Origin: Myxococcales bacterium
GTDB taxonomy: Bacteria; Myxococcota; UBA727; VGSZ01
Length of the DNA stretch: 61,970 nt
Direction: 5' to 3'
Assembly (NCBI GenBank): GCA_023248635.1
Contig: JAHFED010000036.1
Span: forward strand, 1-61,970
The position numbers were made by a program, and so were the translations under genes. Shown here piece by piece: positions 1-61,970 of this stretch. Every line of letters begins with the position of its first letter. Position 1 is the stretch's first letter. The notes below the pieces were generated by a model. It worked only from the letters and a program-made list of their open reading frames with translations, was not told the DNA's origin and searched no databases.

Positions 1-1
1 G

Positions 2-4456
<4,455 letters not shown>

Positions 4457-4548
4457 CAGGGTGCGGAAAAACTCCGTTTTTCGCACCCTGCTGTACTTCC
4501 GGAGGGTCTGTCCCAGACCCTCCCTCGTCGAGGCGAAGCCTCGACGAG
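4457..4548. repeat. Cluster of three near-perfect hairpins directly after a stop codon
   Basis: Hairpin 1 (4457-4490) has a 15-bp stem with one bulged G and a TCC loop, beginning at the base after TAG. Hairpin 2 (4502-4522) pairs GAGGGTCTG with CAGACCCTC around TCC. Hairpin 3 (4524-4548) pairs CTCGTCGAGGC with GCCTCGACGAG around GAA. No T-run follows hairpin 1, so a standard Rho-independent terminator is uncertain. Hairpin 2 resembles the GAGGTCTG/CAGACCTC hairpin of the repeats at 17870 and 60957. Confidence 0.8.
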
Positions 4549-4651
4549 CCTCCCTCCCAAGGACGCGTCTGCCTCAAACTGCGTTTTTCAGCAGCCTGTT
4601 AGAGGAGGCCTACCTGCTGGCCGAACCAGGCTGGGTGCGCGAGAGAAGCCC

Positions 4652-5635
4652 GTGCAGACACGCGTCCTGAACGAGCACGATCCCGCTGCCGTCGCTGCCG
4701 TCGTCGACGTGCTGCAGCGGGGGGGCGTCTGCGCCTTGCCCACCGAGACGGTCTATGGCCTAGCGGGGCGCGGGCTCGACGACGAGTGCGTGCGCGCCAT
4801 CTATGCCGCCAAGGGACGCCCGGCCGACAACCCGGTGATCCTCCACGTCGGCGCCGTCGACGACGCCTGGCCCTTGTGGGTGCTCTCGACGGTGGAGGAG
4901 CGGCGGGCGGCGCTGTTGGCGCAAGCGTTTTGGCCCGGTCCTTTGACCATCGTGGCCGAGGCCAGCGACGTCGTTCCTGCGGTGCCGCGGGCCGGTCTTT
5001 CACGGGTCGCGGTGCGGGTGCCCCGCCACGCTTTCGCGCGGGCCGTCGCTGTGGCCTTGGGGGAGCCCTTTGCAGCCCCCTCGGCCAACCTGTCGGGGCG
5101 GCCCTCGCCCACCACGGCCGCCGACGTGCTGGAAACGCTGCGCGGGCGCATCCCCCTGGTCGTCGACGGCGGAGCCTGCAGCGCGGGGATCGAATCCAGC
5201 GTCGTCGATGTCATCGGCGCGCGCCCCCAGCTCCTGCGCCCAGGTGCTCTCTCTGTGCTGGAGCTGAAGAAGGTGCTGCCCGACCTGGATGTACGTCGCC
5301 CCGGATCTGCCGCCCACGTCGACGACGCCTCTCCGGGCTTGCGGCACCGGCACTACGCCCCGGCACTGCCTACTTTGTTGGTCAGCGAGGTCGACAGCCT
5401 GTGGAGCGATGACGACGTCGCCCTCGTCGTCGACGACGTCACCGCTGCCCGCTTGGGGCCCCGGGCTGGATTCGCCGCCGTCTTGCCGGCCGAGCCCCGT
5501 GGCTATGCCCGCGCCCTCTACGCCGCCCTCTACCGCGCGGAACGGGCCCAACCGGCACGCCTGGCGGTGTTGCAGGTGCCCGATGACGAGGCCTGGGCCA
5601 GCGTGCGCGATCGCTTGTTGCGCGCCACCGCCTGA
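4652..5635 (+). CDS. sua5: L-threonylcarbamoyladenylate synthase (Sua5/YwlC/YrdC family)
   Basis: 327 aa with a GTG start. Makes threonylcarbamoyl-AMP from threonine, bicarbonate and ATP for the t6A37 modification of ANN-decoding tRNAs in the cytoplasm. The N-terminal YrdC domain shows LPTETVYGLAGRG, the KGRPADNPVILHV nucleotide-site motif and PSANLSGRPSPT. The C-terminal part, after a linker with SPGLRHRHYAP, is the extra Sua5 domain, so this is the long Sua5 type rather than the short TsaC type. An ATG-free upstream region supports the GTG start, although no strong ribosome-binding site is visible. It ends just ahead of the cation antiporter on the same strand. Confidence 0.93.
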   Translation: MQTRVLNEHDPAAVAAVVDVLQRGGVCALPTETVYGLAGRGLDDECVRAIYAAKGRPADNPVILHVGAVDDAWPLWVLSTVEERRAALLAQAFWPGPLTIVAEASDVVPAVPRAGLSRVAVRVPRHAFARAVAVALGEPFAAPSANLSGRPSPTTAADVLETLRGRIPLVVDGGACSAGIESSVVDVIGARPQLLRPGALSVLELKKVLPDLDVRRPGSAAHVDDASPGLRHRHYAPALPTLLVSEVDSLWSDDDVALVVDDVTAARLGPRAGFAAVLPAEPRGYARALYAALYRAERAQPARLAVLQVPDDEAWASVRDRLLRATA

Positions 5636-5704
5636 TCGCGGTTGATGGGGGCCGATCTCCGCGTCGTCGTCGACGGCGTCGCCACCGGCTGGTACGTCGC
5701 CCCC

Positions 5705-7762
5705 ATGGGGGCCGAGAACGAATTCCTGCAGGCATTGGCGATGGTGCTTGGAACCGCGGCCATCACCACCGTGCTCTTTCGTCGACTGCGTCAACCCGTG
5801 GTGCTCGGCTACCTGCTCGCGGGTTTCATCATCGGACCGAACCTGCCGGTGCCGCTGGTGGCCGATCCCCACCTCGTGCGGCTGCTCTCGGAGCTCGGCG
5901 TCATCTTGCTGATGTTCTCCATCGGCCTCGAGTTCAGCCTGCGCAAGCTGCTCAAGATCGGCGGACCCTCGTTCATCGTCGCGCTGCTCGCCGCCAGCAT
6001 CATGATCTGGTTGGGTTTCAGCACCGGACGCCTGCTGGGCTGGGGACCACGGGACTGCATCTTTGCCGGCGCCCTCGTCGCCATCTCGTCGACCACCATC
6101 GTGATCAAGGCCTTCAACGAAGGCGGCGTCGTCGGCCGCTTGCGCGAGCTGGTGGTGGGCGTGCTGATCGCGCAGGACTTGATCGCCATCGTACTGGTGG
6201 CAGCACTCACGGCGCTGTCGACGGGTGCGGGGCTTTCCGCGGAGCAGCTGGTGTCGACGACGGCACAGCTTGGGGTCTTTCTCTTGGGTCTGGTCGTCGT
6301 CGGTATGTTGGTGGTGCCGCGCGGGATGCGGGCGGTGACCCGACTGGAGCAGAAAGAGACCACGCTGGTCGCCAGCATCGGGCTCTGCTTCGTCGTCGCC
6401 CTGCTGGCGCAGCGTTTTGGCTACTCCGTGGCCCTGGGGGCCTTCATTGCGGGCTCCCTCATCAGCGAGTCCGGCGAAGGCAAAGCGGTGGAGCAGCTGA
6501 TCGAGCCGGTGCGGGACATGTTCGCCGCCGTCTTCTTCGTCTCCGTCGGCATGATGATCGATCCTTTGTTGATCGCCGAACACGGGCTGGCGGTGCTCCT
6601 GCTCAGCGTCGTCGTCGTCGTTGGCCAGTCTACGGCCATCGCGCTCGGGGCTTTTCTCACCGGCAATGGCGTTCGGACGTCGGTGAAGGCGGGCCTGAGT
6701 CTGGCCCAGATCGGGGAGTTCTCGTTCATCCTCGTCGGCGTCGGCGTCGGCCTCAAAGCCGTCAGCTCTTTTCTCTATCCCATTGCCGTCGCCGTCTCGG
6801 TGGTGACGACCTTTGCGACGCCTTGGCTCATCCGCGCCTCCGATCCCGTGGCCCGCTTCGTCGACCGCAAGCTGCCCCCGCGCCTGCAGACCTTCGTGGT
6901 GCTCTACGCCAGCTGGGTGGACCACCTGCGGCGGGCTCCGAGTCGCCCGCGGGAACGGAGCGGACTGCGACGCCTGCTGCGCCTCCTGCTCGTCGACGTT
7001 GGGCTCGTGGCCGGGGTGATCATCTCTTTCTCCTTGGGACGACAGCGCTGGGCAGAGACCGTCGTCGAAGGCCTGGGCGTCACCGACGGCGTCGCCCGTG
7101 TGTCGGTGCTGGTCGCGACCCTCGCGTTGGTGGGACCGCTGTGCTTTGGTGTCTTGCGCATCGCGCGCCGACTGGGCGTGATGCTCGCGACCTCCGCTTT
7201 GCCAGATGCCGTCGCCGGTACCGTCGACCTCGCTGCTGCCCCCCGCCGCGCCCTGGTGATCACCTTGCAGCTTGGGGTGGTCTTGCTGGTTGGGGTGCCG
7301 TTGATGGCGGTGACCCAACCCTTCATCAACGGCGTGGAGGGCGTGGTCGTGCTCTCGGCCCTGTTGGTCGTGCTCGGCATCGGTTTTTGGCGCAGCACCG
7401 CCAACCTCGAAGGACACGTGCGGGCCGGCGTCGAAGTCATCGTCGAGGCCCTGGCCCGGCAGGCCCGGTCCGGCAGCAGCACCAACGATTCTCTCGTCGA
7501 CGTTCACGCTCTGGTTCCGGGGATGGGCGAGCCCGTTTCGGTTCAGCTCAGCGCCGCCAGCTCCGCCGTCGGTCAGACCCTGGGCGATCTCAACCTGCGC
7601 GGCATGACGGGTGCGAGCGTGCTGGCCATCGTGCGCAGCGACGTCGGCGCCCTGGTGCCCTCCGCCAAAGAGCCTCTGCGCGCTGGCGACGTGTTGGCGT
7701 TGGCCGGCTCACCCGAGGCCGTGGCTGCGGCCCAAAGACTGTTGACCGACCTCGCGCCCTGA
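5705..7762 (+). CDS. CPA2-family monovalent cation:proton antiporter with C-terminal RCK_C domain
   Basis: KefB/RosB-like inner-membrane exchanger, 685 aa. The first part carries the family signature RRLRQPVVLGYLLAGFIIGP and many hydrophobic segments (residues ~5-390). A basic linker (RRAPSRPRERSGLRRLL) is followed by about four further hydrophobic segments, and the last ~75 residues resemble a TrkA C-terminal (RCK_C) ligand-binding domain. No NAD-binding RCK_N (TrkA_N) domain is visible between them, unlike KefB/KefC. In-frame TTG (5642) and ATG (5645) starts would add 20-21 residues; 5705 places the first transmembrane helix as in homologues, but this choice is not certain. Its 3' end overlaps the convergent hydrolase gene by 54 bp. 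Confidence 0.88.
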   Translation: MGAENEFLQALAMVLGTAAITTVLFRRLRQPVVLGYLLAGFIIGPNLPVPLVADPHLVRLLSELGVILLMFSIGLEFSLRKLLKIGGPSFIVALLAASIMIWLGFSTGRLLGWGPRDCIFAGALVAISSTTIVIKAFNEGGVVGRLRELVVGVLIAQDLIAIVLVAALTALSTGAGLSAEQLVSTTAQLGVFLLGLVVVGMLVVPRGMRAVTRLEQKETTLVASIGLCFVVALLAQRFGYSVALGAFIAGSLISESGEGKAVEQLIEPVRDMFAAVFFVSVGMMIDPLLIAEHGLAVLLLSVVVVVGQSTAIALGAFLTGNGVRTSVKAGLSLAQIGEFSFILVGVGVGLKAVSSFLYPIAVAVSVVTTFATPWLIRASDPVARFVDRKLPPRLQTFVVLYASWVDHLRRAPSRPRERSGLRRLLRLLLVDVGLVAGVIISFSLGRQRWAETVVEGLGVTDGVARVSVLVATLALVGPLCFGVLRIARRLGVMLATSALPDAVAGTVDLAAAPRRALVITLQLGVVLLVGVPLMAVTQPFINGVEGVVVLSALLVVLGIGFWRSTANLEGHVRAGVEVIVEALARQARSGSSTNDSLVDVHALVPGMGEPVSVQLSAASSAVGQTLGDLNLRGMTGASVLAIVRSDVGALVPSAKEPLRAGDVLALAGSPEAVAAAQRLLTDLAP

Positions 7763-8716
7763 CGGCCGTCCCTGCGCGAGAGCAGCCAGGCGATCGACGA
7801 CGGCGACGTACTTCTTCGGCTGGGCCAGGTGCACCACATGGGTCACGGGCCAACGCTCGACCATCAGGCTCGGCAGGGCGCGCTGCGCTCTTTCGACGTC
7901 GTCATCGCCCATCGCTCCGACCAGGCCAAGCTCGGGATGGCGAAAGGACATGGCCTGGATCAGCAGCGTCGGACAGCGAATGGCCGCGAGGCAGGCTGCG
8001 TGGTCGACGTCGTACATGCGGCCGTCCGTACAGGCCCGCGTGAAGTCGACGTCGTACTCCGAGATCCCGCGCACAAAGAGGCGCACCTGCATGGGCAGCC
8101 AGGGGATGTCGACGGGGGCGCGAGGACTGCGCCGTCGTCGTCGTGCGATGGCGCCGCCGAGCACCCAGGCCAGGGGTCGGGGAAAAGACATCAGCTTGGT
8201 CTTGCCTTGCGAGGGAATGGTGAGCGTGGAGAAGAAGCCGGCGATGTCGGGCAGGGTCTTGACGACGTGGACGAAGAAGGCGTGCACCCAGGTGTCATCG
8301 CGCGAGCGGGGCCACTCGGTGGTGAACAGGGGCGGGTCTTCGGCGAGCACGGCCTTGACCAACTCGGGCGCGCGCGCCGCGGCCCACAGAGCGATGATGC
8401 CGCCCGAGGAATTTCCGCAGCAGATGGCAGGTCCGCCTACGACGACGCGCAGGAATTCCACCAGGTCCTGGCCGCAGCGCGAGAAGGTGTAGGCCCCCGG
8501 GGTGTGCGCCGATTTTCCATGACCCCGCACATCGACGGCGAAGACGTGGAAGCGATCGGCCAGCAGGGGGATGACCTTGCAGTAGCTCTCCCAGGGCATC
8601 GATTGGCCGGGCACGAGCACCAGAGGCGGTCCCGAGGCTGGTCCTTCGGCGTAGTGCAGCCGCACCCCATCAATGACGACGTCTTTTTCGACGACGCCCT
8701 TGACCAGAGCGCTCAT
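7709..8716 (-). CDS. Alpha/beta hydrolase
   Basis: 335 aa. Alpha/beta-hydrolase fold with an HYAEGPASGPPLVLVPG oxyanion-side region, DVRGHGKS after strand 5, and a nucleophile elbow G101-N-S103-S-G105; the late VTHVVHL segment probably supplies the catalytic His. Substrate unknown; family members are esterases, lipases, epoxide hydrolases and similar. The start ATG overlaps the TGA of the upstream membrane-protein gene (ATGA), so the two are probably translationally coupled. The open frame continues upstream, but that part lies over the neighbouring gene and shows no family similarity. Confidence 0.85.
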   Translation of the reverse strand: MSALVKGVVEKDVVIDGVRLHYAEGPASGPPLVLVPGQSMPWESYCKVIPLLADRFHVFAVDVRGHGKSAHTPGAYTFSRCGQDLVEFLRVVVGGPAICCGNSSGGIIALWAAARAPELVKAVLAEDPPLFTTEWPRSRDDTWVHAFFVHVVKTLPDIAGFFSTLTIPSQGKTKLMSFPRPLAWVLGGAIARRRRRSPRAPVDIPWLPMQVRLFVRGISEYDVDFTRACTDGRMYDVDHAACLAAIRCPTLLIQAMSFRHPELGLVGAMGDDDVERAQRALPSLMVERWPVTHVVHLAQPKKYVAVVDRLAALAQGRPSGREVGQQSLGRSHGLG

Positions 8717-9093
8717 GGGCTGCGGGTGGTGGACCGCAAGATCCAGACGAAAAAAGCCGCCCACGCGAGGTCCCCGACGCCGCCGAGGAAGAGCAGGGGT
8801 GTGCCTTGACCGAAAGCAAAAGCCGCGGTCCACAGCAGAAAGATGCTGGACTTGCCGATGGCGCCGACGATGAGGATGCCGTCGCGGAAACGGAGGTTGG
8901 CCGAAGCGATCCCGTAGGCGGCCCCGAGGGCCAAGACGAAGAACCACACCGTGTAAAAGAGCACCATCACGGCACCGGGCTGCGGCGCCTCGAGGCCGAA
9001 GAAGAGCCGCAAGCCGAGCTCCGGCATCAGCAGCATGCCGCCGGCCATGAGATTCCACAGTGCGGCGACGCGAAGACCGAGGGTGATGTTCAC
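8713..9093 (-). CDS. Small integral membrane protein (four predicted TM segments)
   Basis: 126 aa from a GTG start at 9093. Four hydrophobic segments are visible (LRVAALWNLMAGGMLLM; VMVLFYTVWFFVLALGAAYG; GILIVGAIGKSSIFLLWTA; LLFLGGVGDLAWAAFFVWIL). The GYG/GK spacing recalls small DoxX-like membrane proteins, but no function can be given. The frame stays open upstream to an ATG at 9303, preceded by GAGGAGAG. That would add 70 residues of low-complexity sequence and is less likely, but it is a real alternative. First gene of a two-gene unit with the hydrolase; a Fur-box-like promoter lies ~320 bp upstream. Confidence 0.75.
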   Translation of the reverse strand: MNITLGLRVAALWNLMAGGMLLMPELGLRLFFGLEAPQPGAVMVLFYTVWFFVLALGAAYGIASANLRFRDGILIVGAIGKSSIFLLWTAAFAFGQGTPLLFLGGVGDLAWAAFFVWILRSTTRSP

Positions 9094-9401
9094 GGCGGCG
9101 AGCCTAGCCCGAAGGAGCAGCGTGCGTGGCGAGGGCGAAGTCGAAGCCGCGCGCCGATGCAGCGGCACCACCTCCTCGGCCCGTTTGCAGCTCTGCCCCA
9201 CCGCCGAGGGTCCCGAGGCCAAGCACCGAGCATCGTGCGCGTTGCTCGTGCCCCGGCGGACGCGCGTTCCCAGGGGAGAGATCATTTCCGCCGCAGCAAT
9301 CATCTCTCCTCGCTGATGAACTTCTCTCCGTGCAACTATTCATTGACACCTTTTTCAGGCAAGGTTAGCAGGGCCCCTCCCTAAAGGGCGGGGGGCGGGT
9401 G

Positions 9402-9437
9402 GTGGGTCTAAATATGAGAGTGATTCTCATTATCAAT
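9402..9437 (-). promoter_or_regulatory. Fur-box-like operator overlapping a leftward promoter
   Basis: On the minus strand GATAATGAGAATCACTCTC (9434-9416) matches the classical 19-bp Fur consensus at 16 positions by eye. It fills the spacer between a possible -35 TTGATA and a -10-like TATTTA reading leftward toward the membrane protein/hydrolase pair. This is the arrangement of an iron-repressed promoter; it is inferred from sequence alone. A gap of ~300 bp remains to the GTG start at 9093. Confidence 0.55.
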
Positions 9438-9444
9438 GACCTAT

Positions 9445-9482
9445 ACAAATAGAAAGGCCGCTTTCGCGGCCTTTTCTATTTA
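9445..9482 (-). terminator. Rho-independent terminator of rpsA (possibly bidirectional)
   Basis: AAAGGCCGC and its complement form a 9-bp stem around a four-base loop (9453-9474). On the minus strand it lies ~50 bp past the rpsA stop and is followed by TTTCTATTT. The plus strand is also followed by a T-rich stretch, so it could end a short rightward transcript too. Confidence 0.8.
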
Positions 9483-9530
9483 CACTGAAGTCCCTAATCT
9501 TCGAAGACGCTCTTTGCGTCTTCAGCCCAA

Positions 9531-11228
<1,698 letters not shown>

Positions 11229-11482
11229 ATTCTTGAAATCCTTTTCTATCGACCATCACGCTCGAGACGTACGTCCTTTACCGTCAGGTAAAGATGAGCT
11301 TGCGGTCCTTCGACGGTGAAGCGGGCTGCAGGCAGCTCCGGCGCAAGGCGCGGCACCGGTGAAGGCGCTGCGGTCGATCCCCGCTGGGTTTGCGATCCCG
11401 AAGGACCGCGGCGTGGCTTGGCACGGGCTCTCGCCCCTCGCAAACAGTCTCCGCCGCACGCCGCCGCAGGCTAGAAGGACCC

Positions 11483-12166
11483 GTGGCACCGCTCGTCGTC
11501 CTGCACCAGAGCCCCACCGCTGTCGTCGTCGACAAACCCGCGGGTCTGCTGGTGCACAACTCCGCGTGGGCGGGACCCAAAGAGACGACCCTCACCGACC
11601 TCGCTCGCCAGCAACTGGGACCCCTGCTCTGCCCCGTTCACCGCCTCGATCGCCAGACCAGCGGCTGCGTCGTCTTCGCCACCGCTCCCGAGCACGCCCA
11701 GCTGCTGCAAGAGGCGCTGTCGTCGTCGTCCAAGCAGTATCTGGCCCTGGTCCGGGGTCACCTGCGCGCCGCCGTCGACGTCGACCATCCCCTTGACGAC
11801 GACGACATCTCCGGCTCGGCCCGCAAGGAAGCGCGCTCGCGCATCGAGCCCCTGCTGTGCTGCAGCGAAGATCGCTGCTCCCTCGTCGTCGTCACCCTGT
11901 TCACGGGGCGCAGGCACCAGGCCCGACGCCATTGCAAGCACGCCAACCACCCCATCCTCGGCGACGCCACCCACGGCAAGGGTGCACTGAACCGCGCCTT
12001 CAAAGAGAGCTGGGGATTGGCTCGCATGGCCCTGCACGCCTGGCGCCTCGACCTGGGTGGTGCGAGCGCCGCTCACATCGTGCAAGCCCCGCTGCCCGCC
12101 GATCTGCGCGATCCCCTGCGGCGCCTGTGCCCCAGTGTCGACGTCGACGTCCTGCTCAGGCGCTGA
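11483..12166 (+). CDS. truC: tRNA pseudouridine synthase, TruC-like (RluA superfamily)
   Basis: 227 aa from a GTG start preceded by AGAAGG, which is better placed than the upstream in-frame ATG. Contains the RluA-family catalytic motif HRLDRQTSG with the nucleophilic Asp56. The TruC-typical C-terminal motif GRRHQARRHCKHANHPILGDATHGKG is also present in two adjoining parts. TruC makes pseudouridine 65 in tRNA; assignment to TruC rather than another RluA-group enzyme rests on that second motif. No S4 domain, as expected for TruC. Its end overlaps the convergent kinase gene by 11 bp. Confidence 0.87.
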   Translation: MAPLVVLHQSPTAVVVDKPAGLLVHNSAWAGPKETTLTDLARQQLGPLLCPVHRLDRQTSGCVVFATAPEHAQLLQEALSSSSKQYLALVRGHLRAAVDVDHPLDDDDISGSARKEARSRIEPLLCCSEDRCSLVVVTLFTGRRHQARRHCKHANHPILGDATHGKGALNRAFKESWGLARMALHAWRLDLGGASAAHIVQAPLPADLRDPLRRLCPSVDVDVLLRR

Positions 12167-15100
12167 CGACGGCGAGGAGTTGTTGGGCGGCGGAGGCGCC
12201 TTCGTCCCATTGGCCGAGCCGGGCAAATTCCAGGGCCTGCTGCAGCACGATGGTGGCGTCGCCGCGACGTCCCAAGGCCACCAGCGCGCGTCCGAGCTGC
12301 TGGAGCAGACGCGCCTCGAGGATGGGATCGCCCAGGCCCTCGGCGGCCACCAGCGCCTGCTGGGTCTCGGTGACGGCGTGGGTGAGGTTGCCCTCGGCGT
12401 GGGCCAGGGCCCCCAGCAAGGCGAAGGCCTCGGCCAGGGCCGCCGGTCGGCCGTTGCTCTTGGCCTCCTCGAGGGCCTGCCAGAAAGAGGTGCGCGCGGG
12501 GCCGAAGTTGCGTTGGCGCAAACGCAGGCGGCCCAGCAACAAGACGGCGTCGTAGGCGCGATCCCGCCCCGAGCCGCTGAGCCCCGGTGGCGCCGTCATG
12601 AGCTTGGGCACCGCTTCTTCGAGCTGGGCGACGGCGCTGTCGATCTCCCCGCGCTGCTCAAGGACCGCCGCCAGATCCACCAGCAACACCGCCGCCGTAC
12701 CCGCTGAGGGATCCGAGGCCAGGGTCTCCAGCGCTTCGTCGAGGCAGCTCTCGGCATCGGAGAAGCGCTTCAAACGCCCCAAAGCCAAGCCCCGTTGGCG
12801 CAGAGCCTCGACCCGGGCTGCCACGGCGATCATGGGCGGCACGCTCTTGAGCACCGGAGCGACGACGTCGACGGCGGCGTTGGCGTCGATCTCCAGCAAG
12901 CACTGGCAGGCGGCGGCGGCGACGCGCAGCACCCGGACTGCTTTTTCTTCGCCAGCGGCGGAGCGTACGCCCGCACCCGACGACAAACCGCGCCATTCGA
13001 CGGCAAGGGCGCGCTTGTGGTGCTCGGCAGCGACGTCGAAGAGGCCCAGAGCCGCGGCGCGGTCGGCCACGCGCGAGTCCACCTCGGCGGCCTTTTGCCG
13101 GGCTTCAGCGGCGAACAAATGGGCGGCGAGCCGTTCGCCGCCTTCGAGCGTAAAGCGTCCCTCGAGCTCTCGGTGCAGGGCGTCGGCGATGCGTTGTTGG
13201 AGCACGCGCGCCTGGCTGGCATCGAGACGCGCGGGGATGGTTTCGAGCTCGATGGTGCTCCTGAAGGCCCACTGCTCGGCTCCACTACCAGCCGGCACCG
13301 GCAAGGCCTCGAGGATGCCGACGTCGACGAGGCCCCGCAGCACCGATCCGACGTCGCGGACGCCGTCGACGACCCGCACGAGCTGGCCCGGCTCGACCAC
13401 CTGGCCCATGTGCGCCGCCGCCAGCAGCAGGTTTTGGACCTCGGGCGGCAGCAGCGCGTGGTTGGCGTGGATGAGCACCGTGGGGTTGGGGGGCAAGCCC
13501 ATGCGTTCGAGGTCGACCAGCAGCTGTACGCCTCCCGTCGTCGGAGCGATGGCCCGCAGCGCTACGAGGTGGCGGAGCAGCAGCACGAGCACCAGCGGGT
13601 TGCCCAGCGATCGCTGGACCAGGATGCCGGAGAGGGGCTCGCCCACCGGACAACCGAGCAATTGGCCGGCGATGGCGATGATCTCAGGGTGGGAGAGCGG
13701 CCCCAAGGTCACCCGTCGCGCCAGCGGCATCACGCGCTCGCCCTGCACCGGGCGGCCGGCGACGACGACGGCCAGCCGGCGGTCCCCCAGGCGCGCACCG
13801 AGCTCACCCAGAATCTCCATGCTGGCGATGTCGCCTTTGTGTTGGTCATCGACGACGAGCAACACCGCGGCGCGCTCACAGACCTTCTCGAAGAAGGCCA
13901 ACACGGCAGCCTTCAGCACCGCGCGGCGCCGCGCCGCAGGCACGTCCTTCAAAGCCGTGTCGGTGTCGTCGTCGATGATGGCCTTCAAACGTGCCGCATA
14001 CGACGGAGCCAGCCCGCTGATGTCGACGCCGCGGGTCCAGGGTCCGGTCTGGCGCTCGCGCGCGAGCAAGTCGAAGCAGACCCCCTTCACCAGCTGTCGC
14101 AGCACATCGAGGGCCAGGGCTTCGCGCACCCGGGCCCCCCGCGCAAAACCCGCCAAGAAGCCGCGGTCGCGGGCAAAGGTCAACGTGACCTCAAGGAGCG
14201 CGGTCTTGCCCACGCCGCCTTCGCCCAACACCATCACCTGGGCGGCCTTCTTTTCGCGCTCCACCTGATCGAGGGCGGCGTCGAGGAGGGCTACCTCGGG
14301 CGCCCGGCCGATCAGGCGGCGCGGCAGCAGCAGCTCGTGGGCAACGATGCTGGAGCCATCGCGCAGAGCAACGTGCGCCGATCGCGTCGTCGGCGGCGAT
14401 CCTCCCTTGAGCCGGGCGGACTCGGCGATGATGGCCGAGCCGGGGGCGGCGTTGTCGATCAGTTGCTCGGCCAACAGGCGCAGCCGAGCGACGTCGTCGG
14501 GGGGGGCGTGGGCTTCGGCGGCGACAGCGAGGCGCAAGAGCACGTCGTTGCCCGCCCGAGCCGAGGCCCGCACGTTGATGCGCGCCAACGAGACGGCAGC
14601 GAGCGTGGCGCCGTCGCCGACGAAGGCGATGGAGAAGCGCCCGTTCTCGCTCTTGAGGGCCACGGTCTTGTGCCGAGCAGCGAGGTCGTCGACGACGGCG
14701 AAGGCGGCGCTGCGCGCGTCGGCATCGGCGCTGGCCACCTGGCCGTGGCGCAGCACCTCGACGAAGCCCGCGAGCACCGCGATCTCGGTGGGCGGGGCGA
14801 CCGGCGGAGGCAGGGGCGCGGGGGCTGGGGTTCGCGTCGGGGCGACGGGGAAGGGATTGCTGCCGCTTTCGTCCGGTCGGCGGATCGGCCCCGTCGACGG
14901 CGACGCCCCCATGACATCGAGGCGCGGGATGTCACCGGTGTGGCCGGATCTTGGCGCGGGAGCCGGCGTCGGCGTGCCCGCTGGGTGGGCGACGATGAGA
15001 CCTGAGCCGATGCTGGCGCCGCACGAACGGCAGAAGCGATCCCCCACCGGCGCCGAGGTGCCGCACACCATGCACACGACCTTCGACGACGGCGGCCCCT

Positions 15101-16100
15101 GCATGCCCGGGGCGCTGGCAGGCGCGTTGACGGTGGGGGGGCTGGCGGGACGGATCGCCAGATCCTTCAGACGCTGGGCGAGGTCGGCGCCGACGGTGTG
15201 GCGGATGAGTTGGGCGGCGATGTTGTCGGGGGACTTGTACTGTTCGAGCACGCGGCGCAGGGCCATGGCTGCATCGCCCAGTCGCGGGAAGCGATCGACG
15301 GGCTCCTGCGCAGTCATGCGCGTCACGATGATGTCGAGCTCCGCCGGTACATCGGCCACCAACGACGACGGCGCTGCCACTTTCTCCTTCAGGATGCGCA
15401 TGAACACCTGGGCCGCGTTGTCGCCGGTGAAGAGCCGTCGCTGCGTCAACATCTCCCAGAGCAGCACCCCGAGCGAAAACTGATCGGCCTTGGGCTCGAC
15501 GGGAGCGCCCTTGATTTGCTCCGGCGCCATGTAGCCAAGCTTGCCCTTGAGCAGCCCGGCCTCGGTTTTTTGCAGGCGGTTTTCGGCGACGGCGACGCCG
15601 AAGTCGACGACCTTGGTGTGGCCGTCGGCCCGCACCATGACGTTGTGGGGTGAGATGTCTCGGTGCACCACCCGCAGCGGCACCCCGGTGGCGTCGGTGG
15701 CGACGTGAGCGGCATCGAGACCCATGGCGGCTTCGCGCACGATGTGGGCGCTCACCAGGGGCGGCAAGCGCTTCTTGTTGTCCTCGCAGAACTTCAGCAG
15801 AGCCGAGATGTCGACGCCGTTGATGAACTCCATGGCGATGAACTGGGTGTCTTCCCATTCACCGACCTCATAGAGGGCGACGACGTTGGGATGGCTGATG
15901 CTCGCCAGAATGCGCGCTTCGTCGAGGAAGCTGGCCAGGGCCTGCGCGTCCGTCGCCAGCTGCGGCAGCAGGCTCTTCAGAATCACCAGCCGATCGACGA
16001 CGCCGACCTGGCGCGAGAGAAAGATCTCGCCCATGCCTCCGACGGCGAGGCGCCGAAGCACCTCGTATTTGCCGAACACGCGCTCGCCGACCGCAACCAT
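12156..16100 (-). CDS. Ser/Thr protein kinase with zinc ribbon, AAA-type ATPase and TPR-like C-terminus
   Basis: 1314 aa, a typical multidomain signalling protein of myxobacteria. Kinase domain residues ~10-285: GGMGE glycine loop, K42, catalytic loop H146-R-D148, D166-F-G168, and APE at MAPEQ. Then a zinc ribbon with C343, C346, C357 and C360, and a Pro-rich linker. Residues ~440-590 resemble a degenerate nucleotidyl-cyclase-like sensor domain (inferred). Next comes an ATPase domain with Walker A GEGGVGKT (626-633) and a VLLVVDD Walker B-like strand. The Ala-rich helical C-terminus fits TPR-like repeats. Catalytic residues are intact, so kinase activity is expected. Soluble, no TM segment seen. 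Divergent from the zinc-ribbon gene across ~220 bp. Confidence 0.92.
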   Translation of the reverse strand: MVAVGERVFGKYEVLRRLAVGGMGEIFLSRQVGVVDRLVILKSLLPQLATDAQALASFLDEARILASISHPNVVALYEVGEWEDTQFIAMEFINGVDISALLKFCEDNKKRLPPLVSAHIVREAAMGLDAAHVATDATGVPLRVVHRDISPHNVMVRADGHTKVVDFGVAVAENRLQKTEAGLLKGKLGYMAPEQIKGAPVEPKADQFSLGVLLWEMLTQRRLFTGDNAAQVFMRILKEKVAAPSSLVADVPAELDIIVTRMTAQEPVDRFPRLGDAAMALRRVLEQYKSPDNIAAQLIRHTVGADLAQRLKDLAIRPASPPTVNAPASAPGMQGPPSSKVVCMVCGTSAPVGDRFCRSCGASIGSGLIVAHPAGTPTPAPAPRSGHTGDIPRLDVMGASPSTGPIRRPDESGSNPFPVAPTRTPAPAPLPPPVAPPTEIAVLAGFVEVLRHGQVASADADARSAAFAVVDDLAARHKTVALKSENGRFSIAFVGDGATLAAVSLARINVRASARAGNDVLLRLAVAAEAHAPPDDVARLRLLAEQLIDNAAPGSAIIAESARLKGGSPPTTRSAHVALRDGSSIVAHELLLPRRLIGRAPEVALLDAALDQVEREKKAAQVMVLGEGGVGKTALLEVTLTFARDRGFLAGFARGARVREALALDVLRQLVKGVCFDLLARERQTGPWTRGVDISGLAPSYAARLKAIIDDDTDTALKDVPAARRRAVLKAAVLAFFEKVCERAAVLLVVDDQHKGDIASMEILGELGARLGDRRLAVVVAGRPVQGERVMPLARRVTLGPLSHPEIIAIAGQLLGCPVGEPLSGILVQRSLGNPLVLVLLLRHLVALRAIAPTTGGVQLLVDLERMGLPPNPTVLIHANHALLPPEVQNLLLAAAHMGQVVEPGQLVRVVDGVRDVGSVLRGLVDVGILEALPVPAGSGAEQWAFRSTIELETIPARLDASQARVLQQRIADALHRELEGRFTLEGGERLAAHLFAAEARQKAAEVDSRVADRAAALGLFDVAAEHHKRALAVEWRGLSSGAGVRSAAGEEKAVRVLRVAAAACQCLLEIDANAAVDVVAPVLKSVPPMIAVAARVEALRQRGLALGRLKRFSDAESCLDEALETLASDPSAGTAAVLLVDLAAVLEQRGEIDSAVAQLEEAVPKLMTAPPGLSGSGRDRAYDAVLLLGRLRLRQRNFGPARTSFWQALEEAKSNGRPAALAEAFALLGALAHAEGNLTHAVTETQQALVAAEGLGDPILEARLLQQLGRALVALGRRGDATIVLQQALEFARLGQWDEGASAAQQLLAVVSA

Positions 16101-16317
16101 GCCGGCGCAGAATAGGGATCCCCGGGGTCAAATGCGATTTCTGGCGGGTCTCATCGCATCGATGCCGTCGCTTCCCGGCCGCGAGGACCTTGCCCCCAGC
16201 GGCGCCGGTGGCTGGAGCATCAAAACCGCCCACGACGGTGGGACGCCAAGGGCGCGTCAGTGCTTGTGGTGGGCCGTCGACCTCTCTACGGTGCAAAAAA
16301 CCGAACACGAGGCGGCG

Positions 16318-16848
16318 ATGGCGACGACGGAAGGCCCCAAGAAACGGGTAAACACGCGGGGCCGCAAAGCCCCCGAAATCGTGCGCCCTCACCAGGCCGC
16401 CACGGCCCCCTTGCCCCCGGCCCGGGCCTTTGAACGCAAAGGCGGGGGCAACCTCTACGTCGGCGGCTCCCGCAACGAGTTCGGCACCCGCATTGCCCGG
16501 CGCATCGCCTGTGGCCGCTGCGGCAGCGAAGACCACGTCCCTTACGTTCCCAAGGACCCGACCAAGGCCCTGTGCCGCACCTGCGCCGCCCTTGTCCTGC
16601 GCGCCTACGAAGTCGGCACCAAGGCGCCCGTCGACACCCGCGCCGAGACTTGCAACCTCTGCGGCACCCCTTTCCGCATCCCCCTGGCCGTCGTCGACGA
16701 CGGCGACCCCCTCTGCCCCTCCTGTTTGCGCGGCTTCACCACCTGGTCGGGCAGCATCGACACCCCCTTCAGCGAGCGCCAAGGCCGCACCATCGAAGCC
16801 CGCAAGAACGGCGTCGTCGTCCGCAAAAAGAACCTCGACGGCGGCTGA
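16318..16848 (+). CDS. Double zinc-ribbon protein (CxxC-x17-CxxC type)
   Basis: 176 aa from the ATG at 16318; an upstream open frame lacks similarity and overlaps the divergent kinase gene. The basic N-terminus (KKRVNTRGRKAPE) is followed by two four-Cys zinc sites. The first is CGRCGSEDHVPYVP with CRTC 20 residues on, like the CxxC-x17-CxxC domain common in Myxococcota and related to DksA-type ribbons. The second is CNLCGTPFRIP with CPSC. The sequence suggests an RNA-, DNA- or RNA-polymerase-binding protein, but no function is established. Basic C-terminal tail (RKNGVVVRKKNLDGG). Confidence 0.8.
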   Translation: MATTEGPKKRVNTRGRKAPEIVRPHQAATAPLPPARAFERKGGGNLYVGGSRNEFGTRIARRIACGRCGSEDHVPYVPKDPTKALCRTCAALVLRAYEVGTKAPVDTRAETCNLCGTPFRIPLAVVDDGDPLCPSCLRGFTTWSGSIDTPFSERQGRTIEARKNGVVVRKKNLDGG

Positions 16849-17658
16849 GCGCTCAGCTCCTGCACTGGCTTCGGGCGAGAGTGATCTCGATCCTGACGCC
16901 TCCATTGTGAATCTTCTCCGAAGCAGCAACGTTCCGAGCACACGGATTCCAGACTGTTTCTGGTTCCACTCACGACGCCGCACCCGACCGCGGCTTCGAG
17001 ATCGCGACGACCACCCGGTCGCCGCAGAAAAGGAGGGTCGGCATGTCCGACGGTAAAAACGATGGTCCATTCTTGTTTTCCACGTCCCCAGCGAAACAAC
17101 ACAGCAATCAAACAACGATTGCAGTGCAGCTCACCGTCGCTGTCGATGCCTCTCACGATTCGGTCGTGTACCGACGTCGAAGGCGACCGCGACCCCTGAA
17201 TGGGCTGTGACCACGCAGTAATGTCCAGGGACGGATCGCCACCCACCATACAGTGAGTGACGACGACGCCGGAGCCCTCTCATCGCTTTGCTACGACGAA
17301 GACGACATTCAGTGTCGTTCAGCCACGCCAGCACAACGGCCTCTCGGGTGGGAGCGGCCGTGGCGTGGTGCCTAGTGCCCCCACCTGCCGGCAGCTTTGG
17401 CTGATCGGCGGGAACACCACCGAAGTGGGCACCTATGGGCCTCTCCCTGTCGACTTGTCGCAGGGCGTGCAGCTCCAAAGACGCTCCGCGTCCGAAGAGA
17501 GTTGTGCCGTCGATGGATGAGCGGCCTCTGCCGACGACCAGCACCAGGGAGCAGTGCCTGTCCGACGACGTGCTGCGGCGATGAATGCCAGGCACCGAGG
17601 GACGGTATTTCTGTCAGGCTGCCGGCCGCCCGCCCTTCCCGCCCCTTTTCTGCTTCCC
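16849..17658. other. Gene-poor stretch, no supported gene
   Basis: About 800 bp with lower GC than its surroundings and no reading frame that shows a family signature, convincing ribosome-binding site or codon use like the neighbours. Short frames on both strands were examined and not accepted. It could be a decayed gene or a remnant of an inserted element; nothing in the sequence decides this. Confidence 0.6.
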
Positions 17659-17781
17659 GCTTTGCGCCGTGCCAACGGCGCAAAGCAGGAAGCACTTTGC
17701 GCCGTGCCAACGGCGCAAAGCAGGAAGTACTTTGCGCCGTGCCAACGGCGCAAAGCAGGAAGCACTTTGCGCCGTGCCAAC
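17659..17781. repeat. 35-bp tandem hairpin repeat, three copies plus a partial
   Basis: Units begin near 17660, 17695, 17730 and 17765. Each contains CTTTGCGCCGT and ACGGCGCAAAG as 11-bp arms around a GCCA loop, followed by CAGGAAG(C/T)A. The fourth copy stops after the loop. A single inverted copy lies at 51111-51147, so the element is dispersed as well as tandem. Confidence 0.9.
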
Positions 17782-17869
17782 AGCTCATCCCGCGTCCGCT
17801 TGATGTTCGACCGGAAAGACGCGGGATGATGCGCGTGAAGCGCGCCCGCGAAACGCGGAGTTGGTGGGG

Positions 17870-17986
17870 GGCCCCGCGTCCGGCTCCGCCGGCGCGGGGG
17901 GAGGTCTGCACCAGACCTCCCAGAGGAGCATTCCCGACGGAGATGAACGAGACCGCTCCGCGGTCGAAGTTCAGCGAGATCGGGGC
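17870..17986 (-). repeat. Dispersed ~115-bp palindromic repeat
   Basis: Read on the minus strand it runs CCCCGATCTCGCTGAACTTC, then CGACCGCGGAGCGGTCTCG, then a GGGAGGTCTG/CAGACCTCCC hairpin and a GC-rich end. A closely similar copy lies in the other orientation at 60957-61065, and a shorter derivative at 25953-26035. Confidence 0.85.
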
Positions 17987-18068
17987 TCAAACATCGACAC
18001 TGCGACGGCTGCACCGAGAGGTGTGGTCGTTTTTTTTCTTTTGCGTGTGTTGTGTTGGACCATGAGAA

Positions 18069-18542
18069 ATGACCGACGAACTCGACCTCGACCAATTGCT
18101 CACCCGTCTGCAAGGCGAAGACTTTGCGATGTTGGCCGGCGTGAGCGCCGCGGCGCGCCGTGAACTGTTGTCGAGCAGCAAGAGGCGGTCGCTCGTCGCT
18201 GGCGAAGTCCTGATCCGAGAAGGAGAACCTGCCGGCGCCATGTACTTCGTCGTCGTCGGCGAGTTGGGGGTCGCGCTCGGCGACGTGAATGCCCCACCCA
18301 TCGCCCTCATCGGGCCTGGCGAGACCGTGGGCGAGCTCGGCGTGATCGATGGCAGCGTCGCCTCAGCCTTCGTCGTCGCCCGCACACCCTGCGATCTGCT
18401 CAGCCTCGACGAAGCAGCGTTCTGGGCGCTGACGCATCACTCCCACGCTTTTTCGATCAACCTGCTGGTCAAGCTCGCCGAGCGCTTGCGCGCCAACAAC
18501 GCGCGGCTGAAAGCCGCCGAGCAGGCCAAAGCCAAACCCTGA
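18069..18542 (+). CDS. Stand-alone cyclic nucleotide-binding (CNB) domain protein
   Basis: 157 aa, consisting of one CNB beta-barrel. Visible features: LVAGEVLIREGEPAGAMYFVVVGELGVAL, then the phosphate-binding-cassette region IGPGETVGELGVIDGSVASAFVVA, and a C-terminal helix rich in Leu and Arg. There is no DNA-binding helix-turn-helix and no catalytic domain, so it probably acts as a regulatory or protein-binding subunit. The cassette has the Gly-Glu pair typical of ligand-binding CNBs, but whether it binds a nucleotide cannot be told. Convergent with the Crp/Fnr-type regulator gene 145 bp away. Confidence 0.85.
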   Translation: MTDELDLDQLLTRLQGEDFAMLAGVSAAARRELLSSSKRRSLVAGEVLIREGEPAGAMYFVVVGELGVALGDVNAPPIALIGPGETVGELGVIDGSVASAFVVARTPCDLLSLDEAAFWALTHHSHAFSINLLVKLAERLRANNARLKAAEQAKAKP

Positions 18543-18687
18543 ACCCGTCGCCGTGCGGGGTTTCCGCGCATCTTCCTCCACCTCGACGGCAACCATCTCC
18601 CCGGCCCCTTGAGGCAGACGGCTTCCGTCGAGCATCGAGAAGCACGTGCTCGCTCGATCAGGAACGGACGCGGGATCAGTTGGGGGC

Positions 18688-19404
18688 TCAGCGACTGCGG
18701 GACACGGCTTTGGGATCGAGGCCTTCGCGAACCAGCAGGCCTTTGCCGCGCTGCTCGATGAAGCCGCGGCGCTGGAACTCGGACAGCGCCCGGCTCACGG
18801 TCTCGCGTGACGTGCCGATGCGCGAAGCGATGTGCTGCTGCGTGGGGATCTTCTTGAGCAGGTTGCCTTCGGGGACGGGGTCGCCCTCTTCGTCGCAACG
18901 CTCGAGCAGGTAGCGAGCGACGCGGCCGTAGACGTCGAGCAGGGCCAGGTTGCCGATGCTCTCGTCGGCGCGGCGGAGGCGCACACACACCTCGGTCATC
19001 ACGTTGATCGCGATGGTCGGGTAGGCGCGCAAGGCCTGGATGAATTCTTTGCGGCCCAGGCGCAGCAAGAGGGAATCCGTCAGGCAGGCGACGTTGGCCG
19101 AGCGGGGTTCGCCGTCGACGAGAGACATCTCACCAAAGAACGAGCCCGGTCCGAGCGTCGACAAAATGATCTCTCTGCCGTTGTCGCTCCACAGAGAAAC
19201 CTTCACTTCTCCTTCGGCGACGACGTAGAGGGCGTCGCCGGGGTCGGTGGCCGACACAATGACGGTGTCTCTGGGGAAGTGCTTCTCGGTCAGGAGCAAT
19301 GAGAGGCGCGAGAGATCGTCCATCTCGAGCCCTGCAAAGAGCGGGACGTCTTTGAGGAGCTCGGCGACAGCTCGCGTGCGTGGGTTGGCCGTCGTCGACG
19401 TCAT
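18688..19404 (-). CDS. Crp/Fnr-family transcriptional regulator
   Basis: 238 aa. The ATG at 19404 has a CGGAGG ribosome-binding site seven bases upstream, so it is preferred over an upstream in-frame start. The N-terminal CNB domain shows LFAGLEMDDLSRL, DPGDALYVVAEGEVKV and GPGSFFGEMSLVDGEPRSA. The C-terminal winged helix-turn-helix contains TQQHIASRIGTSRETVSRAL. No Cys cluster is present, so it is not an oxygen-sensing Fnr; cAMP- or other nucleotide-responsive control is more likely. Targets are unknown. Confidence 0.93.
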   Translation of the reverse strand: MTSTTANPRTRAVAELLKDVPLFAGLEMDDLSRLSLLLTEKHFPRDTVIVSATDPGDALYVVAEGEVKVSLWSDNGREIILSTLGPGSFFGEMSLVDGEPRSANVACLTDSLLLRLGRKEFIQALRAYPTIAINVMTEVCVRLRRADESIGNLALLDVYGRVARYLLERCDEEGDPVPEGNLLKKIPTQQHIASRIGTSRETVSRALSEFQRRGFIEQRGKGLLVREGLDPKAVSRSR

Positions 19405-19647
19405 CGTACCTCCGGAGGCGTGGCCGCACGCTACCCGCAGGTTCGCGCCTCGGTCAAATGTGGTGGGCGACGACAACGGCGACGCATCGGACTGCACGAG
19501 CCGCACGAACGCTCCGACCGCGCGTGCGCCTCGCGCACAGGCCGGACGACCCAGTGGCGCAGGCCGGAGGATGCAGCTTGGGGACGAAGGCCGGAGCGCC
19601 GGAATTTCAGAACACGGGCTTCTGTGCTGTGTCCACGACCCAAAAAC

Positions 19648-19974
19648 TCAGCACTTCCCGCGGGCCACCAAAGAGGCCAGCACCGCGCGGGCAGCGTCGT
19701 CGAAGCCGTTGAGCTCGATGCCGCAGCCGCCGCCAGCGGGCCGCCGCACCACCCGTCCTTCGCCGCGCAAGAGATGGTTGCCGTCGGGCGTGGTGACTTG
19801 AACGAAGACCCGGCTGCCCAGCGGTTTGCCGTCGTCGACGTCGAGGAAGAGGCCGGTTTCGGAGACGTTGACGGCGTAGAGGGTGCGTGGCGCTTCGGAG
19901 GCGGAGTAGCGAACCTGCACCAGCACGGTCACGTCGGCCCGAGGATGACGTCGTCGATCGTCGTCGCTGCTCAC
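19648..19974 (-). CDS. PilZ-domain protein (c-di-GMP receptor type)
   Basis: 108 aa from a GTG start preceded by GAGGAGG. Contains both c-di-GMP contacts of PilZ domains: R8-x3-R12 (RRHPR) and N36-x-S-x-x-G41 (NVSETG). It is a single-domain PilZ, so it likely acts by binding a partner when c-di-GMP is high. It lies 25 bp after larE on the same strand and may be co-transcribed with the larC-larE genes, though no functional link between PilZ and nickel-pincer synthesis is known to me. Confidence 0.87.
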   Translation of the reverse strand: MSSDDDRRRHPRADVTVLVQVRYSASEAPRTLYAVNVSETGLFLDVDDGKPLGSRVFVQVTTPDGNHLLRGEGRVVRRPAGGGCGIELNGFDDAARAVLASLVARGKC

Positions 19975-19999
19975 ATGATCCTCCTCGGTGCCCGCCCGA

Positions 20000-20797
20000 T
20001 CATGACAGCACGGGCAGCGCCCCGCGAAGAAATGCGCTGCCCCGGCGATAGGCCGCAAACGACACCGAGCGCCCGCCGACCAAGGGGAGCACTCGGCCCC
20101 GGATGGCGTCTTCGTCGACGACGCCTTCGTGTTCGATCACCAGGCCGCTCAGGCGCACCCGGCACCGGACCACCGCTGGGCCCAGGGAACGAACGGCTCG
20201 CTCGACATCGTCGACCAAGAGCAGCAGCGGGGCGTCGATGGCGATGCCGGTCTCGACCCGCGACGAGAGGCAGGGGGAGGCCGGCAGGTCGGCGACGTCG
20301 TCGAGCTCGAGGCTGCGGGCCAACGCGCGGACATCGCTCTTGGTCATCAACGCGGCCACGAAGGGCTCGTTCACTCCCCGTTCGGCCGCAGCGAGGCGAC
20401 CGGGGCGGACGTCGTCGAGGTCGTCGAGGTTGGCGCCGGTGCACAAGGGGCCGTCGTAGACGGCGGCGATGGCGTGAAAGAGGTGGCTCTTGCAGAAGTA
20501 GCAGCGGTTGATGGGGTTTTGGGCATAGCGGGGGTCGTCGACTTCGCCGGCGTCGACGACGACCAGCTTCCAGCCCCAGGCGGTGGCCAGCGCATGCACG
20601 CGGGTGCCGGCCTCGTGAGGAACCGCCGCCGACGACGCATGGAACAAAGTGACGTTGAGCTGCGGGCGCAGGGACCAGGCGAAGGCCGCCAGAGTCAGGC
20701 TGTCGACGCCGCCCGACACCGCGATGCCCACGCGGCCCAGCCCCAGCAGGTGATTGCGCAGCACCTGGGCCTTTCCCGAGGGCGAAGAACTGAGCAC
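20000..20797 (-). CDS. larE: ATP-dependent sacrificial sulfur transferase LarE
   Basis: 265 aa. LarE adenylates the pyridine biscarboxylate and transfers sulfur to make the pincer dithio-acid of the nickel-pincer nucleotide cofactor used by lactate racemase and relatives. PP-loop SGGVDS at residues 28-33, NPINRCYFCK (C99, C102), GANLDDLDDVRPG, and PCLSSR with C176. Three conserved cysteines suggest the [4Fe-4S]-type LarE rather than the single-Cys sacrificial type; this is an inference from the Cys pattern. The GTG start immediately follows the TGA of larC. Confidence 0.9.
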   Translation of the reverse strand: MLSSSPSGKAQVLRNHLLGLGRVGIAVSGGVDSLTLAAFAWSLRPQLNVTLFHASSAAVPHEAGTRVHALATAWGWKLVVVDAGEVDDPRYAQNPINRCYFCKSHLFHAIAAVYDGPLCTGANLDDLDDVRPGRLAAAERGVNEPFVAALMTKSDVRALARSLELDDVADLPASPCLSSRVETGIAIDAPLLLLVDDVERAVRSLGPAVVRCRVRLSGLVIEHEGVVDEDAIRGRVLPLVGGRSVSFAAYRRGSAFLRGALPVLS

Positions 20798-22045
20798 TCA
20801 GTCCTTCCCTGCGGCGCGGTCTTCGCGCCGGCGGCGCTCGGCGCGGCGCTCAGACAAGGTGGCAGCGACGACGTCGTCGATGTCGGCTTTGAAGGTGTCA
20901 CCACCGGGCCGCTGGGCGCGCTTGACCCGCACTCCCTCGTGCTCGGACAACCCGCGCCGCAACACCGCCCGTTCGGCTTGCACCACACGCACGCCGAGGG
21001 TCGTCGTCGCCCGAAAGATCTCGGCGATCACTTCGGTGTGAGCTGCGAGCCCGCACAGCACCGACAGCCGCGTGGCCAGACGGTGTTTTTTCATGAGACA
21101 GGGCAGGGCAACGACGTCGACGACGCCGTGGCATTGGCGCAGCTGCTCGGTGCCAGTGCCCAGCTCTTCGCCGGTCATGTCGTCGATGTCGCAGCAGAGC
21201 TCGACGATGGCTTCGCGATCCCAGGGTTCGGCAGCAGCCTGCGTCGTGGTCAGGGTCACGCGCAGGACGTTTGACAAGCCGCTGAGCGTGCGGGTGCCGA
21301 AGCCGGTGCCGACGCCGACGACGCGGCCGGCAGGTCGACGGGGACCGGGTGCGGGCACCAGGTGGTCGACGATGGCGGCCCCCGTGGGGGTGACGCGTTC
21401 GCCGAGACGCCCGTCGTCGTGCACTTGGTGGCCGTGCAGCAGCGCCAGCGTTGCGGGTGCTGGAACGGGGAGCTCGCCGTGGGCGGTCTGCACCCGTCCG
21501 CTGCCCAGGGGCAACGACGACACCGACGCCGACAACCCGCCGTGGAGCTCGCTCAAGCGCTCCAGCAGCACCGCCGCGGTGACGACGTCGGCAACGGAAT
21601 CTTGGGTGCCGACCTCGTGAAAGACGACGTCGACGACGTCGGCGATGCCGTGCACGCTTCCTTCGGCCCGGGCCAGGCGGGCAAAGATGTCGAGAGCGCG
21701 GGTGCGGGCGCCGGGCGACAGGTCGCTTGCTTCGAGGCGGCGGCAGATGTCGGTGTAGCCCGCGTGGTTGCCGTGGGCGTGCAGGCTGTGTCCGGCGGCA
21801 AAGACGAAGGCCCCGGGCTTGCGTCCACCGGCGCGCTCGCGGGGATCGTCGACGACGAAGCGCCGCCCCCGCAAGATCCCGTCGCTGTGATCGAGCAGGG
21901 ACACAGTGACGTCGTCGGCGAGCCCCACCGAGCGCAGCAGGGGCCGCAGCCCTTCCAAGAGCGCCGGACAGAGATCGAGCAACGCTGCCGCGAACATGTC
22001 GCCGGCGACGCCGCCCAGGGGGTCCAGGTGCAGGTGCGCGCTCAT
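20798..22045 (-). CDS. larC: Nickel insertion protein LarC (pincer cofactor biosynthesis)
   Basis: 415 aa. LarC is the CTP-dependent nickel insertase completing the nickel-pincer nucleotide. Visible: N-terminal HLDPLGGVAGDMFAAALLDL; FHEVGTQDSVADVVTAAVLL; VTPTGAAIVDHL; and CDIDDMTGEELG in the C-terminal half. Here the gene is one continuous frame, unlike Lactiplantibacillus plantarum, where larC1/larC2 are joined by a programmed frameshift. The ATG at 22045 is chosen because the upstream frame is low-complexity. Lies 8 bp after the small His-rich gene. No larB or larA is present in the window. Confidence 0.9.
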   Translation of the reverse strand: MSAHLHLDPLGGVAGDMFAAALLDLCPALLEGLRPLLRSVGLADDVTVSLLDHSDGILRGRRFVVDDPRERAGGRKPGAFVFAAGHSLHAHGNHAGYTDICRRLEASDLSPGARTRALDIFARLARAEGSVHGIADVVDVVFHEVGTQDSVADVVTAAVLLERLSELHGGLSASVSSLPLGSGRVQTAHGELPVPAPATLALLHGHQVHDDGRLGERVTPTGAAIVDHLVPAPGPRRPAGRVVGVGTGFGTRTLSGLSNVLRVTLTTTQAAAEPWDREAIVELCCDIDDMTGEELGTGTEQLRQCHGVVDVVALPCLMKKHRLATRLSVLCGLAAHTEVIAEIFRATTTLGVRVVQAERAVLRRGLSEHEGVRVKRAQRPGGDTFKADIDDVVAATLSERRAERRRREDRAAGKD

Positions 22046-22053
22046 GGGGTCGC

Positions 22054-22233
22054 CTAGCGTCGGGTGCGGCTCCGCAGCGTGAGGATGCTGGCGACGCCGA
22101 GCATGGCCACAAAGACCCAGGCGCCGACATCGACGGGCTGTTGGTCGACGTGAACGTGGGCGGGGGTGGCGCCGTGGCCGGGATGGGCGAGCAGAGGCGC
22201 GCCAAGGAACAGAACCAACAACAAGGGACGCAT
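22054..22233 (-). CDS. Small His-rich membrane protein upstream of larC
   Basis: 59 aa. An N-terminal signal-type segment (MRPLLLVLFLGAPLLAHPG) is followed by a His-rich stretch (HPGHGATPAHVHVDQQP, five His), then one TM helix (VGAWVFVAMLGVASILTL) and a basic end (RSRTRR). Topology would place the His-rich part outside the cytoplasmic membrane. It ends 8 bp before larC and is presumably co-transcribed. A metal-binding role, perhaps nickel, is an inference from His content plus context. The ATG sits inside the palindrome GACGCATATGCGTC. Confidence 0.7.
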   Translation of the reverse strand: MRPLLLVLFLGAPLLAHPGHGATPAHVHVDQQPVDVGAWVFVAMLGVASILTLRSRTRR

Positions 22234-22289
22234 ATGCGTCGTCGTCGTCGTCGTCGCCGTCGTTGTCAACTGCTTGCTTGGAGGTTTTG

Positions 22290-22305
22290 CTGAACATATG
22301 TTCAG
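22290..22305. promoter_or_regulatory. LexA-like palindrome CTGAACATATGTTCAG
   Basis: A perfect 16-bp palindrome ending 3 bases before the ATG of the radical SAM gene. It fits GAAC-N4-GTTC and is close to the LexA motif reported for Myxococcus xanthus (CTRHAMRYBYGTTCAGS, recalled from the literature). It would cover the ribosome-binding site region and could block transcription; it also lies in the 75-bp space shared with the divergent larC operon. Confidence 0.55.
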
Positions 22306-22308
22306 AGG

Positions 22309-23406
22309 ATGGATTCCCGGCGCATCGACAACCCGCCGAACCCCTTTGCGACCACCGAGCGGGCCTATCTCGAAGGCATGGATCCCGGCGCCGTCGTCGA
22401 GGTCTACGAAGATCAGGCCCGCTCCATCCTTGCCACCAACGACAGCCCCGACATTGGCTTTCGCTGGAGCGTCAACCCCTACCGCGGCTGCCAGCACGCC
22501 TGCGCCTACTGCTACGCGCGGCCGACCCACGAGTACCTCTCGTTGGGAGCGGGCACGGACTTCGACACCAAGATCCACATCAAGCGCCACGCGGCCGAGC
22601 TGCTCGAAGAAGCCTTCGACCGGCCCTCGTGGACGGGGGAGACCGTGGTCTTCTCCGGCGTCACCGACTGCTACCAGCCCCTCGAGGCCAGCTACCGGCT
22701 GACGCGCCAATGCCTGAAAGTCTGTGCGCGCTACCGCAACCCCGTCGGACTCATCACCAAGTCTCCTTTGATCGAGCGCGATCTCGATGTGCTGTTGGAG
22801 CTGCAGGCCACCGCCCGCGTCGGCGTCAGCGTGAGCATCCCCTTCTTCGACGTCGACAAGGCCCGGGCCATCGAGCCCTGGGTGGCCACCCCCCGTCGAC
22901 GTCTGCGCACCATCGAGACCCTGGCCAAAGCCGGGCTGAAGGTCGGTGTGATGACGGCGCCGATCATCCCTGGGCTCAACGACGAAGACATGCCCCGGGT
23001 GCTCGAGGCCGCTCGCGACGCCGGTGCCGTCCATGCGGGGTGGGTGCTCTTGCGGCTGCCGGGATCGGTGGCCTCGGTGTTCGAGCAGCGCGTGCGGGCC
23101 GCCTTTCCCGATCGGGCCGACAAGATCTTGCACCGCATCGTCGAAACCCGCGGCGGCGGTGACGGCACCGTGCGCCTCTACGATCCGCGCTGGGGCAAGA
23201 GACAGACGGGCCAGGGCCCTTACGCGCAGATGATCGGCGCCCTCTTTGCGTCGACGACGAAGCGGCTGGGTTTGAACAGCGCGGACGTGAACCGGAGCGC
23301 GCAACCGATGACAGGCCAGGATCGCGCCCACGACGGAAGCCTGTGGGCCCAGGCGCCGTCGACCTTCGTGCGCCCCGACAAGTCGCCGCAGCTCAAGCTC
23401 TTTTGA
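22309..23406 (+). CDS. Radical SAM protein (PA0069/Rv2578c-like, SPL-related)
   Basis: 365 aa. Radical SAM cluster CxxxCxxC as C61-QHA-C65-AY-C68, within NPYRGCQHACAYCYARPTH split by context. The same layout occurs in the Rv2578c/PA0069 family, which is distantly related to spore photoproduct lyase. Further family signatures: FSGVTDCYQPLE, LITKSPLIERD, APIIPGLND and LRLPG. The substrate of this family is not established. The GT-rich upstream region carries a LexA-like palindrome right at the start, which would fit a DNA-damage role, but this is speculative. Divergent from the larC operon. Confidence 0.88.
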   Translation: MDSRRIDNPPNPFATTERAYLEGMDPGAVVEVYEDQARSILATNDSPDIGFRWSVNPYRGCQHACAYCYARPTHEYLSLGAGTDFDTKIHIKRHAAELLEEAFDRPSWTGETVVFSGVTDCYQPLEASYRLTRQCLKVCARYRNPVGLITKSPLIERDLDVLLELQATARVGVSVSIPFFDVDKARAIEPWVATPRRRLRTIETLAKAGLKVGVMTAPIIPGLNDEDMPRVLEAARDAGAVHAGWVLLRLPGSVASVFEQRVRAAFPDRADKILHRIVETRGGGDGTVRLYDPRWGKRQTGQGPYAQMIGALFASTTKRLGLNSADVNRSAQPMTGQDRAHDGSLWAQAPSTFVRPDKSPQLKLF

Positions 23407-23462
23407 CGACGCTGGTGCGGATTTTCTCGTCCACCCTCTCCGCGGCCAGGCTTTGTTGATCG

Positions 23463-24308
23463 TCAGATCGAACCGATTCGCGCTCCCAATTTGAGCGGTG
23501 TCCCCTCGGGTTTTACATCGAGGTTGAACGCCCCCTTCGTGCCCAGCAAAACAATGGTCGATCCAAACTCGAAGTGACCCCATTCCTCGCCTTTGGCCAG
23601 CGGGATCGGCGGCTGATAGCTCTTCACCGTCACCGTCGGCTGCGAGACGTTGGTGGTGACGGCGTCGTCGAAGGCCACCCGGATCTTGCCGACCATCGTC
23701 GCCCCCACCGCGATCATGGCCACCAGGGCCGTCGGATCGTGGCTCGGACGCAACCAAGCGATGATGCGCTCGTTTTTGGTGAAGAGACCGTCGACGTGAA
23801 ACAGGCCGGCGCCGTTGACCGGCCACAGCGCTCCAGGAACATAGCGAATGCCTGTGATTTCGCCGTCTAGAGGACAGTGAAATCGATGGTAGTCGCGCGG
23901 TGATAGATAGAGGGTCGCGTAGGTGCCTCCGGCGAAGCGCTGGGCCTGGGCGTCGTCGTGCAAGAGCATGCGCACCGAGTAGGAGCGTCCCTTGAGCTGC
24001 ATGGCCGTGTCGTCGCTGATGGTGCCAGCAGCGCCCCAGCGGCCATCACAGGGCGAGACGACTGCGTCGGCGGCGTCGTCGATGGGGCGCACCCCGTCTT
24101 TGAGCTCGCGGGTGAAAAAGGACTGCAGCGAGCCGAAGCTGTCGATGGGCTCTTTCACTTCGTCGAAGTCGACGCCGTAGAAGCGGCCGAAGCTCTTCAC
24201 CGCCACCGTCGGCGCCGGCAGGCTGGCGAGACGGCCGGCCATCGCGCTCATCCAATGCTGGGGGAGCACTTTGAGGGAGGTGATGACCGCTCGATCCTTG
24301 AGGCCCAT
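23463..24308 (-). CDS. psd: Phosphatidylserine decarboxylase proenzyme
   Basis: 281 aa, usual length for bacterial Psd. Converts phosphatidylserine to phosphatidylethanolamine at the inner membrane. Contains SFFTRELKDGVRPID, VVSPCDGRW, LSPRDYHRFHCPLDG, GLFTKNERI and, near the C-terminus, FEFGSTIVLL. The GS pair of FGST is the self-cleavage site giving the pyruvoyl enzyme (LGST in E. coli). All hallmark residues are present. No pssA neighbour. Repeats lie upstream (24355-24427). Confidence 0.95.
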   Translation of the reverse strand: MGLKDRAVITSLKVLPQHWMSAMAGRLASLPAPTVAVKSFGRFYGVDFDEVKEPIDSFGSLQSFFTRELKDGVRPIDDAADAVVSPCDGRWGAAGTISDDTAMQLKGRSYSVRMLLHDDAQAQRFAGGTYATLYLSPRDYHRFHCPLDGEITGIRYVPGALWPVNGAGLFHVDGLFTKNERIIAWLRPSHDPTALVAMIAVGATMVGKIRVAFDDAVTTNVSQPTVTVKSYQPPIPLAKGEEWGHFEFGSTIVLLGTKGAFNLDVKPEGTPLKLGARIGSI

Positions 24309-24354
24309 GCCGACGATGTCGTGGTCGACGGCGACGACGTCAACCCGGTCCTTC

Positions 24355-24427
24355 GGGACGCGCCAGCGTCTTGGAGTTCTGATGGTTCAACAAGCTGGCG
24401 CGTCTTGACGTTCTGATGGTTCAACAC
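24355..24427. repeat. Two degenerate copies of the GACGCGCCAGCGTCTTG repeat
   Basis: Copy 1 (GGGACGCGCCAGCGTCTTG) and a second inverted piece (CAAGCTGGCGCGTCTTG) are each followed by TTCTGATGGTTCAAC. They belong to the same family as the repeats at 26044 and 50930-51069, where the tail is AACATCCAAACTTC. Confidence 0.75.
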
Positions 24428-24506
24428 GTCAGGCTGCCCACGACGTCAGCCTCGCTGATCGGCCCGGGATCGGAACAAGAGCGAGCCCACAGCGGTTGAG
24501 GGCGTC

Positions 24507-25952
24507 GTGCTTGTCGATGACGGCGCCAACATTTCTGCTACAGCGGCTCGGGTGAGCTACGTGCTGGCCTGTCCTACGCTCGTCTACGAAGTGATCCCCG
24601 ATCACTTCACCCCGAGGACACCCGGTGCGCCGACGCCGCTGCGCGCCATCATCGACAAGCTCCCCCACCTGGCGAGCCTCGGCGTCGACGGCCTGGCGCT
24701 GACCCCGCTGCTGCCGGGCCACGATCCACTGCGCTTGCACACCACGAGCTTCGAAGGCATCGATCCCGCCCTCGGCGACGACGACGACCTGGCAGCTTTG
24801 TGTGCTGCTGCCGTTGGCTTTGGCATCCATGTCGTCGCCATGGGGGTGTTCGATCACGTCAGCGACGCCCACCCGTGGTTCGTGGCCGCCCAAGCCCAAG
24901 ACGACGACGACCGCCGGGTCCCCCCCGAGCAACGCACCCGCGCGTTTTTCAATTTCTCACCGATGTTGCGCCACGGCTACGCCTGCCGAGACGGCTCCGC
25001 GCGCGAGCCCGAGCTCGACCTCGCCCAACCCGAAGTGAGACGCCGCCTCTTCGCTGCCGAAGACAGCATCATTCACCGCCTCATCGAACTCGGGATCGCC
25101 GGCTGGCGCATCCTGCGCGCGGAGCAGGTGGGCTACTCGATCTTGCGCGAGCTCCAACGCGCGGTGCGCACTGCCGAAGGCAGCCACTTCGTCGTCGGCG
25201 ACATCAAGGGCTTCGCCGATCGCTACCAACGCGACGGCTTGCTCGACGCCGTCGTCAACCACTACGCCCGCGAAGCGGTGCTGGCCTTTCTCAAGGGGGA
25301 GATTCCGGCCCGCCAGCTGGCGCGGGTCGAGCGTGATCTGGTGTCGGCCTACGGCAAGGGCCTCGCTCGGGCCTGGATGCCCCTGAGCGATCACGACACC
25401 CCGCGCTTGCCCGGACTGCTCCCCAACGGCGCCCGCGTTCGTCTGGCCACGCTCCTGGCCTACACGCTGCCGGGGTGCGCCCACGTGCTCTACGGCGAAG
25501 AAGTGGGCCTGGCCCAAACCCACGCTCTGCCGGCGGCGACGCCCATGGTCTGGGAGGAGAGCGCCTGGGACAAGCCGACGCTGGCCTTCCACCGTCGCCT
25601 CGGATCGCTGCGCCAAGCCCGCGCCGCCCTGCGCACCGGCGATTACGTCGACCTCACACCCGAGGGGGAGTACGAGGTCTTCGCCTTCGCCCGGGTGACC
25701 CCCGATCCCAGAGAGACCGTCATCGTCGTTGTAAACCGCGCCGAACGGCCGCAGACCCGCAAGCTCTTTGCGCCCATGAGCGACCTCCCCGATGGGCTCA
25801 CGCTGCGCGATGTGTTGCCCGGCGAGACCGGCGGCCGGCGCGTACGCGTGCGCTCGGGATCCCTGCACCTCGAGGTCGAGCCGGCAGGTGCGGTGCTGCT
25901 CGTCCCCGACGACGAAGACGAAGACATGCGGCGCTTCTTCCGGGGCTACTGA
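24507..25952 (+). CDS. GH13 (alpha-amylase superfamily) homologue lacking catalytic residues
   Basis: 481 aa from GTG (TTGAGGG upstream; a second GTG at 24552 is possible). It follows the trehalose synthase/oligo-glucosidase plan: YEVIPDHF near the start, FDHVSDAHPWF in region I, IAGWRILRAE in region II, VVGDIKGF in region III, DHDTPRL in region IV, and a beta-sandwich C-terminal domain. The normal region II is GxDGFRxD; here the first Asp is Ala and the nucleophile Asp is Leu. The region III acid/base Glu is Asp and the region I Asp is Met. Only the HD of region IV remains. Probably a non-catalytic carbohydrate-binding homologue; function unknown. Repeats flank it. Confidence 0.82.
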   Translation: MLVDDGANISATAARVSYVLACPTLVYEVIPDHFTPRTPGAPTPLRAIIDKLPHLASLGVDGLALTPLLPGHDPLRLHTTSFEGIDPALGDDDDLAALCAAAVGFGIHVVAMGVFDHVSDAHPWFVAAQAQDDDDRRVPPEQRTRAFFNFSPMLRHGYACRDGSAREPELDLAQPEVRRRLFAAEDSIIHRLIELGIAGWRILRAEQVGYSILRELQRAVRTAEGSHFVVGDIKGFADRYQRDGLLDAVVNHYAREAVLAFLKGEIPARQLARVERDLVSAYGKGLARAWMPLSDHDTPRLPGLLPNGARVRLATLLAYTLPGCAHVLYGEEVGLAQTHALPAATPMVWEESAWDKPTLAFHRRLGSLRQARAALRTGDYVDLTPEGEYEVFAFARVTPDPRETVIVVVNRAERPQTRKLFAPMSDLPDGLTLRDVLPGETGGRRVRVRSGSLHLEVEPAGAVLLVPDDEDEDMRRFFRGY

Positions 25953-26080
25953 TCCCCGATCTCGCTGAACTTCGTTCACCGAGGTCGGGGATGTTCTTCC
26001 TGGAGGGTCTGCTTCGCGCGCGCTCCCCGCGCCTGAGCGAACTTCAAGACGCGCCAGCGTCTTGACCATCCAAACTTCAA
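25953..26080. repeat. Intergenic repeat block: short copy of the 115-bp repeat plus a CAAGACGC hairpin
   Basis: 25953-26035 begins CCCCGATCTCGCTGAACTTC like the copies at 17870 and 60957 but is shorter. 26044-26063 is the perfect hairpin CAAGACGC-GCCA-GCGTCTTG, followed by ACCATCCAAACTTC. No gene in this gap. Confidence 0.85.
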
Positions 26081-26100
26081 CTGGACCTGGGCTGATTCGA

Positions 26101-26126
26101 AAAGAAAAAGCCGCCCGCGGGCGGCC
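26101..26126 (-). terminator. Rho-independent terminator of the Ig-like lipoprotein gene
   Basis: The palindrome GCCGCCCGCGGGCGGC (26111-26126) is followed on the minus strand by TTTTTCTTTT, 30 bp after the stop of the 26157-29846 gene. A classic intrinsic terminator. Confidence 0.92.
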
Positions 26127-26156
26127 TCTCCATTTTTCCGTTGGTCGGGCCGGCTC

Positions 26157-29100
26157 TCAGGGATCGGCGACGCACACGCTGGGCTGGGCCAAGTTGCAGG
26201 TGAAGCCTTCGTCGGGGACGCAGGTTTTGCAGCCGACCTGCTTGCCGTTGTCGCATTCTTCGTCGCCTTCGCGGAGGTTGTCGCCACAGGTCGGGCAGGT
26301 GACGGTGAAGGAGATGGTCCGGTCCTCGCCGCCGAGCGTGAACACGAGCGACGCCTCTTGCACGTCCTCGGCGCCGCTGCAGTCCACAGTGATGCTGACG
26401 TTGCGCAGGGGAGCGCCCATGAAGCGATGCTCTTCACACCAGGGGCGGGCGACGTTGGCGGTGCCGATGCCGCCGGGTTCAATGCCGCAAGCGCCGGTGT
26501 CGAGGACGTCTTCGTTGGCGCTGACGGTGATCGGCCCGGTGCCGGTGACCGTCGGGACGTCGGCGAAGTCGACGCTGGGGCAATTGCCGTTGGCGTCGAC
26601 CCAGCGAAACACGTAGCTGGCCGAGTTGCCATCTCGCAACGCCGATGTCGGGAAGCAGGGGATGAAGACGTCGCCCTTGGCGGTCTCCACACAGTTTCGA
26701 GCGCCCCCGCCGGAGAATGCGCTGCAGTTCTCTTGGGTGCCGAGATCGAGATTGCATTTCCCCGCGCTGAAAGGGTTGTTGACCAGCTCGCCGAACTGGA
26801 AGCCGCGGTCGCCGGAGATGTGCACGATGGTCGTCTTGAACGAGAGCTCGGTGCTCAGATCGTGCACGCCGTTGGTCTCGGCGCCGTCGAAGCCAAAAAC
26901 GCCGTCGACGTCGTCGATGAAGAGATCGGAGAGGCGGATCTTCTCTGACGGTTCGAGGCGGGCATTCTCGTTGAGATCATCGAAGGAGCAGCTGGAGTTC
27001 TTGTCGAGGAAGGGCTCGGGGTAGTCGACGAAGTCCTCGGTGAGGGTGGCGCCGTTGACGCCAGCGACGTCAAGCACGCCGTTGCCGTTGAGATCGTCGA
27101 AGCCCTCCTCGCCGTTGACGCTGGCCAGGACGTCGATGAGCCCGTCTTGGGGGCACTCCGTCGCGTCGGAGAAATCGAGGCAGCCCGGGTTGACCGGGCA
27201 GTCGTCGGATGCGTCGAAGAACAAGCCGAGGCCCCAGTGGTCTGCGCCCACCAGCCCCCCTTCCGGCGCCGCCAGGGAGTTCGGCGACTGCAGGCAGCTC
27301 AGCGGAAAGCCACAACGCCGATGCTCGGCGCGGTAGGCAGCCACCTGGGCGTCGACATCGTCGGCGACGACGCTGTTGAGCGCAGTGAGGGCCTCGATCT
27401 CGTAGTTGATGGCTTGGTCGGAGCCGAAGTCGCCCTGATCATCGAAGGTCCCAAGCGTGCTGACACCGATGCCGTCGAGGCAGGAGCCGGGCACGGCGCC
27501 GGGTGTCGCGGGAGGCAGGGGGCAGAAGGCCCTGAGGGCCGAGCCCAGGGGCTGCTTGCAGATGCCAATCAGATCGCAGGGCGTGTTGGTGGTGTCGTCG
27601 AAGCAGCCGGGAAACACCAGCTTGTCTGCAGAGGGTACCGTCGAGATCTGGGAGTACGACCAGCCCGCCTCATTGGTGAACTTGATCCGGTTCACATTTG
27701 CCGCTCCCTCTCCGGGCGATGCGTAGGCGAAGGTGGCCGAGGCGTCGCCGGCAGCGCTGGTGCCGACAGCGTTGATGTTGCCGCCCTCCGCCCGGAATTG
27801 GACGTTCAGCGCGGCCTCGACCCGGTTGGTGAAGCGGTCGGCCAACTGCAGGGTGCACGAAGCCGAGAAGGGATCAAACTGCGCCTTCGCGTCGCAAAGC
27901 AGGAAGCTGAGGCCCGAGTTCGGCACGCCGGCGACGATGGCGATGGGCCTGGAGCTGGCCGAAAGGGTGCGTCCCCCAAAGGCCGCCGTCGCCGTCACCG
28001 TGACCGGGCCGCTCACCTGGCCGGCGTTCACGATGGCAGTGATGGTGCCGTCAGCACCCGAGGCCAGGCCGCCGTCGACCGTCACCCGAGGATCGGAGGC
28101 ATTCTCGACGAAGCTCACCGGCAGACCGGCAATGGGATCGTTGGCGTCGTCGAGGAGCTGGAAGGTCAGCACCGACGTCGTCTGCAGCGGGCTGCCCTGC
28201 ACGCCGATGATCTCCGGCACCGCCGACACGAAGATGATCGATTGCAGCACCGGATCCCGTTCGACGATGAGAGTGACCTCCTGGCTCAAGACGATGAGGC
28301 CGTCGCGTTGCATCTCGATCTCGAGGGTGGCCAGCCCGCGCGAGTTGCCGCTGTCGGCCACGATGTCGACCGTCGCCCGGCCGGCGTCGAAGGCCGAGAA
28401 AGCAGCATTGTCTTCGTCGACGAGCACAGCCGCGCCGTCGCCGTCGCCGTCGTCGGCGCCCGCGTTGGCTTGCTCGAGCTTGATCACGGCGCGGCTGTTC
28501 AGGGCCACACGCACCGTCGCCGTGACACCGTCAAAGGTCTGGGCGCCTTGGTTGGCGGTCAAGGTCAAGATCGCGCGGCGCTGGGGGCTGCCGTCGGCGT
28601 CGATCTGGGCCCGGTCGATGGCCACGTTGGCGGTGACGGCGCCGAGGACGTCGACGGAGACGACCTGGGCGTCCTGGCGCACTGCCGAATCGGTGATCGC
28701 CTGGAACTCGGCGTTGATGGTGAAGTCCTCCAGCTCGAGCACCGTGGGAGCCACCACGTCGATGGTGCCCTCGCCATTGGCGTCGAGCGAAACAGTGACG
28801 ATGTCGCCGACGATCAAGAGCTCGGGGGAGGCCGTCGGAACGAAACCGGCGGGGAGGGTGACGTCGGCCGTTTTGCCGTCGGCGGCGGTGCCATCGGTGT
28901 CGACGGCGGTCACCTTCAACACTGTGGTGTCGCCGGAGGTGATGCGCGCGGGATTGGCCTCGATCTTCACCGAAGAGGCGTCGAGGAAGGGCTTGATGGT
29001 GACGAGCGTGGTGTCCGACTTGCCGCCGGTGGTGACGACGAAGGCCACGGTCTCTTGCAGATCGAAGGCCGGTGAGACGACGAAGAAGCTCAAGCGTCCG

Positions 29101-29846
29101 GCGACGTCGGTGGTCAAGGCGTTCAGCTGCGCCTGACCCTCGCCGTTGGCAGTCTCAGAAAGAACGGTGAGCAGGCCGCTGTTCAGATTCGGATCGAGGG
29201 TGACGACGTTGATCGGATTGGGCAGCTCCGGCGAATCCGGCGGGACGCGCACGGTGACGGTCTGGCCGGCCGCCGGCGAGCTGGCCCCCGTTTCGGGATC
29301 GATCTGGTCGACCTCGACGAGGATCTGGCACGACGACGAACCATCGGCCTGCAGGGTGGGGCAGTTCAAGAAGGGATCGACCTTGAGATCGAGGTCGATG
29401 ACCGGGTCTTTGCAGCTGAGCTGGGCGGTCTTGCTCAGCTCGCCCGCGACCAGCGTCAACACCACCTTGCCAGCAATGTTGCAGCCGATGGCGAAGGAGC
29501 CAGTGCCGTCGGCGCCGGGCGTGCGCGTGAGGCTGTCGACGCCGACGGCGACGTCGATGAGGCCGGCAGCGTCGAGGGCGACGTCGGCGGACTCAAAGAG
29601 CAGGGCAGCCAGATCGCCGTCGCCGACGGCGGTGAGGGTGGCGACGACGTCGGCGGTGCCGCCGTTGCCGTCGGCGTCGAGCGAGGTGAAGGTCACATCG
29701 ACGGTGGTGCCCCGTTCGGCCGAGGTCTTCGCCACATTGAGCTGGAGGGAGGCGAGCTTCTCTTCGGGAGGCGGTGGCTCACAGCTGGACGCCAGGACCA
29801 GAGCAAACGCTGACAGGGCGGGCAGCGACGAGAGCGGCAAACGCAT
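26157..29846 (-). CDS. Large lipoprotein with multiple Ig-like (invasin/Big-type) domains and Cys-rich C-terminus
   Basis: 1229 aa; ATG at 29846 preceded by GGAGGAG. Lipoprotein signal peptide with lipobox LASSC (C22). Residues ~30-720 consist of beta-rich Big/invasin-type repeats, seen as recurring GTTVDVTFTSLDADGNG-like stretches. A middle region has paired Cys, and a region with Asp-rich DLNGNGVLDV and FDDLNENARLEPSE dockerin/EF-hand-like calcium loops follows. The last ~40 residues, CGDNLREGDEECDNGKQ then CKTC and FTCN, match the myxobacterial Cys-rich (disulfide) repeat. Probably outer-membrane anchored and surface exposed. Function unknown. It is a single gene with its own terminator. 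Confidence 0.87.
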   Translation of the reverse strand: MRLPLSSLPALSAFALVLASSCEPPPPEEKLASLQLNVAKTSAERGTTVDVTFTSLDADGNGGTADVVATLTAVGDGDLAALLFESADVALDAAGLIDVAVGVDSLTRTPGADGTGSFAIGCNIAGKVVLTLVAGELSKTAQLSCKDPVIDLDLKVDPFLNCPTLQADGSSSCQILVEVDQIDPETGASSPAAGQTVTVRVPPDSPELPNPINVVTLDPNLNSGLLTVLSETANGEGQAQLNALTTDVAGRLSFFVVSPAFDLQETVAFVVTTGGKSDTTLVTIKPFLDASSVKIEANPARITSGDTTVLKVTAVDTDGTAADGKTADVTLPAGFVPTASPELLIVGDIVTVSLDANGEGTIDVVAPTVLELEDFTINAEFQAITDSAVRQDAQVVSVDVLGAVTANVAIDRAQIDADGSPQRRAILTLTANQGAQTFDGVTATVRVALNSRAVIKLEQANAGADDGDGDGAAVLVDEDNAAFSAFDAGRATVDIVADSGNSRGLATLEIEMQRDGLIVLSQEVTLIVERDPVLQSIIFVSAVPEIIGVQGSPLQTTSVLTFQLLDDANDPIAGLPVSFVENASDPRVTVDGGLASGADGTITAIVNAGQVSGPVTVTATAAFGGRTLSASSRPIAIVAGVPNSGLSFLLCDAKAQFDPFSASCTLQLADRFTNRVEAALNVQFRAEGGNINAVGTSAAGDASATFAYASPGEGAANVNRIKFTNEAGWSYSQISTVPSADKLVFPGCFDDTTNTPCDLIGICKQPLGSALRAFCPLPPATPGAVPGSCLDGIGVSTLGTFDDQGDFGSDQAINYEIEALTALNSVVADDVDAQVAAYRAEHRRCGFPLSCLQSPNSLAAPEGGLVGADHWGLGLFFDASDDCPVNPGCLDFSDATECPQDGLIDVLASVNGEEGFDDLNGNGVLDVAGVNGATLTEDFVDYPEPFLDKNSSCSFDDLNENARLEPSEKIRLSDLFIDDVDGVFGFDGAETNGVHDLSTELSFKTTIVHISGDRGFQFGELVNNPFSAGKCNLDLGTQENCSAFSGGGARNCVETAKGDVFIPCFPTSALRDGNSASYVFRWVDANGNCPSVDFADVPTVTGTGPITVSANEDVLDTGACGIEPGGIGTANVARPWCEEHRFMGAPLRNVSITVDCSGAEDVQEASLVFTLGGEDRTISFTVTCPTCGDNLREGDEECDNGKQVGCKTCVPDEGFTCNLAQPSVCVADP

Positions 29847-29999
29847 GGAGCTCCTCCAGGGACACAAAGTGTCGATGGTTCGTGCGCCGAAACGCACAAA
29901 CTCGAACAGGGCCATGGGACCGCAGGAACCCCAGCGCGTCAAATTTCCTGCAGAGATCTTTTGGCGGCCGCTCGTCGTGCTGCGACGTCGGCGGCCTGA

Positions 30000-31277
30000 C
30001 TACATGAGCCTACTGACAGCGGCGCGGGCGGCGGCGACATCCTTCTTTTTCGGCAGGCCCACGAGCACCAGGTGCGGGTGGGCGAAGGTATTGGCTGCCA
30101 CCGCTCGCACCTCCGCTCCGTCGACAGCGGCGACGCGCGCCACCAAGTCTTGGCTGTCGAAGGGTTGGCCAAAGAGCGCTCCTCGGCCGACGGCTTCGGC
30201 GAGGCTCGCGGGATCGTCCTGCAGATCGCGCGTGTCGCGGGCGTAGCGCGCGCTGACCCGCTGGAGCTCGGCGGCGGTGGGCGCGCGTTGCACGAGGGCC
30301 TTGGCGTGATCGACCAGCGCCTCGACCAGGACGCCGACGCGATCGTGGCGCACCTGGGCACCAAGCTCCAAGACGCCGCGGTCTTCGTAGAGATCGGCCA
30401 TGGCCCAGACGGCGTAGGCGAGGCCCTGCTTGTCGATCACGTCTTGCTGCAGGCGCGAGGCGGGGCCGTCGTCGAGCAAGCGGGCGAGCACCGCGGTGGC
30501 CGGAGCGCTGTCGTCGTGGAGGCCCACGGTGGGAAAGCACAGGCGCAGCGAGGTCTGCCCGTCTTCTGTGCGCAAGATGACCACAGGCTTGACGTCCTCG
30601 ACCGCGGTCTTGGGGGCTTGGCCGGTCGGGGGTTTGTCGCCGGCCTGCAGCAAGCCGAAGCTCGCGCTGGCAGCAGCGACGACGTCTTTATGGGTCACGG
30701 GTCCGGCGACGCTGACGACGAGGTTCTGCGCGCCGTAGCAGGCCTGGTGAAAGCGTTTCACCGCGGCTTTGTCGTAGCTCTTCACCTGCTTGACCGTGGC
30801 CTCGATGGAGCGCGACAGGGGATGGGCGGCAAAGACCTGGCGAAAGACCGCGTTGTCGACGTCGACCTCGTTGCCGTCGTCGTCGTAGAGTTCGGCGAGC
30901 TCTTCTTCGATGATGCCCTGCTCGATGGCCAGGCCCTCAAAGCGCGGCGAGCCCAACATCGCCGCCAGCAGCGCGAGAGCGTCGCCGAGGCGCGGGGGGT
31001 CAAAGCGCGTGTCGTAGCTGACGCGATCCCGCCAGGTCGCTGCCCCCACTTCGCCGCCGAAGTCGTCGGCGGCCAGGCTCACGGCCCGGGTGTCCTTGTG
31101 TTGGGCGGTGCCGCGAAAAACCATGTGCTCCACGAGGTGGGACAGCCCCCAGGTGTGCTCGTTTTCGTGTCGTGGTCCGCCTTTGAGCTGCACAGAAATG
31201 TGGCCGCGGGCGTGGTGGGGCAGGGGCGCGCTGCAGACGACGACGCCGTTGTCGAGTCGGGTGGTGCTGGGCTTCAT
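30000..31277 (-). CDS. M16-family zinc metallopeptidase (pitrilysin-like, single subunit)
   Basis: 425 aa, the length of M16B enzymes that work as dimers. Inverted zinc motif H47-LV-E50-H51 (HLVEH), with the third ligand Glu expected in IIEEELAELYDD about 75 residues later. The substrate-binding second half shows LRLCFPTVGLHDD and an RVSARYARD-type region. No signal peptide, so cytoplasmic. Substrates of this family are small unfolded peptides. The ATG overlaps the TGA of the upstream pseudouridine synthase gene (ATGA), implying co-expression. Confidence 0.92.
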   Translation of the reverse strand: MKPSTTRLDNGVVVCSAPLPHHARGHISVQLKGGPRHENEHTWGLSHLVEHMVFRGTAQHKDTRAVSLAADDFGGEVGAATWRDRVSYDTRFDPPRLGDALALLAAMLGSPRFEGLAIEQGIIEEELAELYDDDGNEVDVDNAVFRQVFAAHPLSRSIEATVKQVKSYDKAAVKRFHQACYGAQNLVVSVAGPVTHKDVVAAASASFGLLQAGDKPPTGQAPKTAVEDVKPVVILRTEDGQTSLRLCFPTVGLHDDSAPATAVLARLLDDGPASRLQQDVIDKQGLAYAVWAMADLYEDRGVLELGAQVRHDRVGVLVEALVDHAKALVQRAPTAAELQRVSARYARDTRDLQDDPASLAEAVGRGALFGQPFDSQDLVARVAAVDGAEVRAVAANTFAHPHLVLVGLPKKKDVAAARAAVSRLM

Positions 31278-32206
31278 GGACCGCTTTGTTCCAGAGGTGA
31301 GCTCGGTTCATCGCTGCCAGGCGATGAACCTGCAGACAATTCGGGGGGCAGAGCGAGGCCGGCAGCGCGGGCGGCGTCGACGAAGGCCACTGGCAAGGGA
31401 GCACAGAAGCTGAAGCGCCGGTTGTCGACGACGGCGGCCAAGGAGCGTGCATGCAGCCCGAGGTGGGCCGCGCGACCCTCGCCGTATCGGTGGTCGCCGA
31501 TGAGCGGGTGACCCAGATGGGCGAGGTGAACGCGGATCTGGTGCGTGCGCCCGGTCTCGGGGATTACCCGCAAGAGGCTGGCCGTGGCGCTGCGGGCGAG
31601 CACGTGCACCCCGGTGATCGCCCGCTTGCCGACGACGCCGACGCGGGCTCGGCCGCTTCGATCGGGTGGCAGCAGCGGGGCATCGATGAGGACGTCGTCG
31701 TTGGCGCCGGCAGGTCCTTGCACGATGCCGTGCACGATCGCCGTGTAGACGCGCTCGACCTGTTGATCGTGAAAGAGCTTTGACCACACCCTCAGGGCGT
31801 TTTCATCGATGGCAAGCAGCAGCACGCCGGTGGTGTCTACGTCGAGGCGGTGGATGGCGGTGGCGGCGCGCCGCTGGTTGCGGAAGGTCTCGGTGACGCT
31901 GGTTGCTGCTTGCCGGGTGGGCTCGGTGGCGAGGCCCGCGGGTTTGTCGACGACGACAACGCCGTCGCCATCGTGGAGGATCGGAAAAGCGGGGGCGGCG
32001 TCGATGCCGGCGTCGACGGAGACCTCGATGCGGGCTCCCGCTTTCACCGTGCGGGCCTGGACCCGAATGCGGGCGCCGTCGACGAAGACGCAACCTTGGG
32101 CGATGAGGGTGCGGGCCTTGCGCCGGGAGAGTCCGGCCACGCCGCGGGCCACCGCCAGATCGAGGCGGCCATCGGTGGCAAGGGCGGTGAAAGCGTGGCG
32201 GGTCAA
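31274..32206 (-). CDS. RluA-family pseudouridine synthase with S4 domain
   Basis: 310 aa. N-terminal S4 RNA-binding domain (SRRKARTLIAQGCVFVDGA), then the catalytic domain with DKPAGLATEP, HRLDVDTTG (Asp122 nucleophile), ETGRTHQIRVHLAHLGHPLIGD split across the motif, and LGLHARSL. Likely RluC/RluD-like, acting on 23S rRNA; the exact site is not decidable. The last ~22 residues, ELSAGSSPGSDEP onward, are encoded by a dispersed palindromic repeat (31294-31343), so the natural C-terminus has been replaced or extended by repeat DNA. Overlaps the M16 gene by 4 bp. Confidence 0.9.
   Translation of the reverse strand: MTRHAFTALATDGRLDLAVARGVAGLSRRKARTLIAQGCVFVDGARIRVQARTVKAGARIEVSVDAGIDAAPAFPILHDGDGVVVVDKPAGLATEPTRQAATSVTETFRNQRRAATAIHRLDVDTTGVLLLAIDENALRVWSKLFHDQQVERVYTAIVHGIVQGPAGANDDVLIDAPLLPPDRSGRARVGVVGKRAITGVHVLARSATASLLRVIPETGRTHQIRVHLAHLGHPLIGDHRYGEGRAAHLGLHARSLAAVVDNRRFSFCAPLPVAFVDAARAAGLALPPELSAGSSPGSDEPSSPLEQSGP
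31294..31343. repeat. TTCATCGC/GCGATGAA palindromic repeat inside a coding sequence
   Basis: Arms GGTTCATCGC and GCGATGAACC around TGCCAG, followed by TGCAGACAATTC. Same family as the arrays at 33802-34126 and 35601-35865. It encodes the C-terminal tail of the RluA-type enzyme. Confidence 0.85.
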
Positions 32207-32404
32207 AGCTTCCTCGTTTGGTGGCAGGTCTCGGTGACGTCGTCGAATGCACCTCGACTTGCGCGAGGAAATGCCCGGTCTCTAGGATGCGCCTCCCTGC
32301 TTTACATCCTCTTCATGGCGACGAGGCCAGGCCTATCGGCCTGAAGGCACAGTTCGGACGCGCTGGCGTCTCGAAGCAAACGTCAACGGCTTCCAGGAGT
32401 ATCG

Positions 32405-32938
32405 ATGGTCCCAAAGAGCGCCGCTGCAAAGACCACGAAGACTCCGAAGGTCGAGACCAAGACCGAAGTCGGTGCGGAGAAAGCAAAGAAGGCCAAGAAA
32501 GCGGTCAAAGTCGAAGAGCCGGCTGCGCCGCCGCCGCCGCCGACGAAGAAGAAGCCCTCGCACCGCCACTTGCGCGCTCCCATCGAGATTCGGGTTGAGG
32601 TCACGGCCCGCAGCCAGTCTTTCACCACCACGTCGCGCAACATCGCCTTGGGCGGCATCTCCTTTGAGTCCCAGCAGCAGTTTCGCATCGGCGACCTCGT
32701 CAACGTGCTCCTCTACATTCCGGTTCGCAAAGACCTGGAGTTGTTGAAATGCGCTTCCGAGATCGTCTGGGTTGAGGACCTCGGCGGCTCCTGGATGTGC
32801 GGCGCAGCCTTTCGCAAGTTCGCCCCCGGCGACGAAAGGCGCTTGCGGGAGTGGCTGCTCGAGAGTGTGCGAGCCCAGAAGGCCGGTCTGACCGCCCTCC
32901 CCCAACCGGCCGACTTCATCGACGACGACGACGGCTAA
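32405..32938 (+). CDS. PilZ-like domain protein with Lys/Ala/Pro-rich N-terminus
   Basis: 177 aa. Residues 1-50 are Lys/Ala/Pro-rich (AEKAKKAKKAVKVEEPAAPP), likely disordered or nucleic-acid binding. Residues ~54-150 form a PilZ domain: HRHLRAPIEIRVEV, then NIALGGISFES and VWVEDLGGSWMCGAAF. Compared with the RxxxR and (D/N)xSxxG consensus, the first Arg is His53 and the Ser is Ala, so c-di-GMP binding may be weakened or lost. The ATG follows TCCAGGAGTATCG (AGGAG six bases upstream). Its stop overlaps that of the convergent glycosyltransferase gene. Confidence 0.82.
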   Translation: MVPKSAAAKTTKTPKVETKTEVGAEKAKKAKKAVKVEEPAAPPPPPTKKKPSHRHLRAPIEIRVEVTARSQSFTTTSRNIALGGISFESQQQFRIGDLVNVLLYIPVRKDLELLKCASEIVWVEDLGGSWMCGAAFRKFAPGDERRLREWLLESVRAQKAGLTALPQPADFIDDDDG

Positions 32939-33717
32939 TTCTGGTCGGGGTCTGGTGATCTTGGGTCGTCGTCGCCGAGCGCGGCATCGTTCCAGCGCAC
33001 GGCGACCACCAGGCGGGCGAGGTCCTTCATCACGCGTGGCACGCGGCGCAGCAGGTGGATCGAGGGAGAGCGCTGCTCCTCGAGCTCGATGGGGATCTCT
33101 TGGATGCGCAAGCCCCAGCGACCTGCGCGGATGACCAGCTCGCTGGCAAAGAGGTCTTTGTCGACGACGCAGGCCGCGACGATGGGCAGCAACGCCTTGC
33201 GACGAAAAGCCTTGAGCCCGTGGGTGTCGGTGCCGCCGAAGCCCACCGTCGCCCAGAGCATGCCATTGATGACCCGGGTGCCGAGCCTCCGGGCCCAAGG
33301 TCGGCGATCGCGGGCCCCGATCATGGCCTTGCTGCCGACCACCAGATCGCACTCGTCGTGATCGAGGCGGCGCAAGGCGCGGGTCACGAAGCCGATGTCA
33401 CACAGATCGATCTCGTCGCAGACGACGACGTCGCCGCGGGCCTCTTGGATGCCCTTGCGCAGGGCTCGGCCGTAGTCGGCGATGGGGCATGAGAGCAGGC
33501 GCAGCGTGCCGTGGGCGAGGCGCAGATCGAGCTCGCCGACGATCTGCTCGGTGCTGTCGGTGCAGCCGTTGGCCGAGACCACAATCTCGAAGGAACGACC
33601 CAGCTCGTCGAGGGCTTGGGCATAGCGACGCAGCGCGCCTTCGACGATGGCCTCCTCGTTGAAGACCGGAATCACCACCGAGAGCGCGATCGTCGGAGCT
33701 GGCGCAACGCTCGTCAC
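32935..33717 (-). CDS. Glycosyltransferase family 2 (dolichol-phosphate mannosyltransferase-like)
   Basis: 260 aa from a GTG start. GT-A fold signatures: LSVVIPVFNEEAIVEGAL at the N-terminus, VVSANGCTDST, a DEID motif (DXD-like) after GDVVVCDE, and GTDTHGLKAFRR. No TM segment at the C-terminus, so it resembles DPM1/GtrB catalytic domains without the membrane part. Probably transfers a sugar from a nucleotide- or lipid-linked donor to a lipid carrier or cell-surface glycan; donor unknown. The start lies next to the repeat array at 33802. Confidence 0.88.
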   Translation of the reverse strand: MTSVAPAPTIALSVVIPVFNEEAIVEGALRRYAQALDELGRSFEIVVSANGCTDSTEQIVGELDLRLAHGTLRLLSCPIADYGRALRKGIQEARGDVVVCDEIDLCDIGFVTRALRRLDHDECDLVVGSKAMIGARDRRPWARRLGTRVINGMLWATVGFGGTDTHGLKAFRRKALLPIVAACVVDKDLFASELVIRAGRWGLRIQEIPIELEEQRSPSIHLLRRVPRVMKDLARLVVAVRWNDAALGDDDPRSPDPDQN

Positions 33718-33801
33718 CGGGCAGCGCTAGCACGGATCCTGCGCCCCTGCAGGCGGCCAAGCGTCGGGGCCGCTCGGCTTGCGCATCCCCGAGGCGGTCG
33801 A

Positions 33802-34126
33802 ACTCACCGACAGCGCTTGGCGTGTCAGTGAATTGTCTCGGGGTTCATCGCCTGGCGGCGATGACTTGTCTCGAGGTTCATCGCCTGGCGGCGCTGAATT
33901 CACCGACAGCGCTTGGCGTGTCGGTGAATTGTCTCGAGGTTCATCGCCTGGCGGCGATGACTTGTCTCGAGGTTCATCGCCTGGCGGCGATGACTTGTCT
34001 CGAGGTTCATCGTCTGGCGGCGATGAATTGTCTCGAGGTTCATCGCCTGGCGGCGATGACTTGTCTCGAGGTTCATCGCCTGGCGGCGATGACTTGTCTC
34101 GAGGTTCATCGCCTGGCGGCGATGAA
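33802..34126. repeat. Tandem array: eight 33-bp palindromic units with interspersed CACCGACA units
   Basis: Eight copies of a 33-bp unit start at 33833, 33866, 33929, 33962, 33995, 34028, 34061 and 34094. Each unit has TTGTCTCGAGG, then 9-bp arms TTCATCGCC and GGCGATGAA (last base sometimes C) around TGGC. A ~30-bp unit with arms CACCGACA/TGTCGGTG precedes copies 1 and 3. The 33-bp period keeps reading frames open, coding [11 protein letters not shown] repeats on the plus strand. No gene supported in 33718-34162. Confidence 0.95.
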
Positions 34127-34162
34127 TTTGTGGGCCGCACCGCCAGCCACTATGCGAGTCCC

Positions 34163-35566
34163 ATGTCTTCGTCTGCGCGACAGTTCGACGTCATCGTCAT
34201 CGGTTCCGGTCCCGGCGGAGAGGGTGCCGCCATGCGCTGCGCCAAAGCAGGACGCAAGGTCTGCGTCGTCGAAAAATACAGCCTGGTGGGTGGTGGCTGC
34301 ACGCACTGGGGCACGATCCCCTCGAAGACGCTGCGCCACGCCATTCAAGAGCTTGTAAAACACGCGCAGTCTCCGTTCTTTGCGAACTCACAAATCCGCG
34401 AGCAGCCGCGATTTAAAGATCTGATAAAATCCGCCCAGTCCGTGATCATGCGGCAGGCGCGCATGCGCAGCACCTTCTACGAACGCAACGAGGTCGAGCT
34501 CATCGAAGGCGAAGCCCGCTTCGTCGATGCTCACACCATCGACGTGCTTCAAGCCCGCGGCGCCCGCGAGCTCTTGTCCGCCAAGCATTTCGTCGTCGCC
34601 ACGGGCTCGCGCCCCTATCGGCCGCCCGACGTCGACTTCACGCACCCGCGCATCTTCGACAGCGACACCATCCTCAAGCTCGAAGACACGCCCCATGCGC
34701 TGACCATCTACGGCGCCGGCGTCATCGGCTGCGAGTATGCCTCGATGTTTCGCGGTCTCGGCACCAAGGTGAACCTGGTCAACACCCGCGACAAATTGCT
34801 GAACTTTCTCGACGACGAAATCAGCGACGCGCTCTCCTATCACCTGCGTGATCAGGGCGTGCTCATCCGCCATGACGAAGAATCCGAGCGGGTCGAACCC
34901 CTCTCCGACGGCGTCGTCTTGCACCTAAAGAGCGGCAAGAAGCTCAAGACCGATGCCTTGCTGTGGGCCAATGGGCGGGCTGGCAACTCGAGTGGCTTCG
35001 GGCTCGAAGGTCTGGGCATCATCGCCAACGAGCGAGGCTCGATCCCCGTCAACGAGGCGTACCAGACCACGCAGCCCCACATCCACGCCGTCGGCGACGT
35101 CGTCGGTTGGCCGAGCCTGGCCTCGGCTGCCTATGATCAGGGGCGCTTCGCCGCTGGCCACATCCTGCGGGGCGATCTCGAGCACGCCCTGGTCAAAGAT
35201 GTGCCGACGGGCATCTACACCACGCCCGAGGTGAGCTCCCTGGGACGTACCGAGCGGGAGCTGACGGCGTCAGGTGTGCCCTATGAGGTCGGTCAGGCCC
35301 AGTTCAAGAGCCTGGCCCGCGCCCAGATCACCGGACAAACCGTGGGGATGCTCAAGATCCTTTTTCACCGGGATACCCTCGAGATTCTCGGGATTCATTG
35401 CTTTGGAGATCAGGCCGCTGAGATTATCCACATCGGTCAAGCAATCATGTCTCAAAGGGGCAGCGCCAATACGCTGAAGTACTTCGTCAACACAACCTTC
35501 AACTATCCGACCATGGCAGAGGCCTACCGCGTGGCGGCGCTGAATGGGCTCAACCGCGTCTTCTAG
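34163..35566 (+). CDS. sthA: Soluble pyridine nucleotide transhydrogenase (Si-specific NAD(P)+ transhydrogenase)
   Basis: 467 aa, normal SthA length when started at ATG 34163. FAD flavoprotein that equilibrates NADPH and NADH in the cytoplasm. [15 protein letters not shown]-binding loop (residues ~12-23), [19 protein letters not shown] with only one redox-site Cys (C46), the hallmark separating SthA from dihydrolipoamide dehydrogenase, [18 protein letters not shown]-binding loop, [16 protein letters not shown], and a C-terminal dimerisation domain ([20 protein letters not shown]). The frame is open for 128 more codons upstream through the repeat array, but homologues start at the chosen Met. 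Confidence 0.95.
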
Positions 35567-35600
35567 ACAAACGGCCGCCCGCCTGAGGGCAGAGATTTGC

Positions 35601-35865
35601 CAGAGGTTCATCGCCTGGCGGCGGTGAATTCATCGCCGCCAGGCGATGAACCTGTAGACAATTCACCGACAGCGAAGCGCTGTCGGTGAATTCATCGCCG
35701 CCAGGCGACGAACCTGTAGACAATTCCCGACACGCGCAGCGCTGTCGGTGAATTCTCCGCCGCGAGCGATTGGGTGCGAGCCAAAGGGGCCCAGCCAAAT
35801 AGCCCCAGACGGCGCAGAATTCGTCGCCGCCAGGCGCTGAACCTGTGGACAATTCACCGACAGGA
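35601..35865. repeat. Palindrome array downstream of sthA
   Basis: 35604-35653 is a ~50-bp palindrome made of two head-to-head TTCATCGCC units with one mismatch. 35660-35692 is a 15-bp perfect stem (AATTCACCGACAGCG and complement) around AAG. Further inverted copies at 35688-35755 and 35818-35865 alternate the two unit types, each joined by ACCTGTAGACAATTC-like spacers. Same families as 33802-34126. No gene supported. Confidence 0.92.
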
Positions 35866-35937
35866 AACAGCCCGCCCTGCCCCGTTGTCGTGGTTTCTGA
35901 CCTGGACGCTGCCACCCTGCTTTGCCATGGACGCCCC

Positions 35938-36345
35938 ATGATGGACGACGTCGACCCGCTTCCCCGCCAGCGCACTGCGACGCTGTCGACGACGATGACC
36001 CTGTGGGCACCGGTCGCCGCCGGGGTCATCCGCGCTTGTGCCGGCGTGCTGGCTTTTTCGGCCTCGTTGCTGACGCTGCCCGTGCACTTCGCCACGCCCT
36101 TCCTTTCAGGGGTGGGCCTGCTCATGCTGGTCGGCGGCTGCGTCAGCGTCACCAAGAGCTGCCGCGACGAACCGCGCTTGCGGCGCTTTGCCGTGGTCTT
36201 TCCCTTGGTGTGCGCCGGTCTGGTGGCAACAACAGCCGTCGTTGTCGCGGTCATGGGCCCGGGCGCTTTTGCTCCCCGCCTCTCGGGCACGGCACCTCCC
36301 GCGGTGCGCGACGACGGCGCTGTGCGCTTCGAAGCTGTGCCCTGA
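35938..36345 (+). CDS. Membrane protein of unknown function
   Basis: 135 aa from ATG 35938; an earlier in-frame ATG at 35845 lies in the repeat region and is less likely. About three hydrophobic segments are seen (VAAGVIRACAGVLAFSASLL; FLSGVGLLMLVGGCVSV; FAVVFPLVCAGLVATTAVVV), with a short charged tail. No recognisable domain. Convergent with the lipoprotein gene 21 bp away. Confidence 0.6.
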   Translation: MMDDVDPLPRQRTATLSTTMTLWAPVAAGVIRACAGVLAFSASLLTLPVHFATPFLSGVGLLMLVGGCVSVTKSCRDEPRLRRFAVVFPLVCAGLVATTAVVVAVMGPGAFAPRLSGTAPPAVRDDGAVRFEAVP

Positions 36346-36366
36346 TCCTCAGCTCGAGGGCCGAGC

Positions 36367-36894
36367 TCAGCCCGGAATGGTGAAGGGGTGCTTCTTCGGG
36401 CGGTCGCACGCTTTGTCGGTGCAGACCTGCACCTCGACGACGCCGGAGATGGCACCGCTGCCCGCCTTGAGCTTGGCCTTCAGCGGCACCTCGCCCTCGA
36501 GGATCACGCTCGTGCCCAGGGCGCCGAGGTCCTTCTTCTTGCCGGACGGGATGTCGACCGCGCCGTCGATGATCCAGCCATGATCAGCATCCACTGAGAG
36601 AGCCACGGGTTTGCTGACTTCTTCTCCGGGACCGTAGGCGTGAAAGCCGTCCTTGATCTTCAGCACCACCAGCAAAGTCGACGTCGACGCATCAAAGGCC
36701 GGCACGACCGTGAGCGCGGCCGTCCAATCCGGCGGAGCCGCTTCGACAGGGGCGGGTTTTTGCACCATGCCGTCGTTCTTCACGGGCTTGGCCTGGCCAA
36801 AATCGCCGTCGTTGGCAGGGGCGGGGCAACCAAGCAAGCCGGCAACGACGACGACGACGACGACGAAGTGCTTCGGGCGTAGCGGCTGGTGCAC
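36367..36894 (-). CDS. Lipoprotein with DsbD N-terminal-like domain
   Basis: 175 aa from a GTG preceded by CGGAGG. Lipoprotein signal peptide with seven consecutive Val (encoded by a GTC run) and lipobox LLGC (C23). The mature part matches the DsbD alpha/N-terminal Ig-like domain: LLVVLKIKDGFHAYGP, PVALSVDADHGWIIDG, and the two-Cys end VCTDKACDRPKKHPF. DsbD-alpha passes electrons to periplasmic acceptors, but here it stands alone without the membrane and thioredoxin domains. It may be a redox or chaperone-like protein; function inferred only from fold. Confidence 0.8.
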   Translation of the reverse strand: MHQPLRPKHFVVVVVVVAGLLGCPAPANDGDFGQAKPVKNDGMVQKPAPVEAAPPDWTAALTVVPAFDASTSTLLVVLKIKDGFHAYGPGEEVSKPVALSVDADHGWIIDGAVDIPSGKKKDLGALGTSVILEGEVPLKAKLKAGSGAISGVVEVQVCTDKACDRPKKHPFTIPG

Positions 36895-36979
36895 GGGACC
36901 TCCGGAGAAGTCCGCACTCTCGCGAGCCGAGGGATCGTTGTCCATGGGTTCGGGTCGGCCCTTCGACGGCCGCCCGGAA

Positions 36980-37012
36980 TGCCCAAAAGAAACGAGCCCC
37001 GATGGGCTCGTC
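36980..37012 (-). terminator. Rho-independent terminator of the metalloprotease operon
   Basis: ACGAGCCC and GGGCTCGT pair around a four-base loop (36991-37010), followed on the minus strand by TTTCTTTT. It lies ~30 bp after the stop at 37041 and separates the operon from the DsbD-N-like lipoprotein gene. Confidence 0.88.
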
Positions 37013-37040
37013 TTCTTTCCCTGGACTTGCGTCTTGACGC

Positions 37041-40000
37041 TCAGCCGCCGGGCAACTCGAAGGCGTCGCCCAGGTAGACCATGAAGTCGATGATCTGGAT
37101 CTTGTCGTTCAGCTTGTTGTTGCTGCGCTCGAAATCCAGACGCGCATCGCGGATGGTGTTGGCGTCGCCGCCGATGATGGCCGTGTCGAGGGCCGTCTTC
37201 GTGGTCAGCCACTCACCCTCGGCGAAGGTCTTGGCTTCATCCACGAGGCGGAAGCCCACGGAGTGGTCGGTGTCGTCGGTGGCGGCGGAACGGTAGACGA
37301 TCTGGCTTTGCGGATCTTCGAACTCGACAACGGTGAGGTCGTCGACGCCGTCGCCATCGCGATCGAGGTTGATGACAGGATCCCCGGTTTGTCCGGCGCG
37401 CGTAATGCGCGAGCGCTGGGCGAAGTCGAGGGTCTGGTCGAGAGTGCTCGACATGTTGACCATGCCGAAGATGGCAGCGAATGCCCTGAGGTTGTAGCTC
37501 GTGGCGGGGCGGATGGCGTCGCCAACGGCGGCTTCGATGTCGAGAGGCTCGCCATAGATGCCGGTTTTCAAGAAGGGTTGGTAGAGGACCTCGACTTTGC
37601 CGTCGCCATCGGTGTCGGCGATGCGCGGTGCGAACACCGACGTGTCGTCGCGCATGAGGGCGCCGAAGAGGTCGAGCATCTCGTTTTGGAAGATGCGGTA
37701 GTAGCCGATCGAATAGGCACCACGGTTCGTGTTCTGCGAGAAGTCGCGGAAGAAGAAGGCGTCGGACGAGGTGATGGCCTGCAGCGCCAAGGTCTTGTCC
37801 CAGTAGTTGCCGAGGTTGATCGGACGGAAGTCGTACTCGCTGTCCCAGCGAGAGTTGAAGATGCGGCCCTGGTCGAGACCAAGCTCCACATTGTCAGTGC
37901 AGTCGGCGGCTTCGCTGGCGGGGACGTAGGTGTCGTCTTCGACGCCTGCGGTCGGACCGGCGTCGCGGCAGTAGGTGCCGGGCTCGGGCTGCTGCAACAC
38001 GCGCACGAAGAAGTCCATGCCGGTGAGGGCCGCGGAACCCCAATCGCGAATGGTCGGGTACACACGCAGGGTCTGGGCACGTCGGTAGAAGTAGAAATAC
38101 CGGTAGGCATTCAACATCGGCTGGAACGTGCGGGTATAGAGGCGATTGCTGTATCCGCCGGCCCACGACGTGAATGGGTTCTGCACGCGGTCACGACGGA
38201 AGGCGTCGAAGGGGTAGTAGAACTCGTACATCTCGCCGGCGTTCTTCACGATCTCGCTCGACGTTGCGCCCATGTCGTAGCGGTTGCAGGTCAAGTTGCC
38301 GCCGAACGCGAATTCGTCGCCGCAGAAGGAGTAGGGCACCGTGACCTTGGCCTTGTGGCCGTCGTCGTCGTTGAGGCCGTTGGCGCCGAGGAAGAACTCC
38401 ATACATCCCGTCGTGCGCGGGAGGTTGAAGTCGGGGCAGTCGTCGTCGCTGAGGCCGCCGACGAAGCCGCGCAGCATCTCGGTGCGGTACCAATCCTTGA
38501 TGGGGATGTTGCGGCGCTTGAAGAGGTTCTCGGGGCGGGCCGGAATGGTGGCCGTGCCGGAGATGTCGAGCGTGGCGCTTTCGTCGCCGAGGGAAGCGGC
38601 TTCGTAGGCGTCGTCGAAGAGGCTGTCGATCTGTTGGTCGGCGTTGGGTCCGCCCACGAGCTGGGGGAAGTCCTTCGGATCGAGGAGGAAGGTGTTCCCG
38701 AGCCAGTCGCGGCCGACGAAGTCACCTTCGCTCTCGTCGAACACTTCGACGGACTCCGCGTAGCCGAGCTTGATGGCCGCTTTGTCGTAGAGGCCGACGC
38801 CGGCCCAGTCGCTGTTGAAGCGCTGGTGGTAGTCCATGACCGACGAATACTGGACCTCGGAGGGACGGTCCGACTTCGCCAACAGGTGTTGCTGGTCAGC
38901 CGAAAGGCCTTCGGCGCCGACGCCCCAGTATTGGGGGAAGTAGTTCATGGCGTCGGCCGAGCCTTCGAAGTTGTGGCGCAGGCCGAAGGTGTGGCCGAGC
39001 TCGTGAGCAGTTACGCCGATGAAGACCTGGGCGCGGATGAACTTGACGACGCCGTCCCGGTCAAGGCCGTCGGTGGCCAGCTTGGAGGCGAGGTCGGCGA
39101 TGGCCGGCTCGACCTGAGCGCTCAGGAAGCAGAAGTTCTTGCGACCGAGGTAGTCGGCGAGCTCGTCGACGCGACCGCTGGCGGAGAGGTTGGTCTCTGT
39201 GGGTTCGAAGGGTTGATCGAGAGCTTCGCGGGGGTTGGTGGCATTGGCGGCAACCAGGAGCTGCGAAGGCACGTGCTCGCGGGCCCAGTTCGAGGGACGG
39301 GCGTTTTCGAGCATGCGCTCGGTGACGCGGCCCTCGCGGGTGGCCACGGGATCGTTGCCGAACAAGCGCAGCGTTTCACTGGTGAGAAGGAACTCCTCTT
39401 CGACGCCGGACTCCCGCAGCTTGTTGAGGCCGCGGTTCAAGGCCGTGACGGGCAGGCTCACGTAGTACTGATCGTCGCTCATGGCGCCAGCGCGGCGATC
39501 GAAGACCTTCAAGAACGAGTCGAGCTTGCTGGCGGGCATCTTCTTGGCCCAGCGAGCGCGGACGCCTTCAACGTGCTCGCGAGCGAGGGTGCCGTTCATG
39601 ATGTCGTCTTGGCTGACCTCGCCATTGAGCAGCTGCACGATGTCCGCGCCCCAGTTGGCGTAGTTGTCGAGGCTGGCGCCGTAGATGTTGGCATTGGCCG
39701 AGACGATCTCGCCAGTGATGGGATCCGACGCCGAGGGACCGTAACCCAGGGGGCCAGCAAGCTCGGCCTTCGACGTCCAGTTCAGGAAGTTGAAGCGGAG
39801 GTCGCCCAGCTGCTGCCAGGTGAAGAGGGGGATGTCCTCTCCCTGGGCCTGGCGCTCGCGGCTGGCGAACTCCAAGACCGCACAGGACTCCTCGAGATTG
39901 CCGAAGGCGACGGTGGCGATGCCATTGGCCGCGAGGTCGGAAGTCATGCTGTGTTCGGCGGCGTAGGCGTTGACGGCGGCGACGTTGCAGTCGTTACCCT

Positions 40001-41498
40001 TGATCTCGAACATGCGGCTGACCGCCGGGAACGCCGGGAACGCCTCGTTGAGATTCGCCGGCAGCTCGGTGAGCTTGCCGCCACGGGCCACAGCAACGGC
40101 ATCCATGAACGCCGTGTTCCAGTCGTTGGCGAGATCGACGGTGGCGGCTTCGACGAGGTCGGAGGGGAAGCCGACGTTCAGGAAGTAGACGATGGGCTTC
40201 ACGGGGCGCTGGGCGAAGGGCAGCACTTTGCCGTCGTCGCCAACGCTCTTGGCCCAGATGTTGTGACGGTTGATGAGACGCTCGCGGGCGTTGTACTGGG
40301 TGCCGTTTTCGCGATCGAGCTGGAAGCGGTCGGTGCGGAAGAAGCCGAAGCGGCCGAAGACCGTCGTCGTCAGCTCGATGCAATCGTCGGGGCTCATGCG
40401 CGTGAGGTCACAGACGTCGGAGCCGTTGGGCGTGAGGCCCAGCAGGTTGTTCTGACCAGCGACGTCGCACCGGGCCACGATGTCAACGCAGCCGTCGCCG
40501 TCACCGAGGTTGGGATCGGTGTTGCACATGCGGGGATCGCCACCGAGAGCAGGATCGAAGACGACCTTGATGGTGGCGGTGCCATCGCGGTCCATCTCGG
40601 CAGGCGAACAGATGCGCTGGAAGGGGCCGCCGTTGGCGAGGAAGTCTTGCGACGTCGACGTAAAGATGGGCTCGTTGGTCGCCGCGGTGACCATGCCACC
40701 GGTCGTGCGCTCGACGAAGTCGGGGTAGTCGAGAGCTTGGTAGTCGTTGTTCTGCGGCACGCGCCGGAAGGAGAGCTTCGTCTTGACGGTGGCGCCATTG
40801 CAGGGCGAGACGCCGTCGAGGAAGTAGCAGACGTAGGGGTCGGCCGGCAGCCAGGTGTCGAGGGTGGTCTCGATGTAGTCGTCCGAGATGCGTAGCTTCC
40901 AGGGGTAGTTCGGCGTCTCGTTCGCATTGCGGGTCACCGTGCCGTCGAAATTCGGATCGGCGAAGGCGCCGGCGCCGCCTGCGTTGCCGATGTCCCAGGC
41001 CTTGGACTCGTTGGACGCCCAATTCACGCGCATGAACTCGCGCTCGTACCAGGGCCGATCAATCATGTTTTCTTCGATAACATTCGTCTCGGCACCATTG
41101 GTCGGATTGTACTGCCGACGAATGTCGAAGTGCGCAAGGATCGGAAACTGAACGATGATGTTCTGTTCACCGGGATCCGACGGATCCGTGCCCGGCACGC
41201 GCTCGTAGGAGCGGTAACCGATGAGCTGGTTCTCGGTGATTTCCCACTTGATGCGCTCGAGGCCGCCTTCGAAGCCGATGAAGGACGCGAAGGTGCCGAA
41301 CTGCTTGTCGACGACGGTGGGGCGGTAATACCACTCCCCCTGCATCGTGGTCTTCTCGATGACGTTGGGCCCGACACGGTTGATGTCGATGGCCTCTCCG
41401 CAGGCGGCGCCAACGGCGACGACCGCGATCAGTCCGGCAAATTTGATGATGTTCATGGTGGCCTCAGCGAGGGATTGTTTTACATTCATGTATGACAT
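37041..41498 (-). CDS. Giant zinc metalloprotease lipoprotein (paralogue 1)
   Basis: 1485 aa from ATG 41498 (GAGGAA seven bases upstream); ATG 41456, giving a shorter signal peptide, is an alternative. Lipobox VGAAC (C33). Large N-terminal beta-rich region with DINRV, EWYYRPTVVD, IKWEITENQLIGYRSYE and HFDIRR, shared with the next gene. Extended zinc motif H832-ELGHTFGLR-H842, HExxHxxGxxH, and a downstream Met-turn SSVMDYHQRF. These features place it with metzincin-like enzymes related to the DUF5117/DUF4953 zinc-dependent metalloproteases. Probably outer-membrane or surface attached. Last gene of a three-gene operon with its terminator at 36980. Confidence 0.88.
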   Translation of the reverse strand: MSYMNVKQSLAEATMNIIKFAGLIAVVAVGAACGEAIDINRVGPNVIEKTTMQGEWYYRPTVVDKQFGTFASFIGFEGGLERIKWEITENQLIGYRSYERVPGTDPSDPGEQNIIVQFPILAHFDIRRQYNPTNGAETNVIEENMIDRPWYEREFMRVNWASNESKAWDIGNAGGAGAFADPNFDGTVTRNANETPNYPWKLRISDDYIETTLDTWLPADPYVCYFLDGVSPCNGATVKTKLSFRRVPQNNDYQALDYPDFVERTTGGMVTAATNEPIFTSTSQDFLANGGPFQRICSPAEMDRDGTATIKVVFDPALGGDPRMCNTDPNLGDGDGCVDIVARCDVAGQNNLLGLTPNGSDVCDLTRMSPDDCIELTTTVFGRFGFFRTDRFQLDRENGTQYNARERLINRHNIWAKSVGDDGKVLPFAQRPVKPIVYFLNVGFPSDLVEAATVDLANDWNTAFMDAVAVARGGKLTELPANLNEAFPAFPAVSRMFEIKGNDCNVAAVNAYAAEHSMTSDLAANGIATVAFGNLEESCAVLEFASRERQAQGEDIPLFTWQQLGDLRFNFLNWTSKAELAGPLGYGPSASDPITGEIVSANANIYGASLDNYANWGADIVQLLNGEVSQDDIMNGTLAREHVEGVRARWAKKMPASKLDSFLKVFDRRAGAMSDDQYYVSLPVTALNRGLNKLRESGVEEEFLLTSETLRLFGNDPVATREGRVTERMLENARPSNWAREHVPSQLLVAANATNPREALDQPFEPTETNLSASGRVDELADYLGRKNFCFLSAQVEPAIADLASKLATDGLDRDGVVKFIRAQVFIGVTAHELGHTFGLRHNFEGSADAMNYFPQYWGVGAEGLSADQQHLLAKSDRPSEVQYSSVMDYHQRFNSDWAGVGLYDKAAIKLGYAESVEVFDESEGDFVGRDWLGNTFLLDPKDFPQLVGGPNADQQIDSLFDDAYEAASLGDESATLDISGTATIPARPENLFKRRNIPIKDWYRTEMLRGFVGGLSDDDCPDFNLPRTTGCMEFFLGANGLNDDDGHKAKVTVPYSFCGDEFAFGGNLTCNRYDMGATSSEIVKNAGEMYEFYYPFDAFRRDRVQNPFTSWAGGYSNRLYTRTFQPMLNAYRYFYFYRRAQTLRVYPTIRDWGSAALTGMDFFVRVLQQPEPGTYCRDAGPTAGVEDDTYVPASEAADCTDNVELGLDQGRIFNSRWDSEYDFRPINLGNYWDKTLALQAITSSDAFFFRDFSQNTNRGAYSIGYYRIFQNEMLDLFGALMRDDTSVFAPRIADTDGDGKVEVLYQPFLKTGIYGEPLDIEAAVGDAIRPATSYNLRAFAAIFGMVNMSSTLDQTLDFAQRSRITRAGQTGDPVINLDRDGDGVDDLTVVEFEDPQSQIVYRSAATDDTDHSVGFRLVDEAKTFAEGEWLTTKTALDTAIIGGDANTIRDARLDFERSNNKLNDKIQIIDFMVYLGDAFELPGG

Positions 41499-41514
41499 TT
41501 TCAATTCCTCGCTT

Positions 41515-44500
41515 TCAGTAGTTTGAGGTGATGTATTTGTTGAAGCTTCGGAGATCGTTGACGTAGTCAAGCAGATCGTCCATCGCCTCGCGGGCGCCAT
41601 CGCGGCGGTTGCGCAGGTCCTGCCCGGTGCAGGCGATGGTCAGCTCGTCCACGTTGCTGTTGAGACGCGTGCTGGCGGGAACCACGATGGACTCGCCGGG
41701 CAGGACGGTCTCGTAGTTGTCCGAGCAGGTCGACACGAAGTTGCCGCCGTCGGCCTGGCTTTCGCGGGCGTAGCCAATGTTGGTGATGCAGGCGCAGTAG
41801 CTGTCGCCGCTGTCGACGAGGCCGTTGTCTTCGAAGTCGGTTTGACAGGCCTGCAGGCGCTGGAAACGCTCCTTCAAGAGGTTGAGGCGCTGCACGAGGT
41901 CGAAGGCGACGGGGAAGTCACCCACTTTCAGACCGCGCACCGTGATGCCGGTCAGGGGGTGCGTGAACGAGGCGACGGTTCCGCAGGTCGCGAAGTCGTC
42001 GTTGACGTTGCCGTCGACGTCGACGGGCAAGCAGCCAGCTGCAACGTCGCGGGCCTGGGCGTCGTCGTAAGCGCGGGTGTCATCGGTGCCACCGTCGACG
42101 GCGATCTGGACCGTCTTGGTGAAGTCCATCTGATCGTCGTAGGGCGTGTCGAGGAAGATGTTCGCGTAGACGTAGGCGAAGAAGTTGTGGTTGATGGCGA
42201 TCTGCGGGAGCACCCGCGTCAGGCCAGCCGTCGACGGCGCTCCTTCGAGCGGGATGAGGTCGGGCCGAACGTATTTGCCGTCGGCGTCGAGGAAACCGCC
42301 CAGCGCAATGTCGTTTTGCGTGATCAGGTTCGCGTAGAGCTGCGAGACCTCCCGGGGGAACAGGCGGTACCAGCCGACGTCGAAGGTGCGGAAGTCGGCG
42401 TCGGCGTCGACGCGCGGGAACGACGCGTAGTTCAGGCCCAGGTAGGCAATCGCGTATTGCTTGGTCCAGTAGTGGCCGACGTAGCGGACGTAGAAGTCGA
42501 CGTAGTCGTCGGTGAAGCCGGCGAAGAAGGGTCGGCCTTCGCCGAGGGGGATGTTGCCGGCCTTGAAGCCCGGCAAGGCCGCGGCCATCACATCGGGATC
42601 ATCGCTCTCGTTCAGCGTCAGGGCGTCGCAGGTGTTGAAGTTGGACCATTGGATGGCGACGTCGAGGGGCTCGGTGGCGCTGCGCTCGTCGGGGCGCAGG
42701 TTGGTGGTGCCGAAGAGCTCGAAGTTCGGCATCGTGTGGTAGTCGCCGGAGTTGGGCTCGGCGAGCACGTGTGCGAAGTGGTTCAGGCCGGTGACCGTGG
42801 TCGCCAAGAAGTCTTCGTCAGCGTAGGTGCCCGCGAAGTTGGGGTCCGTCGCGCGGTAGAAGAAGAACCACTGCATCTTCTCGCTGAAGTCGTCCATGAC
42901 GGCCGCATCGGAGTTGATGGCAGCGTCGACGCCGTCGTTGAAGTCCCACACGCGGTTGCGGGCGAAGTGCGAGAAGAAGAACTGCTGGTAGTAGTTGTTC
43001 AACTGCATCGCGGCGTTGGTGCGCATGTCAGGACCGAAGTCGAAGGCCTTGGTTTGCGGCTCGGAACGGGCGCCCCAGCCGAAGCGATAGGGAACTTCGT
43101 TCACCAGCGGCGCCTGGCGCGTCGACGACGTGTTCCAGTCCATCTTGACGTAGTCGCGATCGTACAACTTAGCCACGCGTTCTTCCCGCGTTGCTCCGGT
43201 GAACATCTCTGGGATGTCGCGCCAGTCATTGTAGAAGATATTCTTGGCAATCTCGCCGGGCTCATCGACGGCGGCCGCGAGATTCTCGGCGGGGAACACT
43301 TCCAACAACTGTCCATAGGCGAACTTATTGGCCGCGAAATCATACGGTCCAAGGCCATTGAAATCAGAGTTCCAATTCGCGTGGTAATCCATGATGGACG
43401 AGTAAAGGCCTTCGCTCTGGCGCAAGCATTCTTGCGTGGTCAAGCCGGCGGAGTCGAAGTCGGTGCTGGCGTTGGCGATGACGTCTTTGCAGTGGTTGAG
43501 CTGCTCGACGCGCGACTGCGACTTCAGATCGTTGCCCGTGATGGCTGCGATGCCGTCGTCGAGGTCGGCGGGCAGGTCCTGCAACTCCCAAAACGAAGCG
43601 CCGTAGTTGATGGCGTCGCTGGAGCCGGCCCAGTTGTGAAACAGACCGGTGTTGTGGCCGACTTCATGGAGCATGACGGCGACGTAGATGTCGGAGCGCA
43701 GCTTCTTGAAGCGCTCGGCGTAGCTCATGTCCTTGTAGGCGATGGCTTCGCCGATGAGCAGAGAATCGATCATCTCCGGCGGGTCGGCGGCGCGCATTCC
43801 CATGCGGGTGGCCCTCTGTTGCTTCGATTTGCCGAGCTGCTGCATCACGGGATTTCGAATGGGTGAGACCTGCTCGAGCAGAGCTTCATCAAGGCCGACG
43901 GAGGCGACGTTGCTCGGATCCACGGCCCCAAAGAGGGAGACGTCGGCGGGGTTGACGAGGAGCTGCTCGACATCGGTGCCCTCGAGGCGGCGCATGCGCT
44001 CTTCGCCGCGGGTCGGCGGGATCTCCTTGAGGACTTCGCTGCGGCCGAGGCGATCGCTGAACTGCTCGGTGATGCGATCCTTCGTCTGCTGCGACGCACG
44101 GCGCGTAACGAGCTTGCTGTTCTCCAGCAGCTTCTCATCCATGTATTTGGCGATATCGAGGCCGTAGATGAGGTCGAGGTCGTTGGTCTCGCCGTTGAGC
44201 GCCTGCACGTACTGCGAAGCGCGGGCCGCGTAGCGATCGAGAGCGTAGATGGCGACGTTGGCGGTGCCCGAGATGGTCTCGGCGGTGATGGGATCGGAGT
44301 AGGGCGGCCCGAGGCCGAGCCAACCGGCCTGGAAGTCGCCGACGATCAAATTCATCATCGAGTAGCGGGTGTCGCCGAGGCGCTGGTAGAGGAAGGGGGT
44401 CACACCTTCGGGAGCGATGCGGCCGGTCGTGATGTCGTCGGCGGTGAAGTACTCGAGGGCCGAGCAGATGCGCTCGAGGTCGTTCAAAGCCTGCGTCTCT

Positions 44501-45969
44501 TCGGCCTGCAAGGTCGTGAAGCTCTCGCCCAAAGTGCCGAGGCCGTTGCCGCCGAGGTTGTCGATCTCGTCGTTGGCGTGGTTGTAGCGCTTCTCGACGG
44601 AGGCGACGGTGCCGTCGAAGGGAACCACTTCGTCGTTGACGGTGACGCGGGCGGCTTCTTGGGTGACGAGGTCGACGAGGTCTGGGTGGTCCTTGTCGAG
44701 GCCTTCGATCACGCTCTTGACGTTGGCGACATTGCAGTCGTTCTCTTTCAACACGAACATGGCGGGGACGTCGACGGGCACTCCGGTGGCGTCGAAGTCG
44801 GTCGTCGAATACTTCGCTTCGTTGATCTTCCAGACGGTCTCTCGGAAGGCCTGATTCCACTGGGCGGCCACGCGCTGCGAAGCGGGGAGGAGCTGCTTGG
44901 GGTGCTCGACGTTGGTGTAGTAGGTGACCGCGCCTTCCTTGGCGTCGCGGGCTTCGAGCGGGATGAGGGAGCCGTCGGCGTTGCGGTTCTTTTTCCAGAG
45001 GTTGAAGCGCGAGGCGTTGAAGACCTGGCCGGACTGCACCATGCCGCGGTTCTCGTCGAAGGTGACGCGGCCGAGGCTGCCGAAGTAGCCGAAGCGATCG
45101 TTGACCGGCACCTTGACCGCGAAGCCCTGGGCATCGCGCACTTCATGGCCGTCGCCGTCTTCGAGGACGACGCTGGGCGGCATGGGGAGGGGCTCGTAAT
45201 CGGACTTCGGCACCTTCATGAAGGAGTGGCGGACGTCGATGAGGGCGGAGCTCATGTCGCCGGTGAGAGCGGGCCCGTAGAAGCCGAAGAGCCCGAGGAT
45301 GTCGGGGGCGACTTCGTGCCGGGTGGTGATCTCGAAGTAGTCCGGCTCAAAGCGCCAGCGCTTCGGGTTGGCGGGCTGCTCGGCGCCTTGCACGAGGAAA
45401 CGAGATTGGCCGCTGCCGATGCAGGGGCCGCCGCAGTAGCCGGGCTCTTGGAGGCCCAGGTGGTACTTGAACGTCGACACCATGTTGGTCGACCAGTCAA
45501 CGCGCATGAAGGCGCGATCGAACCACAGCCGATCGCGGTTCTCAGAGATGGTGTTGGCCTGTTCGCCGGAGGCCGTGTCGAAGTCGCGGCGGATGTCGAA
45601 GTGATCGGTGATGGCGAAGATGGCCACGGCCTGACCCTTGTAGAGGTCGTCGGCGCCGGGCAGCTCTTCGTTCTCCGCGCCGGGAGCGATGGCGTAGGTG
45701 CGCCAGCCGATGAGCTCCTTCTCGGTCACCTCCCAGCGAATCTTCTCGAGCATCAGCCAGTCGCCATCGCCGATGGAGATCCAGCCGTGCTCGGGCGGGG
45801 CGTCGACGACGGTGGAGCGCAGGTACCACTCGTCTTCGGCGGCGAAGTACTCCTTGGACCAGTAGGGGTCGACGACGCGGTTGATGTCCTCGTTGCGGTA
45901 CGAGCAGCTCGTGGCGCCGACAGCGGCGATGATGGCCAAGGTGGCCGCGAGCAGTTGAGTGCTGCGCAT
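41515..45969 (-). CDS. Giant zinc metalloprotease lipoprotein (paralogue 2)
   Basis: 1484 aa; ATG 45969 with GGAGGAACACG just upstream. Lipobox ATSC (C22). Same plan and almost the same length as its neighbour: DINRVVDPYWSKEY, DEWYLRSTVVD, IRWEVTEKELIGWRTY, then H768-EVGHNTGLF-H778 and the Met-turn SSIMDYHANWNSD. Zinc ligands and catalytic Glu769 are intact. A C-terminal region with several Cys (CITNIGYARES, CSDNYETV, ACTGQDLRNRR) has no counterpart in paralogue 1. Lies 16 bp before paralogue 1, clearly a tandem duplication. Secreted lipid-anchored peptidase; substrate unknown. Confidence 0.88.
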   Translation of the reverse strand: MRSTQLLAATLAIIAAVGATSCSYRNEDINRVVDPYWSKEYFAAEDEWYLRSTVVDAPPEHGWISIGDGDWLMLEKIRWEVTEKELIGWRTYAIAPGAENEELPGADDLYKGQAVAIFAITDHFDIRRDFDTASGEQANTISENRDRLWFDRAFMRVDWSTNMVSTFKYHLGLQEPGYCGGPCIGSGQSRFLVQGAEQPANPKRWRFEPDYFEITTRHEVAPDILGLFGFYGPALTGDMSSALIDVRHSFMKVPKSDYEPLPMPPSVVLEDGDGHEVRDAQGFAVKVPVNDRFGYFGSLGRVTFDENRGMVQSGQVFNASRFNLWKKNRNADGSLIPLEARDAKEGAVTYYTNVEHPKQLLPASQRVAAQWNQAFRETVWKINEAKYSTTDFDATGVPVDVPAMFVLKENDCNVANVKSVIEGLDKDHPDLVDLVTQEAARVTVNDEVVPFDGTVASVEKRYNHANDEIDNLGGNGLGTLGESFTTLQAEETQALNDLERICSALEYFTADDITTGRIAPEGVTPFLYQRLGDTRYSMMNLIVGDFQAGWLGLGPPYSDPITAETISGTANVAIYALDRYAARASQYVQALNGETNDLDLIYGLDIAKYMDEKLLENSKLVTRRASQQTKDRITEQFSDRLGRSEVLKEIPPTRGEERMRRLEGTDVEQLLVNPADVSLFGAVDPSNVASVGLDEALLEQVSPIRNPVMQQLGKSKQQRATRMGMRAADPPEMIDSLLIGEAIAYKDMSYAERFKKLRSDIYVAVMLHEVGHNTGLFHNWAGSSDAINYGASFWELQDLPADLDDGIAAITGNDLKSQSRVEQLNHCKDVIANASTDFDSAGLTTQECLRQSEGLYSSIMDYHANWNSDFNGLGPYDFAANKFAYGQLLEVFPAENLAAAVDEPGEIAKNIFYNDWRDIPEMFTGATREERVAKLYDRDYVKMDWNTSSTRQAPLVNEVPYRFGWGARSEPQTKAFDFGPDMRTNAAMQLNNYYQQFFFSHFARNRVWDFNDGVDAAINSDAAVMDDFSEKMQWFFFYRATDPNFAGTYADEDFLATTVTGLNHFAHVLAEPNSGDYHTMPNFELFGTTNLRPDERSATEPLDVAIQWSNFNTCDALTLNESDDPDVMAAALPGFKAGNIPLGEGRPFFAGFTDDYVDFYVRYVGHYWTKQYAIAYLGLNYASFPRVDADADFRTFDVGWYRLFPREVSQLYANLITQNDIALGGFLDADGKYVRPDLIPLEGAPSTAGLTRVLPQIAINHNFFAYVYANIFLDTPYDDQMDFTKTVQIAVDGGTDDTRAYDDAQARDVAAGCLPVDVDGNVNDDFATCGTVASFTHPLTGITVRGLKVGDFPVAFDLVQRLNLLKERFQRLQACQTDFEDNGLVDSGDSYCACITNIGYARESQADGGNFVSTCSDNYETVLPGESIVVPASTRLNSNVDELTIACTGQDLRNRRDGAREAMDDLLDYVNDLRSFNKYITSNY

Positions 45970-46037
45970 CGTGTTCCTCCAGAGAGAGATCGAATTCATG
46001 AGGTAGTGCTCACAGATGAGAAGGGGGCGAAGGCGAA

Positions 46038-47243
46038 TCAGATGCCGACGGTGACGTCGAAGGACACGCCCGAGGCGTTTTGCGCGGGGTACAGGAAGTC
46101 CCAGATCGGGAACTTCACGCTCTTGTTGTCGCCGTTGAAGGGGGTCTGCTCAGAGCCCGCGCTCAGGGAGAGCTGCAGCGGGAAGTCGACGGGGACGGTG
46201 TAGGTGTAGCCGATGGTTCCCGACGTCGTCTCCTTGAAGTTCTGACCCGAGGAGAAGGCCGAGCTCAGCTCGGGCTTGTTCGCCAGGGGTCGCAGGAACT
46301 TGTGGGTCCAGCCAAAGCCCAGGGACACGCTGTGGGCGCCGTCGGTGGTGGACCAGCCGCCATTGAGGGAATTGCTGACGCTGACCAGGGTCTGGCGGCC
46401 GGGGAGCAGGCATTCGCCGCTGTCGGTGAACACGGGATCGCCGCCGATGGGCACGAAGGTCGGGAGGTCGTCGAGGCCGTTGACGGGGTCACCGAGGCGG
46501 CGGGGCGTGCCGTACTGCTGCTGGGCGGCGCAAGGCATGGTCGTGCCGACCTCGGAGAAGACCGAGAGGCGGGCCGAGGGGGAGTACTGGACGAAGAAGG
46601 TGCCGAAGCCGGTTTCAGGGCTCGACCACGACAGGGGCATGGCGGCGCTGAGGCCCGTGATCAGGTTCGCCTGGCGGGAGCCGATGGAGATGGGCAGGGT
46701 GCCGCCGAAGGAGAGCGACGCGCTGATCCCGGTGAACTCCTCGGTAAAAATGGAGGGCAGGCTCAGGCCGATGCGGGCGTCGGAGACGCGCACCTGACGG
46801 TCGAACACCTCGGCGTTGGAGTAGGTCGAGACCCAGTTGGCCACGCTGAAACCAATGCGGCCTGAGAGCCCCATCGCTGGCAGTCCGTCGACCTTCGGCA
46901 ACTTGAAGCTGGGGCTCAGCTCCAGCGAGGTGCTGAGCAGGGGTTGGTTCTGGGCGCCGGGGGCCAAGATGCCGTTGCCAAGGGAGTTGGAAAGGCCGGC
47001 CTGCATTCCCAAAGGGAAGCTCGACTTCGACTCGATGATGCCGCCCGGCGCCAGACGCGCGTTTTGGCTGGCTTGCACCGGGGTCGCGGCAGTCGCTGCC
47101 GCGGCACCAGCTGAGGTCGGGGTGGCTGCGGGCGCCGGAGCCGGGGAAGACGTCTCGCTGGCCGCGGGTTCGGTCGTCGGCGGATCCTGCGCCAACGCGC
47201 TGCTCGCGGCGATCAGCAGGAAAAGAGGAGAGAGGTGGCGCAT
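46038..47243 (-). CDS. Predicted outer-membrane beta-barrel protein, first gene of the metalloprotease operon
   Basis: 401 aa from ATG 47243 (GAGG five bases upstream; another ATG 18 bp earlier). Sec signal peptide (RHLSPLFLLIAASSALAQD) and an Ala/Pro/Thr-rich linker. Then repeated amphipathic beta segments (LSGRIGFSVANWVSTY; FTGISASLSFGGTLPISIG; GYTYTVPVDFPLQLSLSAGS), as in porin-like barrels. The last residues are GVSFDVTVGI rather than the usual aromatic end, which lowers certainty. Followed 68 bp later by the two metalloprotease genes. It may help export, anchor or house them, or import products; this is inference from operon context. Confidence 0.72.
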   Translation of the reverse strand: MRHLSPLFLLIAASSALAQDPPTTEPAASETSSPAPAPAATPTSAGAAAATAATPVQASQNARLAPGGIIESKSSFPLGMQAGLSNSLGNGILAPGAQNQPLLSTSLELSPSFKLPKVDGLPAMGLSGRIGFSVANWVSTYSNAEVFDRQVRVSDARIGLSLPSIFTEEFTGISASLSFGGTLPISIGSRQANLITGLSAAMPLSWSSPETGFGTFFVQYSPSARLSVFSEVGTTMPCAAQQQYGTPRRLGDPVNGLDDLPTFVPIGGDPVFTDSGECLLPGRQTLVSVSNSLNGGWSTTDGAHSVSLGFGWTHKFLRPLANKPELSSAFSSGQNFKETTSGTIGYTYTVPVDFPLQLSLSAGSEQTPFNGDNKSVKFPIWDFLYPAQNASGVSFDVTVGI

Positions 47244-47436
47244 CCGGACCTCGTAGCTCATGTCTCGAAAAGGAAGGATGTGCGCCTATGGCACACCTCC
47301 TGGGAGATGTGGAGGGCTTTGAGCAATGTGGGTGCCACGGATTCGGCGCCGATTGGGGGCTTCCGGATGCGCCTCGACGCCGCGATCCCCTGGTGATCGA
47401 GTAACGCGACGCAGCATTTCTCAGGGTGTCAGCGCC

Positions 47437-48312
47437 TTAACGCTTCGTCGGTGCGGCTCGGGTGGCCGTCGCGGCCGCCGCCATTGCCTTGGCCAGCTCT
47501 TCGGACGGATCGGCGCGAAAGGTCGGCCCTGCGCTGGCGAAGACGACTTCGACGTCGTCGTCTTCGCTGGGCTCGAGTTGGGTCTGGGTCCAGGTGATGG
47601 CATCGGCGCTGCGGACGGCTCCGGCCGGCAGGACCGGTGGCGCGCCGATGACGGCCGGCATCGACAGGGTCCGCAGGCTGGCGCCCTTGAGGTCGACGTT
47701 GTCGCCGGCCCTGATTTCGATGGTGGCTGCACCGATGGCTTTGGCCCACAGGGCGCCCGTGTGCAGGATGTAGGAGACGCTGGCGCGGGTGCGGTCCTCG
47801 TAGCCTTCGGCGTCGCGCACGCTCGAGGCCGCCACCGCGTAGCGCACCCGGATGGTGGTGTCGTCGTCGACGACGGCGGGGAACTCGTGCCAGGTCTCGG
47901 TGCGGCTCTTGGTGTACTCGCGGCCGGGGGGTCCACTCTTGGAGGTGTGGGTCTTGTCGTCGGCGCGAATCGCCACCGGTTTGCCGTCGACGAAGGCGTG
48001 GAAGGCGCTCAGCTTGGGATGCACGGCGCCGCCCACGCGCACGCCACCTCCGGGGAAAAGCACTTTGAGCTGGGCCGGGGCCAACCCCGCGGCGGACATG
48101 GAGAAGGTGGCGTCGACGACGGCGAAGGCCCCCTCTTGGCTGTTGTGCAGGGTGATGACGACGTGCTCTTTCTTCATCTCGATGCCCGCGGCGACGTCGG
48201 GGTCGTCGACCTCGATCCCGCTGCCGCCGTGAAAGACGTCCGGCGCGATGTCCGCAGCTGCGGGGACCGCGAGCAAAGCGCTGACGACGACGACGACGGC
48301 TGGGACGCGCAT
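47437..48312 (-). CDS. Exported protein of unknown function
   Basis: 291 aa. Signal peptide MRVPAVVVVVSALLAVPAAAD with cleavage after AAA. Mature part is predominantly beta, with VVITLHNSQEGAFAVVDATFSM, LKVLFPGGGVRVGG and TTIRVRYAVAASS stretches, suggesting a periplasmic Ig-like or carrier domain. No catalytic motif or named family recognised. The open frame upstream of 48312 is not part of the gene, because the signal peptide and GGAG site mark the start. Divergent from the lamin-tail lipoprotein gene (63 bp). Confidence 0.75.
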   Translation of the reverse strand: MRVPAVVVVVSALLAVPAAADIAPDVFHGGSGIEVDDPDVAAGIEMKKEHVVITLHNSQEGAFAVVDATFSMSAAGLAPAQLKVLFPGGGVRVGGAVHPKLSAFHAFVDGKPVAIRADDKTHTSKSGPPGREYTKSRTETWHEFPAVVDDDTTIRVRYAVAASSVRDAEGYEDRTRASVSYILHTGALWAKAIGAATIEIRAGDNVDLKGASLRTLSMPAVIGAPPVLPAGAVRSADAITWTQTQLEPSEDDDVEVVFASAGPTFRADPSEELAKAMAAAATATRAAPTKR

Positions 48313-48375
48313 GGAGACTCCGGGTGACGAGGCCTCCAGAGTTGCACGATCGCCAAGATGGGTCATGGTTGCGGC

Positions 48376-49263
48376 ATGCGCGTGCTCCTCTTGCTGCTCT
48401 TGGTGATGTTCGGTGGTGCTTGCCCGGCGCCGACGGTGACTCCCCCGCCCGACGCCGGCACCGACGACCCCGAGATCGTCACCTGCGTCGACGACGAACA
48501 GTGCGCGGGCGGGTTTTGCCGAGCTGGCCTGTGCAGTGCCGCCGAGTGCGAGGACAACGGCGGCTGTCCGGCCACCGAGATTTGTCGAGACAGCCTGTGC
48601 GTGGCGCCGCCGGCGACGTGCGCCAGTGCTGCCGATTGTCCGGGCGACCAGCTTTGCGACGGATTCTCCGACGCCTGCTTCGACCCCAACGGTCCGGCCG
48701 AAGGAGAGGGCGAGGGCGAAGGAGAGGGTGAAGGAGAGGGTGAAGGAGAAGGAGAAGGAGAAGGCGAAGGCGAAGGCGATGGCGACGTCGTCGATCTGGC
48801 TGGCTTCCGCTTGGAAAACCGCGAGAGCGCCACACCTCAGGTCACGGTCTTTCCGGCGGGCACCGTGCTCGCGCCGGGCCAAGTGCTCGTCGTCGGGCGC
48901 GATGCTTCGGAGTCGGACTTCGTCGCCTTCTGGGGCTCCCTCGGCGCTGGCGCGCGCTACCTGAACGCCGCGACCAACAGTGGTGTTCCCGTGATCAACG
49001 GCGACGAAAAGTTCGCTCTGGTCAACGCCGAAGGAAGCACCATTGACGGCGACACCCGCACCGGCCTCGACAAGAAGTGCTACGCGCGCACCGCCCAGGC
49101 CGCCGCCGCCGACACCAGCTGGACCGAAGACGCCACGACGGCGGCGACGCCGGGGACCGCCAACGCCGCCGCCGTCCACGGCCTGGTGATCACCGAGTGG
49201 TGCGACGCCGAAGGCAGCGGCAAGTTCGTCTTCGAGTTCATCGAGGTGGCCAACTTGCCTTGA
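48376..49263 (+). CDS. Lipoprotein with Cys-rich modules, (EG)n linker and lamin-tail-like domain
   Basis: 295 aa; lipobox GGAC (C16) after LLLLLLVMF. Residues ~38-105 form three Cys-rich modules (CVDDEQCAGGFCRAGLC; CPATEICRDSLC; CPGDQLCDGFSDAC) like those in myxobacterial surface lipoproteins. A Gly-Glu linker follows (nt 48702-48782). The C-terminal half resembles a lamin-tail (LTD) Ig fold: DLAGFRLENRES, VFPAGTVLAPGQVLVVG, and VNAEGSTIDG. LTD domains in bacteria are usually on exported proteins bound to nucleases or polysaccharides. Here it stands alone. Likely surface-exposed; function unknown. Confidence 0.8.
   Translation: MRVLLLLLLVMFGGACPAPTVTPPPDAGTDDPEIVTCVDDEQCAGGFCRAGLCSAAECEDNGGCPATEICRDSLCVAPPATCASAADCPGDQLCDGFSDACFDPNGPAEGEGEGEGEGEGEGEGEGEGEGEGEGDGDVVDLAGFRLENRESATPQVTVFPAGTVLAPGQVLVVGRDASESDFVAFWGSLGAGARYLNAATNSGVPVINGDEKFALVNAEGSTIDGDTRTGLDKKCYARTAQAAAADTSWTEDATTAATPGTANAAAVHGLVITEWCDAEGSGKFVFEFIEVANLP
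48702..48782 (+). repeat. GAAGGAGAGGGC-type hexanucleotide tract encoding (Glu-Gly)n
   Basis: In-frame 6-bp repeats (GAGGGC, GAAGGA, GAGGGT and variants) coding a 13-14-fold Glu-Gly linker inside the 48376 lipoprotein. Confidence 0.9.
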
Positions 49264-49416
49264 GCGATCTCCTCGGCGGCGTCCACACGTTGAGCCCTGA
49301 CAACGGCTCAAACATCGGCACTTTGACGTCGTCAGCCACTCAACGACCAACAAACCCTTCACCCCCGCCAGGTGAAGCTGGCAGGATATCCCTCCGCACC
49401 AGCGAGGGAGACACCA

Positions 49417-50853
49417 GTGGTCCCGGACAGCTTGCAAAAGCTCATCGAAGACGGTGTCATCGACGACGTCAAAACGCAGCTGATGAGCGGCAAAGAGGCG
49501 GCGGTCTACGTCGTCGAACGCCACGGCGAGCTGCTGGCTGCCAAGGTCTACAAGTCCCGCGAGCAACGCACCTTCAAGGCGACGGCGACCTACACCGAGG
49601 GCCGCAACCAGACCCGCAACTCGCGGGACAAGCGCGCCATGGGCAAGCGCACGGCCTGGGGCAAGGAGCTCATCGAGTCCAGTTGGCGCGACATGGAGTA
49701 CCAGGCCCTCTTTCACGCCTTCCACGCCGGCGTGCGCGTGCCCGAGCCCGTGCTCTTATACGAAGACGTGCTGCTCATGCAGCTGCTCGTCGACGACAAC
49801 GGCGTACCCGCTCCGCGCTTGGCGGATTTCGATCTGCCGGCTGAGGTCGCTGAGCTGCTGCACCGAGAAATCTACGGGCAGGTGCGACTGCTGCTGCAGG
49901 TCGGCAAGATCCACGGCGACCTTTCGGCCTTCAACATCCTCATCGCCGAGGGCGGGCCTACCATCATCGACATGCCCCAGGTCGTCGACGCCAGCGGCAA
50001 CAACCAGGCGGCCGAGATCCTGCGCCGCGATCTGGCCAACGTGACCGAGCACCTCGCGCGCTTCGATGCCCGCCTGCTGCGCTTTCGCGACTGTGGCCTC
50101 GTGCTCTGGCAGCACTACCAACGGGGGACCCTGCACCTCGCCATCGATCCCGAAGAGGGCTCGGCGCGATCCAGCGGACCCAGCGGAGGACGACGGGTGC
50201 GCGACGCCGAACGTGGACGCATGGGGCGAGGGGGTGGACGCGCCGCCAACGCTCCCCGCGATCCGCGCGGGCCCCCGCCCGATCTGCGCCCCGCCCACGC
50301 CCGTGGACCCCAACCCGGGACGACGTCGACGTCGGCGGAGGGGCCACGCCGTCCCGATCTCCGCCGACCCCCAGACACCAGCGAGGGTCGACCCGATCTG
50401 CGGCGACCCCCTGAGCCCCGCGACGAGCGTCGACCCGATCTGCGACGACCCAGCGACGAGCGCCGACCCGATCTGCGGCGTCCCCCGAACGAGGATCGAC
50501 GACCGGATGTGCGCACGCCGACGACGAACGAGGATCGGCGCCCCGATGTCCGCCGGCCGCCCAGCGACGAGCGGCGACCCGATCTGCGACGACCACCGCC
50601 CACCGACAGCGGACCCGGCGCCCGACCTCCGCTGGCCAACGAAGATCGACGACCCGATCTCCGACGACCACCGATCGAGGATCGGCGACCCGATCTGCGA
50701 CGGCCGTCCCCCGATGGGCAGCGTCGTCCGGCCCCCGACATCGAAAGACGCCCCGCCCGTCCCCAGCCCTCGCGGCCCCCCGAGCCGCGGCGCGAAGAAG
50801 ACGCGCCCCGCTCCGGTGACGACGGCGATCAAGCCCCGCGCCGTCCCCGCTGA
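49417..50853 (+). CDS. RIO-type protein kinase with long Arg/Pro-rich repetitive tail
   Basis: 478 aa from GTG 49417 (GAGGGAG upstream; GTG 49372 also possible). RIO1-like core, residues ~1-245: LMSGKEAAVYVVERHG nucleotide loop, KVYKSREQRTFKA with the ATP-site Lys, catalytic loop KIHGDLSAFNILI, and metal loop TIIDMPQVVDAS. All core catalytic residues are present. Residues ~285-455 carry about nine copies of an RRPDLRRPP-type unit separated by Asp/Glu-rich bridges, unlike normal RIO kinases. The tail is strongly basic with acidic spacers and could bind RNA or ribosomes; RIO1 itself acts in 18S maturation in eukaryotes and archaea. Bacterial RIO function is unclear. Confidence 0.87.
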   Translation: MVPDSLQKLIEDGVIDDVKTQLMSGKEAAVYVVERHGELLAAKVYKSREQRTFKATATYTEGRNQTRNSRDKRAMGKRTAWGKELIESSWRDMEYQALFHAFHAGVRVPEPVLLYEDVLLMQLLVDDNGVPAPRLADFDLPAEVAELLHREIYGQVRLLLQVGKIHGDLSAFNILIAEGGPTIIDMPQVVDASGNNQAAEILRRDLANVTEHLARFDARLLRFRDCGLVLWQHYQRGTLHLAIDPEEGSARSSGPSGGRRVRDAERGRMGRGGGRAANAPRDPRGPPPDLRPAHARGPQPGTTSTSAEGPRRPDLRRPPDTSEGRPDLRRPPEPRDERRPDLRRPSDERRPDLRRPPNEDRRPDVRTPTTNEDRRPDVRRPPSDERRPDLRRPPPTDSGPGARPPLANEDRRPDLRRPPIEDRRPDLRRPSPDGQRRPAPDIERRPARPQPSRPPEPRREEDAPRSGDDGDQAPRRPR

Positions 50854-50859
50854 TCCTTT

Positions 50860-50928
50860 GGTCGCTTCGGGTCGCTTCTTGGTGACGCGGAAGCGGGCAG
50901 TCACATCGAAGCGACCCTGCGCGACGGA
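50860..50928. repeat. GGTCGCTTC/GAAGCGACC imperfect palindrome, copy 1
   Basis: Contains GTCGCTTCTTGGTGACGCGG and, further on, CAGTCACATCGAAGCGACCC, forming a long imperfect palindrome. An inverted, ~75-bp related copy sits at 59020-59100. No gene supported between 50854 and 51341. Confidence 0.75.
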
Positions 50929-50929
50929 T

Positions 50930-51069
50930 CAAACCGCGCCAGCGGTTTGAACATCCAAACTTCAAGACGCGCCAGCGTCTTGAACATCCAAACTTCAAAA
51001 CTCGCGCGCTAGCGTCTGGAACCAGCAGAACTTCAAGACGCGCCAGCGTCTTGAACATCCAAACTTCAA
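50930..51069. repeat. Four tandem copies of the CAAGACGC/GCGTCTTG hairpin repeat
   Basis: Hairpins at 50930-50949, 50963-50982 and 51034-51053, with a decayed copy at 50997-51033; each is followed by AACATCCAAACTTC. The first copy has arms CAAACCGC and GCGGTTTG where the others have CAAGACGC and GCGTCTTG: both arms changed together so that pairing is kept. Confidence 0.9.
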
Positions 51070-51110
51070 CTGACCGATCCACGCACAGGCGCACGCTGGC
51101 GCACCGAAAG

Positions 51111-51147
51111 GGCTTCCTGCTTTGCGCCGTTGGCACGGCGCAAAGCG
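51111..51147 (-). repeat. Single copy of the CTTTGCGCCGT hairpin repeat
   Basis: Inverted copy of the unit arrayed at 17659-17781, with arms CTTTGCGCCGT and ACGGCGCAAAG around TGGC and the adjoining CTTCCTG. Confidence 0.85.
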
Positions 51148-51341
51148 CGGCGTTGGGAAGCCCGTGCCCCCATCACACCCTCGCCAGGCCCCGCATCCGG
51201 ATGCGGCGGCTTAGGCCGTCGGTGGGCGATCGGCGGATGGTGGCATGTCGCCTGCTGACGCACCGTGCCTGACACGTCGGTCGAACGTGATCGATGCGTC
51301 AAAGCTGCGGGCGCGGGTCGCCTGAGCAAAGAGGTCCCTGG

Positions 51342-53339
51342 ATGCGCTCGTCTCCACGTCCCTTGCGCCTCGCTCCGATCGTGCTGCTGCCGCTGTCGGC
51401 GGCGGTCGGCTGCTTCGACTTCACCCTGGTCGGTGAACCGGGCGGCGAAGGAGCTCCGACCGCGTCGCTGGTGCTCTCGGCCACCGCCGGCCAGGCGCCC
51501 CTCGAGCTCGTGCTCGACGCCAGCGCCTCTCTGCCTTTCAAAGAAGGCGATGCCCTGCAGTTCGACTTCGACTTCGACGGCGACGGCACCTTCGAGATCG
51601 AGCGCTCCGACGACGCCATCGCCGACCACAGCTACAGCTCCGCCGGGTCCTTTGCGCCGCTGGTGCGCGTGCGAGGCTCCGACGGCCGCTACGACGTCGC
51701 CGACGCCGCTCTCGAGGTCTCGGCCCAAAATCCCCCCCGCACCGCCGACGTCGACGTCGACTCCGATCACGATGGCCGCATCACCGGCGCTGACGAAGCC
51801 GTCGAAGACGAGTCCGAGGCCGCCTTCTTCGGCAACGTCGACGACGACAACGGCGACGGCGAGCGCGATCGCGACGACAACGTGCTCGACGACGACGACG
51901 ACGACACCTTCCCGATCGTGGTCCGACAGGTCCGCGAGCTGGGGGCCTCGCAGGTGTTTGTGCAGGTGAGCCCGGCCATCGCTGCCACCCGCACGCGTCT
52001 CTGGCTCGACGGCGCCATCCTCACCGACGCGAGCAGCGACCGGGCCCAAGTGCAAGGCGCGGGTGCTGCGGACGTTGAGCTGCGACTCGAATCCCTCACT
52101 GGCCGCACCAGCGATTGGGATGGACGCGTCGAGATCACGGTCACGGTCGAAGACGGCGGCGACGTCGTCAGCAGCGACACCGTGCACCTGCGAGCAGCGC
52201 CGGTGCTCTTTCCCGACAACCTGCAAGCGCCCCGGCAGCTCTTCGTGATGGACATCCCCGACGGCGAAGACAGCAACCAAGCGCTGGTCGGTGCCTTTCG
52301 CGACAGCCTCCCCGAAGGCGTCGACCTCTACGAGCTGAACGCCGACGACTACTTCTACGACCGCTGGGTGCAAGACAGCTGGGAGGTGGGCACGCAGCTG
52401 GTCCCCGACGGCGACGGCGGCCAGCGCGAGATGATCACGGCCATGCAGACCGAGCGCTCTTACGGCGGCCAGGGGCTCGATGCCTTCGTTCCGGGCGAGT
52501 GGATCTCTCAGGGCCGCGGCTTCTACTACCCAGGTGGCGACGAGACCGCGCACAACTACGGCGGCAACCTCGAGACCTCGCCACCGACGGCGTCGGATCC
52601 CTTTGGTCGCATGCTCTTTGGTGGAGGCACCCAGGCCCTCAGCGGGGCGCGCAACGTCGACAGCATGAACGAAAACCAGGTCTCCTTCCTCAACGCGCAG
52701 GAGCTGCAGGGCCCGGCCATCGAGCTGTCGTCTGAGTGGCTCGAGGTCGGCCACATCGACGAGATTCTGCAGTTCATCCCCGATCTCTCACCCGACGAAG
52801 GCGGCCATGCGTTCAAGATCGCCATCGCTTCGCCCCGGCTCGCCCGCGACGTGCTCGTCGGATTGCGCGAAAATGGTCAAGGCGGCGCCACCGTCTTCGC
52901 CGGCCGTCGCCGCAGCTTCAGCGTCGACGAAGTCCTCGACGACGAAGAGTTCAACGCGCTCAACGAGCTGGCCCAGGCCCGCATCGAGGGTGTGCAGGTG
53001 AAACTGAAGGCGACGCTGCACCTCAGCGACGACGACTTCCGACCCGTACCCGTCTTCTTCGAGGACCAGGGCGACGGCTTGGTGGCGGCCTTCAACCCCG
53101 GCGTCCAGAACCTCGTCACCATGGGAACACGCTTGTTCGCGCCCGATCCCGAGGGACCCGTGGTCAACGGCGAAGATGCCTGGCAGGCGGCGACCCTGGC
53201 GTCTCTCGCCGACACCGACCTCGACGTCGTCTTCGTCGACGTCTTCCAGAGCTATCACGAGCTTTTGGGTGAGGCCCACTGCGGCACCAATGTTGAGCGC
53301 GCTCCCTACGCCACGGCGTGGTGGACGGTGGAGAAATGA
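51342..53339 (+). CDS. Lipid-anchored eukaryotic-type protein-arginine deiminase (PAD)
   Basis: 665 aa; ATG 51342 with GAGG eight bases upstream. Lipobox AVGC (C24), so exported and membrane anchored. Residues ~37-125 form a PKD-like Ig domain (DFDFDGDGTFE). Residues ~135-190 are an Asp-rich calcium region (DVDSDHDGRITG) that matches the PAD middle domain. The catalytic domain (~285-665) keeps DRWVQDSWEVG (Asp345), GGNLETSPP, FGRMLFGG, WLEVGHIDEILQFIP (His471, Asp473) and LLGEAHCGTNVERAP (Cys647), corresponding to PAD4 Asp350, His471, Asp473 and Cys645. It should convert peptidyl-arginine to citrulline in a Ca-dependent way; substrates unknown. Coupled to the HEAT-repeat gene. Confidence 0.9.
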   Translation: MRSSPRPLRLAPIVLLPLSAAVGCFDFTLVGEPGGEGAPTASLVLSATAGQAPLELVLDASASLPFKEGDALQFDFDFDGDGTFEIERSDDAIADHSYSSAGSFAPLVRVRGSDGRYDVADAALEVSAQNPPRTADVDVDSDHDGRITGADEAVEDESEAAFFGNVDDDNGDGERDRDDNVLDDDDDDTFPIVVRQVRELGASQVFVQVSPAIAATRTRLWLDGAILTDASSDRAQVQGAGAADVELRLESLTGRTSDWDGRVEITVTVEDGGDVVSSDTVHLRAAPVLFPDNLQAPRQLFVMDIPDGEDSNQALVGAFRDSLPEGVDLYELNADDYFYDRWVQDSWEVGTQLVPDGDGGQREMITAMQTERSYGGQGLDAFVPGEWISQGRGFYYPGGDETAHNYGGNLETSPPTASDPFGRMLFGGGTQALSGARNVDSMNENQVSFLNAQELQGPAIELSSEWLEVGHIDEILQFIPDLSPDEGGHAFKIAIASPRLARDVLVGLRENGQGGATVFAGRRRSFSVDEVLDDEEFNALNELAQARIEGVQVKLKATLHLSDDDFRPVPVFFEDQGDGLVAAFNPGVQNLVTMGTRLFAPDPEGPVVNGEDAWQAATLASLADTDLDVVFVDVFQSYHELLGEAHCGTNVERAPYATAWWTVEK

Positions 53340-53341
53340 TC

Positions 53342-54085
53342 ATGAAGAAGCTCCCCCTGTTGTTGGCCGTTCTCGTCGCTGCCGCCGCCCACGCCGGCCC
53401 GACGCCGACGGTGAAGCTCAAGGGCATCGATCCCGCGGTGTACCTGCAGAAGCGCAACCACCGCCCCGACGTCAGCGGCGAGCTGCGCCGACTGCCCGCC
53501 GGCGTCGCCGTCGCCGTCCTCGACGATCCCATGGCCTTCGTCGTCGACGACAGCGCCTATCCAGCCGGCATCAAGGCCGACGAGCGTCAGAAGCTGCGGA
53601 CCGTCGAAGTGCGCGCGTTGTTACAAGGGGCGCTGACGTCGTTGGCCCAGCGCCACGATCTGCGGGCCTTCGATCTGCTGCGCAGGCACGTCGCCCACGA
53701 CGACGACGCCGTCGCCGCCCTGGCCGCCGAGCGCCTCGGTGAGCTCGATGATCACCGCGTCGTCGAAGCCCTCGCCGGGCTGGTCAAGGATCAGACCCTG
53801 CGACTCGAAGTGCGCGCGGCAGCCTGCGCCGGTCTGGGGCACGTGCGCAGCCAAGAGGCTCTCGAGGCCCTGCTGCCAGCGTTGTCGTCGTCGAACAAGG
53901 ACGAGATCCGCACCGCGGCGCTGCGGGCGCTGGGTTCGCTGACCTCGCGCTGGGCCTGGGAAGCGCGCGACGACGTGGCCACCGGCGACCACCTGCGGGC
54001 CGCCGCTCTGCGCGCCGTGCAAGCCGTAGAAGGCGACGCCGACGTCGTCGCCGTGCGCGATGAGATGCTCGCCCTCCTCCGTTGA
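53342..54085 (+). CDS. Exported HEAT-repeat protein
   Basis: 247 aa. Signal peptide MKKLPLLLAVLVAAAAHAG. Mature part consists of alpha-helical HEAT/PBS-lyase-like repeats from ~residue 90 on: VAALAAERLGELDDHRVVEALAGLV, LRLEVRAAACAGLGHVRSQEALEALLPAL, IRTAALRALGSL. ATG 53342 is chosen because the GGAG is eight bases upstream; an ATG at 53336 would overlap the deiminase TGA. Adjacent gene order implies co-expression with the arginine deiminase, so it may be a scaffold, inhibitor or substrate receptor for it. The latter is inference. Confidence 0.82.
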   Translation: MKKLPLLLAVLVAAAAHAGPTPTVKLKGIDPAVYLQKRNHRPDVSGELRRLPAGVAVAVLDDPMAFVVDDSAYPAGIKADERQKLRTVEVRALLQGALTSLAQRHDLRAFDLLRRHVAHDDDAVAALAAERLGELDDHRVVEALAGLVKDQTLRLEVRAAACAGLGHVRSQEALEALLPALSSSNKDEIRTAALRALGSLTSRWAWEARDDVATGDHLRAAALRAVQAVEGDADVVAVRDEMLALLR

Positions 54086-54127
54086 GCGACCGATTGCGGT
54101 CTGTGCTCGTGAGGCGTTTGCTGTGTC

Positions 54128-55423
54128 ATGCGCGTTGCGGTGCTGGTCGTCGTCGTTATTGTGCTGATCGGCTGTGCTCCACCCCCACCCGACGGCGACG
54201 GCCCAGGCGAAGGTGAAGGAGAAGGCGAAGGCGAAGCAGGCCCCACCGGCTTTGACGTCGACGTCGACGCGGATGAAGTGCCCTGCGAGCGGCTCGAGGC
54301 CTGGCCCATCCTGGTGCCCTCGCCGGCCCATCCCTGGGTGCTGCACTTGCGCGACGAGAGCGAGCGGGCCCTGGGCGACGCCATGATGGCCGACCTGGAC
54401 CTGGCCTGGGACCAAGAGCGCGCCCTCGGCTTCCCCGATGCCCCCGGCGACGAAGGCGTTTGCGGCGACGACGGCCTCTTTGATGTCTTCCTCTTTGCTG
54501 GCAGCGAGCGCGCCTACGTCGACTCCATCGCCGACATCCCGGCGACCCCCTTCAACGACGTCGCTCCTTTCCTGGTCATCGACTACGAATTCTGGCCCCC
54601 CTCGACCATGGCCCACGAGCTCAACCACGCGATGCAAGCCTCGTGTGATTGGAACGAGACCGCCTTCATCTTCGAAGCCACGTCCCAATTCATCGAGGAA
54701 GCCCTCTTCGACGACGACGACATCTATCGCGAGGTGCTGGTCGACTTTCAGAGTCAAGCGGATCGAGCCCTGGATTTCGACGACGGCTACGCAGGCTATT
54801 ATATGTATGGAGCAGCCCTTTATTTGTTCTATCTTGATGAGGCCGTTTTCTCCGATGATCCAACCTGGCTCGGTCGCATGTGGCTGGGAGCACGCTCGAC
54901 AGAAAATCCCGCAGGCCTCGGCGGGGAGCCTGACGTAGAAGACGTGCTCGAGGACATGCTGCAAGAGCAAAGATCGATGTCATTCTTTGATTCTGTTGTC
55001 GAGTTTGCGCGCTGGAGATATTATCTGGCGGGCCACGACGACGGCCGTCATTTCAGCGAGGCGGCCGAGCTCTTGGACGATGCCTTGGTGCCCGAGCTCT
55101 CCCTCGCTGTGGGCGGCGAGCAAAGCGCTGCGTTGTCGGAGCTGGGAACCCTGTACCTGGCGTTGAGCGGGGCTGCCGACGGCGACGTCCATGTCACGGT
55201 CGGGGGTGAGCTCGACGGCGCCACCTTGATTGCTCAAGCCTTGCCGGGGCTCGATGGCAGCGACGGGCAACGCGTCGACGGTTCCAATGTCTTCACCGTG
55301 AGGCTGTCGTCGGCGGGCACGCGCGTCTTGGCGCTGACCTTGTTGCCACCGCCCGAGCGCGCCGATCCCGACGTCGTCGAGCGGCCGCGGCGGCCCTTGA
55401 GCATCACTGCTTCGACGCCATAG
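54128..55423 (+). CDS. Lipoprotein with gluzincin-like metallopeptidase motif and (EG)n linker
   Basis: 431 aa. Lipobox LIGC (C16), Pro-rich start and a short Gly-Glu linker (residues ~27-36). Zinc motif H163-ELN-H167, with a likely third ligand Glu183 in IFEATSQFIEEALFDDD, the gluzincin layout. Tyr/Phe-rich helical middle (YYMYGAALYLFYLDEAVF) and C-terminal beta-sandwich. It recalls the MXAN_6640-type putative metalloproteases of myxobacteria, though I cannot confirm this by search. Codon use in the middle part (nt ~54780-55030) is visibly less GC-rich than in its neighbours. Convergent with the methyltransferase gene, end to end. Confidence 0.78.
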   Translation: MRVAVLVVVVIVLIGCAPPPPDGDGPGEGEGEGEGEAGPTGFDVDVDADEVPCERLEAWPILVPSPAHPWVLHLRDESERALGDAMMADLDLAWDQERALGFPDAPGDEGVCGDDGLFDVFLFAGSERAYVDSIADIPATPFNDVAPFLVIDYEFWPPSTMAHELNHAMQASCDWNETAFIFEATSQFIEEALFDDDDIYREVLVDFQSQADRALDFDDGYAGYYMYGAALYLFYLDEAVFSDDPTWLGRMWLGARSTENPAGLGGEPDVEDVLEDMLQEQRSMSFFDSVVEFARWRYYLAGHDDGRHFSEAAELLDDALVPELSLAVGGEQSAALSELGTLYLALSGAADGDVHVTVGGELDGATLIAQALPGLDGSDGQRVDGSNVFTVRLSSAGTRVLALTLLPPPERADPDVVERPRRPLSITASTP

Positions 55424-56650
55424 CTACACGGCCAGCAGCAGGCCCTTGAGGTATTCGCCCTCGGGAAACGACACGGCGACGGGGTGGCACTTCGCGTGGC
55501 CGAGCTCGGCGATCACGCGGCAGGGGCGTCCGGCTTCGAAGGCAGCCTGGCCGGCCATCAAGCGGAAGAAGGCGCGGTCGACTGCACCCGAGCAAGAGAA
55601 GGTGAAGAGCAGGCCGTCGTCGTCGAGCAAGCGCAACCCGCGGATCATCAGGTCTTTGTAGGCCCGCGCGGCGCGGTCTCGGTGCTCGGCCTTGGCCGCA
55701 AACTTGGGCGGGTCGAGGACGACGGCGTCGAAGCGCTCTCCGTCGTCGTGCAGACCGCGCAACACCTCGAAGCAGTCGCCGCGCAGCCACTCGTGGGTCT
55801 CGTCGGCGAAACCGTTCTTCAGGGCGTTGTGCTGCCCCAGCTCGAGGGCGGGTTGGGAGCTGTCGACAGAGACGACGCTGCGCGCTCCGCCGGCGAGGGC
55901 GGCGACGGTGAACCCGCCGGTGTAGCAAAAACAATTCAACACCCGTCGACCGCGGGCCACGTCGCGCAGCTGCTGCCGGCTGTCGCGTTGGTCGAGATAA
56001 AAGCCGGTCTTGTGGCCGGCGTCGACGTCGACGTCGAAGTCGAGGCCCCGCTCTTTCATGCTGACCAGGCCCTCGAGCCCGGGTCCGTGCAGCACGCCTT
56101 TGCGCGACGGCAATCCCTCGAGGGTGCGGATGTCGGCGTCGCTGCGCTCGTACATCCTCCTCACTTTCGTCATTTCGATAATCGTCGAAACAACGATGTC
56201 ACGCAAACGTTCGGCGCCCGCGGACTGGCATTGAAGCACCGCAGTGTCACCGTAGAGGTCGACGATGACGCCCGGCAGGCCGTCGCTTTCACCAAAGAGC
56301 AAGCGCGCCGAAGTCGTCTGCTGAAGGTGCCGGAGATCGAGCACCAACGCTCGCCGCAAACGCAGGGCACGCTCGATGCGCGACCGCACCCAGTCGTCAT
56401 CGACCGAGCTGGCGTCGAAGCTCAACATGCGCACGCGGATCTGCGAGCTGGGCGAAAAGCAGCCCCGACCAAGCACCGCGCCGAAGGCGTCTTTGACGAC
56501 GACGACGTCACCGCTGCCAGGATCGCCTTCGACCCTGGCGATGGCCCCCGAGAAGATCCAGGGGTGCCGACGGCGGATCGCTTTGTCTTTGCCAGCCTTC
56601 AAACAGACCACGCCTCGATCGAGGTGCCAGACGTCTCCGTTCTTGGTCAT
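55424..56650 (-). CDS. Class I rRNA methyltransferase, RlmI/RlmK-like (PUA domain + Rossmann fold)
   Basis: 408 aa. N-terminal PUA domain (IRRRHPWIFSGAIARVEGDPGSGDVVVVKD), then FGESDGLPGVIVDLYGD, SAM-binding VLNCFCYTGGFTVAALAGGA, and catalytic VVLDPPKFA. This is the RlmI-type 23S rRNA m5C methyltransferase plan (m5C1962 in E. coli); site in this organism inferred. ATG 56650 chosen, because the upstream frame has no similarity. 13 bp downstream of the polytopic membrane-protein gene. Confidence 0.88.
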   Translation of the reverse strand: MTKNGDVWHLDRGVVCLKAGKDKAIRRRHPWIFSGAIARVEGDPGSGDVVVVKDAFGAVLGRGCFSPSSQIRVRMLSFDASSVDDDWVRSRIERALRLRRALVLDLRHLQQTTSARLLFGESDGLPGVIVDLYGDTAVLQCQSAGAERLRDIVVSTIIEMTKVRRMYERSDADIRTLEGLPSRKGVLHGPGLEGLVSMKERGLDFDVDVDAGHKTGFYLDQRDSRQQLRDVARGRRVLNCFCYTGGFTVAALAGGARSVVSVDSSQPALELGQHNALKNGFADETHEWLRGDCFEVLRGLHDDGERFDAVVLDPPKFAAKAEHRDRAARAYKDLMIRGLRLLDDDGLLFTFSCSGAVDRAFFRLMAGQAAFEAGRPCRVIAELGHAKCHPVAVSFPEGEYLKGLLLAV

Positions 56651-56663
56651 CGATCGTCTCTCA

Positions 56664-58109
56664 TCAAAGGCTGGCGCGGAGCGCAGGGGCGCGCATCTTC
56701 CACAGGAAGCCATCAAAGTAAAAGTGAGCGAGGGAATGCCAGATGGCCCAGGCATACAACCACGTCGACGCCTTGAATCCCAGCAGCGTTAGCTTTGCGT
56801 CGTAGAGGCCAAAGGTGGCGCCGAATTCAACATAAAAATAGGAGCCGGCGATCAGCAAGACAAAGCAGCCGTAGAATGCCCATCCGTAGCGCAGAATTCT
56901 CTGCAGCAGCGGCGGCGGATCGTGTGGGACGGCGTAGCGCCGTCGCTGGAAGGCCCAGACGAAGACGACGTATTCGATGGCGTGGCTGAAGCCGTAGGCG
57001 ACGTAGCATTTGAGCGGGTTGAAAAAGAGAAAGCTCGCGGAGAGCAGCGTCATGCCGAGGGCCATGGAGAGGCGGGGGGCGCTGCGCAGGCCGGTGGCGC
57101 GGTGCTCGTAGCGCAAAAACACACCCAGGCTGCCGACGACGACGACGACACCGATGGGGATCAACGCCGGCGCCGCCCAGGTGATGCCGTCGACGACGGG
57201 CTCGAGCCAGAGGCGCACGACCTTGCCCTGGGTGAGGATGGTCTCGCGCTCGCGGGTGACCAACAGTGGCCCCAGCAGCGGGAACCAGCCGAGCACCAAC
57301 AAGCGATCGACCCAGAGGGGCACCTTGAGGGGAACCGGGGCCACCGATTTGGCGTTGTAGACGCGGAGGATGCCGACCTTCTGCGCGGCCGTGTGCCAGA
57401 TGTTCCACAGCGCTGCGAGCATGGCCGCGGCACCGACGACGACGCCGCCCTTCAGCTTCGCCTCGTTCAGACCGCCGAGCTGCGCGTGCAAGAGAATGCC
57501 CGCAAAGACCAGCGTGATGACGACACCGACGATGCGGGCGCCGCCGACGACGACGGCCGCGGCAATCACCGTGGCCGCCACCGCCAGCACCGCGGCCACA
57601 TGGTGGGAGCGAAAGAGCCCAAACCCGCCCCCAACGGTTGCCAACACGAAGGGCAGGGCGGCAGTCACCAGCACGCGATCGGCGATGGTCTTTTGTTGGC
57701 GATCGCGCCACCACAGGGCGACGACGACGCCGACGCCGGCGCCAAACACGCCGATGTCCAGGGCGGTGAAAAAGTGCGCAGGCAAGCTGGTGCGCTGCAA
57801 CATCACCGAGGCGACGAAGCCGCACAACAAGACCGCAGGCACGAGCGTGAACCGCGTCTTGAAGGATCGAAACACCGCCCCGTCGAGGTAGACGTACGGC
57901 ATGGTGACGTGTCGGTGCAGAAAAGAAATGGTGATGCCGAAGGCCCACAGCCCGAGATAGTCGCCGGGGTGGGCGTCGCCAGCGATCGCCAGCGGCACCA
58001 GGATCAAAAGCCAGGAGAAATGATAAGCAGCGACGTCGACGAGGGGGGACACGTGCCAGCCCACCACCGGCTCGTTGTTGGCCGGCACCCGCAGCAGCTT
58101 CAGCGCCAT
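56664..58109 (-). CDS. Polytopic membrane protein with conserved histidine motifs
   Basis: 481 aa; ATG 58109 (an upstream in-frame GTG at 58124 is possible). About 12 hydrophobic segments. Charged or His residues lie in or beside membrane segments: GWHVSPLVDVAAYHFSW (H19, H30), ISFLHRHVTMPYVYLDG (H65, H67), IWHTAAQKVGILRVY, NPLKCYVAYGFSHAIEY and AIWHSLAHFYFDGFLWKMR. The spacing of His-x-His and His-x3-His clusters recalls membrane metalloenzymes (desaturase- or Brp/Blh-like), but no family could be named. Operon with the RlmI-like methyltransferase. Confidence 0.72.
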   Translation of the reverse strand: MALKLLRVPANNEPVVGWHVSPLVDVAAYHFSWLLILVPLAIAGDAHPGDYLGLWAFGITISFLHRHVTMPYVYLDGAVFRSFKTRFTLVPAVLLCGFVASVMLQRTSLPAHFFTALDIGVFGAGVGVVVALWWRDRQQKTIADRVLVTAALPFVLATVGGGFGLFRSHHVAAVLAVAATVIAAAVVVGGARIVGVVITLVFAGILLHAQLGGLNEAKLKGGVVVGAAAMLAALWNIWHTAAQKVGILRVYNAKSVAPVPLKVPLWVDRLLVLGWFPLLGPLLVTRERETILTQGKVVRLWLEPVVDGITWAAPALIPIGVVVVVGSLGVFLRYEHRATGLRSAPRLSMALGMTLLSASFLFFNPLKCYVAYGFSHAIEYVVFVWAFQRRRYAVPHDPPPLLQRILRYGWAFYGCFVLLIAGSYFYVEFGATFGLYDAKLTLLGFKASTWLYAWAIWHSLAHFYFDGFLWKMRAPALRASL

Positions 58110-58231
58110 CGTCGTCACCGGCACGCCCTCGCGGTAGCAGACCGCGCCACCGCCACAAGCGCCCACGTCCAGGCGAGGGAAAGCGGCCACCGCCCCTTGC
58201 GGGATGGCGAGCGGTGCTTGAACCAGAGGCC

Positions 58232-59023
58232 ATGAGCACCCCCGCCCACACAGCCTTTTACGACGACGCGCGCGCCTACGACGTCGCCTTCTCCTACCGC
58301 GACGTCGAAGCCGAGCTGTCCTTCCTCATCGACGTCGCGGGGCGCTTCGGTCGCGGGTCCTTGGACAGCGTGCTCGAGCTCGCCAGCGGACCGGGCTACC
58401 ACGCCGTCGCCGCCGCCCGCCGGGGCTTGTCGGCCACCGCTCTCGATCTCTCGGCACCGATGATCGAGCGCGCCAAAATAAAGGCCAAGGAGGCCCGCGT
58501 CGACGTCGACGGCGTCGTCGCCGACATGGCCCGCTTCACCTTGAAAGAGCCCGTCGACCTCGCGTTCAACCTGCTGACCTCGATCAGCTACCTGCTCAGC
58601 AGCGACGATCTGCACGCCCATTTCCGCAGCGTCGCCGCCGCCGTGAGACCGGGTGGCGTCTACGTCGTCGAAAATAACCACCCCAACGACTTTTGGACCC
58701 GCGAGCACTTCCAACCCTCGCGCTGGACCATGAAGCAGGGCGACGTCGAAGTCTTCACGTCTTGGATCGACGAGCCACCGGTGATCGACATCGTGCGGCA
58801 GACCTACAGCGTGGTGGCCCGCACCGAGGTCAGCGACGGCGCCGGCAAGCGCACCCTCACCGACCAAGCCACCCTGCGCATGGTGTGGCCCCAGGAGCTC
58901 AAGGCCTACGGCGAAGCCCACGGCTTCAGGCTGGCCGCCTTCTACGGCGCCCTCGACGTCGACGTCGCCATCGACGATCCCAAGGCCTGGCGCACGGTGG
59001 CCGTCATGGTGCGCGACGGCTGA
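58232..59023 (+). CDS. Class I SAM-dependent methyltransferase
   Basis: 263 aa; ATG 58232 preceded by CCAGAGG. SAM-binding motif I LELASGPGYHAVAAARRG, motif II ATALDLSAPMIERAK, acidic loop VVADMARFTL, and motif IV-like LAFNLLTSISYLLS. Small-molecule type by layout; the substrate is unknown. Separated by a repeat from the ABC transporter gene. Confidence 0.85.
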   Translation: MSTPAHTAFYDDARAYDVAFSYRDVEAELSFLIDVAGRFGRGSLDSVLELASGPGYHAVAAARRGLSATALDLSAPMIERAKIKAKEARVDVDGVVADMARFTLKEPVDLAFNLLTSISYLLSSDDLHAHFRSVAAAVRPGGVYVVENNHPNDFWTREHFQPSRWTMKQGDVEVFTSWIDEPPVIDIVRQTYSVVARTEVSDGAGKRTLTDQATLRMVWPQELKAYGEAHGFRLAAFYGALDVDVAIDDPKAWRTVAVMVRDG

Positions 59024-59100
59024 TCAGTCGCGCAGGCTCGCTTCTTTGTGACTGCCGACTTCCGCGTCACCAAGCAGCGACCCGGAGCGACCAATCAGCA
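59020..59100. repeat. GGTCGCTTC/GAAGCGACC-type palindrome, copy 2
   Basis: Contains GCTTCTTTGTGACTGCCGAC and GCGTCACCAAGCAGCGACCC. Inverted relative to 50860-50928; the two share most positions over ~75 bp. Confidence 0.75.
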
Positions 59101-59142
59101 CCGGTTGGTGTCGGCGCTGCGAAGGTGTCTACAAGTTCGGCC

Positions 59143-60945
59143 ATGGCGCGCGGACGACGACGAAGCGAAGAAGACGCAGACACCCCCAAGGCGAGATCGG
59201 AGCAAGCCCGTCGCCTCCAGGTGCTCGCACGACTGATCCCCATGCTGCGGCCCCACGTCGGACGCTTCGCGTTGGCCACGCTGATGCTCTTGATCGGCTC
59301 CTCGTTGACGCTGGTCTACCCCCAAGCTGCGCGCGAGGCCATCGACGCCGGCATCTCTGACGCCTCCTCCGCGAAGCTGAATTGGCTGGCCGCCGCCGTC
59401 GTCGTTGTCTTCGTTCTCAATGCCGCGGTCACCTGGGCGCGCCACTATTTGATGAGCTGGTTGGGTGAACGCGTCGTCGCCGAATTGCGGTCAAAAGTAT
59501 ACGCTCGATTGTTGCAGCAACCCTTGTCGTGGTTTCACGAACGTCCCACCGGCGAGCTGACCGGACGCCTGGCCGCCGACGTCGGAACCATTCAATCGAT
59601 CGTGGGCAGCGAGCTGTCGATGGCGCTGCGGGAGCTTGTCACGTTGATCGGCGGATTGGTGATGCTTTTCTATCAAAGCTGGGAGCTTACGATCGGCATG
59701 CTCTTGATCATCCCACCGGTGCTCGTGACCGGCTTCGCCTTCGGCAAGCGCATCCGCAAGATGAGTGCGGCGGTGCAGGACAAACTGGCCGAGACCTCGG
59801 CGCAGGTGCAGGAGAGTGCCGCAGCCATCAGCACCGTGCAGGCCTTCAGGCGCGAGGGCAAGGAAATCGAGCGCTACGATCAGCGCGTCGACGCCTTCTT
59901 CAAAGCGGCCCTGCAGCTGTCGTCGTGGCGCGGGCTCTTCATCGCGACCATGAGCCTGCTCGGCTGGATGGCGGTGGCCTCGATGCTGTGGCTGGGTGGA
60001 CGTCAGATCATCGCCGGCACCCTCAGCGCCGGCGACCTCACGGCCTTCCTGCTCTATACGACCATGGTCGCCTTCTCGCTGGGTGGTCTGGCCAACCTGT
60101 GGGGATCGCTGCAGTCCGCCGCCGGCGCCACCGTGCGCCTCTTCGACATCCTCGATCGCGTGCCCGAGATCAGAGACGCCGACGACGCTGTCGCCCTGCC
60201 TGCCTCCGCTGGCCGCTTCGCCTTCGTTGACGTCCGCTTTTCTTATCCAGCCCGCAAGGACACCGCGGTGCTCGATGGCGTGAGCTTGCAGGTCGAACCC
60301 GGCGAAACCGTCGCCGTCGTCGGCCGCTCGGGTGCAGGCAAGTCGACCCTCGCCGCGTTGCTCTACCGCTTCTTCGACGTCGACCAGGGCTCCGTCGTCG
60401 TCGATGGCGTCGACGTCAAACGCGCCCGGCTCTCCGATTTGCGCGGGCGCCTGGCCATCGTCGCCCAAGACCCCGTGCTCTTTTCGGGAAGCATCCACGA
60501 CAACATCGCCTACGCGCGCCCCGACGCCTCCCGCGACGACGTCGTCCGCGCCGCCACCCAGGCCCATGCCCACGGCTTCACCACCGCCTTCAGCGAGGGG
60601 TACGACACCTTGATCGGGGAGCGCGGCGTCAAGCTCTCCGGCGGACAACGCCAACGCCTGGCCATCGCCCGCGCGCTCCTGGCTGATCCCCGCATCCTGA
60701 TTCTCGACGAGGCGACGTCGTCGTTGGACGGCGAGAGCGAGGCGCTGGTGCACGATGCCTTGCAGACCCTGATGAAGGGCCGCACGACGCTGGTGATCGC
60801 CCACCGCCTGTCGACGGTGAAAGACGCCCACCGCATCGTGGTCCTCGACCAAGGCAAGATCGTCGACGTCGGCAGCCACCAGGAGCTGGTTCGGCGTGAG
60901 GGGCTGTACCGCACCCTGGTCGAGCACCAGCTCGTCGCGGCATAG
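59143..60945 (+). CDS. ABC transporter, fused transmembrane and ATP-binding domains (MsbA/ABCB-type half transporter)
   Basis: 600 aa. TM domain with six helices (residues ~40-330), then an ATPase domain: Walker A GRSGAGKST, Q-loop VAQDPVLFSG, signature LSGGQRQR, Walker B ILILDEATSS, and H-loop IAHRLS. Exporter family; resembles mitochondrial-type ABCB and lipid/drug exporters. Works as a homodimer. ATG 59143 chosen; GTG 59125 is an alternative. The basic Arg-rich N-terminus (ARGRRRSEED) is cytoplasmic. No substrate clue in neighbours. Confidence 0.92.
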   Translation: MARGRRRSEEDADTPKARSEQARRLQVLARLIPMLRPHVGRFALATLMLLIGSSLTLVYPQAAREAIDAGISDASSAKLNWLAAAVVVVFVLNAAVTWARHYLMSWLGERVVAELRSKVYARLLQQPLSWFHERPTGELTGRLAADVGTIQSIVGSELSMALRELVTLIGGLVMLFYQSWELTIGMLLIIPPVLVTGFAFGKRIRKMSAAVQDKLAETSAQVQESAAAISTVQAFRREGKEIERYDQRVDAFFKAALQLSSWRGLFIATMSLLGWMAVASMLWLGGRQIIAGTLSAGDLTAFLLYTTMVAFSLGGLANLWGSLQSAAGATVRLFDILDRVPEIRDADDAVALPASAGRFAFVDVRFSYPARKDTAVLDGVSLQVEPGETVAVVGRSGAGKSTLAALLYRFFDVDQGSVVVDGVDVKRARLSDLRGRLAIVAQDPVLFSGSIHDNIAYARPDASRDDVVRAATQAHAHGFTTAFSEGYDTLIGERGVKLSGGQRQRLAIARALLADPRILILDEATSSLDGESEALVHDALQTLMKGRTTLVIAHRLSTVKDAHRIVVLDQGKIVDVGSHQELVRREGLYRTLVEHQLVAA

Positions 60946-60956
60946 AGCCCTTCTGA

Positions 60957-61065
60957 TCCCCGATCTCGCTGAACTTCGACCGCGGAGCGGTCTCGTTCAT
61001 CGCCGTCGGGGATGCTCTTCTGGGAGGTCTGGTGCAGACCTCCCCCCGCGCCCCGGCGCGTCCGG
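60957..61065 (+). repeat. Dispersed ~110-bp palindromic repeat, copy at the 3' end of the transposase
   Basis: Begins CCCCGATCTCGCTGAACTTC, has the internal stem CCGCGGAGCGG and GGGAGGTCTG/CAGACCTCCC around GTG, then a GC-rich end. It is the inverted counterpart of 17870-17986. It supplies the last ~22 codons and the stop of the transposase reading frame. Confidence 0.88.
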
Positions 61066-61970
61066 ACTGTGGTGGGCGAGGAAACGCATCCAAAGCAGGC
61101 GCCAGGCAATGACGCTGAAGATGCTCAGGGCTCGCTGCAATGCGCCGTAGCTCTCAAGCTGCCGCTCTTCGTAGGCGCAACCGGTTTTGAGAGCCTTGAA
61201 ATACTCCTCGATGACCCAGCGAGCCCGGTAGCTGTCGACGACAAAGGCGATCTCCTCGTCGGTGTCGATGGGCTCGGTGGTGAACAGCAGCCATTCGACT
61301 GCGGCTTCCCCTTCGGGTGGGCTTTCTTCGATCACGTGAACCGCCCGCAGCGTCAGCGACGGCGGGATGGAAGCATCGTCACAGCCGTCGTCGGCGCGAG
61401 GGCGTCGCAGGATGACTTCTGCCGCGGCGAAGGCGAGCGTGACGACGCGTCCTTCCCGCGGAGGATTGGACGAATGGCGTTTGGTCGCCTTCTTTTCCAC
61501 AATCTCCTTCGCTGCCTTCTTCTTCGACGGTGAACCAGGGCGCGGCGACAACGTCACTTGCCGCCGGAAGCATCGGGGCAGCTCACGCATGTGCTTCCCA
61601 ATGGCCTCGAAGCCTTCATTGCCGAGGACGAGTCGTTGGGTTTGTGCTCGTACGATGAAGCGAACTCCGTCGCGGGCGCGGGCGCAGAGGCTGTCGTAGA
61701 TATCGGCCTCACGGTCTTCGACATGGATCAGTGAAACGACGTCACCAACGGAGACCTCGACCGCTTCCGACTGCGCGAGCCACCGCTTCGATTTCCGAAC
61801 ATCATCCTTGCGGCGCTCATCTGTGCTCGGGCGTCCCTTCGGCTCGTTTGACCGTACATCCTCGCCCTGTCGCCCTCGCGCGGACGGGCGGCTACACCGC
61901 GGGGCGCGGAGGCGCAGCGTCATCCGGCGTTGGCGGCGGGGATCCGGCGGCGAGCCACTCATGTGGAAGA
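60997..61970 (-). CDS. IS4-family (Tn5/IS50-like) transposase, truncated at C-terminus, 5' end off window
   Basis: The frame is open to the window edge, so the N-terminus is not seen. Present: the second catalytic Asp in HVEDREADIYDSL and the YREK block as YRARWVIEEYFKALKTG, with the catalytic Glu. The first catalytic Asp lies upstream. Normal Tn5 transposase has ~100 more residues after the segment aligned with LLWMRFLAH; here the frame enters the dispersed repeat within ~30 codons and stops. Probably a defective remnant. No terminal inverted repeats or target duplication visible in the window. Confidence 0.82.
   Translation of the reverse strand, partial: FHMSGSPPDPRRQRRMTLRLRAPRCSRPSARGRQGEDVRSNEPKGRPSTDERRKDDVRKSKRWLAQSEAVEVSVGDVVSLIHVEDREADIYDSLCARARDGVRFIVRAQTQRLVLGNEGFEAIGKHMRELPRCFRRQVTLSPRPGSPSKKKAAKEIVEKKATKRHSSNPPREGRVVTLAFAAAEVILRRPRADDGCDDASIPPSLTLRAVHVIEESPPEGEAAVEWLLFTTEPIDTDEEIAFVVDSYRARWVIEEYFKALKTGCAYEERQLESYGALQRALSIFSVIAWRLLWMRFLAHHSPDAPGRGGRSAPDLPEEHPRRR

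What the first reader, a model, noticed from the sequence alone, without database searches (positions are those of the whole stretch)
51342..53339. Exported bacterial protein-arginine deiminase of the eukaryotic type
All PAD catalytic positions are present at matching spacing: DRWVQD Asp345, GHIDE His471/Asp473, and HCGTN Cys647, against Asp350, His471, Asp473 and Cys645 in human PAD4. The Ca-binding DVDSDHDG stretch of the middle domain is kept as well. It is a lipoprotein with a PKD domain, so it would citrullinate proteins outside the cytoplasm. Citrullinating enzymes of this family are uncommon in bacteria; P. gingivalis uses an unrelated one. It could alter host, prey or own surface proteins.
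Basis: partly seen in the sequence, partly recalled or inferred. Interest (0 to 1): 0.75.

Follow-up and report, generated by a model that had tools for sequence, protein, structure and literature searches.

The report
Exported bacterial citrullinating enzyme with partner
A bacterium of the phylum Myxococcota makes an intact, exported version of the human arginine-to-citrulline enzyme, and right behind its gene lies a second exported protein that accompanies this enzyme in two bacterial phyla and appears to be undescribed.

Summary
Window 51342-53339 encodes a 665-aa lipoprotein of the Pfam PAD family (E 6e-67). The predicted structure matches human PAD4 (Foldseek E 1.3e-47). Asp345, His471, Asp473 and Cys647 fall on PAD4 Asp350, His471, Asp473 and Cys645.

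It is not the animal type. PAD_N is absent, replaced by a PKD-like domain. The Ca2 site and the calcium-switch Asp are lost; Ca1 and Ca3-5 ligands are kept. Bacterial PADs are known, and 54 of 195 Myxococcota genomes tested carry one.

What is new is the next gene, 2 bp downstream (53342-54085): an exported protein with its own N-terminal region followed by HEAT repeats. In Myxococcota, 51 of 52 whole-length relatives lie beside a PAD: 49 directly downstream, 2 with the order reversed. Relatives also follow PADs in Planctomycetota. None occurs in 40 cyanobacterial, actinobacterial, Paenibacillus, archaeal and other PAD loci. I found no description of this pair.

Best reading: a surface or periplasmic PAD acting together with a co-expressed HEAT-repeat partner (substrate adaptor, regulator or inhibitor). 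Activity and binding are untested; a structure prediction of the two in one chain gave no confident contact.

The parts
51342..53339 (+). PAD lipoprotein gene (665 aa plus stop)
   Evidence: PF03068 E=6e-67; AlphaFold model residues 134-665 mostly pLDDT>90, pTM 0.80; Foldseek top hit human PAD4 E=1.3e-47
51342..51413 (+). Lipoprotein signal peptide and lipobox AVG-C24
   Evidence: Read from the sequence; pattern scan finds the lipobox here and in most Myxococcota/Planctomycetota PADs but not in cyanobacterial ones
51483..51686 (+). PKD-like domain (residues 48-115) in the place of PAD_N
   Evidence: PF00801 16.5 bits, below cut-off; above cut-off in relatives L005, L009, L026, L031
51741..52166 (+). 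PAD middle domain (residues about 134-275) with the Ca3-5 ligands N165, D167, D169, D176, D179, D187, D188, E250
   Evidence: Profile and residue alignment to PAD4
52167..53324 (+). PAD catalytic domain (residues 276-661)
   Evidence: PF03068 match
52374..52376 (+). Catalytic D345 (PAD4 D350)
52752..52760 (+). Catalytic H471 and D473 (same numbers in PAD4)
53280..53282 (+). Nucleophile C647 (PAD4 C645)
53342..54085 (+). PAD-linked HEAT-repeat protein (247 aa), signal peptide MKKLPLLLAVLVAAAAHA, motif GIDPAVYLQKR, then HEAT repeats; starts 2 bp after the PAD stop
   Evidence: PF13646 HEAT_2 E=9e-14; whole-length relatives lie beside PAD in 51 of 52 cases in Myxococcota

Best explanation
The gene encodes a catalytically complete, calcium-binding peptidylarginine deiminase anchored as a lipoprotein outside the cytoplasm. 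It would convert arginine residues of proteins in the periplasm, at the cell surface or in the surroundings to citrulline by the PAD mechanism: Cys647 attacks the guanidinium, with D345, H471 and D473. It lies in a two-gene operon with an exported HEAT-repeat protein that most likely works with it, binding the enzyme or its substrates through the repeat surface and the conserved N-terminal GLxPExYxxxR region. Shown here: homology, predicted fold, complete active site, export signals, operon-like layout, and conserved linkage across two phyla. Inferred: that it deiminates protein arginine, that calcium is needed, and that the partner binds it. The substrate is unknown; own surface proteins or prey proteins are both possible.
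For: Family and fold. Active site and calcium ligands. Lipobox here and in relatives. Partner directly downstream; found in 32 of 39 testable Myxococcota/Planctomycetota and related loci, against 0 of 40 cyanobacterial, actinobacterial, Paenibacillus, archaeal and other loci. In 195 Myxococcota genomes, 51 of 52 whole-length partner matches lie beside a PAD, two of them upstream of it (G106, G141), so the link survives a change of gene order. In 8 further genomes (seven Planctomycetota and one unclassified bacterium) each holds exactly one whole-length partner match, and the PAD loci that brought those genomes in carry the partner directly after the PAD. Distances of PAD and partner correlate, r=0.85, none of 2000 permutations as high. 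The partner has signal-peptide-like starts in 32 of 37 cases.
Against: No activity has been measured. The Ca2 site, the switch Asp and PAD4 R374 are missing, so regulation and substrate handling must differ from human PADs. AlphaFold on a natural read-through chain of L026 PAD plus partner folded both well (mean pLDDT 92.8), but pTM was 0.65 with a disordered linker, giving no support for a fixed contact; only 5 rows of that alignment were paired. One genome of the same family (G003) keeps the partner with no PAD, and some PADs lack the partner (G005:C8, G098, G144:C104, G158). No PAD-partner fusion was seen. The partner profile was built from PAD neighbours; at least 15 of its rows come from the genomes then searched. 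Correlated distances are also expected from simple co-inheritance.
Confidence: 0.7

Rival explanations
1. The PAD is an active exported enzyme, but the HEAT protein is only a co-transcribed neighbour with an unrelated envelope function.
For: Co-inheritance in an operon does not prove contact; one genome keeps the partner alone (G003); the one-chain structure prediction shows no confident interface.
Against: Whole-length partners are almost never found away from a PAD (51 of 52), the pair is kept across two phyla and two deep PAD clades, and adjacency survives reversed gene order (G106, G141).
Confidence: 0.22
2. The HEAT partner is an inhibitor or immunity-like protein that shields the cell's own exported proteins until the PAD meets a target outside.
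For: A protein-modifying enzyme made with an exported repeat protein in the same operon fits an enzyme/inhibitor pair; HEAT-type repeats are protein-binding scaffolds (alphaRep binders match the profile).
Against: No direct evidence. Some genomes keep an intact PAD without a detectable partner (G005:C8:149626, G098, G144:C104).
Confidence: 0.2
3. The protein no longer deiminates proteins: a pseudoenzyme or a binding protein built on the PAD fold.
For: Dead paralogues exist in this order (L017/L132x has lost Asp, His, Asp and Cys); the window protein lost the Ca2 site and the calcium switch.
Against: All four catalytic residues, the Ca1 ligands and the substrate residues W342, R372 and V469 are kept.
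Confidence: 0.1

Closest known systems
Human and animal PAD1-4 (PADI), Pfam PF03068/PF08527
   Same: Same fold over middle and catalytic domains (TM-score 0.72-0.76 to PAD4), same catalytic residues, Ca1 ligands and most Ca3-5 ligands
   Different: No PAD_N; PKD-like domain instead; lipoprotein; Ca2 ligands, switch Asp388 and Arg374 lost; HEAT partner gene
Cyanobacterial PADI (clade Ai of Cummings et al. 2021, PMC8826395)
   Same: Bacterial, same catalytic machinery; a Cyanothece enzyme was shown active and calcium-dependent in that paper
   Different: Cyanobacterial enzymes keep the Ca2 ligands, have no lipobox in the scan and no HEAT partner
Two-domain PADs of actinobacteria and proteobacteria (outside clade Ai, PMC8826395)
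   Same: No PAD_N, Ca2 site lost, Ca3-5 site kept: the class the window protein belongs to
   Different: Actinobacterial loci lack the HEAT partner; the paper as searched here mentions no Planctomycetota, Myxococcota, secretion or gene neighbours
Porphyromonas gingivalis PPAD
   Same: Exported bacterial protein deiminase
   Different: Unrelated family (general knowledge: PF04371, T9SS cargo, no calcium requirement); the window protein matches PF03068 and not that family
HEAT/alphaRep repeat proteins (PF13646)
   Same: C-terminal half of the partner
   Different: No NCBIfam model fits the partner above its cut-off, and matches to solved chains lie in the repeat part

Membership tests
PAD family (PF03068) | Catalytic domain with Asp, His, Asp, Cys | tested here: met
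   E=6e-67; D345, H471, D473, C647 aligned with PAD4
PAD family (PF03068) | PAD fold | tested here: met
   AlphaFold pLDDT>90 over PAD_M and PAD_C; human PAD4 best Foldseek hit, E=1.3e-47
PAD family (PF03068) | Middle domain with Ca3-5 site | tested here: met
   8 of 9 ligand positions checked are kept; Pfam PAD_M itself does not match this member but matches 39 of 58 members of the alignment
PAD family (PF03068) | Calcium-dependent citrullination of protein arginine | not testable with these tools
   Needs an enzyme assay
Animal/cyanobacterial PAD type (clade Ai) | PAD_N domain | tested here: not met
   Profile match to PAD4 starts at its residue 113; the N-terminus is signal peptide plus PKD-like domain
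Animal/cyanobacterial PAD type (clade Ai) | Ca2 ligands E351, D369, S370, N373 | tested here: not met
   S346, Q369, T370, G376
Animal/cyanobacterial PAD type (clade Ai) | Calcium-switch Asp (PAD4 D388, PAD2 D389) | tested here: not met
   G391 in the window; Asp in many Myxococcota and Planctomycetota relatives
Animal/cyanobacterial PAD type (clade Ai) | Groups with human PAD4 in a tree | tested here: not met
   Window PAD sits in a 9-row clade (support 100) of mainly Myxococcota, sister to Planctomycetota (99); human PAD4 is in another clade (quick tree)
P. gingivalis PPAD family | PF04371 match | tested here: not met
   Only PF03068 and a weak PKD match at E<=1
Bacterial lipoproteins | Lipobox Cys after a short hydrophobic signal | tested here: met
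   AVG-C24, same in relatives; localisation not tested
PAD-linked HEAT protein (proposed here) | Whole-length profile match incl. N-terminal region, beside a PAD gene | tested here: met
   186.7 bits over model positions 6-245, 2 bp after the PAD stop

The most novel reading that the evidence does not exclude
Exported bacterial PADs of Myxococcota and Planctomycetota form a two-protein citrullination system in which a dedicated HEAT-repeat subunit recruits substrates or controls the enzyme, taking over roles that PAD_N and the Ca2 switch play in animal PADs.
Probability: 0.35. Interest if true: 0.7.

Novelty: new variant of a known kind. Interest (0 to 1): 0.52.

Why it matters
Why bacteria have PADs is an open question; the evolutionary study found here (PMC8826395) treats them mainly as the source of the animal enzymes. 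A conserved exported partner gives a genetic handle: deleting either gene in a cultured myxobacterium and looking for citrulline in envelope or prey proteins would test what the enzyme is for. The residue table also qualifies a published statement: many non-cyanobacterial PADs keep the calcium-switch Asp although they lack the Ca2 site, and Paenibacillus, Vibrio and Methanophagales sequences carry the clade-Ai-like Ca2 residues.

Tried and rejected
A single-sequence scan of genome contigs found nothing; the alignment-based one worked. The one-chain PAD-partner model (read through the natural stop of L026) gave no confident placement; I do not use it as evidence of binding. Short ORFs after the PADs of L044, L051, L062 and L066 look like distant partners, but hhalign gave probability 24% (E 8e-4), so this is left open. 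Upstream neighbours (RIO kinase, LTD protein) have no counterpart near other PADs. No PAD was found in phage records, and only four distant actinobacterial hits in plasmid records. PADLOC gives only generic HEAT matches for the partner and none for the PAD. A PPAD-like or small-molecule arginine deiminase reading was rejected because only PF03068 matches. Six literature searches found nothing on PADs with HEAT proteins or on PADs of myxobacteria; most subscription journals are outside that library.

Full report
WHAT IS THERE. The ORF at 51342-53339 (+) encodes 665 residues, preceded by a ribosome-binding-like AGAGG. Pfam assigns PF03068 at E=6e-67. phmmer against solved structures lists human PAD1, 4, 3, 2 and 6. 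A profile of 58 bacterial relatives matches human PAD4 from residue 113 to 661 at E=2.6e-167, that is the middle and catalytic domains but not PAD_N. AlphaFold gives mostly pLDDT>90 for residues 134-665; the first 130 residues score low, but the alignment had almost no rows there. Foldseek returns human PAD4 as best hit, E=1.3e-47, TM-score 0.72/0.76. Chance is excluded.

RESIDUES. D345, H471, D473 and C647 align with PAD4 D350, H471, D473 and C645. Substrate residues W347, R372 and V469 are kept; R374 is not. Ca1: Q344, E348, L410 and E411 are kept (F407, to my knowledge a backbone ligand, is G407). Ca3-5: N165, D167, D169, D176, D179, D187, D188 and E250 are kept; PAD4 E170 is V181. Ca2 is lost (S346, Q369, T370, G376) and the switch D388 is G391. 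The ligand lists of PAD4 are from general knowledge; the switch residue and the statement that sites 2 and 4 are exclusive to the animal/cyanobacterial clade are from PMC8826395. In the present set the switch Asp is present in many Myxococcota and Planctomycetota PADs that lack Ca2 ligands, while close relatives of the window vary (L019 Asp, window Gly). L073 keeps N, S, N of the Ca2 site. Paenibacillus, Vibrio and Methanophagales sequences have cyanobacterial-like Ca2 residues. So the published two-type division is less sharp than stated.

EXPORT. C24 follows a positively charged and hydrophobic stretch ending AVG. A pattern scan finds lipoboxes in most Myxococcota and Planctomycetota PADs, sometimes before PKD domains, and not in cyanobacterial, Paenibacillus or Methanophagales ones. 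The PKD match in the window protein is below Pfam's cut-off but is above it in several relatives.

PHYLOGENY AND DISTRIBUTION. The window genome is a 6.5-Mb Myxococcota assembly, judged from its nearest named records, which are metagenome bins labelled Myxococcales and Deltaproteobacteria. PADs occur in 54 of 195 genomes of the phylum and in none of 14 control genomes. In a quick maximum-likelihood tree the window PAD joins mainly Myxococcota sequences (9 rows, support 100), sister to Planctomycetota (18 rows, 99). A second Myxococcota clade has actinobacterial PADs inside it, and human PAD4 falls with cyanobacterial, Paenibacillus, Vibrio and archaeal-bin sequences. It is a PAD, but not of the animal type.

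THE PARTNER GENE. The next gene starts 2 bp after the PAD stop, with GGAG inside the end of PAD. It encodes a 247-aa protein with a type-I-like signal peptide, a conserved GLxPExYxxxR segment and HEAT repeats (PF13646). Of the loci around PADs in named genomes, 32 of 39 testable Myxococcota, Planctomycetota and related loci carry it directly downstream; 40 other loci (cyanobacteria, actinobacteria, Paenibacillus, Vibrio, archaeal bins and others; 650 kb) have no match at all. The other genes of the window neighbourhood have no counterpart beside PADs elsewhere.

Whole-genome test: the partner profile was run on 195 genomes of the phylum. Matches that cover most of the model (67-278 bits) number 52; 51 lie beside a PAD, 49 directly downstream and 2 upstream (G106, G141), with one orphan in G003, a genome of the window's family that has no PAD. 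Generic HEAT proteins score 63 bits or less and cover only the repeats. At least 15 of the 52 contributed to the profile, so at most 37 are out of sample. Eight further genomes, seven Planctomycetota and one unclassified bacterium (L073), each hold exactly one whole-length match. PAD and partner distances correlate, r=0.85, as expected if they travel as a unit. PADs without a partner exist, including second copies and dead or decayed ones.

HOW IT PROBABLY WORKS. The enzyme chemistry can be taken from PAD4 with good confidence because the active site is complete. Calcium is likely bound at Ca1 and Ca3-5; outside the cytoplasm calcium is usually available, so a tight switch may not be needed (inference). 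The partner most likely binds the PAD or its substrates: HEAT and alphaRep repeats are protein-binding scaffolds. I could not show contact: a natural read-through chain of PAD plus partner from L026 folded both parts well but gave pTM 0.65. Whether it is adaptor, regulator or inhibitor is open.

VERDICT. The conserved, apparently undescribed HEAT partner and the lipoprotein layout make it a new variant of that kind and make the function of bacterial PADs testable.

Noticed in passing
L017 / L132 (G005:C8:313055-314200): A PAD paralogue with all four catalytic residues lost (DRWVGN, GVGG, no Cys) but Ca3-5 ligands kept: a pseudoenzyme in the same order, reminiscent of inactive human PADI6.
   Followed up: partly
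L127 (G003:C11:353005-353676): Orphan PAD-linked HEAT protein in a genome of the window's family that has no detectable PAD.
   Followed up: partly
L074-L076, L065, L080, L042: PADs in Methanophagales bins, Paenibacillus and Vibrio with cyanobacterial/animal-like Ca2 ligands; archaeal-bin origin could be contamination.
   Followed up: no
window 54128-55423 (+): Exported lipoprotein-like protein with a HELNH motif (possible zinc metalloprotease) 42 bp after the partner gene; no Pfam match; a homologue lies about 6 kb downstream of the PAD in L025.
   Followed up: no
window 49372-50853 (+): RIO-type kinase with a long repetitive Arg/Pro/Asp-rich tail (RRPDLRRPPD...), just upstream of the PAD; not conserved near other PADs.
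   Followed up: no
window 50940-51075: Repeated stretch (cttcaagacgcgccagcgtcttgaacatccaaacttcaa) in the intergenic region upstream of the PAD gene.
   Followed up: no
L008 and L015 (G005): PAD lipoproteins with long (DG)n tandem tracts after the lipid Cys.
   Followed up: no
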